64,000 nt of DNA from Saksenaea vasiformis B4078. Taxonomy: Eukaryota; Mucoromycota; Mucoromycetes; Mucorales; Saksenaeaceae. The notes beneath the pieces are model-generated. The model did no database searches. It was not told the DNA's origin and saw only the letters and a program-made list of their open reading frames with translations. The position numbers and the translations under genes were made by a program. Below, piece by piece: positions 1-64,000 of the stretch. Every line of letters starts with the position of its first letter. Position 1 is the first letter of the stretch. Where the stretch lies: NCBI GenBank assembly GCA_000697055.1, contig JNDT01002248.1:1-64000 (forward strand), in the 5' to 3' direction.

Positions 1-7
1 ATATTTG

Positions 8-46
<39 letters not shown>

Positions 47-1624
47 ATTGATTGTCCTTTTCGTTTTACTGTACTGGCTGTGCACCATCTACCAAGAGTT
101 GATTCTGCATCACTCTCGTGCTGAGTAACATTCACTGGAGAGCATGCAAACCTTACCGAGGATACAGATAAGAATAGAAGTTCCGCCCACTTCGCCGGTA
201 CGCTGATTATTAGTTGCAGGATCGTAGATTTCTCAGCATGTTCTATGTTTACAGCTTTATTATGTATGCTCACATGTCTGTAGGTTACCAAGGAGAAAAT
301 CAGATATATCAAAGAATTCCGCTACAAAAAGGATCTACGGCAGATATGGCAAAATGTTTCTAAAAATCTAATAAACACGGTTATTCTGACTGTTCATTTA
401 ACATTGTCAACAAATGTTCCAAAAGTTCCACTTGTATGAGGCTTTCAAGACTTGTTACTGTCGTAAGAAATGGACTGCTGACACAAACGTAAAATGTTCT
501 AATAAACGTCTTGATCCGCATGTTTCGACTTGTCTAACCCGTGCAGCAAGCTACGAGACGTGTCAGCGCAAAATAGGAGGTACGCTGGACGTTGTCATTA
601 TTCGTATAGCTTCAACTAATGAGCATTATGATATAATTCTAGGCGCCATCATACCAACGCAACGACCTCTAATACTTTTCATGTCATTACTCACGAGAAC
701 GGAAGGACGAGGTTAGCGTTTTTCAAGATACCAGCGTGGTTGCTTTATTGGCACGTTGGCAAGTCTTTCCAAAGTTATCTCTGACAATTTCCAAAAATAT
801 AAAATACGTTTCTTCTTGATTTCCGACAGGAGAACCATAGTGCTACCTTTGTCTCCACAAGTTTTCAACTGCAATTCAGGTTTGGTACATGTGCGGTCGA
901 TCCGACCTCTCAAGTCAGGTGTTTCTGCTAATTTCTTTCAAAGTAGTACTCCTATGGATAGGAGAATTGTCATCATCTATTTGTTGAGCAGCTGATATTT
1001 GGCATCATCTCCTTCAAAGGGCTGCTTTACACTGTGCGAACAAATTATTCGGGAGCTTGGTTACACGCATCTATGGGTACGGATAACAAGGAAAATGTAT
1101 TCATCTTAGATAAGTATCCTAGCGTCGGATGCGTAGTAACATGTTTGTAGAGCAAATAAACGTTGCGCTTGGAAGATAGATTATCGGTACTTTAGCATGG
1201 AAAAAGATGGTGTAAGATTTCCTTAAGCATTTACGAATTGCGTGTGACAAATAGATAGCCGTAATCCGGTTTGCAAGATACAAAATGCGGGTGTTACGCG
1301 AAGACAAAGATGAGTCGTCTCATGTTGTATCCTCAATAGAGAGAAGTTTATTCTGTGCCTATGCCCTAACGGCTCTGTTAGTGGAAGTGAAGAATTTCCG
1401 TTTCCGATGGATAAGTTTTTCTCCGCGTGAATTTCCAGCAATGGGTATTGCACCTACGTTATTGAGATCCAGCCTTGTCTCCTTTCTCTCCGCCCTGCTT
1501 CGTCTCTTCTTTATTTTCACTTTCCGTTTTGTTTCTGTTGCATTCATTTTATCTTAATCTGGTTGTATACCTGTGCGTTTGAAAGACTTTATCGCAACCA
1601 TTGCGACATCATTCATAGGCCTAC
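1..1624. other. Gene-poor 5' stretch with a poly-A run
   Basis: No ORF here looks like a conserved protein on either strand; the short ORFs lack compositional or domain support. The only clear feature is an uninterrupted run of 38 A at 8-45. The last few hundred bases probably hold the promoter and 5' UTR of the Abp2-like gene that starts at 1625; a pyrimidine-rich tract lies around 1490-1555. Confidence 0.6.
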
Positions 1625-3600
1625 ATGAACCTGTCTGACTTAGTCCATCAAACCACAGGAGACAGCAAAACATTAACTTCTGTTAGCCTCAAGGGTGGCT
1701 CTCCTTCGTCAGGACAAAGCAGCGGACGCTATTTAGACGGTTTATGCGGCGCGACGGATGTAGAGTCTCGCGTGGAGACAGATATGCGCCCATTTCCCCA
1801 ACAGCAAGAGCTTTATAACTACGATTCTCCTTTGTACAGCTCTCCACAGGTGAGATTAAATAGAGCCGCTACCGAAAAAGAGAGAGTAACTCTTTAACTA
1901 CTGATAGCTGCCGATGTTCACAGAACCTCTATGGATGACCAATGAGGTCGAACTTCCTTTGCAAGAAACCACCTTTTTTGACCTTGACGCATTCGACGAC
2001 ACTAATTATCCACTCGCATCCAACGACTCACTACTTTCCCATCATCCAATGCATCCAACCTCTCCTGATAGAACAGTGAACACAAAGTCAACTACTTCCC
2101 CCGCCGCATGCGATAGCCCGACACCCCCCTCTGTACCCGGCAAGCCTATTTCCACACCGTCTAGTCCGGAGGATATTGCACAGCATGCGCATACCCCTCA
2201 TGTGCAGCAAAACGATTACAGCTCTAATGTGCATCAGCTGATAACCGGGTCAGAAGCTTCGTCACTGGCTGACAAAAAAGAAAGTGGTCCACCTGTGTTT
2301 AAAGTGACTGGAGAAAATGTAAACAGTGCCAACATTGAAGATGGCTATATTCAATTTGTCATACATCACGATCCGCACTATATCGGTGATGGCATCGAAA
2401 GCCTCATGTATGTGAAACGTAAGTTCTCCTCTGTCCCAAGAACTGGCGACCTTTCCTATACCACCTGGGACGTTTTTCTGCTTGTGAAAAAGCTGCACAA
2501 TCAAGAGGTAAACTGTTTGCATTGTTTTTCCTCAACGTTACACAAATAAACCTTTCTTAACGGATTAGATCAAGAACTGGTCACAGCTCGTGGGGCAGCT
2601 CGGACTATCCGACATGTCGGGACGACCCCAATTCGCGCAGCGCGTCAAACGATGGATGCACAAGTACAAAATTGACTGTTACTTTGATTATCTACTAGGC
2701 AACCCCTTCAATTTTCATTCCTCAGATGAGAAGTACTCTGGCTGTTTGATGATGGGAAATTACCAGAAGCGCAAAGCGCGTCCAACAACAGACGAAACCG
2801 ATTCAGTTAAATCAGAAGAAAATGGCGACAGCTCACTTTCACGGAGAAAGCAAGAAGATACAAAGCGATTGATGTCGTCAAATGAGGAAGATTCACAACA
2901 TACCGACGAGGAGGAAGAGGAAGAAATGAGTTATGAAGGTGAAGATGGCGCTCCTGAAACGGCAAGTCAACACCAGCCCATGTTATTTGCTGGCAGTCGA
3001 AAACGAATGAGAGACGCGAGTAGGATGGATTTACATCTGGCGTCTGTAAAATTGAGCCGTCAACGACGAGCTAGTGAAGAGGCGATAACACGTGATGAAC
3101 CACCGAGCAGTGCCGCGGAAAGCCCACAGCCATCATCTATCTATGAGGAAGACGAAGAGGACGAACTGGCGTCGTCCTCTTCTTCTGTGGGATCGCCTGT
3201 GGCAGAAGCAGCAGTTATCTCCGATATCTCTGGGGGGTTTGGACATTCGCCCATGTCCACCGATCCCCCTCCCCCTCCTCCTGCAAAGACCAACGGCTTT
3301 CATCATTCCGCAACAGAGGATGCCAACGGCTACAAAGGCGATTCGACGTGCTCTAACTGCACCCATTTGAGTGGAATGGTTAAGGTATTGGAGGAGAACA
3401 TGGTACAGTTGCAAAACTATGTGTCAACTCTGGAGAAAAAGCTGGAGGACCAGGCACATGTAAACGAGGCGAAATGGGAAGAAATTATACAACGACTAAC
3501 TGCAAATGAAAAGACGTACGAGCAGCACGATCGATGGCGAAAGCGGTTGATTGAAAGTCTGCTACAGGACCCTAAAGGCGCATCATCATCATCATCATAA
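1625..3600 (+). CDS. ARS-binding protein 2 (Abp2) family DNA-binding protein
   Basis: Three exons: 1625-1849, 1908-2507 and 2569-3600, both introns GT-AG and phase 0, giving about 618 residues. The conserved core runs from about residue 215 to 320, with DGYIQFVIHHDP, then LLVKKLHNQE joined across the second intron to IKNWSQLVGQLGL, then RVKRWMHKYKIDCYFDYLLG. This matches the fungal ARS_binding_2 family, named after the S. pombe protein that binds replication-origin elements. N-terminal and C-terminal parts are Ser/Pro/acidic and look disordered. A short coiled-coil-like segment follows a CSNC motif near residue 530, and the protein ends in a Ser run coded by a CAT/TCA repeat. The DNA-binding role is inferred from the family. 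The first ATG in frame was used as start. Confidence 0.82.
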
Positions 3601-5613
3601 TGAAATGACCGCATCTATGTAAATATGGATTATTGCACTGTACTATACTGTCTATTGAATAAATTTTTACGCTAATCTATATAATTTCTGCGTCCATGAA
3701 GTGCCAAATGTGTGCTAAGGAAGGGAATGGACGATACGGTCATTAGTAACTAATCGGCTGAGGTAGGAAATACATATTCTCTTTATCAACTGACGTCGGT
3801 GAAGGATGGGCGATCAAACACATAGAGGGAAAGACATAGCAAAAGATCATCTAGATGCATTAAATTGATGATGGCGACGATCAACATGCAGACAATATAG
3901 GCAGTCAATTGTATTGTCTCCACCAAGTAGAGGGCCTTGTGGAACAAGCTCTATCGATGGACAGTATCTAGAAAAGGTGGGGGAGATGGATTACTGCCAA
4001 GTGATGGATTGTTTGTTGTTCCAAAGTTGTTAAGAACCTCCGAAAGTGCCCTCGGTATTGCGGTCGATGCCGCGCTACGCTTTACCTTTCATGATATTTC
4101 CCAGTAACCGTCTAAATGTTGCCAATTGTTGCCCCTTAATTATCCATCCAGCACTTCCCTTCGATAGTCATACGCGAGCCATGATGGAATAGGATGGAAG
4201 TTATCAGAGTAGTTGTTGTACCACGGTAGGAGGGACAGACTGCAAAGTTACTAGTCGTGCTACGATGATGAGGTGGAAGCGAGTACTTCCATCCCACGAT
4301 TCGAGAGCAAGACGGTGTAAGACGCGATCGCAAAACATCTGAGACAAGAGAAACGAGAAACTCGAAAGAGGGAACGGTTGACAAAGAAGAATGACAAGGA
4401 AAAAATAGTGATGGATTTGAGAGAACAAATGGGACGAGTAGGAGCATTGATCTGAAGAAAAAGAAGATAGTGTAATGATGTACATACGGTTTTGGATTGG
4501 CAGTGCTGTCTCTGTTACAGCTATCACTCAATCACTCATCATACTAAGAAGATCAGCGAATCAATGGAATGCAACGACGTCTTGAAGGCACCTCTACTTT
4601 GTCTTCATAAGACAGTGTTTTCTTACCCAGCGCTCCCCTATTTACCTATAATATATTCTCTATTTTCTTAACCATACACGCTTCCTACAGTAGAGCAAAA
4701 CTCTTGCGAACGCATGCCTTACACAACCGAATTTCCCTAGTCAGATGTCTCCAGGCAGACTATCACTCCTGACCACCAGTCAGCTAACAACTGTCACCAC
4801 GATTTACAACCGACGCTGCCCGAGGTCCCGTGCTTTCCTGTCAGTCCACAAATGTCATGCGCATGTTCCATACAGTTCAACCCTATCTAGATATCTGAAT
4901 ACCTTGCCATCTTCAACAAATTGTCGTCGTCAGATTAAGCAACTTTGCCATGCTAACTCTCATGAGTGCTTATTTTCGGATATCACGAAGCTCTGCGCAG
5001 GATGTCGGCTAGATATTTTTTTTTGGCTCTAATGGAATTGCTTGCTTTGATAGACACGTAGAAACCTGGACGCAGCTCGATTGAGCGTTCTCAAGGAGAT
5101 CCATTTGCTCTGCGGTTAGGACATTGCTTAGCAAGCTCATATTCCATTGGTGGTTGTAGAAAGAATTGGCAGATGTGGTCGGCCAGCAGACGCCAGAATC
5201 CTGCTGAGCTCAGCCTGAGAAATTTTAGCGTATGAAACGTTACTTTAGTCATGCTACGTTCAGTGTGCTGGTACATATCCGTCGCACTGCAGAGGCTGCA
5301 TGCTATACAAAGATAGCTGAACGTGATAACTATGGGATTGTATTTTTATATGCGAGAACAAGATGAAGACGCGACAATACGTGCTTCCCGTTGATAATCC
5401 GAGCATCAATGTCAATCCATGATTCGGGTAAGTAAGGAATCTTTATTCAGAAGAGATAGTATTTCTTATCTATTACCTCGAGGTTAGCTGAAGCTTGTTC
5501 CATTGATCAGCGGATAGAACCCGCTATAAATAATCACGGCACTTCATATCCATCGTTCCTAAAAAAAATCTCTCCATGGTGACGGCTAAACGTTCTGCTG
5601 AGGAGCAGATGCT
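3601..5613. other. Intergenic stretch, no supported gene
   Basis: Starts with the 3' UTR of the Abp2-like gene, including a polyadenylation-type AATAAA near 3657. Overlapping minus-strand ORFs around 4136-4531 and a plus-strand ORF at 4745-5032 have no recognisable domain and biased low-complexity composition. I see no repeat or RNA gene. Confidence 0.5.
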
Positions 5614-8600
5614 GTGGTGGTTGTCAGTTTCAGCATGCTGCAGTTCAGTTCGGATAATGAGACCTTGGATATTTCGCGCTGGAGAGATGAGGAAACTGAC
5701 TATTCCTTGGATGTACCTTGTTCTTTCGCAGCAGGTATGGATGTTGAGAAGGATCGGACTTGTGTTCACCTTGCATCGGAATGTTTTAGCAACGGAACCA
5801 TTGGGGCTTCAGAGTCTCGCGGAACGCCCATTTAATATTGTCAATGCTGTCATTTCCAATGATAGCGATCGTTCACCACAACCGATAGAAACAGACCAAT
5901 GGAGTGGAGAGATATCACCTCTTGCAGAAGAACACAGTGCAAACGGCGTCGATCAATGGACAGACGATACAAATCCATTGCTCCCACATGCCAGACCATC
6001 CTGGGAACAACATACATATCCATCACAACGTGTACAAGAAGGACAACAACCTAGTCCATTCTTGACGGAATCATCTTTAGAATGCTACGAATCGCATTAT
6101 CAAAGGTAAACTTCAACGGCAACGTCAGGACGCATCTCATGAAAATCATCAGTTATTCCGAAAATCAATCGTCGCGTGTCACTGTGAAAGAACAAGATCT
6201 GGTGAATGTATGATTATGCTAAGAATACCACGTGGAACTTACCTATGTTTGGGGAAAAAAAAGGGATTGATCCAAGTGTTGATGGGTTTGCCATCCGTCT
6301 ATTATCTGTGGAACACGCAGAAACGGATGTTTGAACCACGTCTACCAAATCTCCGGATCCTTGGTGTGAGCACAATGACACTTCATCCGTAAGTTATTTC
6401 GTTGTCATTGAATCAAAAGACTTATTCGTTTTGCAGAGTGATCGAAGAGATCCTGTTACTGAGCACCCGGCTGAAAAAGATGGAATATCTGGTAAAGGAA
6501 TGCAAAGCCAACCCGAGGTAATAGTGACAGGATAAGAATCTTGTGAGCTGAGCAGCTAAACTTTCTATGATGGTAAAAAGTCTGTATGGATTAACAGGCG
6601 TGGCCTTTGCATGCTGTCTCGGGGAATTGCATCTCAATTTTCAGCAATCGATGGTCACCCTATTTGAACAGCCAGCTCGATGGTCTATACTTCAAGTGAG
6701 ACATTATACCGAGAACCTCAGCATGGTGATGGAGAGGCTGGCACAACTGTGCAATTTCGATCCACAATCACAGGTTAAAAAGAAAAAGCAATCTATCTGT
6801 CCCTTCTTTATTTTCTGACAGAATGACGGACAGAGCACTACGATTACTTCGCTGACGGCATTAGAACATATTGCAAGACATGGTTTTTACATCCCTTTTG
6901 GAGGCGCGCTTCTGACCTTACTCCGTGATGAAATCCAATCGTTTGATTTCTCCGATCACGGAAACGCCGCCTTTTACAAAGACATCTGTATGGCTATCTT
7001 GTGTCACACGAGCGTGCCATATCTTGATATGCTGAGTCAATGGCTTGGTCTACGCGAGCCCGCGAAAGACATTCTTGTGAACGACCTCTGTCTACAAGAC
7101 CCATACCGGGAGTTCTTTATTTACGATACCAAAGGCACAGCAGTATCCAGGAGAGTAAGCACGCTCGATAGATATTTTGGGAGCGACACGGAGAATCTTG
7201 TAGGACGATACAGGGTAGGTAACAGCACAAGTGGAAGAAGCAAATGATAGTCATAACAGCGAACCTTGTCAGTTGAGGGAAGGTGTACCTCTGCCCTATT
7301 TTATCAACGAGACACAGGCTTCTCTTATTCTTCGTGCGGGTAACGCACTTGGTCTCCTCCGACAATGTCAGCCTGAACATCCTCTATGCTCTACACGTCG
7401 GTGGCTGGATAAGGAGAATGAGATTGGTCTTCAGTTACAATGGCTACTCACCCATGTCCAAAGGAAAAAGTAAGCGCTTACTGTGCTCGTTTTCTTGCGG
7501 GAACTCATAGCATGATAGGTATTTTGATGATCTAATGGCATTTGCCACGGCTGTCCGTTTCTACTCATCAGAAAACGACGGAGTGGTTAATCAAGGTATA
7601 TCCACTCCGCCTCCAGAATCTGATGTGGAGATGAGCGAGTGGCAAACCTCGTTGCCAACCCTCGAAGCATTGAAAGACGTGAATTTGAACGGCAAATTTT
7701 CAGAGACGCTTCGCTGCGTCATGACATACCATCGATTACTAGCAGAACATGCCCACGACGACATGAGCATTGCTTACTTTATACCCACCCTAGATACAAT
7801 TACGTCTGAAAGTTTACACAAGCCGTTGCAAATTTGGTATCCGTTGGTGAACGAGTCAGCGATGAAGCTCTTTCTGCATGAATTTAGTGCGCGAGAACAC
7901 TTGACCATGTTACACCGCTATTACCTGTTCGGTGAGGGGACGTTTGTTACCGGCATGGTCAACACATTATTTGCCAACGGAGAAAACGCACACTTGTCTG
8001 AAAGGGCAGGCCTTCGCCTTCGCCTTCACAGCCGGACGGCGTGGCCACCTCGGCAGTCTGAATTGAATGTTACGTTGCGCGCTGTGCTTCTCGAGAGTCT
8101 AGCCCAAATTCCGGAAAAAGACAAAGCAAATCTTCAGCGATCAATGCGTAGCAGTACCATACCAGCCCGACTGGATGACCTGATTTCGTTTGGTGTACGT
8201 GAAGGGGATGAATCTAGTCAATGGAACAAGCCAGACAGTAAGTAGTAGTAGTAGTTGTTGTTGTTCAACTTTTGTTGTTCTGTACTAACAATGACTTAGG
8301 TGTAGGGGCGCTGGACTTCCTTTATCTTTCCTACCGAGTACAATACCCTTTGAATGTCATCATTTCGTCGCGGATATTGTCGAAGTACAACAAAGTCTTT
8401 ATGTTTTTACTGCAGACGCTTCGTGTGGGCATCATTCCAAAATGGCTTTACCGTCGGTTACATCGTCGATTCCACGAGCGGACATGGCATGATAGTACTG
8501 CTGCGCAGGCGTTGCAAACATATCGATTTCATATTGACAAATTTATGACGGCGTTTGAGACATACGTCTTTGATACAGCCATCAATGGTGTATGGGCCAG

Positions 8601-9117
8601 CTTTATGGAACGAATCAATGCCATTACGCAGCATCCTGAAGAGGCGGATTTGACAACAATGATGGACCCAGTAACCTTTAGCAAGTACCACGAACATATT
8701 ATTGATACCATTTTATTCCATTGTTTCCTCAAAGAGCGTCAACGCGGGATGATGAAGATTTTACGTCAGATATTTACCGATATTATTTGTTTTTCAACTA
8801 TCTTGGACGACAGCAGGACACATCAACTCACACCAGAACGGGAGGCAGAGATATTGCAATTATGCAAACGTTTGTTTGAGAAATTTCGGAAACACACCAA
8901 ACTCTTTGTAAAAGTGTTGAAACTGGTGCGGGACAAGGATATAGAAGGCTATACAGAGGTGATGAACACTCTCCAAAGCAAGAAACGCGAAACGCTTGAT
9001 AATAGTCAGGGCATGCAAAAAATTGGATCAGAAACGTTTATCAACGACCTTTTGGCCAGGTTAAGTTTTAACGGGTTCTACGACGACGCTATAGAAGAGG
9101 AGGATGAAAGTATGTGA
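5614..9117 (+). CDS. Gamma-tubulin complex component, GCP5/GCP6-like (Spc97/Spc98 family)
   Basis: A multi-exon gene for a microtubule-nucleation subunit. Exon 1 runs from ATG 5614 (or 5635) to 5734 and joins exon 2 (5790-6105) in frame. The next exons, to about 6520, are uncertain. The N-terminal grip domain is read in segments around 6570-7480, including an ERLAQLC segment, LEHIARHGFYIPFGGALL, WLGLREPA and DPYREFFIYD, then VPLPYFINETQASLILRAG. The C-terminal half (7514-8238 and 8300-9117) contains LHRYYLFGEGTFV, the diagnostic LYLSYRVQYPLNVIISSRIL and a helical end. The arrangement and linker length fit the non-core GCP5/GCP6 class better than GCP2/GCP3, but the subclass is an inference. 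A GTA/GTT microsatellite lies in the intron at about 8240-8263. Confidence 0.85.
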
Positions 9118-9217
9118 GGAAGCATATTGTTTACCGGCTGGTCCGCGTCATCAGGCAAAAAAAAAAAAAAAGAAAAAAGTAGATAAAAAATGTGTAAATA
9201 AAAGCACTATTTTCTTT

Positions 9218-9599
9218 ATGCATCACCTCGCATCTGTAATAATTATCTTGCTCCTTGATGCATTCGTCTATGCTACTGATACGCCTAAAAAACGTAAACC
9301 TATCGGGCTTTGTAAATGAAAAGGGGATTTACTTAACTTATTGTATTCTAGCCGATCTGAGCAGATGTGAGTGGGCTTATAGCAATAAGCGCTGGTGTCC
9401 TCCTCCTCGTCATGCTTGTCCTCATAAGAAGGTCATTGCGGGAATGGCTGGTCTCTGTCAGTACCGTAGTTATGTTTGCTGTGATATGTATTTCTGTTGT
9501 CCTCAAGAAGTAGCAGATCTGGTACTACCTTGGGACGTCCCTACTCCTCCATCAAAGGGACAGTGGTGGCCTGATGATGGAGGATGGAATGTCTTGTAG
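9218..9599 (+). CDS. Small secreted cysteine-rich protein
   Basis: Two exons, 9218-9311 and 9352-9599, with a 40-nt GT-AG intron whose splice keeps the frame, giving about 113 residues. The N terminus is a textbook signal peptide: a short start, a hydrophobic core of Val, Ile and Leu (about residues 5-18), then a likely cleavage after YAT near residue 20. The mature part begins with a basic TPKKRK stretch and holds eight cysteines, spaced as four singles followed by two CC pairs (VCCDMYFCCPQ). The tail is Trp/Pro/Gly-rich and ends GGWNVL. No known family is recognised. It is a candidate extracellular disulfide-bonded protein, effector-like or antimicrobial-like. Expression is not demonstrated, but signal peptide plus cysteine pattern across a splice junction argue for a real gene. 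Confidence 0.6.
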
Positions 9600-10792
9600 A
9601 TGTTGTACTAAACAGTCGAGGTGTAGCTTTCTTCCGCGCGACAGAATTTCAATTTTGTACAGAATATTTTTTTTTTTGCATTCTATGGCTAACGATTCCA
9701 AATTGGTCGAGTTATGGGATGCAGCAACATGTAAATTTGTCGCACAACAGGAATGCATGCAGGTGCGGCTACCTTTCATTTACAACAATTTGTATGAGTG
9801 TTCCCAGCCCTTCATAAACTAAGTTACACGCAGATGTGTGCGTGCGTGTGTGTGTATATATATCTTGTGAAAATTGGATGTTACTCTATAATAACTATAC
9901 CCGCGTGTCTTGTAACAAGATCCATGCCACACGGAATAAGGTTGTCTTTTTTGCTAACATTTGATCAAAATTGGAGGTCCGGATGGTTGTGCATGTGTGA
10001 GTCCGATGTTACAATGGTAAATAATAATGTCTCATCTTTTTCTTCTTTCTCAATGCGCTTGCACGTGGTCGGAAGGACAATGTATGCAAGGACAAGGGAA
10101 TTTAGCATTTGTCTTTTTTTTTTTTGATATCACATGCTGTCTAATGAGAGAGGAATCGTTGCGATCCTGGTTCCTTTTCATCATGCCGATGCTTAGTCAG
10201 GGATATGATGAATTAACAATGGGACAAGGAACGTTCACGTTTTGTAATCGTTGGTCGATTTTGAAACAGTGGCAATTGCTTTATCATGAAAACAACCAAA
10301 TGGGCTACCCAATTTTGAACTGTCCTTATGCCCAGGATTGAGGATATCGGTAGGTTATCAAACCCTGCTAATTATAGAGGCTGCAGGCTTTTTTTTTTCC
10401 CTCTCCCTGTGCATGGCACAGACCGACAGTTGGATTACTATAGTTAGAACATTTATCAGGGACAGACGCTAGCGTTCTCCAAGGGTATGCTCTGTGAACA
10501 ACAAATAATAAAGGCGTGCTGATTTGATTTTTAATGGCTGTCGTACATGCTGATACTGTAAATTCAGGAGGTGTCCAGCCCACCCAAAATCGTAAATATA
10601 TTCTGAATCAACGCATTTTCTTAAGGTTTCTTGTTCTTCCCCTTGCCAAAAGAGTGGTTCCTGAGGTTTCCTTTTTTAGAAATGGTGTGTTACGTCGGCA
10701 AAATCCAGTCACACATCCTCTCTTCGGTCTTGGTCCGCTTGGAACTTTTGCTTGGTTTGAGGGGAGCTGTTTTTTAAAAAAGAAAAGTGGCC
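9600..10792. other. Intergenic stretch with weak ORFs
   Basis: Contains the 3' flank of the cysteine-rich gene, a TG/TA dinucleotide tract near 9838-9862, and short ORFs (9688-9822 and 10027-10341) with a few cysteines. None could be spliced into a convincing protein. The last 100 bases should hold the promoter of the Uba4 gene. Confidence 0.4.
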
Positions 10793-12641
10793 ATGGACAC
10801 CATTGAATCGCTTACTGCTGAAAATGAGCGTCTTCGTCGACGCATTGCCGAGTTGGAAGCTCAACAACAAAACACATGCAGTGCTATTCCGACGGAGGAA
10901 AACCTGAGACCATTCGAGAAGGTAGATCACTTGACCAATGCCGAGATCAGACGTTACGGAAGACAACTTATCTTACCTAATTATGGTATATCAGGTACGT
11001 CACATTTGTTACCTTGTTACAGGCTGACAGGGAGAGACTATGTAGCTCAGCTCAAGTTACGAAATACTTCCATGCTGATTGTTGGTGCGGGAGGACTCGG
11101 TGCGCCGGCCGCTCTGTTTCTCGGAGCAGGCGGTGTTGGACGACTTGGTATTGTCGATCATGATGATGTGGATATCAGCAACCTGCATCGTCAGGTGATC
11201 CATACGGAGATGAGACAAGGGATGAATAAGGCAGTATCGGCGAAGGAAGGCGTTCATGCGTAAGTGTGAAATCCAGGATCGACTTTGTGTGGCTTCGGAG
11301 TAAACTGATATTCCTGTAAAGTATCAATCCCCATTGTGAGGTGGTTTCTTATGCTATGAACATCAATAGCAACAATGCATTGGATATCATTTCTCAGTAA
11401 GTCGAGGTTTAAAGTGTTATGTCATGGGGAAACTGAAATTTTATTGTACAGGTACGATATTGTGTTGGATTGCACGGATAATATCGCTACACGCTATCTT
11501 TTAAGTGATGCATGTGTGTTAGCAGGGAAACCACTTGTCTCGGGTAGTGCGTTAAGATTTGATGGCCAGGTAGAGAAAAAGATGAGATATGATTGATTTA
11601 CAGTTGTTTGATCCGCTGACTTCTTTTTTTGTGTCCTATATAGCTAACAATATATAATTACAATGACGGACCTTGTTTCCGATGCCTTCATCCTGTACCA
11701 CCACCAGCTGATACAGTCGGACGATGTAGTGATAGCGGTGTTCTTGGTGTTGGTAAGTAAAAAAAGGAAGAAGTGAGGAAAAGATCTTTTGCTGATTTCA
11801 AAAAATTCAATGTCAGTTCCTGGTGTGATCGGTACTTTGCAGGCATTGGAGGCGATCAAACTTGCTGTTGGAGCTAAAGGTAAGCAGTGGAACGTTAAGC
11901 AGACAGAATCTGATTGAATTTTCTGTAAATTTTTCAGTTAACGATCCTCCCACGATGCTTATCTTCAGCGGAATGAATCCCCATTTGTTTCGGACGATGA
12001 AATTACGTGGTAAAAAACCTGGCTGTGCAGCGTGTGGTGAAAATCCGACGATTACAGCATTGATTGATTATGTACAATTCTGCGGGTCAGAAGCTGGTGA
12101 TCATGTAAGTTTTTATTTTATATATATATATTTCTACGGGTATATTGCTGAACTTGGTTAGGCGTTGGATCTTTCTGTACTGGCGCCACACGAGCGAATA
12201 GGCGTACAGGTAATAATAATAATATATTTTTTATGTTCATCTATAATATAAACAATTTTCTCGGTAGGAGTACAAGACGACAATGGAACAATCACATCTT
12301 CTTCTCGATGTTCGTCCGCGTGTACAGTTCGATATTTGTAGTTTACCCAATAGTTTGAATATCCCTCTGGATGAACTTGAGACACGGATGGAAGAAGTAA
12401 AGGAACGATTGGATAACGAAAAGATGAAAGGTGATCAAGGTAAATGGCATGAATTGGGTAGGCAGGAGGGAAAAAAGGAAATTAACATGCAACTGTAGTG
12501 TATGCGGTGTGTCGTCTTGGAAACGATTCACAGTTGGCCGTGCGTATTCTGGAAAAGCATGGTATCATGGGAGCACGGGATCTTATTGGAGGGCTTTACA
12601 AATGGTCAAGCGATGTGGATGACACGTTTCCAAGTTATTGA
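10793..12641 (+). CDS. UBA4: Adenylyltransferase and sulfurtransferase Uba4/MOCS3
   Basis: E1-like enzyme that adenylates the C-terminus of the sulfur carrier Urm1 and then thiolates it, feeding tRNA wobble-uridine thiolation and protein urmylation in the cytosol. About ten exons. Order: an N-terminal coiled coil, [10 protein letters not shown], the nucleotide-binding [25 protein letters not shown], the zinc pair CFRC and CAAC, and [10 protein letters not shown], whose Cys corresponds to the E1 active cysteine of Uba4/MOCS3. A C-terminal rhodanese domain follows, starting LLLDVRP, with the active loop VCRLGNDS. The ATG at 10793 sits in GCCATGG; an upstream in-frame GTG is not used. The first intron is about 10995-11044 and the stop TGA is 12639-12641. 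All catalytic residues look present, so the gene appears functional. Confidence 0.93.
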
Positions 12642-13967
12642 AGGATCTGGCGAGGGTTTAGTTGGTCTGATGTTTCACTGTAGAAAAGAGAGAGAGAGGA
12701 AACATTTAAGTTTAGGTTTGATTGTTGCAAAACGTAAACAATGGGAGCAAGGACTGCACGTGGCGCCAAAAATGCGTAACACGCCTGTGCAACCATACCC
12801 CCTGATAGACTGTATTGAGTTTAAAATAGACGCAAAAAATTTTACCATTTTTTTAAAGTTTGGGATGGTGTAACCCGAAAAAGGCAACGTTCAAGCGTGC
12901 CAATTTCTCTTTTTCTTTTTTTTCCTGGATGAGTAAATCCGTATAGACGGAAACATGTCCTTATGACTATGCACTGACATAATAACATATGTGTTATCAT
13001 GAGATTTAAGATCTGCAGCACTTTATATCATTTACAGTAATGACAGCTTTTCTCTTGTCACAAGATTACACACTACCGGAAAAGCGGGCAAATGAAATAT
13101 CACGAAGAAAAAAAACATAGAGCCCGGCCCCACTCCCGAGTGGGGTAAAGGTTTTTGTTGCGCATGTCAGATTTTACCCTATGAAAGGAAACTCTCACTT
13201 ATTCAGGTCGACCAATCGGTTGGCAACTGAATCATGATTGGTTCATTTGTCATAGCGGTATGCTACGGAAGCTTTTAAGTAAAAATAAAAAGAAAAACAA
13301 AAAGGATTTCTTTGTTCATCATTTTGTTTATGAAAGTATGAGTTAAGAGAATAAACCATCAGACCTAAAATACTTCATCCTTTTATAAAGTTATTTGACG
13401 TGATCAAATCATCCCCCAAAACCTAACAAGTACTTCCATATGGATAAAGGGAACGCGAAATAAATTTCCCGTAGGAGTTGTTCCGCGCTCGCGTTATATA
13501 CGGCTGATTCTATTTTATGTTCTTCTTCTTAGCTTATTGCTATAGAGTACAATAAGTTATTTTCTATCTGGACTATGGTTTAGTTGTTTCTGGATAGAAA
13601 ATCATTATCAGCTGCAGTGGAGGAAGTTGAACTTCTTATCAGACTTTGAGGAAACCTTATCTGGCTGTCAAAGTAAGGACTTTTGTTACGCATTGTATGA
13701 TTGGTTCATACGTGGGAAAGTTACCATTTTGGGTTTACCAGATATTTTTTTTGGGCGATCGTTGACCGGGACGTGGTATGAAAAAAAAAAAAAGAATTCC
13801 CCTCGTCCCCCATCCCTCGCGGCTGGAGCTAAGAAATTCGATAGAAAAAAAATTTTTTTTTATTTTTCTTAACAATTATATAAAACCATTCAACCTTCCC
13901 CGAGTTTTCGTTTTTTTTTTCTATTTTATTCTTTACACTTTGTTTATTACTACTACTCTGCATTTTG
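12642..13967. other. Intergenic stretch, no supported gene
   Basis: AT-rich spacer. A small perfect hairpin (CCCCACT facing AGTGGGG) lies near 13128-13145. T-rich and pyrimidine tracts just before 13968 resemble the fungal 5' UTR/promoter pattern for the proline dehydrogenase gene. No conserved ORF. Confidence 0.5.
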
Positions 13968-15924
13968 ATGTACCGCCCATTTCCTCGCGTTCTTGCTGCT
14001 TCACTTCGTCGTCCGTTGCGGCCACCACCGCCTCATATTCAACCTTGGATTAAATCCTATTCTACTTCTACTCGACCTTCTATTCAATCTACACGTGTTC
14101 CTTTCAAGACTATCTCGGCTAGTGTAGCATTGACCACTGCCTTTTATCTTTACAACAAACCTCTTATCTCCCATGCTGAAGCAGAAGCCGTTGCTGCTCC
14201 CATCTCTGCTTTCAGTAGTTCCTCTCCCTCAGCTACTGTTGCTGAGCTGGTAGATGATGATAGTCGCGCTGTTATGCAGGCTAAATCAACAGAAGAATTG
14301 ATCTTAGGTCTTTTTGTATACAGAATGTGTGCATTACCTTGGTTAGTCGATGCTGCCCCCTATGTTATCAAGTTAGCCGAATCCCTGAACCTCCAAACTC
14401 CCGTTTATTGGTTTGTCAAGTCTACCTTTTTCCGCTATTTTTGCGGTGGTGAAACTCCTGAAGAGTGTGTCTCCAGTATGGATCGACTCGCTCGTTCCGG
14501 CATCAACTGTATCCTTGATTTGAGTATTGAAGCCGATATGGATCAGCAAGAGGATGGTACCAATTCCTTTGATCGTCAAGAACAAGCTGCTGATATCGTC
14601 ACTGAATCTATAAAGCGATGTATTCGTACCGCTGCTCAAGGTCAACAACTCTCCAACAATGCCTTTGCTGCCGTCAAGGTTACTGGCTTCTCTCCCCCCG
14701 AGCTGTTGCTACGTCTTAACCAAGTCGTTGCTAAGCTTCAGTACTCATTTCAAGAACATCAAACACACGGTCTCCTTGACCAAGATGGCCTCCGTCGGGT
14801 CATGAATGATATCCTCCCTCCAGCCGTTTCCGAGGAACAACAGAAAATGCGAGAAACTCTAGTGACCGGTTTGGGCGACAACACTTTGGATCGTATTGAG
14901 TTCAACAAACTTTTCAATCTTCAAGGCCCTGCTCGTGATGTCTGGTGGAAAACCTCTCCTACTCACTCCGAGAAGGAGGTTATCTTGACCACCAAGGAAC
15001 TCGAAGCCTATGATCGTATGGTTGATCGTCTTGATCAAGTTTGTGGTTTGGCATATGATCTCAAAGTCGGTATTATGATTGATGCCGAACAATCCTACTT
15101 CCAAGAAGCTATCGATCATGTTGCCATGAACCTCCAGCGCAAATACAACCGTCGCAACGGTGATCAAGCCAACCATCCTCCCACCGTATACAACACATGT
15201 AAGGTTTTCTTTTTCTTCCTATATATATTTTTTTCCTTTTTACTGATGATGAATATTTTTAGACCAAATGTACACCAAAGCTGCGCAGGGCAAACTTGAA
15301 CTCGACGTTGAACAAGCAAAGCGTGACAACTTCGCTTTTGCCGCTAAATTGGTCCGTGGTGCTTACATGGTTTCGGAACGCAAGCGCGCCAGTGAGTATG
15401 GTTACCCATCTCCCATCCACGACACGCTTGAAGATACCCACGCCAGTTACAATGGTGGTGTCCGCTTCCTTTTGACCAAACTCCAGGAACATCAACAACA
15501 AACGGGTGAACCTCTTACTGCTACCACAGCCCCTATTGTTTTCATGGTCGCTAGTCACAACCGTGAATCCGTCGTCTTGACCATTGAGGAGATGGAACGC
15601 CACAATGTGCTGCCTCGTTCCGGTGTTGTCCACTTTGGCCAACTTTTCGGCATGCAAGATCAGATCTCATACACCTTGGGCCGCAACGGTTACTCGATCT
15701 ACAAGTACCTTCCTTACGGCATGATTGACGAAGTCATTCCCTACTTGTTGCGCCGTGCCCAGGAAAACTCGTCGGTGTTGGGCGGAGTCACAAAGGAACG
15801 CCAGTTGATGTGGTTTGAAGTCAAGGACCGTCTTACTGGCCGAGTCAGCCCGCCCGTGACGACAACCGCTCCAGACAACACCCCTGCCACCGCCGATATC
15901 TCGGAAGTGGCAAAGACTGCTTAG
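13968..15924 (+). CDS. PUT1: Proline dehydrogenase, mitochondrial
   Basis: FAD-dependent enzyme oxidising proline to pyrroline-5-carboxylate at the mitochondrial inner membrane. Two exons, 13968-15198 and 15263-15924, with a 64-nt intron inside the catalytic domain (NTY/QMYTKAA). About 630 residues, larger than bacterial enzymes and typical of eukaryotic ones. The N terminus is Arg/Ser-rich and unacidic, a mitochondrial presequence, followed by a possible membrane-near hydrophobic segment. An EF-hand-like pair (around LLDQDG and DNTLDRIEF) sits between the first and second halves of the barrel, as in animal PRODH. Barrel motifs: LKVGIMIDAEQS, KLVRGAYMVSER, VASHNRESV, FGQLFGMQD and KYLPYG. The first ATG after the T-rich leader is the start. 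Confidence 0.95.
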
Positions 15925-17417
15925 ACAAACTATCCTATATGTTTTGATTTTGTTACGTTATTGCTTTCCTGTTACCCGTTCATCCTACATCTTTGTAATT
16001 TTTATTGCCGCTTGCTTTTTGCATTTTGACATACCTGTACTTCTCTTTCTTTCTTTTTTTTTCTTCTTTTTTCCTTTTTTCTCCTTTCTTATTTGTGTTT
16101 CATGCTATAGAAAAATCCCTACATAATTCATTCGACTCTCCCTTTCACCTGTATACATACATCCTCGAATAAATCAACCAATTACAAATACTAAATCCAA
16201 TCTCTTTATTGAAATGTGAATTATATGTGGATACCATGGATACTATCCTTCTTTGAAACGTCCGACATGCGTCAATAAGTGAGGTTTCGTACACGAAAGA
16301 AAGGACTTTCAAATGATGATGCTCCGTTACTTTACAGCTTATCAACAGTAAAATGAAAAAAATATTAGTTTATTCGAGAGAGAATGTTCGAATTTCTTCC
16401 TTTTCTTTTCCCTTAGCTTCCGCAGATCATTTTAGCCATGGGACTTATTCAATAAAGACTGCAGCAAATTTCTTGGTCATGCGAACGTAAAAAAAAAAAA
16501 AAAATTGAGGGATAAGAGGCCGTTCATTTTATACACCCCACGGACAACAGGAGGGCAGCACGTTTCTGTTTCATTTTTTTTTGTGTTTCGTCAAGATTCA
16601 GGGCGCAAGAGAGGATCAAGGGATTGTTGCCCAGCCCGGACCAGCCAAAGATGGATAAGGTTCATGTACAACATATCGTCAATGGTCGTACAAAATGATT
16701 TATGTTTCATAGCCTTTTGGCACCACTCACTTGAAATTTTGTCGCTGAAACTACATGAAGTGATCCCGGCTATTCTCTGAAAATGTCATATTACGGGTCA
16801 TTTGCAAAATAATAAGAAGCAAAGCAAAGTCTGTCGTCAACCTTAAACTTTACCTTGTTGTACAAAGAACAAAAACTTTCTTAATGGCATGAAGAAGAAC
16901 ATTTCACAAACATGCGTGAGGGTGGATAGTCTTTTTGATCGTTACACTGAAAATCCGACCCCTAACAAAAAAAAGATTTACCGCTGTTGCTAGATGAAAG
17001 GAAAAAAATGATTTTCCATTTCAAAAAATGAAGTGGCACTTGGTTTTTCCTTGCAATGAAAAGGTAATACATAGTCATTCCGATTGCTTAGCAACGACGG
17101 AAGCAAAAACGTGGCTAAAGCAAAATAATAAATTGTTTTTCCAATTCTAACATTATTATGCCCCTCGCTTTCCTTAGAACCCACTTAACTTTTTATCGCA
17201 TCCATTCCTTCTTTCCTTTTCTCCTATCCAGATAATCGCTAATTCAAAATGTTCCACATAGACCTCGTTATGTTTCTGGTTCACAAAGGTAAATTGGTTT
17301 TGTGGTACTATTAAAATACTATTCGAAATGAATCTTCGGAAGCCATGACCTGATGTAATAGAGAAACCAGACACTTTCTCTCGGTTTAAAGGACTGTACA
17401 TGAGACAATAGAGGACA

Positions 17418-17871
17418 ATGGATCTCCTGAATCTACTTTATTATTGTCTGTTCGTTTTGGCATTTGTTTATACAAATTGCTCGAGAGTTTCAAGGTCATC
17501 GGACTTCTATCAAAGTGGAATCCATCGAAGACGGCGATGGTGGTTGCGAACCTACTATTTCTTTATCGAGTGCATCCCGATACGTACAACAAACGATCCG
17601 ATTAGACCATACAAAACACAGACGCTACTTATTCCCCTCCAAGAAAAAAAAAACGTTTACTGTTGTCATGACAATTGTAGTTGATGCGTTACTGTCTATT
17701 CTTTCCTTTTATCTCTTTTCTCTGCCAAGCTGCATGTCTCTCATGGAAGGCTCCATGAAAACTGAGTGGTCAGCTGAGTATGACAAGAACCAACTTGGTG
17801 TACCACATAGCTATAAGCCGCAAATTCTATCTGTTTTGCAACAAGAGAAAAGCTTTGGGATGTTGATATAA
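17418..17871 (+). CDS. Possible secreted or membrane protein, unrecognised
   Basis: An ATG at 17418 opens a strongly hydrophobic N terminus (MDLLNLLYYCLFVLAFVYTN) that would suit a signal peptide. If spliced at the GTTTCAAGG site near 17487 it could join a second frame running to the stop at 17869-17871, which encodes a mixed sequence with a second hydrophobic segment. No family is recognised and the splice is unproven, so this may be chance. Confidence 0.18.
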
Positions 17872-18043
17872 AAAAAACACCTCCCTATAAATCAACCGCT
17901 CTTGGGCGGTGATTGTATTTTGTCAAGTGACCAGTGATTGCTATGCCAACGGAACAGAGCCATAGGAAACATGGAGAGAAAAAAGAGAGAAAGCTTACCT
18001 TTGGCAGTAAGGTTTTCCTATCCGGCGCATGCGTAAGGCTGCG

Positions 18044-18051
18044 TTTAAATA
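18044..18051 (+). promoter_or_regulatory. TATA-like element upstream of the MACPF-like gene
   Basis: TTTAAATA lies about 55-62 nt before the ATG at 18106, followed by a pyrimidine-rich leader. The position suits a fungal TATA element, but this is by pattern only. Confidence 0.35.
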
Positions 18052-18105
18052 GGAGTGGAATGGGAAAAACTTTGAGTTGGAAGTTTTCTTTTTCTCTTCT
18101 TTTCG

Positions 18106-20090
18106 ATGGGTATCTTCGACACCATCGTCAAAGACTTGGATGACATTACGGATAGAATATCCGTCGCCGCTTCGACGTCAGAGGGTCAGGAAGCGGAGTC
18201 TGCATCCACCACACCCGAGCCCGCCAAAGAGAGCGCGCGAGGAAAACAGAAAAAAATAAGCATCCCTTCTGACTGGAATAAAGGCGTTCTTTATAGCGGA
18301 GAACAGGCCGACGAAGCACCATTCGAGTTGATCAACCCGGATGATCTATCGGAGCTTGTCACTGAGTACGGTGGATCGAATTTGAGCTGTGATGGAAAAT
18401 CAACCACAAACAAAGACGATAACACGAGAGAAACGTCGTTTGGCACACACTTCAAGTTCAATGTGCCTGTTGTCGCCGCGTTTACAGCAGGTGCAAAAGT
18501 CGGTTATAGTAATTCAGATAAAGTTTCTGAATCGACTGAAAGTACTTCACGCTTTAGTTCTGTTTGCGTCACATATGGAGAGGTACCAAGCGTTCCATCC
18601 TTTTCTTTTTCTTTTTTCGACCAGTAAGCAATGGACTGACGCGATTATCGGTAGATGAAACTTTCACCCGAGAGCATTAAACCCACAGCAGAGTTTATTG
18701 AAGCCATTGATTACGCGCTGACCCTTACTGACGCAACAAAGCATCAAAAATACAACGAACTACAGCTTGTCTTTAAACGGTACGGGTACTACTTCCCAAG
18801 ATTGATTAAATTTGGTAAGGTTGAAGCCTGCTTTTGGACTATTATTCATTAACTTTTTTATTTTATAGGCGGCAAAGTAACAAGCGACGCTGAAGAGACG
18901 TCATCGTCAAATGAGCAAACCAAGGGCAACACCAAGGAAGGCGGTGTCGACTTTGGTTTCAGTGGTGTCGGTGTCGGTACAGATCTCTCCAAATCAAAGC
19001 AGACGGAAATCATTCGAAAATTGGACCAAAACGTACAAAGCCTGAACGCCGTTGGTAGGGGTTAAGATGATTAAATCATATGCAGTTCACTCTTACTTAT
19101 CCTTGTCAGGTGGTGATGCCACAAAGCTGATGTCGGGTGTTTTGCAATGGGTTCCTACCATCAAGGAAAACCAAAAGGTAGTTTACCGTTCGAACATAAA
19201 GCCAATGTACGACCTTCTGGACAAGCATCGTAAAGAACAAGTGATCGATATTTATGAATTCATCGAGCACGCCAACCATATACGCTATGGTGCCAATTTG
19301 AATATGAGACATGTCGACTATGGACGCTTCGTGTATGTCGACGAGAAACACCGTATACGTGACGGCAAAGACAAGAAGTACAAAGGTATAGTATAATATT
19401 ATTCAAGGTTACCCTCGCTTTTCTCATTCGATACGGATGAACAGGCAAGGTCTTGGTCGCTTACGATGAACCCGAAAACTATAGCAACCCACCTTCGGTG
19501 AGACTGAAGCAAGTCTACCGTACGAGTCAACCACGCGAAAAGTACGCCAAGTATGGCCATACCGTTCTACTGCAAGTTGTTGGCAGCGACAAGCCCGAGA
19601 TCGTTCAAGCCTCACAAGAACCGCTCCACTGTCCAAACTGGCTCAAAAAGTACCTTCACTTAAAAAGTTTAAGAGATCCCGCAAAAAGTCGACAAAGACA
19701 CCCTTATGTCGTTGCATCCGTATACGAAGACGACGCATCTGGTACTTACCTGAAAAAACGATGGTAAAGTGCAACCAAAGCAGCAGACTCACGAATCACT
19801 AACAAACGTCTGGTAGGGAAATTCTGGATATCGAAGACGATACTGCTGCGTCGCAGCAAAAAGATGCCGACTACGTAAACACCGAAAAAGGTGTAGCATT
19901 CAAAAGTATCCTCATTAATCCCAAAGATGGAGAGGGCATCTATCTCGGACTTGCTCAGTACGGCTTGAAATCTGATAAAGTGATACCCGAAGCTGATATC
20001 GCAGGACGCTATGTTGCCGGCAAGTACTGTCGAAAACCGTTCCGAGGAGATTCCCAGATTGCATGGAACTTTGAAATCCTATCCGAATAA
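18106..20090 (+). CDS. MACPF-like domain protein
   Basis: Six exons that splice in frame: 18106-18582, 18655-18814, 18869-19054, 19110-19385, 19445-19763 and 19817-20090. About 560 residues without signal peptide. The N-terminal third is charged and Ser/Thr-rich. A segment with SFGTHFKFNVPVVAAFTAG, then a helical FIEAIDYALTLTD, then FKRYGYYFPRLIKFGGKV resembles the MACPF signature region (a YG-hydrophobic-aromatic motif leading into GGK), as seen in MACPF-annotated proteins of Mucoromycota and Glomeromycotina. A Gly/Ser-rich segment (GFSGVGVGTD) follows; the C-terminal half is a beta-rich region of unknown family. Pore formation is not established for this fungal group and cannot be claimed from sequence. 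The lack of a secretion signal suggests cytosolic location or unconventional export. Confidence 0.62.
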
Positions 20091-20395
20091 GTCATCCCAA
20101 CCCAAAACGCTGGAAATATCGAGCTCTTTGATGAGAGTTACAAAATACAAACACGGTTCGTCACTTGGGTAGCAGCACCGCGCTTCTTTTTTTCTGTGTA
20201 TGTTAACGAAAATATACCACTTGTTGCAAACTCTCTATACAAAATGTACCGTAGGATGTGGAATAGAGCTCTGAAGAAAACAAAACAGCGTCCTTGTCAT
20301 CAGGAAGCAAGCTTGAGTGTAACATTCCTTCAGTAAGGAGTATTAGTCATTAACCATGTTCAATTGTATCTATTGAAGTTCACATGTGTCGAGAA
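20091..20395. other. Spacer between the MACPF-like gene and the transposon cluster
   Basis: Presumed 3' UTR and short AT-rich spacer. No further feature seen. Confidence 0.4.
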
Positions 20396-20399
20396 TAAG

Positions 20400-20620
20400 C
20401 TGCACTCATTCCGAAAAGTAAAGTCGCAGTTTCAGTAAGTGATGTCGTTCAAAAATCTTTCCATGAGAGGAACAGCGAAGATGCTGATATGGAGTTATGC
20501 AATAAGCGACGCTATACATTTTACTCTGATGACGAGAAAACTAGATTTTTTCATCTTTTTTTTAATAAAAGAGTTAAATGCTGCTGCTCTACGTGGTCCT
20601 ATCTTGTTCTTTTTCCTTGT
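20400..20620 (+). pseudogene. Relic of a Tc1/mariner-like transposase N terminus
   Basis: One frame reads DADMELCNKRRYTFYSDD then EKTRFFHLFFNKR, the start of the helix-turn-helix region of a Tc1/mariner-type transposase known to me from Mucorales. It is nearly identical, in opposite orientation, to 24780-24930. The frame breaks soon after, near a CTACGTGGTCC motif that is also the unit of the minisatellite at 23752-23930, which suggests an internal deletion joining the two ends of an element. An ORF continuing to about 20912 (ends in a Cys/Lys-rich tail) is unrecognised. Confidence 0.55.
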
Positions 20621-21233
20621 TTTTCTGTATTTCGAAATATATACTAAAGAGAACGTTACAAAGTTAATAAAGGGACTCGAGGAGATGGAGGACATCGAGA
20701 CCTGTTACATGGACGATCCTACAGAGCACGTGCTGATACACAAATGGGCAATAAAGCGCAATCCTTTCTGCTACCGTACCTACTTGGAGAAGGACGACTT
20801 GATATCAGTAACAAACGATGAACCATTTTCTAGCGAAAAAGTCACTTTTTGTAAGCAACCTAGGAACCATAAAATACTTTCTTACAGCCTCTGGTTGTTT
20901 TGTGTTGTTTAGCCAATCCTGCTCAACTCGCGCAATTTTTAAACATCGCGTATGTGGCTCATTGTGATAAACGGATAGATCAAAAATAAGGAAAATCAGA
21001 CGAGCAAATTCTTTGAGACTCTTTTTAATGAGAAAGTCCAATTGAAAAGAGATATTGTTCTAGTATATCATTTTCTATCCTATTTATAGTCAAGAATTGG
21101 AGTGGAGCTTGTAGAAAGGTCATGCTGGGGTAAAACATGTCCTTTCGGGTGTCTTGATACTCTTGTCTTGTTCGTCGTATTCTCCTTGTTCTTTTCTGTT
21201 GTGACCTTGGATCAAACGGAGTTGCTTTATGTA

Positions 21234-21249
21234 TGGTGCATTCGGCCAA
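21234..21249 (+). repeat. Left terminal inverted repeat of the Tc1/mariner-type element
   Basis: TGGTGCATTCGGCCAA, preceded by TA at 21232-21233. The partner at 23736-23751 is its perfect reverse complement. Confidence 0.8.
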
Positions 21250-21322
21250 TAACCTAGAGATTTTGCGAATTGTTTCAATCTGACAGTTTCAAACTCCGTT
21301 TATTTATTTAAAGACCGCTACC

Positions 21323-23430
21323 TTAATCATGTTGGCCAATTCTGCGATGCGACTTATATTTTCTCGAAGAGAACTTCTCAACCTCTGCGGTTGCACCGTG
21401 AACATCCATTCGGTTGCTGTATGCTTCGATATAGCGCCAGCACCTATTGTAGTAATGGCGTATTTTTGTAATGTCGCCGGCCAAGTCCAAAAACGAGTCA
21501 AGATTTTCTTGCAGCGCCTTATAACTGTAGCTGCAGTTTCTACGTGCTTCACGCTTGGCCGCACCCCAATATCTTTCAATCCAATTGCATTCGCAATGGA
21601 ACTTGGGGTACAGCTCAAATACGTGTCCAGCACGTTCTACCTCCTCACATAGTGCTGTTTTTTGGCTTGCGAAGTCAGGTTGAGCAGCCAGCAAGTGGCG
21701 GGCACAGCACCTATAGTCTTCTTTCTGGTCTTCTCCACAGTCTAACCTCCACTTTTTCCCTTTGCGATAGGGATCTTCTTCAGTCCACAGTTGACGCTCC
21801 ATCAATACGGTCTTGATACCCTTGCTGTACTTGACTTCTTTGACAATTCTTTTGCCCTTTTTCGTTATCGTCGCCTTGGTATCTCTGATGTACATGCATT
21901 GTGAGTACGTCTGGCCATTTAGCACAAACTCCGTATGATGCATAGCACACTGATCAGGTTCAGATATGACTCTGTCCTTTAGAGCCATCTACTAGCAAGC
22001 AACGCATCTTTCTTGTAGGCGTTATGGTTGCTACTCTGGTCGAACAAGAACACTGCCTTGCAACCGGGATGCAGCAACTCAAAGAGGGGAATTGCATCCT
22101 TTAGGAGTTGTTCAAGCATGTGTTCGCTTGTCCACCAGCTATCGCGATTTGTGCCCGCGTAAAACTTGCGTCGTGATGTCCAAGCACCGCTTCTCATTGT
22201 TCCATGGCAAGCGCACTGGAACTCGCTTATCATAATGGACATCCCTGGGCTTTTCTTGCGGATCGGATTTTCACCCTCTTGGAGCCACATCGTTTGCTTT
22301 CCGTCATTTGCGTAAAAGGTAGACTCATCGTGTGTTACCAAAACATGCTTCATCTCACCAGCAGTTAATGTTGGCTCTACAACGATATCCGCATTTTCGC
22401 CTTCGTAACTCTCCATCAAGCGCTTATATGTCATCATCCGCGTAGCCCACTCTTCACGATACGCAGCCACATCTGACCGTTCATGTCCATCAACGAAAAC
22501 ATCCTTCTTATTACTACGGAAGCTATAGCCCCATTCGTGCATGTATTTCCAGAGAGTGCTAATAGCAATGCTTCCAGGGACGCCGAGTTTCTGTGGAAGC
22601 AGTTCCTGGTTGACATGCTTCTGTAGTTCCACCAGGCTGCGCTTCTCGGGCTTCTGCTCTCGGATCCAGTTGCAAGCAGCGAGCTTGAAATCCTCATCAT
22701 TCAACAATGAAGGCCGCTTAGAATGCTTTCCCTGTTGATGAGGAGAGAGCGTTCCGAATTGAAGGTATTCTTTCGCCCACAAACGAATGGCAAGGTTACG
22801 ATAGGTTGACGGAGTCTTCCAGATAGCGTTTGCAGCTTTTTGCGAAGATTTGATCTTCTTATATCCTTCCAGTCTGTAGTGAAAGTAATGGCGCACAGCT
22901 TGAAGTTTGCAGAGGTCGAAGCACGATCTGCTGTTGAAAGGAACCACAGCACTGATGCGAGGAAAAATTTCTGTGCAAATTTTATCATATGCAACTTCAA
23001 TCTCTTCTATCTCGCTCTTCTCTTTAGCCTCCAAATATTCATCGTCACTATCAGACTGCTCATGCATGATATCAGATTGTTGCTGAACTTCAGGAACAAA
23101 CCCAAATTCAGTCAACTTGCGAGACTTTGTCTCAGACTTTTCTCTGTGCTCCTCTGCTTTACGCTTTCTCCATGTCGTAGTTCTGGAATCTGTTCGGTAA
23201 ATACCACGAAGTTTACTATCTGCACCGCTTTTCCAAGTAAGCGGTTGCTGTACACACGCTGTAACCAGCATTTCTTCACTGAGACCCAACAACTCCCAAT
23301 CTTCGACATCTACTTCTTGATCTCGATGCAAGTTTACTTGCTCACTTTCATCTTCATTTAAGGCTTGTTCTAACTTTTGTCTATGGTATCTTTCTTTTGC
23401 TGCTCTTTTTTGGGCGCGAGGTCGAGGCAT
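21323..23430 (-). pseudogene. Long DDE transposase, frameshifted
   Basis: Two overlapping minus-strand frames (23430-21979 and 21988-21323) together give about 700 residues. The N terminus is basic and then acidic. The middle carries a possible HTH (KLGVPGSIAISTLWKYMHEWG), then the first catalytic region VLVTHDESTFYAND. The second acidic site follows in VFLFDQSSNHNAY. After the frame break come CCARHLLAAQPDF and FHCECNWIERYWGAAKR, where the third acidic residue is expected. This long DDE family, with the NWIE-type block, is common in Agaricomycetes and Mucoromycota. Near 21988 the frame shifts exactly between LLASR and MALKD, consistent with loss of one base. A sequencing error is also possible. 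Confidence 0.75.
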
Positions 23431-23735
23431 CTTGGTAAAACTAATGAAAAAAAGCAGTAAACAGGCAATATAACACCAGGGGTAATAACCGATATTATTG
23501 GCTAATAATTGTATCCCCGCATCATTGGAACTCCGTTCTGAAAAATGGCTGTCTCAATTTTTTTCATCCCTGCTAAAATCGTCGCTGAGACCCCAACTTC
23601 GAAAGCCTGAGGAAATTTATTTTCCAAACCAAATCGAATTATATTTGAATTTCCTTATTCTTTGAGGTTTCCTCTATCAGAAACATCAAATTTCATCACC
23701 AATGTTTACTCTAAAATTCCTTAGGCGTTAGAACT

Positions 23736-23751
23736 TTGGCCGAATGCACCA
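23736..23751 (-). repeat. Right terminal inverted repeat of the Tc1/mariner-type element
   Basis: TTGGCCGAATGCACCA, followed by TA at 23752-23753. Pairs with 21234-21249. Confidence 0.8.
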
Positions 23752-23930
23752 TACCACGTAGAGGACTAGGTAAGCTGAGTTGGAAATAAAATGGACCATG
23801 TAGAGGACCACGTAGGCCAAATTATGGACCATGTAGAGAACCACGTAGGCCAAATTGTGGACCACGTAGAGGACCAGGTAAACTGAGTTGGAAATAAAAT
23901 GGACCGCGTAGAGAACCAGGTAGGGGGGCC
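23752..23930. repeat. Minisatellite built on a CCACGTAGAGGACC unit
   Basis: About five units, alternately near 33 and 42 bp, each with ACCAYGTAGAGRACCASGTAG and either GCCAAATTRTGG or the longer CTGAGTTGGAAATAAAATGG filler. It lies directly beyond the stop of the minus-strand DDE relic and probably represents that element's subterminal repeats. Confidence 0.75.
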
Positions 23931-23962
23931 AATCGTGACCCCTCAAGATATGCTTCGAGGCT

Positions 23963-24930
23963 TTATGACCTTTCTTTGTTGAGAAATTTACCAAAACATT
24001 TAGAAGAATGAGAAACAAAGCCTTTAAAATCACTTAGATATAAACTATTGCATGCCTCACTAATTCTAGGCATTAGTGATTCTTTTTCCAGAAACTTATT
24101 TCGCTTAACTTTACTTTTGACAACTGACCAGAACTGCTCAATTGGATTCAGTTCAGGAGAATACGGAAGAAGATATACATATCGATATTCTCGAGGGTGA
24201 ATACACTTTCCTATATCAGTGGAACTATAGATAGGAGCATTATCCATAACAAGGTAATGTCCCTTCATATATGGATACTTGTCCATTTCATCAAGGGTAG
24301 CCTTCACAAAGTTCAGGTAATGACCTGTAACAGTACCAGTGCTATAACCATCAGTCTCAACTCTGAGTGTCCTTTTCTTTATACGCTTAGGGACTCTCAC
24401 AATGACGTTAATCAAACCAGAGGCAGAAACGGCACCTACAATAGGAGTTGCTCTAACTTTAGCGGTAGGCACTGTACCTATAGCAGATGTGCCGTTCTTT
24501 GACCAAGCCATACTTCGTTTCAAATTAATATGAAAGGCTGATTCGTCTAAAAAGATACAGTTTGTTGTAAAGTCCAAGTCAGTTTTCTGCCACCGTTTGA
24601 CCCAATCGTACCTTAGTTGAATTTTTTCCTCACGGATACTTTCCACAGGATGGAATTGTGCTTGCTTAATGGATAGATTACACTGAGTCGTCATGAAGTT
24701 ATAAACAATACTACGAGAAGCTTAAAGCTCAATGGATTTTTGTGTTAAATTTTATACTACAGTAGTTTTCTCTGTCATCAGAGTAAAACGTATAGCGTCG
24801 TTTATTGCATAACTCCATATCAGCATCTTCACTCTTCCTTTCATCTTTTTTGGATGGAAAGATCTTTGAACGACATCACTTATTAAAACTGCGACTTTAC
24901 TTTTTGGAATGACTGTATTCTAACCAAAAA
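23963..24930 (-). pseudogene. Tc1/mariner-like transposase relic with internal deletion
   Basis: The part from 24694 to 23963 is an open DDE domain: starts MTTQCNLSIKQAQFHPVE, then NCIFLDESAFH (first Asp), LVMDNAPIYSS (second Asp), and LLPYSPELNPIEQFWSVVKS (third acidic, DDE type). The stop follows KFLNKERS. Upstream at 24930-24780 the helix-turn-helix start (DADMELCNKRRYTFYSDD) is present, but the roughly 90 residues that normally link it to the DDE domain are missing, and stop codons lie between. Hence a deleted, non-autonomous copy. It ends within 40 bp of the kinesin stop codon. Confidence 0.78.
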
Positions 24931-24965
24931 CATGTATCGAATGTTATTAGAATGGAGACATGGGC

Positions 24966-27707
24966 TTATTTCCTTGATACGTTGGTGGCCGTTGGCATTT
25001 TCTTTGCTGTTCCGATCTGACATGAATTGACCTATGATATGGTATTGTTAATTTATCTTCTAGACCATGTCCCTTTTTACCTTGGTAGCAAATCTTAATG
25101 AACACAATGATTCATTAAAATGCTCATACAGCGGGGATATATTGACGAACATAAGGGTTTTGCTGTTGCCACCTAAAAGACATCATGCGTTACTACATGA
25201 AATCCTTAGTCTAGCCCTTACCAAGGGAGTTCTGCAGTAGATAAGTTAGCTTTGAGTTTCGGTACGGTATATGGCGGCCTTCTCTATTGTTCACCAGTGC
25301 GTGGATCACATCACCCAGACAACTCAAGCTCTTATTGATTGCCTGCGTTTCCTTTAATCGATCGCCAGTAGATCCTGACATGGAAAGTCGCTCAGAACCC
25401 GCCAGATCGATAAGATTGAGTACGCCTTCGCAGCGTTCATTGGTGGTGGAATTGTAACCAGACAGACGCAGCTTGAATACGCTATGACTTCGTGATGACC
25501 TTTCATTCATATTTGTTGCGCCTGTTGCTCGATTTTGACTCGCTTTCTTCAACATCATGCTCACTTTGGCAGGAGAATCCAACATCACTGCATCCCACGT
25601 CAGACCTGGTTAAAAAAAACATAAGCTACCTTTTGTCATCTCTGATACTGTGGTATTTCCATTTTTCTCGTGTCGTATCTCATGTTTTATTTTCCCATAT
25701 TCTGATGCGTCACCCAGCAGATCGTGGATGGTCTCGTTGTATATTTCCATAAACTGGCCTTCCATGGTGTACTTCCAATGGCGATCATTGAGCTTCTGTG
25801 CAACATCATATATCTGCTGTGTTGCTCTAGGAATCATGCCTGCAGATTCTTTACTTCGAGTGGAAGCTCCCTCCATTGTATATGTCTAGAAAGTTATCAG
25901 AACAACCGCCATTTGCCACTAGCAACTAACCTTTCCGCTTCCTGTCTGTCCATAACTAACAAGGGATATAGTTTAGCATCCTCTTTTGCTCGATCATATT
26001 GTCCACTTACGCAAAAATACAGACGTTATAGCCGTCCAAAGCTGATTGCACCAATTGTGATATTTCGTCAAAGCATTCTCGTTGCGTGCTCTCGGGAGAG
26101 AACACCTAACACAAAGCAATGTCAATTCGCACAAAGATAAAGAAAAAAATTCCGCCATACCTTATCAAATGTGAAGGCGTACGATTTGGTAGAGATTCTT
26201 CCGAGGGTATTTGACACTTCTTCAGAAAGCTCCAGGCTATCTCCATTGTCACCATAGAATCGCATAGAAGCAATTCTTCCTTCAGCTTTTTCTAATTCTA
26301 CAGCATTGTTATATATACACTGTATGACAAAGCCTCCTCTCTACATACCAAGTGGCGGTCGTACCCTGCAAAAGACTCGAATATTTCCCTTTAGTTCTTG
26401 AATGGTATTATGTAACCGTCTTCGCACGCTTTCTTCTTCAAGTAGTTTCGTTTCTAGATCATGCCTTGTTTGTTTAGAAAGCACCAGTCGCTTTTTTAAT
26501 TCCTCGATCGATTGCTCTTTTGCATAGAGCGTTCCATCGGTTCTCTACGGATCTCTTTTGGTCAACAAAGGCAAACACTGCCCGTATGACCCTTACTTCT
26601 AGTTTCTGTTTCAAACTACGTAGCTCAGCTTCCACTTCTGCAAAGGCTGACGAATTTCGAGCGATAGTTGCCTGATATAGAAATAAAAAGTTTAGTTCTG
26701 AAAAAAAAAAAGAAAAACCACCAGGTAGTGACCGACCTTAAGGATTTCTTTTTCTGCTATTTCTTTTTCCAGCTGTCTCTCACATTCTGCTTTGTTTGTC
26801 TGGATGCTGTTAAATTCATCTTCCAGTTCTATTGCACGTTTTTTGTTTCGTTGATTTGCTGTCTCCAGCTCTTGACTGTGTGCTTTGTGTTTCAATTTTA
26901 ATCGCTCGATTTCCTCGGATTGTTTTTGTGCAGTCATCTACACAGCAGATTAGATTTAACGCATTGACCCCTTTACGTGTCACCTACCTTAACCGTGGTT
27001 TCAAGTTCTGCGACTCGCTGAATGGCTTCAAGAGCCTGAGACTCTTTATTTGTTACTGTCGACTGCAAATCCTGCATAAGGTGCTCTTCTTCGCCTACTT
27101 TTTGCAAGATCCTGTCAATAGCGAGTCGTGTAATAAAAGGCGGACACTTACTTTTTGACTGATCTTTCTCTAGCAAATCTTCCATATCGCTGATTTTTCC
27201 CTAGGAGTGAATATAAGTTCCACGTTGAGAAACATGGGCAACTTACTCTCAGATCCCATGGTTGTCGCTTTGTAGATGCAGTCTTTGCTACATTTGATTT
27301 GGAAATCGATGACGACGATGACGAGGATGAAAGGGATCGTCGAACGGAAGCCGAACTTGCTCTGCTAGCAACAGTGGAACGTACTACTGGTGTTTTGGGT
27401 TTCTGTTTTTCCACCTTAGGGCGCGTGTTGCGTGCCATGTCTTGGGGTCGCGATTCTATTTTCCGCTTTTTGATTGTTGTATCCGTCTTTCCAAGTGTCA
27501 TGTTGTTAGATTTAGAGGAATGGATGTAATTGGTAGTGGTGGAAAGAGGAATTTTCGTCTGAGGTCGTCGAGATAAGGCACCGTTTTTAGCACTAGGGAC
27601 AGGTAATCGGCTAGAAATGAGTGCCTGAGAAGATGTGATCTGAATGGAAAACAATGTCAGCCAAATGAATCTCCACTCTTATTTACGTTTTCGCTATTTT
27701 TTCCCAT
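24966..27707 (-). CDS. Kinesin-14, C-terminal minus-end-directed motor
   Basis: Microtubule motor of the Kar3/Ncd/KlpA class for spindle assembly. ATG at 27707-27705 (MGKNSEN), a 47-nt intron (27640-27686), then a basic Ser/Lys/Arg-rich tail (to about 27250), a long coiled coil (27190-26450), the neck [16 protein letters not shown] and the motor. Motor motifs: GQTGSGK/T split by an intron, [11 protein letters not shown] (switch I), LIDLAGSER (switch II) and [15 protein letters not shown] spanning an intron. The final exons, short and easy to miss, read [18 protein letters not shown] and [11 protein letters not shown], with the stop at 24966-24968. The neck-before-motor order defines kinesin-14. 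At least ten introns. Confidence 0.93.
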
Positions 27708-28103
27708 CCAAATGGAGAATCTTTTCGAGCGGAAAGAAAAAGCTGATTAGCTTGTGGTGAAAGCAGTGTAGAAGCACCAGTGCTATTTAGGATTTGCCTC
27801 CAGACACCCGCGACAAAGGTCACGAGTGTCCACCATCAGCCTGCTTTTTCCCACGTAACATGGGAGGAAATTATGAGGTGCTGCGTAGAAAGTTATCAGT
27901 GCGCATACTGGATGCCTCAGAAAAGTGCCCTTCGCTGACAACACATGGATTTTATCACTTCCATATAGGAGATATTCGTCCCCATAGGGTCAAACTAAAC
28001 AAACAAATCGCTAGTAAAAACCGCTGGGCTGTCCGTTCGTATGCGTACGAACACAGTAGCATTTGCTGGAGTGGAGAAAGGAGCGTGGACTCAGATACAG
28101 AGA
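27708..28103. other. Spacer upstream of the kinesin gene
   Basis: Holds the presumed kinesin promoter. A plus-strand ORF (27794-28108) has no recognisable domain and ends within the target duplication of the MITE. Nothing else supported. Confidence 0.4.
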
Positions 28104-28111
28104 GTTGAACG

Positions 28112-28671
28112 GGGAATTGCTAGGGACCTCCAACGGGACACTCCAGTCCCCCAAAATTGTTCAAAAAAAGGATGGACTGTAGTACCTAATGCTTAATTCG
28201 GTTACAGTGGAGTATCCCATAGTGCGATGTCCCAAAGCGAAGCGTCCTGCAACAGAGTTTTCGTTGCTGGATCCCAGCAATTATCTTCAGATATGCTACA
28301 GTAGATGCTTGATATAAGAATATTCTAGATAGACAGGGTGTTTATTATTTTCTCGAGAATATTTGCTTGTAGGACTTGTAAGACACTGCCTACCAAATTT
28401 GTTCCCCAAAAAGAATTCTTACCTTATGCGTTTTATCAAATATCCTTATTCATAATGCTTACTGTAGTGTGTTTGACTCTGCTGCAAGGCACTCAAGTAC
28501 CGCACACTCCACTACAGGACATTCTACTATGGGACACTCTACTGTGAGACGCTTCGCTATCTCTGCACTACACTACACCTAAGTAGGGCAACTGGTGATA
28601 CTTCTATTTTACTATCCGCTCAGAATTTGGGGAGACTGGAGTGTCCCGTTGGAGTGTCCCTAGTAATTCCC
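28112..28671. mobile_element. MITE-like non-autonomous DNA transposon with 8-bp target duplication
   Basis: A 560-bp unit flanked by direct repeats GTTGAACG at 28104-28111 and 28672-28679. Its ends form imperfect inverted repeats of about 50 bp, beginning GGGAATTRCTAGGGAC and continuing with CCAACGGGACACTCCAGTC and a CCCCAAA block. Internal GGGACACTCTA-like and CGAAGCG-type motifs are repeated in both orientations. No ORF of transposase type is present. An 8-bp duplication suits the hAT superfamily, but the superfamily is inferred. Confidence 0.78.
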
Positions 28672-28679
28672 GTTGAACG

Positions 28680-30036
28680 AGGTCAGCAGTCTGAATAAAG
28701 CTCATCAGACTGAAGTACTTAGTGAACTAAAGCCGTTCTCGCAAGTCGCTACAAAGTTCTCTGCAGGAGGAGACTGATCTGTCCATCAAAAGGATGTCGG
28801 CATTAATAGGGTAGCTTGGAAGAGCGACACAAAGTTGAATCGGTGCCCCACCACCGCTAAGGAGCAATCACAGTTCTTGAAGAATAATGATCCAGCATAC
28901 GTGGTGCTATCGTATTAGGGTGCCAAAAGGCATGTACATACGTATAATCCTTTATGTTAATGCAAAAGCTATCTGTTAATTATCAGTTCACTGCAGTAGC
29001 AGCTTAGACTAACTTGGATCCAGCAAAAATGGACACCCGTAATGCTCCTAATACAGAGGAGGGTACCAAGATCTCTTGTTCAAGTATATTCGTCCATCAA
29101 AGGGACAATAAGTGGCGCCATGTGGCTGCCTACAGCACAAGCGTATATAATCATCTAGACGAATTCTTTATGACTGGACATGACTAGCACGTTCATATAG
29201 CAGCTAATTTCTTCGTGTAATCAATTGGTTACGATCATCTTCTCTCATAGCAATAGAAGACTTCGATGGTTTTCAGCTATCTTTGCTTAATTAATCTCCA
29301 AGCGTGAAATGACATTCCAAATATTTGCGCTCAATCATCGTTCGCTCCGAAAATTAGACATGATAGCTCTAGCCATGCGGAAGTTCTCAGGTTGTCGCGT
29401 TTGGCAATCATATGCATTAACCGCCTTTCTTGATTCCTTTTCTTTTCTTTGATATCTCGTAATTGAATGTCCCGAAATCTCTTCTTCGCGTTCCAAGCTT
29501 GCGCTTTGTCCCCTATCTCCCATTCTTTCCACAACGATAAGCATCGGATAAAATGGTTACTAGCTAAATTGCGGATCTGGATCCCCTTCCGACAAGATGA
29601 GTCTACGCAGATCATTTTATTTTCGTTTTCCATATGTAGAAGGTATCTGATGAAGAATGAAATAGATAGCTTTTCGATTCGCTTTTCGGTGAGAGAGTGC
29701 CAGATTGAACAAGCCGAGCAAGGAGCATCCCAGTCAAGTTAACATGTATCTTCATCAAAAACCAATCTTCAGCTATGTAGAGTGCTGCATAGCTGCAGGC
29801 TGTTAGTATTTCCATTTCAGATCATCAAGGGAAACTGTCGTTGCACTTTGATGCGTCCTGACGACGAGACAAAATGAGTCAGAATGCATCGAAGTGCGAC
29901 AAATGACAAAGTGCGAGGTGTGTAATAACTCTCGCGCATTTCAACTTATCTTGTCTCGTCGTCAGGACGCATCAAAACGGAACAAAAATATCCATACTGC
30001 ATTTTTCATGTTAAAACCGTGAACTTACGTGTATAT
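28680..30036. other. Gene-poor stretch with an inverted repeat
   Basis: Minus-strand ORFs at 29331-29815 encode a Lys/Arg-rich sequence of no recognised family, possibly a decayed mobile-element protein. The 26-bp inverted repeat is listed separately. No other feature found. Confidence 0.4.
29847..29976. repeat. 26-bp perfect inverted repeat with 78-nt spacer
   Basis: Arms at 29847-29872 and 29951-29976 are perfect reverse complements centred on GCGTCCTGACGACGAGAC. The spacer contains GCATCGAAGTGCGAC, which is partly complementary to the left flank (29842-29856), so nested pairing is possible. It could be a small MITE or a hairpin locus; I see no target duplication. Confidence 0.7.
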
Positions 30037-31959
30037 TTAAGAAATTCTTTTCCGCTTACTTCCATTCTTCGGAGTTGGCGGATCGAGTGAAGGTGGTAGG
30101 AAAATCTTGGTTGACAGCCTCGTAGAAGAGACAACATCCGGTTCTTGTACTTCGTCTAACCCGGATTCCAACGTTTTCAACGTGTCTAACACAACTTGCT
30201 GGCATATCCGTTTGGACTTAGTTCATAAAACGAATACATCATCAATAGATGTACCTTGACTTTCCATACAAGCTCTAGCATCGGAGTCACCTTCTTCGCA
30301 AAAAGCTTCGGTTGCAGCGGCAGTTTCTGTTCCGTCGTCCTCTGCACGCGACACACATATCCATCGGACTATCCATGAGTAGTGCTGTCACCCTCAGATC
30401 TGTTGAATGTCAAACTATGCTGTATTTTGCGAATGAGGACCTACGTGTATGGCAATAGCCTACAATCCTGAGCTGGCGAAGCTTCTCCCTGTCATTATTC
30501 AGTGTCCCATGAGCTCTCAGCAACATGTCCTTCATCACTTTGGGAAGCTTCAGATCCCGTTCGACCAGCTCCTTTCTTCCAACGCCGCCTTCATCCGCAG
30601 CACCAACTTCCGAGCATCCATATTCCATTTCGTCCTTTACCAGGACAAGGTCGGGTTTCAGCGTAGCGAGTTTCCGTTCGACCTGTGCGGTGGTACCTGC
30701 TCTTGCCTCATTTAAGCGAATGGAGGTTGCAATGCACCCTTGGTCGCTCCTATTGTAAAAATAAATAAATAAATAACTGTATTTTTCCATCTTAAAATAA
30801 ATTACCGGAGAGTCTCGATGCCAAGGTCATCAAAGCAAAGGTCAAAACATCGCCAAAAGCGGACTATGAAGTCCCTTTCGGACCCGCTTCTTGCGACTCT
30901 GTCGACGACATTCCATCTGTACGCAGAAATCAGGTCGAGGACACTGCGATACGCCCAATCTTCATCAAAGTGCATGGCTGGGTCAAATGGCTCAGTTATC
31001 ATAGCGGCCCTCCAGAGTTCATCGACCGTAGTCTATGGCAAAGATCATTCAAAAATAGCATTTAGGTTGTGCTAGCAACGCACCTTTCCACTAAACCTCC
31101 CGAAGTATTCTTTGAGGCTCGGTGGTGTCTTTTCAAGCGGTTTGAGATTGAAAGTTCGTAGTTTCTCCATCTCTTCTTCTGAAAAAACGTCCTCCCAACA
31201 CCTGTCATACACGTCAAGAATGTACGAATGTGCTGCATTTTGTGGAAGATAGTATGAATAAAAGCAAAGACTGATTGTGTACTCACTGTTCGTAAACACA
31301 GGTTTTCGCAAAGTTGTACATCTTGTCTTTCACAAACACCCCGGGGCTCAGCTCCCACTTGTCTTCAGCTTTCGTCTTTTGATATCTGGCCTCGAAACTT
31401 CGCTGCTGGTCCTGAGACAGCGTATCCAACTTGAAAGCGCAAATTTGTATTCTTAACACCAATTAGACACTTAAAAAAATCCATACCTTGAAGCTGTTCG
31501 AGGTGGTTGTTGTAGCAGTGCTCCTATCTGAAGGCTCAGATTCTGGAATGGAGCTGATGTCGGGCTTTTCGCTATCAAGGAGAGCCTAAAAGGTCGAAAA
31601 TCAAAACGCCAACACAAACAACTTCTGACTAGAGTTACCTCAAGCTTTGCTTGAATTAGCTCTTCCCAATCAGGCTGTTGTTCAATATAATCCTGCTGCA
31701 ATTAGACATGTTTTTGGTGCTTGGTGAAGAACTTACTTCCACTTGTAATCTTTTAACCGCTTCTTTGAAGCGCTTATTCCATACAGCCTTGATATTACGG
31801 CTGCTATTTTTCAAAACAAATTCTCTGTTGACTTCACAGAACCTTTTGACGCTGGGTGTCTCGGTCTCATTTTGAAAATAGGAATAAAAGACTACCATTT
31901 TTTTAAGTTTAAATCCATTGTAACCAATTGTACATACCATCTTCTAAAAGTTGCGACAT
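30037..31959 (-). pseudogene. Member of an expanded mucoralean protein family, frameshifted once
   Basis: Start ATG 31959 (MSQLLEDV) and stop 30039-30037 (KRKRIS end). About nine exons splice in frame: ETPSVKRFCEVNREFVL, QQPDWEELIQAKLE, KWELSPGVFVKDKM, HSYILDVYDRCWEDVFSEEE, EYFGRFSGK, DEDWAYRSVLDLI, RDFIVRFWRCFDLCFDD, KPDLVLVKDEMEYGCSEVG and LRVTALLMDSPM. After MDSPM one base is missing relative to the expected frame, which then resumes as RVQRTTEQKLPLQ and ends normally. I recognise this family as multi-copy in Rhizopus- and Mucor-like genomes. Its function is not known to me. The conserved DLVLVKD...E.GC.EVG block resembles the core of a PD-(D/E)XK nuclease-like fold, but that is only a suggestion. 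Confidence 0.65.
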
Positions 31960-32496
31960 CTTTTGTCTTCAAGAAAGGGGCAGAAGCGCGAAAAGCAATA
32001 ACGAGATGGCAGATATTGCGCAGCCATGGTTACACATGTGACTGTTTCTTGCATATGACTGCATGACTTATTGCTCGCAAGGTCTGGAACAATCGCTGGT
32101 TTGGTAAGGCATTTTGCGCAGTTCATGATCTTCATTGTGCATTGCTACTTTTTCTTTTATCTTATAGGACCTCTGCCCCTGGTGACGCCCACAGGCATGT
32201 CCGAGTGGTGGATGTGGAATAACTAGTTAGGTAACGTCCCTGCTAGTCCCTCAGCGTCCATTCGCGTGCTTAGTTTAACTGATTAAGATCGGTGACTCAG
32301 ATGATGAGCAAGTAGACTACCAATCGATGGTTTATTGGTCTCTCTACACCTCTGACGAGCTACTGACATTTTCATCTATATTACTGGCCACACATATATC
32401 TCCATACCTTTTATAAAAAAGCGTTCGACAAATGCACTAAACAAAACTGCAGTCGCATGCCAAATACACCTGGAGGGCCCTATACTGCGGTTTATT

Positions 32497-34164
32497 TTAT
32501 AAGCTTCGTCTCTTTCTTAGTATTGATACTAAATGGAAGTTCGATAGTGGCCATATTCCAGCCGGATGTTTGGAAACGCGATGAACCAAACAGTTTCTGG
32601 AGTCATGCGATATAAAGTAGCTTGTTTTACCTTGATGCAATCCAGCGCTCATACCACGCGTCAGATCACCAGGCTCTTTGGCCCTAGCTTCACCACTGGG
32701 CATCTTTATCGGCTTACGTCTGCAGAAACGGGATAACCAAGAGTCTGGATGGATATCTTCTTCAATATGGCGTCAAAACGTCGACGGGGAACGTCGGTCA
32801 GCTACGGATAGACTTGGGATATTCCGCGGCGGTTATTCCCTGAGCCAATATTAGCGCAAGTACTAGTGGATTATCTGGAGAAAAGCATCATTTCCCTTGT
32901 CCTCTTGATTTGTACCCTTCGCCTTTAATGCATTTGTGATCAGCATGGATAAAGCTTTTGTAGCTTCCCTGACTCGGGAGCAACTACCTCTATATGACTG
33001 TCCATGCTTGTTGTCATATCGTGAAAGACGGCTTGTTCATATCTGGCCTGTTGAGTTTTCTCCCTAGCATCGGTAGAGAAGGTCATTGCTCCAACTGGGC
33101 CTTCTTTGGTGCTTCGAAATAACTTGGGAATTCCGGGAATCTGAGTTTCCTTAGCTGAAAGCTGTCTAGCTTTCTGGCCCCAGTTTCTGCCAGAAACAGA
33201 TTGGACTGTTGCGCTTGGCTAATCTTTTCTAAGGTATTTTCGAGACTTTTGGTTTGCGCTCGTCTCTCCATATCCAACGACGGACCTAGCATCTTCGTAG
33301 GCTTCGATGGCTGCGGGAGTTGTCTCTTGCATGAGCTTGCGGGAGGGGTCTTTGGAGAACGGTTGATTCTCTGGCACGTTCACCAGCTGCAATAATAGCG
33401 CGTACTCGCATGTCACGAGGAGTTTTCTGAGCCAAGCGGATATCCTTTCTTACAAACATTTGTATTATCAGGCATCAATGACGATTGCCACCAACTTTTT
33501 TTCTTATCGGGTACTAAATTCGAGTGTAGATACTGAGCAAGTATTTATTTGTCGACTTCCAGACGACGACAGTTTTGTACCTGCAAGAGCTTTGAACATA
33601 CTCTTATGTCTGCCAAGCATTAATCAAAGCTTTGCTGATGGATGAGATGGATGGGCAGCTGATTATACTGGTTTATCTTTGTCCCGTCGTGCCTATTGTA
33701 GCCTTTTACCCTTTTCATAAAAACTTTATATCATATTGGAGCTTATTCGAGGAACGTCGGCCCGAAACTTTTCGAGTAGTTCTTTAGGAAGAGCGTATCT
33801 ATCTCTGGTACCAGTCTTCCTGCTTGGGTTCATCCGGCCGGTCTTGTGAAAGCGTAGATATGCCACTTTTGGCGTCTTCTATAGCTGCACTGGTCGGCCT
33901 GGAAAGTTGCGAAATAATGAAGCATGTCCGAAGCTGAACCAGTTTCAACAGAGATTGCTTTATGAACGTCAAGCAACCTGGAATGGCGGTACTGAGCTGG
34001 GACACGTATAATCGAGCACATCGCTTTGAGTGCACTGAGAAGTAATGCGTCATTGCACGACAAGGGTTCTTGTTCTCGTTGGTTCCAGCAGCTGTGTCAA
34101 CATTTACTATGTCCTGCATTATGTATGTATTGACATTCTTGCGAAACGTCTCGGTACCGGGCAT
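32497..34164 (-). pseudogene. Decayed mobile-element ORF fragments
   Basis: A string of short minus-strand frames reads as pieces of one or more proteins: RKLMQETTPAAIEAYEDARS, SQAQQSNLFLAETGARKL, LRFPEFPSYFEAPKKA, MPSGEARAKEPGDLTRG and, further upstream, PTSAAIEDAKSGISTLSQ. Stops and frame changes separate them. The composition recalls ORF1-type proteins of retroelements (perhaps DIRS-like) in Mucorales, but no reverse transcriptase or recombinase motif was found. Confidence 0.3.
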
Positions 34165-34975
34165 TTATATACATGTTTCTTTAATGAAGTGCGGTCCGCC
34201 GGCACCACCATTAGCACCATTGGTTCCCTTGATGCGGCAGATAGACGTTGGGAAGAGGTCCTTGTCGTGTGGATCACATATGGACATAGATACGAATCTA
34301 CAGCTCGGCATAACGTCCGAAGTCAGATCAACCTAGGAACAATCTCCGAATTAATAACCTTCTCTTAATATTTACGATATACTACAGTCATAAAGGAGCC
34401 CGCCGTAATAGCTAAAGCACAGGAGCAGGGTAATAGTTTCAATCGTTCTTTTGAAGAATAACCTCAGTCTCACGTACTTGAAACCGTTCCCATTAAGACA
34501 ACTTTACAACTTCATCTTTCGGCTAGACATTGAATGTCAATTGATGTATCTATTCTGACAGCTATTTATCTCGCAGGCGCTGTTTACTTCCGGAAGACAC
34601 TCATATCCATTATGAGAGTATGTCTTGACAGTAATTGCGCTTCACAAAGGGTTAGAGGACAACGTAATTCTTGCAGAAGGGGACAAGTAGACACTGTAAA
34701 GGTCTTGTTGCCACTATGCGTTTCCAGATTTCTTGGGAGCTATACCTTGCACAACTGCACAGCCACAAAGAATATCCTGAACGTTATTGATTTTCGACCG
34801 GCGAAATTTGGTATGGCTTCAGCGCCTGGCTTTTTTATGGCTCTTAAGGAAAATGGTACGTGATTCCTGCGGTGTCCGTAAGAATGAGTCAGTCTGTTTG
34901 TCGGGGCCTAAACTTTCGTGGCTTAGCGTGTTGAAAAAAACACCTTGTACCTTTGTTAAGTCCTTGACATTTATC
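34165..34975. other. Spacer upstream of PheRS alpha
   Basis: Short ORFs at 34070-34368 and 34534-34863 show no recognised domain. The last part should hold the PheRS alpha promoter. Confidence 0.4.
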
Positions 34976-36795
34976 ATGGCAACTACCGAGGAACTGCAGT
35001 CGCTCATTCTGAACACACTGAATGACCACAATGTCATTGAAGACTCCAAAGATTTGAAAGCCGTCGATGGCATTATTGTCGACCAGCTTGCACTTCTCGG
35101 TGCTTTGAACAGTCTGAAGTCCAAGGAGGTAACCAACAGACGCAAACGTTGAAGGAAAAACACATACCAACACCCTTTTTATCTTTTGTAAGATGGTCGA
35201 CTATAGCGCAATTGAACGCGAAGTATGGACATTGACGGAGGAAGGTCAACAGCTGGCTAAGAACGGTAGTCACGAAGCCCGTGTGTTCGCTGCCGTACCT
35301 TCTGGCGAGGAGGGTATCCCCATGGCGGAAATCGAGGTTTGATATCTGAAAACACCCTTGAAGAGGAAGTTCCTTCTAACATGATATGACAGGCCTTGCT
35401 CGGTAAGAATGCCAAGCACGGTCAAGGAACTGCCTTCAAGAACAAGTGGATTACCAAAAAGGGAACCAACTTGGTGCGTCTGGTCGATAGCATCGTGGAT
35501 CAGACTCAGAAAGATCTGCAAGAGATTCAAAGCACCTCAACTCACAAGACTCCCAAAGTGCTGGCAGATTTGAAGAAGAGAAAATTGGCTGATAAGCAGT
35601 AAGTACTGAGGATACCTTGCCTTTTCTTTTGTATGCTGATCTATTTCTATTAAAGAAAAGTAACGTCTTACAAGGTCACCAAGGGACCCAGCTTTTCTTT
35701 GGAAATTAAGAAGGAAGCAACAGATATCACTTATGAGATGTTGCAAAGGTAAAGCATAAAGCTTAAGATGGAGGGCCATCTAATCAATGGGAATCCAGTG
35801 GCGAGTGGAAGACAGAGACCTTCAAGAAATACAACTTTGACGCCGCAGGTGTTGCTCCCTCAAGTGGTCATCTTCACCCATTGATGAAAGTGCGCCAGGA
35901 GTTCCGTGAGATTTTCTTTGAGATGGGTTTCAACGAAATGCCTACCAACTGCTACGCTGAATCCAGCTTCTGGAACTTCGATGCTCTTTTCCAACCTCAG
36001 CAACATCCCGCTAGAGATGCACACGATACCTTTTTCTTGTCAGGCAAGTGTTACATGTACACCGAATTTTGTAAGCTGACGTGACAATCTGCAGATCCCG
36101 CCACGAGCGACCGTTTCCCTCGGGAGTTGATGGAAAAAATCAAGGTGACTCACGAGAACGGCGGTGACACCGGATCTATTGGTTACAACTACACCTGGAA
36201 GGAAGAGGAAGCTGGTAAAATGATCTTGCGTACACACACTACTGCAGTCAGTTCCTACATGTTACACAAACTCGCCGAGAAGACAAAGGAAACCGGCGTC
36301 TTCCGTCCTGCAAAGTACTTCTCCATCGATCGTGTGTTCCGTAACGAATCCGTTGATGCAACACATTTGGCAGAATTCCACCAAATCGAAGGTGTGATTG
36401 CAGACAAAAACTTGACTCTGGGTGATCTGATTGGTTTCATGGATGTCTTCTTCAAGAAGATGGGTATGGACAAAATCCGCTTCAAGCCTACATACAACCC
36501 CTATACCGAACCTAGCATGGAGATCTTCTCTTATCACGATGGTTTGAAGAAGTGGGTCGAAATTGGTAACTCTGGTATGTTCCGACCAGAGATGTTGCTG
36601 CCGCTTGGTCTTCCGCCAGACGTGCGCGTCATCGCATGGGGTCTTGGTCTTGAACGACCCACCATGGTGAAATACGGAATTTCTAACATTCGTGATCTGC
36701 TTGGTCACAAGGTCAACCTTGCAATGATTAAGGATTATCCAGTTTGCCGATTAGACAAAAAGATGGGTAGAGAGCTGGTCGGATTAAGCGAATAA
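34976..36795 (+). CDS. FRS2: Phenylalanyl-tRNA synthetase alpha subunit, cytosolic
   Basis: Class II synthetase subunit that charges tRNA-Phe as an alpha2beta2 complex. Six exons: 34976-35128, 35193-35336, 35393-35598, 35656-35748, 35799-36043 and 36095-36795, about 513 residues. The N-terminal winged-helix tRNA-binding region ([18 protein letters not shown]) precedes the catalytic core: [38 protein letters not shown] (motif 2), IEIGNSG-like [15 protein letters not shown] and [13 protein letters not shown] (motif 3). The fifth intron (36044-36094) begins GCAAGT, a GC-AG intron; using any nearby GT would break the frame in a conserved region. All catalytic blocks look intact. Confidence 0.95.
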
Positions 36796-36893
36796 ATAAA
36801 CTTTTCAGCAACATCTTTTTAAACCACGCTGGTCGTTTTAAGTCACTGCGGTTTGCGAAAAACACGCCTCATCAACCGCTTTTGACATTTGAG

Positions 36894-37743
36894 ATGACTA
36901 GGTGAATACTCGCTCGTCCATTGGAATCTAACCTGAACCTCTGCGCAGTGGACGCGATTTATCAGACATTGAAGATGAAGACGCTCTTTTTGAAGAGCTG
37001 GAAAATGAGGAAGATGCCGACATTTCTTACATGAGAGAACGCCGAATCAAAGAGATCCAGCAAGAGTTGGTTGAGCGTTTGAATCAAAGACAGTGCGATT
37101 GACCTTGACGGATAGGATGGAACGACGCCAAGCCATGGAAGAAAATCAGCACGGTCTCTATACAGAAATTGAGAAGGAAAAGGAGTTTATGGATATCACC
37201 ACGAAAGAAAAGTATGTCGTAGGTCACTTTTTCCACAAAGATTTCCGACGTTGCAAGATCATGGACACCCATTTGGAGGTACCGTAATTATTATCAGTAA
37301 CCATTGCTGACCCTCGAATCTGAAGGACCTGGCAAAGAAACATTATGGAACTCGTTTCATCAAGATTGATGTCATGAACGCGCCGTTCTTGGTAGAGAAA
37401 CTTGAGGTTAAGGTGCTTCCATGTGTAATGGCATGGGTGGATGGTTATGCAAAGATAAAGTAAGGCAACGTATATGTACCTGAGTGATCGCAGGCTAATG
37501 ATCAATACTAGACTCGTCGGATTTGACGAACTTGGAAATACCGACGGTTTCTCGACAGCTCTGCTGGAGTTAAAGTTAACTAACGCTGGTATGTGTCTCG
37601 TGTGTCTTCGTTACGGGATATTGGTTTGCTTATCTTGTCTTGGCGTAGGTGCTTTGAAAAAGAAAGAGGAAAACGTCAATATCCGACCCAATCGGTCCAT
37701 ATTTCAAAGCAAGCCGGACGACGAGTCTGATGATGATGAATAA
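36894..37743 (+). CDS. PLP1: Phosducin-like thioredoxin-fold protein, TXNDC9/Plp1 type
   Basis: Co-chaperone thought to modulate CCT-dependent folding of tubulin and actin. Exon 1 is only 8 nt coding (ATG ACT AG, 36894-36901), then an intron to 36948. The next exon encodes SGRDLSDIEDEDALFEELEN and RERRIKEIQQEL. To continue in frame into MERRQAMEENQHGLYTEI a 23-nt GT-AG segment (37093-37115) must be removed, or a frameshift exists. The thioredoxin fold follows: VVGHFFHKDFRRCKIMD, FIKIDVMNAPFLVEKLEVKV and LVGFDELGNTDGF, with an acidic C terminus. The single Cys in RRCKI is typical of the non-redox phosducin-like branch. The family is clear; the 5' model is less certain. Confidence 0.85.
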
Positions 37744-38388
37744 CACAACTGCATACAAAGAAAATCCCCTTTGCCATAATCAATTTTTTTTTTTTTACAT
37801 TTAAATTCTGTTCGTATCGTGTGCTCAAAAACAGTAAAATTTCAGGAAATAGAGGATTTTTCCTATATTTCTACGTTACTTTTTAAACTGTGTGGAGATG
37901 ACTGCAAGTAAGCTCCGCGTTGGGACTTATTTCGTTTTGCGTGCTGTACTCTTGGATGGTACTTAGAATCTGTTATTGGAGTAAGTTGATGCGCCCACAG
38001 AATCTGCAGCGCGCAACACTGTACTACTGGCCGTTGTTGCCAGTGTCTCCTCCACGTCGCACCCATCATTCATGGCACTGAATCGATCACCACTCTCAGG
38101 GGATTGTGCTTTGGAGGTAAGTAAACTAGTCCACGTATCATTCTATTCAGTAAAAGTGTATTTAATAAACAGTAAGTACGTCACTGTGATAAAGACATGC
38201 GCAACCACTCAAAATAAAGCTTAACAGATGAATAGAATGTTTTTAGTCTTCTAGACTATGGTTTAAAAGGATGCAACTCTGGTTAACCTGAATAATGGAC
38301 CTTACATCGTTTTCAAAACAGCATGTATAATTTTTTTTAGTATTTGATGGTTGATAAAATGGCTATCCTTTCAAGCTCATCTATGCAA
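37744..38388. other. Spacer between two convergent genes
   Basis: 3' flanks of the Plp1-like (plus) and Wbp1 (minus) genes. A T-run lies near 37784-37796 and AATAAA-type signals occur around 38163 and 38212. No gene supported. Confidence 0.45.
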
Positions 38389-39979
38389 CTAGTGCGCCTT
38401 CTTCTTGGATTTGGTCTCGGATTTGGCCTCTCGGCTACCCCATGTGCATAACCAAACGGCGCTGAAAGTTATAAAGCCTACAATCATACTTGCCACAGAA
38501 GCATAATAGGGATAGGCCGCAGTCAAGTAGCGAGGGTATTCGTTATGTCTGTATGGGCGGATGGCAATGGTATCTTCGACAGAAAGATACGTAAGTCCCG
38601 TCCTCTTGTAGTTGACGCGGAAGGTGAACACGCCGTAGACATCAGGCAATCGTAACTGAGTCTCGAAACGACCACCAGCAGAAGATGCTTGCTTCAGGGT
38701 TGTACGGATGTAAGGATCCAGCATAATGATTTCGAGTTGGATGTCATTTGCTTTGAAAGGAACCCAAGCGTCATTCTTGTACTCAGAAATATCAAGTTCA
38801 TATACCTATCAACGGTTAGAGTGGTCGTCCAAATAGCATTTGCACTTACAATATCGTCCTTCACCCGGTAAGCTTCGGGCTGCTCTGTTTCGTTCTGCTT
38901 AGAGTGATGATGATGATCCACTCTAAGGACGCTCTTTTCCTGGAAGGTCCACTTTGTCAATTCGGTGATAAATTCTTCATTGCCAGATTTCTCGAAGCTG
39001 TTCAACAAACCATTAGCTGTTTAATCAGAAGGGCGAGATACAAACACTTACGCTTTGATAGAACCGTCAGCGAGTTTCTGTTCAGCAGGTGCATCAAAAG
39101 ATCTTTACACATGTTAGAAAAATAACATCCATGTATATAAAAGACATACTTGTCCGAGAAAATATCCAAGGAACCCACAAATGTTGCGCGAGCTGAGTTT
39201 CGGGCTTGCATGGCGGCCACGAGATCGACAGGCTCATTCACCTTTTGATTCTCGTTGTATCGATTAGCGCTGAAAGCAGTGGATTCTGATGTCAAGACAT
39301 TGGCGGATAGGGGCAATGAGCCTACTGAGAGTCCAATGCCATTGTAGACAACTGGCGCTGTGACACCATCAACAATGGAAGGGTTTGTCGTCTTGGATGT
39401 AGTAATGACACGGTGCTCACTATCCGTAGATTGATGATCAAATACTTTGCTACCACGAGGATCAAATTCGACATCGAACTCGCCGGCCAAATCGCGAACA
39501 GTGCTGCTGGGATCGTTTCCGGATGCCACTAAAAGGTTGCCTCCCTTATTAACGAATTTTACAAGATTCACGTTGGAAAGAGCTTGATGCTTTGCCAAGT
39601 CTAACATAGACAGAATTTAGTTGGTTCTTGCGCCAAAAAATCAGTATAAACTCACTGTTGGCTTTGGGTGCGAAATGAATAATATGGTCGTAGCGTGCTC
39701 TGCCAAAATATTCAAGCACGGTCGATTCATCGTTGGCATCCTTGAAATCAAGAGCAAATTCTCTTTCTAGTCCATTGTAAGTACATCCAGACTTTTAGAA
39801 AGTTAACTATGGAACATACCCTGCAATGTGTTCCAGAAACGAGAGTACGAGTCTTTGTCTGCGATGTTGTCCAGAAGTACAAGAACACGATCACCACTAA
39901 CGGATTTGGCTTCTGTAGCAGAAAGTGAAATCAAAAGGGACGAGATGACAACCGTCACCAACGAAGTGATGCCTCTCAT
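38389..39979 (-). CDS. WBP1: Oligosaccharyltransferase subunit Wbp1/OST48
   Basis: ER-membrane subunit of the complex that N-glycosylates nascent proteins. ATG at 39979-39977, stop 38391-38389, about six exons. The N terminus is a signal peptide (LVTVVISSLLISLSAT) followed by RVLVLLDNIADKDSYSRFW. Next come the luminal GIFT-like region with YDHIIHFAPKA, FVNKGGNLLVASG and EFDVEFDPRGS, then the beta-rich segment DVYGVFTFRVNYKRTGLTYL. One C-terminal transmembrane helix (YYASVASMIVGFITFSAVWL) is followed by the cytosolic KSKKKAH, a dilysine-type ER retention tail. Length and order match the family. Confidence 0.94.
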
Positions 39980-40099
39980 CGTTTTTTAATCGTGTGGTTG
40001 TCGCGTAGAAATACGTAGAACCCGAAATTTTATGATGCAGTGACGTAGTGTTTTTTTCATGAAGTACTTTTATTCTTGTCAGCACACATTTCGTTAGTT

Positions 40100-41190
40100 C
40101 AGTATTCTTATAAATATGATATATTCTAGTGGTAGTAGTAGTCTTTTTTTTATTCTTCATCTTTTTGTACTTCCAGAAAAAGTGAGTCTTATAACATAGC
40201 AACTGTAGAAGATCGAAGATCACTAAACCCGTGCTTCGACTTAAAGACGATGCTTTTTCTTTATTTACTTTTGACTGTTTTTTATCATCATCTTTGAGTG
40301 GAAAGGCGTGCGTTTGGATGCAGCTCCTCTCTTTCCCATTTCTCCTCCATATCTTCGAATTGTTTTTTGATTGCCATGATCTTCTCTTTGGAATAGGTGT
40401 TGCAGGCTTTAAACTTTCTAAAAAATTTTGCATCTTTTGCTCCAGCTTTCTTTTTTCCTCTGCTACATCTACTTCTGCCTCTATCGAATGTGCATTCGCG
40501 GTCGGTTCATTTGTATCGTAAGGCAATACTGCATCAGTGATGAGATACGTATGCTAGCAGCAAGATGTATATGACTTTTACCTTGCAGAACGTTTAGTGT
40601 AGGATTGACACGCTTCAGTAAGGACATGTGTTTACATGCTAAGCGGCGCCAGCTAAAATCTCTACAAGTGCAGGAAATCATGGTGCAATCTTGCACTTCG
40701 ATGTGGTGGACGATGCCTTCCTGCGAAAACGATCGAACCGTATGCTCAGATACCATTTCTCCTAGAACTGCATCTGGTATCTGAAGAGCAGCGATCTCTC
40801 GTTTTCTTCTCTCTTTCTGCAGGACCCATTCTTCCAATGTTCAATGTTACACGCGTCGTATTCATTTTGAAATCAAATTCGACGTCGTGTGTCAAGATGT
40901 AGATCAAGCGATCTACTCGTCTGTTACGCTTGCGCTTGAGGTACGTTGACTTGAGTTGGTTGTGCCAGCTTTCCACGTACTTGTTGGTTTCCAAGTTGGT
41001 AAACACCTGCGGTTGGAAAGCTGCGCACCAGTTCTTCATCTTGTTGTTAGCTAGCCATTGCTCGTCAAAATATTGCAGGAAAGATGTGTGTTGCTTATTA
41101 TCTGCAATAAACTTTGTCTCCTTTTCCTCGGCACGCGAAGGATCCCTTTCCCACATTAGCGACTTCAAGGGAGTAATAATTTGTGGGTGC
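40100..41190 (-). pseudogene. C-terminal half of a MULE-type transposase with SWIM zinc finger, frameshifted
   Basis: Minus-strand frames encode FLQYFDEQWLANNKMKNWCA, NKYVESWHNQLKSTYLKRKR and RRVDRLIYILTHDVE, then after a frame change EERRKRE-like LQKERRKREIAALQ and the SWIM finger SCTCRDFSWRRLACKHMSLL (C-x-C...C-x-H). An intron (about 40528-40581) joins a coiled-coil end. The DDE catalytic domain that should precede this is absent, so the copy is 5'-truncated near 41190. The frame change is caused by a perfect tandem duplication CAATGTT at 40835-40848; removing one unit restores VTLEEWVLQ. Its 3' limit is unclear. Confidence 0.7.
40835..40848. repeat. 7-bp tandem duplication CAATGTT x2
   Basis: Two adjacent copies of CAATGTT inside the MULE coding region shift the reading frame. 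The size suits a transposon excision footprint or replication slippage. Confidence 0.75.
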
Positions 41191-42172
41191 GCATTTTTAT
41201 TTTCCGGCTACAGCGCCAACCTTCGCTCATTTGCGGATATGTTTCATCCATGCACGAGCCACATAAAACAAATACAATGAGGGTGATGGTGTTTGGGAAG
41301 GCGATAGAGATGACTGTGTACTTGGCGATGCTTGCAATCAATCATCATCTTGTGAACGATTCAAGGTCGTAGTGATCCCTCAGGAACGTCAGCCGTTGCA
41401 TCAAGGGTTGTGTCTGTCGTATTCCGACATCCTTTTCAGTCATTGTCAGAGACATTACCATCCAATAATTGGTAACTGCCGTAAATGATTCTGATTTCTA
41501 CCGCGGGATTAGTTTGAGCACAGACTGTGTTGCTTGCTCGTTTCTTTATCTTTCAATCCTACTGATCCTTCATCCATAAATGAACTTCTGTTTTTTCTTG
41601 CACTCTTTTTTTCGTGAATATTCTTCAAAATACGGAGGACTGATGCATGTTTTGAGTGATTAGGTACTTCCTAAGTAGTTGCGCAGCAAAGCTATCTTAT
41701 TTTGAATCCCAAATAAAGTGAGTGACATAAGAGTGCGTCAAAAGCAGCACCTGCAAAAAGTCTAGACACTCACAGTGAAAGAAAAGGAGGGATACACTGT
41801 TGTTTGTGTATGGTCTGAACATTATCTCGTGCCTTTTCAAAGCAAGTAACTCTCAGGGAGCTCGCATCCAATGTTCTTGCTGCCATTTGAATGAACTATG
41901 TCCGTGCTGGTTACGTCCACCTCCTTGATCCCGCGTATGCTGCCTCTTCATGCGGCAGTAAAACAAAGAACAAGTTGCGCACATGTGGCTAGTTTATCTG
42001 CGAAACAGGATCATGACCTGATATTGAGCATTGTTAGAAGAACAAAGAAACGTCATGATTAATTTTGAATGACAACAATGAAAACACATAATGACCACAT
42101 TCCAAAACAGCTTTTTACTTCTCTATCCGCTTTTTACTTCTCCACCCTTCTATCCACTTTTTACTTATTTTT
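41191..42172. other. Spacer upstream of the Fanzor gene
   Basis: No conserved ORF. A T/C-rich tract (about 42105-42170) with repeated CTTTTTACTT units precedes the Fanzor start codon and may be its leader. Confidence 0.4.
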
Positions 42173-45100
42173 ATGGAACCTATTGTCGAGAAAGAAGAAG
42201 AAGGAGTAGGACCACCCGCACAACGGCAGAGGCAACGCTACAGGCACTCGATTTTGCCACGGGATCGAGGACGCTTTCAGCGGGTTACAAGAAAAATAAA
42301 AGTATCGAATTTTCTCAGGCCACAGTTTGGCCATCTAAGGGTGAGTAAACTACGACACATCTATTGCTTACTCATATATTTCGTGTAGCAACGTTTCCGG
42401 CGTATCGCCGAGCAGTATTACGTCCTTCGACGTGACGCTTTGAACCTGGCAAACCTACACGTCCGTCGCTGGGCGGAAGAGGGACACGTCCACGGAAACT
42501 TCACATTTCCACCAATTGCTACTCGAGAATTTTGGAGAGCGGCATTCAGATTTGTTCAGTACAGGCCCTTACACATCAACACCACCCAAACTGTAAGTGT
42601 GTACATGCAGGGAGGTGGTCAAGTATTCATGTCTTTATTTTGTAGCCATCGTGGGAACGAAGACTTTGGACTACGGCGATTGATCACTTCGAGCCGTTGC
42701 GAAAGGACGAACATGGTGGGTGTAAGTTAGCATTGATCGATTGAAAATGCATGATATTAATCTCGACATAATAGATCTGTACGCTATCGAAAAGATCGAG
42801 GGATTTTTCATCGAGATGCCTGATCCATTTGCAATCAATGCAATACAAAGTATAAGATAGTCTTCCAGTGATTATATATCTAACATGCCCATAGATGTTC
42901 GCAGGCACCTCGTGAATAATGTATCGACATATTTGCGATTTGTATGGTTGGCCTATTTTCGCGCTTTGAAAGAGCGCCATCAAGGCTTCTTGCCTGGGGG
43001 AGGACCCGCGGCTCATGGTACGAAACAAGTTCGAATAAATCTCACTAACAATGGTTCTTCTAGCTCGATTCGCCGTTACTCGTATCACAAATCATGAACC
43101 ACTAGAGGACCATCACTGGCAAGATATGCCTTTCAGAGGCGAACTGCTGACTTTTTTTGAGTAAATACCTTGTGATTAATTTCATTGTTAATCATACCAA
43201 CTGTCACAGGACCCAATACAATCTGTACCAGACTCACCTCGGTGATATCCTGATTGACGAGGTCGATCCAGAAGATGAAGGGACCCATCCACTTTTTCCA
43301 AGGATTGTGAAATACACAGTTCAATATGACGGTAGCCGTTGGTCTATCCTGCCTATAGCAACACATCAAATCGGTTACTTCCCGATTACGGGGAGGGGTC
43401 TATGGAAAATCCTACGTGATACCTTCCTTGCGAATGAGGCAGTTCCTCCACTGTTTGTGGTAAGTGAGCGTATCCTGGTTTTAAGTCGTCATGTACATTA
43501 AATGCTCTGATTCTAGCGTGAGAATCCAAGACGGAGACAACTACGGTATTGCAGTCTCAAAGAATTTGACGCTCTTGTTCGAGATCCCGTCTGGCGAGAA
43601 ATTTTTTGGGAACAACTGTTTAACATCGATAAGTGTCAGAAAAATCGCTGGCGGTGGAATAATGAACGTAGGTTGCTGTGTTTCCGAACTGCTGCTAATT
43701 AATTTATATTCTAGCTGTCGTTAATGCTGAACGTACTGCTCTTGAATTTGCTTACTATTTTGAAACGGATGGTGTAGGCGCATCTGTGGTATTCGAGTGT
43801 CGCAAACACGGTAGGAGGAAAATGGCATGCTTCTTCCTGTCCTCATACTTTGTTAAGAACATTTTCCCTCCTCCCAAAGGGATTTTCGGCTCCTACCCCG
43901 GAACATGGACCTTGGCTCATGGACGAAGGGTATTTATCATCTTAACAAGGAACCGATAGGTCTGGCACAGGAGCGTCTCGCGGAGTCAAGGATCGTCGGC
44001 CTTGACCCGGGAATACGATCGTTGTTCAGCGCGGTGGACACCAATGAGCCGTTAGTGACTCGTGAGCTGCGCAATGCCCACACAGCCACAATCAGCAACA
44101 ATGAATATCAGTAAGTCCACTTTGCCATATGATGATCGATGATCGTTAACAGGTCTTTTAAGACTCCGATCCATGTTCTCGTGGGCCAAGCAAACGGAAT
44201 TAAAATCACGTCGGGATGCATCCATGCAACAATATTACGACGAAATTGCGGAGAACCCGCCTACAGTCGCTACCACGGTGGAGTTCAGAAGATATATACA
44301 AACACTCGGTCGTATACATCGACCGTAGGTAGAGCATTTATCTGAGGATATTCGACTATACTAAAGTGATTACTAGCATGTACGACTTTAACTGTGCTTA
44401 TCGCCATCGCGAAAATCGGATGCTCTTGTACTCTGCACGACGTAGTACGTTAAATGTACTGGCTGACAGGGTATCTACGGGTTCGCCCCGAGACGTAAGT
44501 GACAACATCTCTAATTATAGATCTAATGTCTATGTTTCGGATAGGATTTGATCCAGCCGCATTATAAATCTACAAGATCAAAAAGGAAGCGCCGGCGGCG
44601 GCGGTTAAGAGAAAATATTCAACAGCAGCAGTAGCCGACCATCGTCGCATATGGTGATGCGGATTTGAAGCCTACAATGAGGGGTCTCGGTCCGTTACCA
44701 GTGAAGGTATATGTTACATACTTTCCATTCAGATAATGCTAACTTAAAAACACATGCTAGCAATTCCGGAAAATACTCGCGCAGAAGTGCCTTGTTATAC
44801 TAATAGACGAATATAACACTTCAAAAGTGTGCTCCAGCTGTGATAATGACACGCAGCAGTTTGTGACGCCCATTTCACGGTGTCAGCACAAGTAAGTCAC
44901 TGGTTTTTGCAAGCTCATACCAATTAACATTGTGGAATCCTTAGAACGAAAATGCTCCGTCGTCCGGGCGGCGATCGTCGCAAAAGATACTGTTTGAACG
45001 AAGAAAATGTCATATTGCAAAGGACTTCGCAATGCCCTGAGTTGCAACCATTACGTGAGGATCAGATCATACCGAAAGCAAGTTTCATTAACAGCATTCA

Positions 45101-45624
45101 TGATAGCTTTGAACGATTTCCGCTGCCAGGTCTATCCGATTAAGTTGTGCAACCAACATCAGTTGGGAGGCGCTGGCATGGAACATGGAGAACAAAGGCC
45201 ACTGGTATGTAATTCCTGTGTGAAAGTACGAAGCTAAGGTTTTCTTTAGTTTTGGAATCGCGACGTCAATGCGGGTAGAAACATGCGGCGGATTCTGGTA
45301 GCATACATGGAAGGTGACATGCAATTGCAGACAGGCCCGCTGCATTACGTCGTCCACAACAGCAACAGCAACAGCAACAGCAACAACAACAAGAACAATA
45401 ACCTGCACCCCTTGGTGGTGCTAGGCCGTAAGGAACGGCCAACTAGCCTCTCGTTAGGAACTGGGAGAGCTTCGTAAGTACCATTTCAAATGTTTATGAC
45501 GACGTTCTTATTTTCTTTGTGACTTAGGGCTCTTCCAATAAGCATGATTTACTGGCGCTCCGTGAAATTCGATGCCCGACACAGAATGTGCGGCTCCAAT
45601 GTGGACGCACAGGGTTGGCTCTAA
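42173..45624 (+). CDS. Fanzor (eukaryotic TnpB-like RuvC nuclease), with one in-frame stop
   Basis: About 18 exons spliced by eye in one frame, giving roughly 840 residues. Start ATG 42173 (MEPIVEKEEE), stop 45622-45624. The N-terminal half is basic (RQRQRYRHS, RRWAEEGHVHG) and then alpha-helical (WPI-type WERRLWTTAIDHFEPLR). The split RuvC domain carries three acidic motifs: GLDPGIRSLFSA (Asp 44004-44006), ILIDEYNTSKVCSSC (Glu 44809-44811, running into a CxxC zinc pair) and FWNRDVNAGRN (Asp 45262-45264). A VAYGDADL strand and a YGD-type turn precede RuvC-II as in Fanzor/TnpB. Family knowledge: Fanzors are eukaryotic RNA-guided DNA endonucleases related to TnpB. The frame contains a TAG at 44632-44634, after three CAG codons, between RuvC-I and RuvC-II; no intron that removes it keeps frame. 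So either a recent nonsense mutation or an error. The C-terminal part has a Ser/Asn repeat and an ERPTSLSLGTGRA block. Confidence 0.85.
45357..45395 (+). repeat. AACAGC/AAC microsatellite within the Fanzor gene
   Basis: Five AACAGC-type units followed by AAC repeats code for a Ser/Asn tract just after RuvC-III. A hypervariable linker is the simplest reading. Confidence 0.7.
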
Positions 45625-45948
45625 CCTAAGCAAGATTAAAGAAATTTGTGATAAACAAACCCAATATTCCATGATTAAACAATAGATACACTACTTTTTG
45701 CATAATGTTTGTTAATCATATTGACTTGTTGATGAACGCATGTTCCAAACGATAGATAATACGAACACGAATAGACTTTCTTTAAGAGCAACGGTAAATG
45801 ACTTGACCTAAAGAGTACAAGTAAGGCCCAAGGTTTCCATCAGTAACTTACTGAAAAACAGTAGCATATCGCAAAAGCCCATTTCATCACTTCGACTGTG
45901 TGACTGTTTAGTAGTTGATGAACATCTGCGTGAACTCGCAGCCGAACC
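45625..45948. other. Spacer between Fanzor stop and NPT1; possible guide-RNA zone
   Basis: In TnpB and described Fanzors the guide RNA is transcribed from the 3' end of, and beyond, the nuclease gene. This short spacer shows no ORF. It has a weak inverted motif (ATGATTAA near 45671 and TTAATCAT near 45712) and a repeated GTTGATGAAC (about 45729 and 45916). It also must hold the NPT1 promoter. No RNA is demonstrated. Confidence 0.3.
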
Positions 45949-47249
45949 ATGGTCCGCAGCCTCGTTACCATGTCAGCACAACACGAAGCACTTGCGTCTA
46001 TTCTTGATAATGACCTTTACAAATTTACTATGCAGCATGCAGTATTAAAGCAATACAAAGATACGCAAGTGGTTTGTCAATTTACGAATCGCGAGAAGGA
46101 ACTGCATCTGAATGCAACGGCCGTCGAATGGCTATTGAAGCAAATCAAAGGTATGCCAAGGAGGATATTTGTCTTTTATCAATGGCTCATATATGACTTG
46201 AAGCTATGGAGAACCTTTCTCTGACGCCAGAAGAACGCGACTATGTATCTCAATTCAAGTTCTTTGATGATGCTTATGTCAGCTACCTGTCAAACTTCCG
46301 GTATCGTCCTTCAGAGCAGGTCAAGACCCGTTTTGATCCAGTTACAGAAGATTTTGAGCTTGAGGTGTCTGGTCTATGGCATGAAGTGATTTTGTATGAG
46401 GTTCCATTGCTTGCTCTTATTTCTGAAGCCTATTTCCGGTTCGTTGATCGCGACTGGAACTATAATGGTCAGGCTGAACAAGCGGAGAAGAAAGCAGCCA
46501 AGTTGTTAGATCATGGCTGCGTATTCTCTGAGTTCGGTACGCGACGCAGACGTGATTTCAAGACACATGACATCGTGATGGGCGCAATCCATGCCGCATC
46601 TCAATCGTACAAGGCCCGAAACGGTAATAAGGGTGTTCTCATGGGTACAAGCAACGTCTATCTTGCGATGAAGTATGGCGTCAATGCAATTGGCACTGTA
46701 GCACACGAATTCTTTATGGGCGTGTCGGCATTGGAAGGAATCAAACACGCAAACCGCGTGACCCTCCAAAAGTGGCACGAAATCTACAAAGGCGATTTGG
46801 GAATTGCTTTGACTGATACTTTCACGACACCCGTGTTCCTCGAGGACTTTGATCGAGAGCTTGCAGATGTTTATACAGGTGTACGACAAGATTCCGGAAG
46901 CCCAGAGGAGTTCGTGTCCTTGATGGTAGAACACTACAAATCGTTGGGCATTGACCCCAAGACAAAGGTTATTGTGTTTTCTGATGCTCTGGATGTTCCG
47001 CGTGCCATTCATTTGCTGGATGTTGCTGAAAAGGCCGGAATCAAGGCCAGCTTTGGTATTGGAACTTCGTTCACCAACGATTTTGTCAAGCTCAGCTCCG
47101 GTGCAAAGAGCAAGCCGCTCAACATTGTTATTAAAATGAAGGAGTGTGATGGCAAACGCGTGATCAAGTTGAGCGACGACGTGTTGAAGTACAGTGCCGA
47201 TATGGAGACTATCAACCGGTTTAAGAAGGAGCTGGGCATCTCAGCATAA
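45949..47249 (+). CDS. NPT1: Nicotinate phosphoribosyltransferase
   Basis: Converts nicotinate and PRPP to nicotinate mononucleotide in the Preiss-Handler NAD salvage route. Two exons, 45949-46150 and 46204-47249, with a 53-nt intron, about 415 residues. Motifs: ILDNDLYKFTMQHAVL at the N terminus, EVPLLALISEAYFR, FSEFGTRRRRDFKTHD, GTSNVYLAMKYG, GTVAHEFFMG (the His used in the catalytic cycle), TDTFTT, VYTGVRQDSGSPEEF and ASFGIGTSFTNDF. An in-frame second ATG at 45970 (MSAQHEAL) is an alternative start; the first was kept. All hallmark residues are present. Confidence 0.95.
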
Positions 47250-48382
47250 ATTTAAGAACGCCTCCATAGAAATGCTTTATCAAAAAAGCACTATTCTGTT
47301 ACATTCATTTTTCTTTTTGTCAGTACTACTCAAACAACAGTTGTCGTCATTACTTTTCTTTACACCCCACTTTACCTCGTAACTACCCTAAAACAAGAGC
47401 AATGGTTGGATTGGTTTCAGGTTTATATGTATCCATTTGCCATTGGGCAATTAAAAAGCTTGGAAGAACGCGTGTTGCGTGATGTCTTGTGCGACTAATC
47501 TACTCGGAAAAGAGGGGGACCATGACTTCCCCAGGAAGTAACGCTGTTACCCATCCTCATTTTGTTCACGCGACAGGAAATTATGCGGGTCTTCATTGAT
47601 CGGTGAACCTCGTAAGCGGGAAGTTAGCGTCATAACTTCACTATGGGAACGGGAATCCGCTTTTCGCCTTCTTCCATTTGTAAGTAACCTGAAACCTATG
47701 TAGGTTATTACTGGCTCTGTTCATCTTTTCAAAGCCAATGTACTTCCCGCAAACGGTCAAGTTTTTCCCATAGCATTTTCGGATTCGGGTGAATGAACCA
47801 ATATGATTTGTCGTCATGCATATTAATCCGGGAGAATGAATCTCAGCTTTCCAGACAGAATAGGACTGCAAAAGGTCAGAAAGAAACAAGGTCTTCATGG
47901 ACTTGTCTTTTTTTTTTTGAAGGTTTCTCGGGAGAGGTGCAATAAACATGACAGGGGCATACTTTTATTTATATATCCCAAATGGTCTTTCGTTGATACG
48001 TACCATTTCCGTGCTCTCCCAGAAAAAAAGGGCACGGGAGCTTTGTCAGACACACCTGACCTACTTCCGGCTTGAAGCGAAACGGTTCCTTTTACTATTT
48101 TTCCGTGTCGACAATGTAAGGTGTTCAGGGCAGAGTCCATGGACTGCATTGTGCTCCGGTATAATCATACACACCCGTTGGATAACGCTCAGGTGGGAAT
48201 GGATGTTGTTTTTTTTCTCACTTGGTCTGGCCGTGTGCGAAAGGTCCAATAACGTCGGTCTTGGTGGTGGTGTGATTTTTGTTCCAAACGATCGTGATGT
48301 GAGAAATCGACAAGTTTTTTTTTATCTGTTTTGCATAAATACCCCGCTGCGAATTTTTTTTTTCCTATTTTTACTATTTACA
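47250..48382. other. Intergenic stretch, no supported gene
   Basis: 3' flank of NPT1, an AT-rich middle, and the promoter of the small zinc-binding gene. ORFs around 47836-48149 are low-complexity and unsupported. Confidence 0.45.
48334..48341 (+). promoter_or_regulatory. TATA-like element
   Basis: CATAAATA about 42-49 nt before the ATG at 48383, followed by a T/C-rich leader. Pattern only. Confidence 0.35.
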
Positions 48383-48796
48383 ATGGATTCCCAATTTGAA
48401 CCGCAAGAAGACCTGAACAACTGTGTTGATTCTTACAGTGTAACGATCAATGGTTTTATTTTCTGTACGCGACATGGCCTAGAGGTGTGCGACAAATGCC
48501 CTACCGACAACCGGTCAAGCAATAACATGATGGTGGAAGAAATGCTCCAAGAAAAGTTAACGGAAGAGGAGTTCTCGACCAAGTGGAAGGGTGACGATAG
48601 AGAACCATTTAGTGTTGCCCATCAGTGGACTCGTGTATCGAGTGGAAAGCCAGGGTGCATGGCGCATAAGGAAGTCGGTTGCAAAGAATGTTTTAATTGG
48701 GGTGAAAAACTGTACCGAGGTATCCATGGAGGACGAAAACCAAGAGTATCGCGGTTGCATCGAAAGGAAAAGGCACATAAAGATAGGCTGCACTAG
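48383..48796 (+). CDS. Small protein with two Cys-His-Cys-Cys zinc knuckles
   Basis: A single-exon frame of 137 residues. Two similar metal-binding motifs are visible: FCTRHGLEVCDKCPTDNR near residue 28 and GCMAHKEVGCKECFNW near residue 94, each C-x2-H-x5-C-x2-C. They are separated by an acidic helical linker (MVEEMLQEKLTEEEF), and the C terminus is strongly basic (GGRKPRVSRLHRKEKAHKDR). I recognise similar uncharacterised fungal proteins with this knuckle but not a named function. A TATA-like element and a pyrimidine leader precede it. A zinc-bound scaffold or nucleic-acid-contacting role is conceivable from the basic tail, not shown. Confidence 0.65.
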   Translation: MDSQFEPQEDLNNCVDSYSVTINGFIFCTRHGLEVCDKCPTDNRSSNNMMVEEMLQEKLTEEEFSTKWKGDDREPFSVAHQWTRVSSGKPGCMAHKEVGCKECFNWGEKLYRGIHGGRKPRVSRLHRKEKAHKDRLH

Positions 48797-49289
48797 ATTC
48801 TATTCATTGGATCGGATATGCCGTAGAGGTTCCCTGTAGATGCCGTTCTTGTATTATTGTTTTTAAATAGCCACCCCCTCTTTTGCTTTTCTAGTTTTAG
48901 GTGTATTTCTCGCGAGATGTAGTTGTAATCATTATTTGCGAAATGAAGTAAATGATTTGTTAAAGTCGTTCATTGCATCAGTTGGTAGCGAATATCTCGC
49001 GCATGTACGAGCTAGTAATCGTGAGTTAGTGCAAGTGCTGATGGTCTCTATACTATTATAATACAACGCCATCACTGTAAACAGTTTATTTCCACATTTT
49101 CTTTCTTTGTATCTGTGCCTACTTTGTACATTCTATGCAAGGCTTTTGTATATTCACACTGCGAAACAAATTGGTTTACAAACTTCAAGAGCGTACTGAT
49201 TAAACAAACTGGTATCAGAGTCGTGGGACCAGCTGAAGTACATGGGCACGAACGGTAGCAATGAATTGGAACGCTTGGCTTAGATATCG
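48797..49289. other. Spacer between convergent genes
   Basis: 3' flanks of the zinc-knuckle gene (plus) and the TPR-like gene (minus). AT-rich; no feature seen. Confidence 0.45.
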
Positions 49290-49805
49290 TCATGCTGATG
49301 TCTCACGCTCTTTCAGCAGTTTGGATTTCCGTGCTTCCATGTAAGTTGCCATTTTTTGTTTATCCATACTTTCGTAGCATTCCTTTAGTCGATCATAGGA
49401 TTTGAGAAGATGGGACCTAATCTCTTCATTCTGATTGTCGTTGTCTTGTTCCGTTCCTTCCAATAACTTCTCCCAAATCTCGACCGAGAATGATAGCGAT
49501 GCCTCAGCGTTGACGCAATTGCCAGTTTTGAAATATGCCTCAGACAATTGCGCATGAGCATCTGCCTTCACTTTGTCCAATTCAAATTTTTGCTTTTTAT
49601 ATCGCATAGCTTCTTCCTCATTTTCCGCCGATGGTTTCGTTAAGTTTTGATTGTCCACGATTTGCACGATTTTCGCTAAATAGGGTATGCTACCGCGAAT
49701 GTCTTTTTTGTTTTGACGATCGACTACTACTTGAGCTAGTACTTGGAGTTCAAGAAGGTTGGCTGGATTTATGCTCTGTGAAGTCATCTTGTGGGCATAT
49801 CCCAT
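49290..49805 (-). CDS. TPR-like helical protein, uncharacterised
   Basis: One exon, 171 residues, ATG at 49805-49803 with an alternative Met at residue 7. Helical repeats of TPR character are seen: KKDIRGSIPYLAKIVQIVD, KADAHAQLSEAYFKTGNCVN with AEASLSFSVEIWEKLLEG, and HLLKSYDRLKECYESMDKQK. The pattern of A-x3-L-x2-A-Y-F-x2-G-N supports a tetratricopeptide solenoid of two to three units. No enzymatic motif or targeting signal. Likely a protein-interaction adaptor; the partner is unknown. Confidence 0.65.
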   Translation of the reverse strand: MGYAHKMTSQSINPANLLELQVLAQVVVDRQNKKDIRGSIPYLAKIVQIVDNQNLTKPSAENEEEAMRYKKQKFELDKVKADAHAQLSEAYFKTGNCVNAEASLSFSVEIWEKLLEGTEQDNDNQNEEIRSHLLKSYDRLKECYESMDKQKMATYMEARKSKLLKERETSA

Positions 49806-50323
49806 CTTCTCCTGCTGCGAAGCGGTACTTGTTCCGAACGAATGAAAATGAAAAAAAAAATGTGGTGGCGTTATCCAATCATTTTCCGCCGATTGCTTCC
49901 GAATGTGGTACTCGAATATAATAAATAACTCCCTATTATCCTTTTTCTTGGGAGAAATACCAAATTTCCCACTCGAAAGCCAATAACGTTTAGAGTAGTT
50001 TTGGTGGATGTGTGGATATGCAAATTATGGCTCCGGAAGGCATGAATCGGGCTTCGTATCGCTCCCAAAGAAACCTGCCATTTCAGCAGGATTATGTGAT
50101 TGCCTTTTTTGGAAGTTGAATTTTTTGACAGGAGAAGAACAGTCCGCAACGTGACTTGTAAAAAACCAGGACAAGGGAAAGAAAAAAAAAACTTCCTTCC
50201 GCTGGGACCCCTTTGCCGTTCAAAATATCTACTCTCATAACTCATATTCCTTCATATCATAACTATTGCATTTATTTTATTTGTCATACCTTTACAGTTG
50301 AACCCAAAACTCCCTGAACGATC
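49806..50323. other. Shared promoter region of two divergent genes
   Basis: Lies between the divergently transcribed TPR-like gene and the RPO41 gene. An A-run near 49851-49860 and another near 50183-50192 are present. No gene. Confidence 0.45.
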
Positions 50324-53300
50324 ATGTCACTGTCTCTAGCAAGACAAGCAGCACATGCTCGAAGCGGCTCCCGGACACTTCTCGTTCGATCGTCACCCCA
50401 CACTCATTCCTCCCTGCGATCGACAACCTTACTTCATAACCGTAGTACTGCATTATCCAAGGTCCTTGCAACGTCTTGTCCACGCTACAGTACCGCCGCC
50501 CCAGCGGCCGCTTCAGAAGAGCCAGCTCAGCCAAACCATGTTATCCTACCTAATCCCGCCCTTCAGCAGTTCAGGCGTACTGCACGTATCCTTCCATCAA
50601 CTATAGCTGAGCAATTCGCAATCCTGAACGCATGTATCAGTGGTGGAAGTATGGAACGAGCAGAACGCATTATGCACGAATTGTACAAAACAAAACATGA
50701 AGAGATGAAGGTCTTTGTGGACGTGCAGATGTACAACTCGTTTTTGAACGGCTTTATCGAAAATCCTACTCCCATGACACAGCAATGTCTCGCTTGGTTC
50801 GATTCTATGAAAAATTACGGCTTGATTCCAGATGTTCACACATACGCCATCATTGTCAAAGGATTTTTAAAGTAAGCGAAACACAGGAGAAATCAGAATT
50901 GGTGATTGATTGCGTTTTGTAGAATGAAAAGTTACTACACTGCCCGTGCCCTGCTTCAAGAAATGCAAGCCGAGGGCAATATGTCTGTCGAAGAAATGAT
51001 CAATTCACATTTTCTCTCAGAGAAGGATATTGGGATGTTTCGAAATGTATGTATATCGTGAAAAGAGAATGGTGTCAGTTCTAACCTCTTTTGTACTTTT
51101 CCAGCTTATCTCCGAGAACCAAGATAGCTCCTCGGAGGCGGTTCAGACTCTCTTGCAGGATCTTGAGCGTGTGACGGATGACGTTTTGGGCAAACCGGCG
51201 ACACCTATCCGCCGGGAAAAGAAGACGATCGATGTTCCTATTGAAGAAGTGCCAGAGGCAATCCCCACGAAATCTATCGGTGTCAAATTTTTGCAGGAAC
51301 AGCTGACATCTCTGCGTGACCCAAAAAGAGCTCTTCAGGTGGATCCATACGAGTTACAGAGAGAGTTGGAACATCAGGGTTATGAAGTTGCAATGCAAAG
51401 ACTTCTTTATGACCGTGAAGCAAGCATGGAACGTGGTGACACATTGAACGCAATGAACCTTACACCATTGAAGAAGACAATGTGGGACTGGCATGAAAAG
51501 ATGATTCCTTTGCTAAGAGAAGAAATCGCTCGATGCGATGCAATGACCCGTGAAACGGAACGAACCAGCTATGCACCCTTCTTAAGACTCCTACCCCCCG
51601 AAAAACTGGCCATCATTACCATCCTCGAACTCCTTCGGTTGCATAACTCTTCAGGCATTGCAGACGGTATGAAGACAGCTCGCGCTGTGATCGATGTTGG
51701 CAAGGCTGTGGAGATGGAATATAACGCTACGCAGATGAAGAAATCGTCGAACAAGTTACTGGCACGAAATCAAGAAGTGCATACATTGTTTGCGAACGGC
51801 AAGCTTTTCAACATGGCTGTGAGAAAGGCGCATATGAAGATGGCACGCGAGCAGGAGAGTATGCGGGACCTAGTTGAATCGTCTGAAGGTGATACCGGTG
51901 CTGGTGTTGGTTCAGGCCAGTGGACACCTGTATGGCCAAGCACCATCCGTGCGAAAGTTGGAAGTGTGTTGACGAGTATCTTGATTGATGCGGCCAAAAT
52001 CCCGGTACCAAGCAGAAATCCTGAAACGGGTGAAAAGATGTAAGTATATGAGTTGGATGTGGCCAGAAACTCATTTTTCTCGTGGATAGCATCGAGAATA
52101 TTCCTGCTTTCTTCCACACATATCAATATGTTCGAGGCAAGCGCGTCGGTATTGTCAAGTTCTCGGAACCGCTGACGGATCTTCTTTCGCGTGAACCGGT
52201 TCGCGATACGCTTCATCCTCGCATGTTGCCTATGATTGTTCATCCTCGCCCATGGCTGTCTTACAATTCTGGAGGTTATTTGACTGCGAAATCCACATGC
52301 ATGCGTATCAAAGATTCGCCAGAACAGCTGATCTACTTGCACAAAGCTTCCGAACAGGATCGTTTCACTGGTGTCCTCGCAGGTCTTGATGTGTTGGGAT
52401 CAACCCGCTGGAGAGTAAACAAGGATGTTTTCAAGGTTGTCCTTGAAGCGTGGAATACTGGTGAGCCTATTGCAGATATCCCACCGGCCATCAACGAACC
52501 GACACCTTTGCCTCCAAAGCCCGAAGATTACGATAGCAATCCAAAGTCTAAATTCCAATGGGTGAGCAGAGTGAAAGAGATCCAGACCCAAGACAAGAAC
52601 TACCACAGTTTGCGATGTGACGTCAACTACAAGGTCGAAACGGCTCGCGCAGTAAGTAACAGAACAGAGAAGGAAAAAGTCTGACATAGATGCTGACATT
52701 GTAATCTCTAGTTCTTGAATATTCCAATGTATTTCCCTCACAACATGGATTTCCGTGGTCGTGCTTACCCTATTCCTCCTACTTTGAACCATTTGGGTAA
52801 CGATTTGTGTCGTGGTCTTCTTCACTTTGACGAAGCAAAGCCTTTGGGTGAACGAGGATGGCGATGGCTCAAAATCCATTTGGCCAATTTGTACGGTTAC
52901 GATAAGTAAGTGGAGCATGCACCTACGTGAGAGGTAGAGTTATTCACTTCCTTCTAGACACTCCTTCACTGAGAGAGAAAACTTTACATTGGAGAATATG
53001 GAGAATATTCTGGATTCTGTCAGGAATCCTCTTGGGGTAGGGATAAAACATGAAATAGTTGTGAGTGCCTTACTTACGGGAGCACTATAGGGTAAGAAAT
53101 GGTGGTTACAAGCAGAATCGCCATGGCAATGTCTTGCAGCTTGTTACGAAGTAGCCGCTGCTCATGCAAGTGGCAAACCTCAAGACTTTTTGTCGCATCT
53201 TCCTATTCATCAGGACGGTACATGTAACGGTCTGCAGCATTATGCTGCCTTGGGTGGTGATTTGGCTGGTGCTCGAGCTGTCAATCTTGCCCCGAGTGAC

Positions 53301-54527
53301 AAGCCTGCGGACGTCTACACGGGTGTAGCCGACATGGTGAACAAGCAAATTGATGCCGAGGCGGCAGCAGGAGATGAGCATGCACAACTTTTGCAAGGCA
53401 AAGTTAGCCGTAAAGTGGTGAAGCAGACTGTCATGACCAACGTATATGGTGTCACTTTCATCGGTGCTCGTGCACAAATCGAGAACCGATTGAAGGAGCG
53501 TGGTGATATTCCTCCCGAGAAGATCTATGTTCTTGCAGGCTATCTGGCCAAAAAGGTGTTCTCTTCACTGGGAGAGATGTTTAATGGTGCACGACAGATT
53601 CAGGACTGGCTGACAGATTCAGCAAGGCGCATTGCCCGAAGTGTTCCTTTGGAAGCACTACAAGCCGCTGGCGTGATTGAATCCGATCCAGATACCGAAC
53701 TTGTACAGCTGGCGGACGAGCCAGTCAATAAACGAGGCAAGCCAAAGAAAAAAAACAACAAAGGTTTCTCAGCACGAAGTCCTACGGCAAACCAGATGTC
53801 TTCCGTGATTTGGACAACACCTCTTGGGTTACCAATTGTACAGCCATACCGTCGTTCGGGTAAAAAGCAAGTATCGACCTTATTACAAACCGTTTTCATC
53901 GAAGATCCCGATGCATCTCGCCCTGTCAATGCACTGAAACAGAGTACTGCATTCCCACCCAACTTCATTCACTCGCTTGACGCCACTCATATGTTGATGT
54001 CTGCCGTCGCTTGTCACGAAAAAGGCATGACGTTTGCCTCTGTGCACGACAGTTACTGGACTCACGCTTGTGATGTGGATGAAATGAACAAGGTGATCCG
54101 TGATCAGTTTATCGAACTCCATTCCCAACCTATCATGGAGAACCTGCGCAGCGAGTTTATGGAACGATACAAGGACTACAGAGTGCCAGTGTCACAGGAA
54201 ATGGAATCAAAACGAAAGAGTAAAGCCAAGGCGACGGGCGTTGAAGAAACGGCAAGCCTTGGTTTTGCAGACCTTGGCGACGATGTAGATGTCTCAAAAT
54301 CAAAACAACCACGAAGCGAAGATCAGGCTGCGATGGACGCATTGTTTGGTCTTGCTGACGAAGAAGCAGCAGAGGATGAAGCAGCAGAAGAAGAAGCACC
54401 AGCAAAGAAGAAGACCAACTCACGCAAATATGTTCATACATGGGAAGAACTTACTTTCTTACCACTGCCACCTAAAGGAGAGTTCGATATCAACATTGTG
54501 AAGGAATCTGATTATTTCTTCCACTAA
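50324..54527 (+). CDS. RPO41: Mitochondrial DNA-directed RNA polymerase
   Basis: Single-subunit T7-like polymerase that transcribes mitochondrial DNA. About seven exons; the first introns are near 50873-50922, 51047-51104 and 52041-52089. The N terminus is Arg/Ser-rich (presequence). A pentatricopeptide-like section ([29 protein letters not shown]) precedes the N-terminal polymerase domain. Catalytic motifs: [33 protein letters not shown] (motif A Asp), [17 protein letters not shown] (motif B Lys and Tyr), [12 protein letters not shown], and [11 protein letters not shown] (motif C Asp). A Lys-rich insert ([12 protein letters not shown]) and an acidic Ala/Glu stretch near the C terminus are lineage-specific additions. 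The end KESDYFFH is conserved. All catalytic residues are intact. Confidence 0.95.
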
Positions 54528-55549
54528 GCTCCCCTTATCATTTTTTTTAAAAAAAAAAAAGAACCGTGTACAGATGCAAAATAGAATATCAATAAATAAA
54601 CGACTTCAATCACTAGTTTCGCGCCAACGAAGGAAAGTAGAATCATTATCTTTCAGACTAAAAAAATGTGTACATTACCAGAACTGTCGCGTTAAATGAT
54701 GCTGCTTAGCATGGGAGAAACTAGTTAATGATATCATACTGCTTATTGATTTACTTTAAATAAACCTTGCGTCCCATCAAGGGTCCAATTTGCGCGAAGG
54801 AACGATTGGACATGCGCTATCACTTCTCATAACATTGAATAAACGTAAAAAGACCTGCTTCAGAGTGCAGAGTTCATTTGGAAGTTGCGCCAGATAATTT
54901 GGAACAGACGCGAGTTCATAGGAAAATCTGATAATCTACATTTTCCAAGAACTTGTTCAGGAAACTTGTATGCATCGCTGTTGACTATCAGAGCGCCCTT
55001 TTTGTCTGCGCGCATTCCATATCTTCCCCATCAACTCCCGAAAAAAGTTTTGCCGCGCACACAGAAAAAAATTTCCTTTAAGGTAAAGCAAACCCGATTG
55101 GTTCAAAAAATTTATTTGTCACGATTTCTGTGGGAAAGAAAAGAAAAAGATGCACCAAATTTTCTGGGCGAGGTTTTTATAGAGGTGCGGAGATTAAAGA
55201 ATTGTCTTGTGTGATACGTAAAGTTTCGGATGACCGAATAAAAGTCAGGGTACCTGGAACCGTAGAATTGGGTGAATTGCGTATAATATGAAGGGAACAG
55301 ATTAAACTATCCATTAATGATTCTATGGCAAATAAACATGCATCTTTATCTATGAAGAAGTATAGTAACATTGAACGTGTTGACAAATAAACGAAAAAGA
55401 AGTATTCATTCTCAAAGCGTGCTAAAAGTACAGCTGATCTGTAAATTTCGAATTGTTCTCGTATAAAAGCTGGCCAAGTTTCAGTGAAGTGCCTTTTTTT
55501 TTTTCTTTTTCTTCTTTTTCCTCTTCTTCTTTTGGCCTTTTAGCCCTAT
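54528..55549. other. Intergenic stretch
   Basis: Holds the RPO41 3' UTR (A-run near 54549-54560, AATAAA near 54590) and the cyclin promoter with a TATA box at 55462-55469 and a long pyrimidine tract at 55493-55540. A basic ORF at 54885-55214 has no recognised domain. Confidence 0.45.
55462..55469 (+). promoter_or_regulatory. TATA box of the cyclin gene
   Basis: TATAAAAG, 81-88 nt upstream of the ATG at 55550, followed by a 45-nt pyrimidine tract that is typical of fungal transcription starts. Confidence 0.5.
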
Positions 55550-56196
55550 ATGTTACTGGCACCAACAACAACAACACAAAGAGCCATTCCACCCGGCTTC
55601 ATTGGTAAGTAAAGAGATATAAATAAAAAAGCACGCAATGTCTAATCATTTTTTATTGCCAGATTTTGCTACTTCTTCTTTTGACGCTCTTCTACACCGA
55701 TATCCATTACCAGGGCAAAATGAAGGCTCCGCTCGTAGATCCTCTCATTTACCGGATCTTCTACCATTTATTCAAATGATTGTGGAAAAGTGTAATTTAT
55801 TACCGCTACACTTGGTCATAGCATTGATGTATGTACAACGCTTCAGTGACTCCCTCCCTACTGGTAAGCTAAATTGTACCTGATTTCTCGCTTTCTCACA
55901 CTTTATTTCACATAGGCTATAAGGCAGAACCTGAAGCGGCTCATAGAATTTTTGCTGCTAGTATTTTAATTGCAAGTAAATTTATTGATGACCGTCCTCT
56001 GTCTACTAGACAATTAGTCCGTGTTACCGGTGATGTCTGGCCCATCAAAGAAATGACCAAGATGGAGCTTGCATTCCTCTCATTTCTAAAATGGAATTTA
56101 CACATTCGTCCAGAAGAAATCTCTATTTTTCTCAGTTCTCTTCAGTTCGATATCACCACTATCTTTCCCACATCCCTCGGCGATAGCTCGGTTTAA
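55550..56196 (+). CDS. Pho80/Pcl-type cyclin
   Basis: Regulatory partner of a Pho85-like kinase in fungi, acting in phosphate or carbon signalling and cell cycle. Three exons, 55550-55604, 55663-55863 and 55916-56196, about 178 residues. The cyclin box is clear: LPDLLPFIQMIVEKCNLLPL, ALMYVQRFSDSLPTG, EAAHRIFAASILIASKFIDD, and EMTKMELAFLSFLKWNLHI. Short N- and C-termini make this a minimal single-fold cyclin. A TATA box lies upstream. The exact Pcl subclass is not resolved. Confidence 0.86.
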
Positions 56197-58350
56197 CCTT
56201 TTACGCGGTTCGCCGATATATACCCCTTTCCTCCTAGTAAGTTTTTTCTATGTAAACCCTCCCTCCTCCTCCTCTTTCTTCTTGTAAATTTCACTTCGTT
56301 TTATGTATCATCAACAAATAATAGTAGATTTTGAATGAGCGTTTGTATCAAATAAATATTCCGATGACAGACAAGCCTACTTTGTCAGATCACCATCAAA
56401 GATGGATCACGGTTCCATAGGAAAGCCCAAAATCAACGGTTACCCAAAGGGAACTAGGACGCTAGGATACATGAAGTAGCATTTTTTTCTTACAAGGAGC
56501 CCTTGTAATCCTAACTCGGTGGTCAGGTACCGTAGGCGTGACTCATCCGAGGCAGCCTGCAGTGTTGAAAAATGCTCAGTGCAAAAGGCTGATGTAGCAG
56601 TAGTAGGCAAGAAAGACCCGAAGATCTTCCTGGCCAACATTACAGACCCATACCCTAAGCGCGGTTGACTGAAAGTCAGACCAACGCATAAGGTATGGGA
56701 TAAATGGATACTTGAAAATGTATGCATCAGAAGATTGTTGCGGATATCTGCAATAACAATAGACTCACCGGATGTTGAGAACTAAGGCAACAGCTTGTGC
56801 CAAACGGATATGGTCCATAAATTGTACAGTCTACTATCATTCGTATGGAAGGATGATTACAACTTTGGGGGAGTTGTGCAGACTTTACCGGTTAAGTCAA
56901 GAACCGAAGACGATAGAAGGAAAAGGGCCGTAGCGCAAGTTGATATTAAACGACCCAGATTATGCTTACATACGTACTGGCTCCACCTTGTCATTTCGAC
57001 GTACCTCTTTGTATCGCATGTGACTCTGTCTCTCATTTCGCATCATATGCCAGGACGCAAGCTGCCGCTTCCGCTTCGCTCAAGGGTCAGTTATCGTATA
57101 GGAAAGAATAAAAAAAAAACAGAGGAGGAGGTAGTGAATAGTATATCTTCCAATTGATAACGCTCGATCAGTGTCTTTCGGTGCTGAGGAAAGTTCACTC
57201 CAAAAAGTGTTTGGGTCTCCGCTGCGCTCTGGTAAGCACCTTTTGTTCTTTCACTTCCCGCTTGGCTTGGCACAGCATTGAAAATTCTCAGTCAGTGCCT
57301 TTCTGAAAAGTGCTTGTTTAAACAGATAAATGGAAGGTCAACTTGAGCGCCTTCACGTTCCAAATAAGGAAATATCCAGCCAATCAGAGTGAGAAAAAGC
57401 TGTCCAAATATTCATTTTTAGATAGTCCGATACGTTAGCCTACGTCTCAGAAATATCATTCTTTATCTGACACAAGACCTGCTCATGATAAGAGGATTTG
57501 CTTAAACACAAAGCGGCTATTCTTCCTCTTCGCTTTTGCTTTTGGTGGTTACATACCTTGTATGCGACAGAATCTATTACATAGACGACTTTCTACGTTC
57601 TTCCATTGTCTTCTAGGACGTATGAGGATATCATTTGCGGTAAGTAAGTCAGACCTAATTATCACCCACATGCTACCTCTATGGACATTGACAGATTTTA
57701 CGTCAATCGGAGGATTCTAGACCATGCAGATGATATAGCTTGAGAGGAAGTTGCTGGTTTACGATCATGAGTGATTGCATGATGGTAAGCCAATATAAAC
57801 ATTGTTAACAGGTTAAAGGCAAAGGAAGGCAAGGCTGAAAGACATAAGAGAATATATACAGCGTACTTAGGATCATATTCCATCTTTCCCCATTTTCGCT
57901 TTGATTCGCTATTTTCAGTTTCATTCTTTCATATTCAGTTCTTTGATTTTGCTTGTTTTGATAAGTCAAGAAACATTCGCTCACCACTATTCTTGTTCCC
58001 AAAGAAGTCAAATTACTTTTAATTGCTGCAAGAAGTGTGATCAATTGATTTGTTCAAGTCATAGAAATAGATTGCCGTCTATGATGCAATCGGGTCATGT
58101 TGAGCAGTGCCTTTGCTATCTCTTGTTCATTATCAACGATTTGGTGAAAGTAGTTCCTACATAATAACGCGCCCAGCCGCCACTGCTTGCCATTTTCTTT
58201 TTTGTCGTTTTGAGCTTTCGGACAGCCTCTGACTAGAAATAGAAAGAGCAACCTTCTGCGCTCGAAATTCGTCGGCCAAGCCAACTACAACGTGTCAACA
58301 ATGTCTTTCTTCTGGTCGCTGACATCTTCGAGTTGACGCCGAATGATCCT
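56197..58350. other. Long gene-poor stretch
   Basis: Plus-strand ORF 56795-57157 and minus-strand ORF 56440-56727 have no recognisable family; they could be decayed transposon pieces. No further repeat found before the MITE candidate at 58351. Confidence 0.4.
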
Positions 58351-58737
58351 TGCGCTGAGAAGTAGTGAACCTTTGTCCTCAATGCCCATTCAGAACGCGT
58401 AAAACAGCATTATGCGATGCTCATTAAAAGGCGATGAGCCGAAAACAGTCTGAAAACAGCAAACTCTCCTGAAATAATAATAGTACAGTTATAAGTAGCG
58501 AGTGCAATGTCTACTCCTATCCACAGATCGCGTTGAAACGCAGGTGGCCACGGATCCTGTAGGTTTACGGGGTTCTTTTACATTCAGATAGGATAAGATA
58601 CGTTGCCCGTACAGAGCCATCCAACATTGTCATCAGCTGTCGAACAAGCCCTTCGCAAACTCTTATATGACCATACGAAGTTTGCATATGGTTGTATCAA
58701 TGTAAAAAGATGTACAAGCGCACTACTTCTCAGCGCA
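58351..58737. mobile_element. Candidate MITE with 17-bp terminal inverted repeats
   Basis: TGCGCTGAGAAGTAGTG at 58351-58367 has its exact reverse complement at 58721-58737. The 387-bp unit has no ORF. No clear target-site duplication is visible, so the boundaries may lie slightly outside the matched arms. Confidence 0.5.
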
Positions 58738-58899
58738 GGACTCCTTCAACATGAACACACAACACTGTTTACCTGACGCAAATGTTTATTGAAAAAACCC
58801 ATCATATTGCCGAGTTTATTTATTTTTTATGTACATAATTGAGAAAAAACAAAAAAAAACCTGTTGATTAATTTTCTCTTTTTTTTTTTTTTTTCCTTT

Positions 58900-60723
58900 T
58901 TACATGACAATGCAACCGCTGCCTTTGCTCTTGGGCGAGGCTGGGGCAGGTGCAGCCTGTGGCTTGTCTTCCTGTGCGGGCTTAGGAGGAAGTTTCTTTT
59001 CTGCGTGAGGGTTGACTTCACTTGCTGCCAAAGGAACAGGAACAACTGGCTCGGGTCGTTGAATATTTGCAGGTGATTCAGCTGGAATTTGCTGTGGTGC
59101 CGGTGCTGGGATTGATGCGGTTGTGGTTTCCACAGACTGGACAGCAGCAGCAGCAACGGTCTCGGTGGCGACCTTAACTTCTTCAGTTGTCTTGGTGATG
59201 TGTTCTTCAACCTTGATCTCTTGACGTGTTTCGAGGACAATTTCGCTGGTCTTCAGTTCTTCAAGTTGTGCCTGAATCTGCTCAGCGACCTGGACTTGCT
59301 CAGTGACCTGGGCGTTCGCAGCAGCTTGAACTTCTTGTTTCAGTTCTGTCACTTGCTCTGCTTGCTTGATTTCCTCAACAACTGGCTTAAGGGAGACATC
59401 CTCTTCCTTCACTTCGGCAGTCTTAACCTCAACCACTGGTTCAGACTTGATTTCCTGCTCCTTCACCTCAACAGCCTTGACTTCAGCAGCTGGCTGCTCA
59501 ATAGCCTTCTCTTCCTTCACATTGACAGCATTGACCTCCTCCTTGCTTTCAACAACTACCTCCGCAGACTCGGTCTCAGTCACCTTGACTGCAACGGATT
59601 CGGTTTCTTGTTGGACAGTCTCAACTTCCTTCTTGATCTCCTCCTTGACTTCGGCCTCCTTTAATTCAGTTGCCTCCACAGCGCGGACTTCTTCCTTGAT
59701 CTCGACGATCTTAGCCTCTTCTTCGATTTCAGCCTTTGCTTCCTCGACGGAGATTTCAGAAACAGTGGTTTCTTCCTTTTGTTGCTCGACTTCAGTTGTC
59801 TCGGTCTTGCTTTCTTCTTCAACGATCTTGGTCTCCGCTACAATTTCAGCGGTCTTGACCTCTTCCTGCACTTGGACTTCAGTCTCAGCGATCTCGACCT
59901 CTGCGGAGTTCTCCACCTTGCTCGTCACCTCCTCGATCTTCAACTCCTCCTGGGCACGCGCAGCCTGCTCAGCCTCAGCAGCAGCAGCGGCCTCAGCAGC
60001 AGCAGCAGCCTCAGCGGCGGCAACAGCAGCGGCAGCGGCAGCAGCTACCTTACGTTGGACCTCCAGGATAGCGTAAATATCGATGACGCTCGAGTTAATA
60101 GCAGATGTGATGGCATACTTGACAACATCGCTCAACTCCTTGGGCTCTGGTACCTCCTCCTTAGCTACGACGACGACCTCAGTCTTGGCCTCTTCCTTAA
60201 CAACGGTGAAGGATGATACGGTTTGCTCAACGATGCTATGGACGTCGATGGCAGAAGAACCAATAACGGAAGCGATGGCAGTCTTGACAGCCTCGTTCTC
60301 CTTCTCCTCAACGCGTTCAACTTCGACTTGGGCAGATTCGTTCACCGTCTGAGTTTCTTCGACAACTTCTGTCACCACTTCCTTTTCAATGGTAGTTACC
60401 GTTGTTTCCTTCTCAGTCTTGGACACCTTAGTCTCTTCAACCTTCTTCTCAACAGCAAGACGGTCCAGGATGTTGTATATGTCAATAGACGACGCGTCGA
60501 CCGCGGTTTGGATAGCCGCCTGGACGACCTCACTCTCTACTTTCTCTTCTTCTTCTTCGCGTGTCTCCTTTTCCTGGACTACGCCACAGGAAACTTCAAC
60601 GGTTTCTTCTTCTTCTTTGACAACTTCAGCCACCACCTGCTCTTCGACGGTCTCGCTGATAGTAGTGGTTTGTTCCTGAACGGATATCTCTTCCACAATA
60701 GCTTGGTTAGTTTCGACGGACAT
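58900..60723 (-). CDS. Acidic Glu/Val/Ala-rich repeat protein with C-terminal CaaX box
   Basis: One exon of 607 residues, ATG 60723-60721, stop 58902-58900. Extremely Glu, Val, Lys and Ala-rich. Three diverged 25-residue modules stand out near residues 68, 143 and 211: VVQAAIQTAVDASSIDIYNI, AVKTAIASVIGSSAIDVHSI and VVKYAITSAINSSVIDIYAI. Then an Ala run coded by GCN repeats, a long charged heptad-like region of EVK/EEV patterns (probably coiled coil or disordered), a Pro-rich segment and finally GSGCIVM, a CaaX motif predicting prenylation. No named family is known to me. By inference it is a membrane-tethered scaffold or spacer protein. The antisense frames seen here are shadows of its codon bias. 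Confidence 0.8.
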   Translation of the reverse strand: MSVETNQAIVEEISVQEQTTTISETVEEQVVAEVVKEEEETVEVSCGVVQEKETREEEEEKVESEVVQAAIQTAVDASSIDIYNILDRLAVEKKVEETKVSKTEKETTVTTIEKEVVTEVVEETQTVNESAQVEVERVEEKENEAVKTAIASVIGSSAIDVHSIVEQTVSSFTVVKEEAKTEVVVVAKEEVPEPKELSDVVKYAITSAINSSVIDIYAILEVQRKVAAAAAAAVAAAEAAAAAEAAAAAEAEQAARAQEELKIEEVTSKVENSAEVEIAETEVQVQEEVKTAEIVAETKIVEEESKTETTEVEQQKEETTVSEISVEEAKAEIEEEAKIVEIKEEVRAVEATELKEAEVKEEIKKEVETVQQETESVAVKVTETESAEVVVESKEEVNAVNVKEEKAIEQPAAEVKAVEVKEQEIKSEPVVEVKTAEVKEEDVSLKPVVEEIKQAEQVTELKQEVQAAANAQVTEQVQVAEQIQAQLEELKTSEIVLETRQEIKVEEHITKTTEEVKVATETVAAAAVQSVETTTASIPAPAPQQIPAESPANIQRPEPVVPVPLAASEVNPHAEKKLPPKPAQEDKPQAAPAPASPKSKGSGCIVM

Positions 60724-61642
60724 TAGGGAAAAATAAAAAGGAAAATAGGAGATTCCGAAAAGTTGAACTCAGGCAAGCTTTAAATAAAGCCGCCCAAAGA
60801 TAGCATGGCTAACAAAAAATTTTCAGGGCCACGAAAGAAGTGACGTAAAGAGTTATTGTGCGACCTGGATCGTTCTTTCAGGATCGACCATTTGCTCCTG
60901 AATATTTTTTTAAACATATATGTATAAATTATTCAACGTGGGTTGAATGTGTTCTAGCTTTCTAAGTGGCAGTTTCTCTTTTGTTTTGCCTATGGTACCG
61001 TGTCTGTGGATAGACTTCTCATTTGTCCAGAACATATAGGCACAACAGAAAGGAAAGTCCGGTTTTGAAGCGGCGTCGTAAAGTGATAGACGGTGCTTCC
61101 GAAATATTGGTATCCACATTGTTACCTAGGAGAATGCACAAGCAGGTGTCTATAACTGCTAATCATTACAGGGATAGCTGCATGCTTGCTTCACGAATAA
61201 GAAAAGAAAGGATGGCTGCTTATTCTGCTCCTACTCTGGTCTCTTCTCGTCAGCGTGGAACGATCCATCTTCGGAGTCGTCGGGCCATGTGATGATTGGT
61301 GAACCAAGTACAAACACTTGTGGTACTGGGGACGTGGAAATCTCATGATTTCCCTTGCATGTTATGGTCCATGCTTTTCAAACAATAAAAATCAGATGGT
61401 ACTGTGTGAGAATGTCGTGGGAGATCACGTAACCATTGCTTTTTCAGGATTTAATTCATTGTTGTCCAATCAACGTGTACCTACAACCTATTGTAGATCG
61501 ATTGCTTATGACACACGTATTACAACACTGTTTGCTACGTTAGTGTCGTGTTGTCGCGCTGTTGCGCCTGTGTTTCCTTTTTGGAATTTCCCGTATGCGG
61601 TGTTTGAAAAAAACTTCAGCATCTTTTCTACTTCCTTGCCCC
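60724..61642. other. Divergent promoter spacer
   Basis: Between the CaaX gene (minus) and the Dss4/Mss4 gene (plus). ORFs at 61023-61292 and 61318-61704 show no domain and overlap the next gene out of frame. Confidence 0.4.
60779..60786 (-). promoter_or_regulatory. TATA-like element of the CaaX gene
   Basis: On the minus strand TATTTAAA, about 56-63 nt before the ATG at 60723, followed by an A/T-rich leader. Pattern only. Confidence 0.4.
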
Positions 61643-62106
61643 ATGGCAGAGCCTATTCGTTTTCAATCACTGACGGATCCTCTCGTCGAACTCGCTTCAG
61701 CTGAGACTGGTAAAAATGCAGGCGATCTATTATGTCCCAAAGAAAGTTGTCGTTGCGTCATCTTAAGGAAGAACATGGCCACGTTAGTCGAACGCGATGG
61801 TAATAAGGTACGACAAGATCACTCGTCACATTTTCCGAAAACTGACAATTGCGTCTACAGATTGCATTGCCTGATTCAGCTCTGCCAGAAGGTGCAAAGA
61901 TCTTAGACACTGATGCAGAAGACAAGCACTTCTGGTGCCTGACTAATATGATGGATTTTGACAACGTGGGATTTTCAAAGACAGTGGGATCGATCAAGTA
62001 CTTGTCTTGTGCAGACTGTGATATTGGGCCGATTGGTTATCACGATACTGCTAGTGAACCCAAAGAATTCCTGATCAGCATCCGTCGAGCAAGGTACCGA
62101 TTCTGA
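61643..62106 (+). CDS. DSS4: Rab nucleotide-release factor/chaperone Dss4/Mss4
   Basis: Binds nucleotide-free Rab GTPases of the secretory pathway and stabilises them. Two exons, 61643-61807 and 61861-62106, about 136 residues, the family size. Zinc ligands appear as CPKESC near residue 30 and CADCDIGPIGYH near residue 110, with HFWCLTNMMDFDNVGFSK between, the strongest signature of Mss4/RABIF. The first ATG lies within GCCCCATGG. The intron is 53 nt. Confidence 0.93.
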
Positions 62107-62241
62107 ATAAACAAGATGCGTGAAAATCTGCAACGACTTCCCTCACCTGAGGAGTCGTTGTTGCTTTGAACAATTATGCTTTAACGTTGTAAAAAGAACA
62201 CAATTTTGATTTAAAGTTTTCAGAAAATACATTAAATTTGC

Positions 62242-64000
62242 TCATGACCAGCACTCATCTTGATATTGTCCAGTTTTGACCATCGTGCTAAAATAGTTTT
62301 CGGCCTGCTCGGCATCCAGCCCGCCTTCTTTCATGAATACCTGCTTGAATGCATAGGCGACCTGTTCAGGCATCTTTCCAGCCGATCTGCACCACAGATG
62401 TTATTGATTATGCTATATCCAAAGTAACCTACCCTGACAGAACCACTTTGGCACCCTGGGCGTCAATAAGCTCCCAGAACAGTGCTGCATGCTCCCGAAT
62501 ACGATCTTGCACGTATAGTTTTTCACCCTAGATATAGGACCATTATGATACTGCTTTCCACCATTGTTTCTCCTTACTTGGTCTCTCGAAAACGCCGTGA
62601 AGACTGTTAGTCGCCCCTCCTCTATATATTTATCCCATTGCTCCTTATAATAATAGTCCTTCTCTCGGTAACGACAGCCGAAGAGTAGCACGTTGGCTAT
62701 ATACACGTTTGGTTCAATACGCGCCAAAAGTAGGTTGGACTTACCTGTGTTTTGATCTAACAACATACGCTCTTCCAAAAACGATCTCATTGGCGCAACT
62801 CCGGTACCTGGACCGATCGCGATAAGTGGGACATCAGGTGGTGGTAAATTCATCGTGCCTTTAGCAATATGCATGCGCTGAACAATGTCACCTTCAACAC
62901 GTCTATTGGTCAAAAATTCCGCTCAAGCTACCATTTTACTCACCAGGTTTCAAAGTAGCGATCCATTTTGTGCAGACACCTCGTCGGATCCTGCGCATCT
63001 TTGTCTTGTACTTTACAATGGCAATGCAAAGATGAATCTCATTTGGATGTGCCTTTAGGGAGTTAGAGAGACGTACTGGACACGACTATTTGTTACCCTG
63101 AGACTAGATGCAATGGAAAAGGAGCGCGGCTGTAACGCCGGGAAGAGATCCAAGATGTAATCTATAGGTATTGAATACGGTTTAAAGTCAAAAAGCACTT
63201 CTGCGATGGTTCGTCGTGGTCGTTGACAATACGCAAACATATCATCCTAATAATCCCACATGAGTCCTCAACCGTACATCCTACATGTGCATACGCACTT
63301 GTCCCTCAGCCCTAGTAAATTCTCGCAAACGCTCTGTATGATTCGTATCGTTCGTAAAGAACGCTAGCATTTCAAAAAATGAGCGTCTTGGGACCCCAAA
63401 AACGTCCAGATGATATATGAACAAATCACGAAAGGTCATTGCTGTAGACCATCGAGGTGAAAGCTTTCGGTCTGAACAATTCCTACCCTTAGCATGGACA
63501 GCAATTAAGTGATAGTGCGCTACTTACCCTCATCCGTAGGGGTAATTCTAATGCGCTTGTCTGATAGATGGGACCATTCCATTTGTTCAAGGAATTGATC
63601 GACATCTTCAGGCAAATTCTGAGGGGTTATTACGGCAACGTCTCCAGGCTTATAGCTAAATAGAGATAAATACATGAAGGCACGGCCTCAATATACTGGA
63701 ACCTACTCCAAGTCGCCTGAATCATTATGTAATACGAGGTGTCTCACATCTTGAAAATGATCTGCAGCTGTGATTCGGTCGTTACTTTTCACCACTGTAT
63801 CAAATTCATGTGATGCATAGGTAGAGACACCGTTTGCTTGAACCTCGCCAGATACGAACTCTATGCGATAGCACGGTGACAACGTATGAAAAAATTAAGG
63901 ATAATAGCAAATCCGGCCTTAGAAGTGACAGAAAAAAAAAAAAAGAAAAAGGATATAATACATCATCGGCAATGGGTTCTACTCCTGCTGGGAGCGGATG
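62242..64000 (-). CDS. TAH18: NADPH-dependent diflavin oxidoreductase Tah18/NDOR1 (5' end outside window)
   Basis: Reductase passing electrons from NADPH through FAD and FMN to Dre2 in cytosolic iron-sulfur cluster assembly. Only the FAD and NADPH halves lie here; the flavodoxin domain and start are beyond 64000. Seen in order: HPLPAGVEPIADD at the edge, LDYKPGDVAVITPQN, TFRDLFIYHLDV, RLREFTRAEGQ, IDYILDLFPALQPRSFSIAS (FAD), PPPDVPLIAIGPGTGVAPMR (NADPH), VLLFGCRYREKDYYYKEQW, and the C-terminal YFSTMVKTGQYQDECWS ending in Trp-Ser near the nicotinamide. Several introns of about 50 nt. Stop at 62244-62242. Confidence 0.93.

Follow-up and report, generated by a model that had tools for sequence, protein, structure and literature searches.

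Transposons of the MuDR type that carry Fanzor genes were described in the Mucorales in 2013 by Bao and Jurka (PMC3627910), who give the motif order of Fanzor1 proteins as D ... [TS][TS]xx-zinc finger ... RD. Three of their elements, ROr-4, PBl-3, and MCi-4, belong to the same fungal order as the genome studied here and combine Fanzor1, MuDR-like termini, and 9-bp duplications with no functional transposase; they are described as lacking a MuDR transposase (PMC3627910). MCi-2 of Mucor circinelloides joins a constant 3' part that holds the Fanzor gene to variable 5' parts, with 11-12 bp duplications, a partial Crypton in subfamily 2A, and, as described there, no recognised terminal repeats (PMC3627910). 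The RNA of a Mucorales Fanzor is already known (PpFz1 of Parasitella parasitica, 75 nt; PMC11423790, PMC10432273), the guide RNA of GtFz1 overlaps 17 codons of its open reading frame (PMC10432273), and D383, E541, and D606 are given as the acids of SpuFz1 (PMC11423790). The reason for the association of Fanzors with so many different transposon families has been called an open question (PMC10711439).

We analysed 64,000 nucleotides of the Saksenaea vasiformis B4078 genome (the window) and think it highly probable that its Fanzor locus is a copy, now damaged, of a non-autonomous MULE/MuDR-type transposon with an intron-rich Fanzor1 gene and a candidate guide-RNA scaffold lying over its stop codon. 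Whereas ROr-4, PBl-3, and MCi-4 are reported without a MuDR transposase, the Saksenaea element retains a decayed C-terminal transposase fragment and has a 3' RNA candidate, which, like the guide RNA of GtFz1, overlaps the end of the reading frame. The Saksenaea family resembles MCi-2 in its constant 3' part with Fanzor and its variable 5' parts; unlike MCi-2, it has MULE left ends and short terminal repeats. New relative to these systems are the RNA candidate of this Fanzor lineage and a left-end module common to Fanzor lineages whose introns are saturated. Among the papers listed in a literature survey, judged by titles and abstract beginnings, none dealt with fungal Fanzor introns or with an RNA of this lineage.

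Results

A Fanzor1 gene of 17 exons. The features of the locus are collected in Table 1. A splice-consistent reading of the gene starts at the ATG at 42173 and uses introns of 45-57 nt, all 16 of them GT..AG. The order of RuvC motifs given by the sequence-only reading stands, with GLDPGI in exon 10, LIDEYNTSK plus CSSC in exon 14, and NRDVNAGRN in exon 17. Its count of about 18 exons gives way to 17, as the supposed exon 18 (45528-45624) lies almost wholly beyond the right end of the repeated element at 45536 and the frame of exon 17 has already stopped, at 45475-45477 in the window copy, before reaching it; the stop of the family is the TAA at 45429-45431. The earlier reading also passed over a stop codon, the in-frame TAG at 44632-44634. 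A 140-nt intron (44495-44634) that would hide this codon was ruled out, because the segment is coding in relatives and 11 of 11 other copies have a sense codon there. The superseded model, which skipped the start of exon 13 and included the false exon 18, served as the query in the PF07282, PDB, genome-wide, and homologue searches.

Table 1. Features of the Fanzor1 element of S. vasiformis, in window coordinates
Feature	Position	Strand	Remark
Repeated element	40231..45536	.	about 5.3 kb left in window; left terminus not recognisable
Decayed C-terminal part of MULE transposase	40481..41419 (about)	-	frameshifted; about the first 270 residues missing
Position homologous to right limit of shared left-end module	40898..40898	.	
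Fanzor1 gene, window copy	42173..45477	+	17 exons, 16 introns
Fanzor1 exons 1-6	42173-42340, 42389-42592, 42646-42721, 42775-42849, 42895-43017, 43064-43160	+	
Fanzor1 exons 7-12	43210-43459, 43517-43667, 43715-43810, 43858-44110, 44163-44324, 44377-44494	+	
Fanzor1 exons 13-17	44545-44706, 44761-44891, 44945-45054, 45107-45204, 45250-45477	+	
Private 21-nt in-frame deletion	43312..43313	+	20-21 nt more in 14/14 other copies covering the site
RuvC-I Asp codon (GLDPG)	44004..44006	+	aligned to IDPN of SpuFz1
Private in-frame TAG, exon 13	44632..44634	+	stop there in 0/11 other copies covering the site
RuvC-II Glu codon (LIDEYNTS)	44809..44811	+	aligned to LDEYKTS of SpuFz1
RuvC-III Asp codon (NRDVNA)	45262..45264	+	aligned to NRDM of SpuFz1
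Neighbourhood of private 1-nt deletion	45332..45333	+	one base more in 11/11 other copies covering the site
Candidate guide-RNA scaffold core	45404..45471	+	hairpins H1, H2, H3
H1	45405-45409/45417-45421	+	
H2	45424-45429/45435-45440	+	overlapped by family stop TAA 45429-45431
H3	45446-45449/45456-45459	+	one pair lost in window copy
Remaining 3' end up to right terminus (...CTTTGTGACTTAGGGCTCTTCC)	45472..45536	+	
Right terminal repeat core CCTAAGTCACAAAG	45515..45528	-	
Right flank, predicted guide/target region of window copy	45537..45556	+	inferred from published Fanzor/TnpB scheme

Relationship to Fanzor1. By itself, the window protein scores 22.4 bits against Pfam PF07282, under the cut-off of 26.3, and in the PDB it reaches only PpFz1 at E = 4, behind four SAC3 chains (0.25-0.56) that are apparently chance matches. 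With residues 400-770 as the query, seven proteins matched among 3249 candidates; the best two are from Mucorales (Fennellomyces, 1.6e-49; Cunninghamella echinulata, 3.5e-42), and the other five comprise two from Trebouxia, one from Lipomyces, and two listed without an organism. A profile of these seven homologues, with the window protein left out, placed three Fanzor1 chains first in the PDB (PpFz1, 4.9e-21; SpuFz1, 2e-19; GtFz1, 4.6e-19), followed by LaTranC at 0.0022 and then TnpB and Cas12f chains, with 17 chains at E <=1. The homologue matches and the profile ranking uphold the earlier assignment to the TnpB/Fanzor group, as a relative of Fanzor1, and from its sequence we regard this intron-rich gene as a real relative of Fanzor, the eukaryotic RNA-guided DNA-cutting enzyme. 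Two additional protein searches returned one match among 4906 candidates, which was the query's own member, and four matches among 1639 candidates, the query included.

The published Fanzor1 motif order is found in the C-terminal half of the window protein, and its three RuvC motifs align to the SpuFz1 motifs that should carry D383, E541, and D606. By profile, the window Fanzor is like PpFz1, SpuFz1, and GtFz1 in RuvC motif order and zinc-ribbon region; its direct similarity to them is low, and it differs from them in some 80 residues with Cys and His between the zinc knuckles. These residues (44840-45204) have conserved Cys/His positions in common with two diverged loci of the same genome, L059 and L060, and with Cunninghamella protein P0002, and may form an additional zinc-binding module. 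In the window copy, the second zinc knuckle is CxxH-like rather than CxxC. An AlphaFold model of P0002 built from seven sequences had a mean pLDDT of 39.4, too poor for use.

Dispersed copies. In the 38.7-Mb genome (666 contigs), exon-level matches numbered at least 145 for the Fanzor protein (54 of 726 candidates scored) and at least 137 for PF07282 (150 of 388 candidates scored), both being counts of exon matches rather than of genes. A 155-base piece of the right end occurs at 38 places, 20 of which belong to the window family at 93-100% identity, window included; diverged relatives of the family are present as well. At the DNA level, all 20 fetched loci align with the window over 0.9-5.3 kb, with many cut short by contig ends, and their Fanzor halves are 91-97% identical to the window in DNA, except for one 91-base piece at 87%.

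The window element lies between an OST48 gene (39005-39616, minus strand) and a nicotinate phosphoribosyltransferase gene (46197-47246, plus strand). Elsewhere in the window, an open frame with a DDE_3 domain (23966-24721, minus strand; PF13358, 71 bits) probably encodes a Tc1/mariner-type transposase, and the long frames near it at 21326-21988 and 21982-23553 (minus strand) had no Pfam match at E <=0.01. A single-subunit DNA-dependent RNA polymerase, presumably the mitochondrial one, is encoded at 53091-54524 (plus strand; PF00940, 576 bits).

A candidate guide RNA over the stop codon. A pattern of 21 bases taken from the element's 3' end occurs at 48 sites with <=3 mismatches; the reversed control has one. 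Between the window family and a second Fanzor lineage of the genome, identity reaches 29 of the first 35 nucleotides past the stop and 27 of the first 30, the remainder to the terminus is 49% identical, and the introns are saturated (48% identity versus 46% when shuffled). An RNA model built from 14 sequences, R1, matches 32 of 32 chosen sources (14 of them by construction) and a single place in the 64-kb window at E <=1. Over 24 distinct rows, 97.1% of the cells of H2 and H3 are paired, against 15.8-40% in slid controls, a count made on related rows in an alignment fitted to the model and leaving H1 out; at the H3 pair that it has lost, the window copy is the sole unpaired row of the 24. Cells changed on both sides number 11, against 4.7 in shuffles, and 0 of 500 shuffles reached that count. 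Such cells fall in only 2 of the 10 pairs, no more than in shuffles (347 of 500). The family stop codon lies inside H2 in both lineages, and in a further lineage (L073-L076) a TAA appears, on our reading, to sit in the loop too. We found no R1 match in nine other loci (L060 and L001-L008), and the RNA candidate is thus not common to all Fanzors of the genome. Rfam gave no match at E <=1 between 42000 and 45800.

The sequence of this hairpin block, conserved and overlapping the family stop, makes it a candidate guide-RNA scaffold. The alternative, in which the block is nothing more than a transposon end or protein-coding sequence, seems to us rather unlikely. In its favour, the block lies next to the right terminus, its H1 and part of its H2 are coding, few pairs covary, and fold energy is ordinary in the window family: energies as low came from 220 of 500 shuffles for the full length (z = -0.12) and from 66 of 500 for the core (z = -1.22). 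In the second lineage, 11 of 500 shuffles were as low for the full length and 46 of 500 for the core. Neither a terminus nor a coding end readily accounts for conservation that runs about 30 nt past the stop codon when introns are saturated and the stretch from there to the terminus reaches only 49% identity, or for six H2 pairs that are each preserved in 23 of the 24 distinct rows, in two instances through changes on both sides.

Element ends and target sites. Twelve right ends, including that of the window, align up to ...GGGCTCTTCC (45536) and pass into unrelated flanks. The right end of the family is TTTGTGACTTAGGGCCCTTCC, the left end of sister copies is CGATTTACTTATGTCACAAAC, and the terminal repeats are short and imperfect. 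The earlier remark that no terminal inverted repeats are obvious needs qualifying: a short one exists at the right end, TTTGTGACTTAGGG, with its partner CTTATGTCACAAA at the left ends of sister copies, and the remark does hold on the left of the window copy, where searches found neither a left terminus nor a target-site duplication. Within the window, matches to the terminal motif occur at chance level. An internal likeness of it (CTTATGTCACTCAC, two mismatches) lies at 41718-41731 on the minus strand, between the transposase fragment and the Fanzor gene.

Thirteen left flanks were compared, 10 from the window family and 3 from the second lineage. For eight of the 13, all in sister copies, a stretch of 9-14 nt recurs in one of 33 right flanks; with random 16-mers drawn from the window, the mean was 0.5 and the maximum 7 of 13 over 300 draws. 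We read these as target-site duplications of about 9 bp in sister copies. Seven of the eight pairs span different contigs, the only match within a contig being in C538, and of six insertions tested with both ends in one contig, those in C272, C233, C606, C525, and C456 had mismatched flanks; in C272 the left flank, and in C606 the right flank, has its partner in another contig. Because flank partners lie in different contigs, several contigs are probably chimeric or recombined.

Directly before a duplication starting with AA, G or C followed by CC is found in six of seven duplication-paired insertions of the family (the exception is L051), and the single second-lineage pair has CCC before GACCGGGAA. 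This G/C-C-C could be a TAM imprint or a transposase preference, and we treat it as a TAM-like lead only. The left-terminal motif GATTTACT recurs 9-10 nt past the right end in the window (45546-45553) and in L039, both with type B left ends (see below); with right flanks scanned to 30 nt at <=1 mismatch, it follows the right end in 2 of 33, versus a background of 0.8%. It may be a footprint or a nested insertion.

Left ends shared between lineages. The left part is of type A in 10 of 20 loci and of type B in L039, L046, L048, and the window; the other seven loci do not show it. In synonymous divergence, the left fragments of the 10 type A copies differ from those of the window, L039, and L048 by a dS of 0.76-1.16 in 29 of 30 pairs (window-L051, 0.59), with L046 intermediate (0.21-0.43 to type A, 0.54-0.60 to type B), and the Fanzor halves differ by 0.02-0.20 in the 45 pairs tested. 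Elements of the second lineage have their left 649-682 bp in common with type A copies at 89-97% identity in 3 of 3 contigs examined (C525, C456, and C537), and the shared module stops at the same base in all three even as the introns of the two Fanzor lineages are saturated.

Recombination between elements is the simplest account of the shared module, and template-switching repair after Fanzor breaks would be a guess at how the exchange came about. A fragmented, repeat-rich assembly could in principle have produced both the module and the mismatched flanks by error, since the genome is in 666 contigs, many copies stop at contig ends, and left and right flanks of single insertions fall in different contigs. 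We consider this unlikely, given that the join to the module falls at an identical base in three contigs of the other lineage and that dS between type A left fragments and those of the window, L039, and L048 is 0.76-1.16 in nearly all pairs.

The transposase fragment. The transposase part left in the window contains a finger (CTC...CKH) that we take to be SWIM-like, and its open reading frame had no Pfam match above chance. A relative elsewhere in the genome, the 473-residue open frame of L083, matches PF10551 (MULE) at 32.9 bits (cut-off 27.6) and PF00872 at 25.8 (cut-off 21). The window fragment aligns to this frame from about residue 270 onward and so covers only the C-terminal part. Its omega is 0.11-0.27 (window versus 13 copies); these low values may date from functional sources and for that reason offer no contrast to Fanzor.

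Introns, selection, and lesions. Intron positions are the same across dispersed copies, and the copies retain their introns. All 16 intron sites recur within two alignment columns in L059 (55% protein identity) and 15 of 16 in L060 (45%), each relative having one extra intron after GLDPG/GVDPG; the four frame jumps in the L059 alignment may reflect misalignment or lesions. L060 (C565:169500-174500, minus strand) has 17 introns and no stop or frameshift in its spliced alignment, and it lacks the RNA candidate. We dropped the idea that L060 is domesticated, as it has relatives in C580, C500, and C577. That introns occupy identical sites in dispersed copies with 91-97% DNA identity across the Fanzor half indicates that the family multiplied by transposition at the DNA level, and sites common to relatives of 55% and 45% identity indicate that intron density reflects the age of the Fanzor lineage, not domestication. 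The sequence-only reading had taken dense introns as a sign of long residence in the host, which finds no support here, and it had left undecided whether the nuclease belongs to a mobile element or to the host, a question these data answer in favour of the mobile element.

Selection was estimated by the Nei-Gojobori method from codons up to 45326 in the 45 pairs formed by 10 of the 21 sequences. Omega ranged from 0.16 to 0.77, the high values coming from pairs with few synonymous changes, and from 0.17 to 0.29 for the window versus the nine others. Over all sequences, shared codons with a single change were 33 nonsynonymous, 75 synonymous, and 1 stop (pN/pS 0.13), versus 153 nonsynonymous, 81 synonymous, and 5 stops for private ones (pN/pS 0.56). 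The Fanzor protein was under purifying selection, and the difference between shared and private changes suggests that it was maintained while elements spread, with copies decaying later.

The window copy is damaged, one copy among many on a mobile element. Downstream of 45332-45333 its frame departs from that of the family, whose other copies end at the family TAA. All seven copies that span the gene, the window copy included, carry at least one lesion. Any one lesion could possibly be a sequencing error, and because the assembly may be chimeric, lesions should not be tied to single insertions. That the window holds a single domesticated Fanzor gene of long residence is very improbable, for although its dense introns sit at sites conserved in relatives and its protein was under purifying selection, copies are many and dispersed, sister copies have duplications, and the private stop and frameshift of the window copy contradict domestication of that copy itself.

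Discussion

Dispersed copies that retain introns, duplications flanking sister copies, and a decayed transposase fragment lead us to read the Saksenaea element as a MULE/MuDR-type transposon. By our proposed mechanism, a MULE transposase acting in trans would move the element. The 3' RNA of an intact sibling, ending in flanking DNA that serves as the guide, would direct Fanzor to the empty site, and repair from the filled copy after Fanzor had acted there would keep or spread the element.

A more speculative extension, which we think improbable as it stands, is that the right half (Fanzor gene, guide RNA, and right terminus) is a stable mobile unit that has repeatedly acquired MULE left ends, perhaps through template-switching copy repair of Fanzor breaks, with G/C-C-C as a TAM imprint. 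If this were true, the nuclease would let one lineage hop between transposon hosts.

For Fanzor, intron density is no sign of domestication. A single genome here contains diverged lineages of Fanzor, left ends shared between them, a candidate RNA, and the traces of selection on the protein, which makes the association between Fanzors and transposons testable within one organism.
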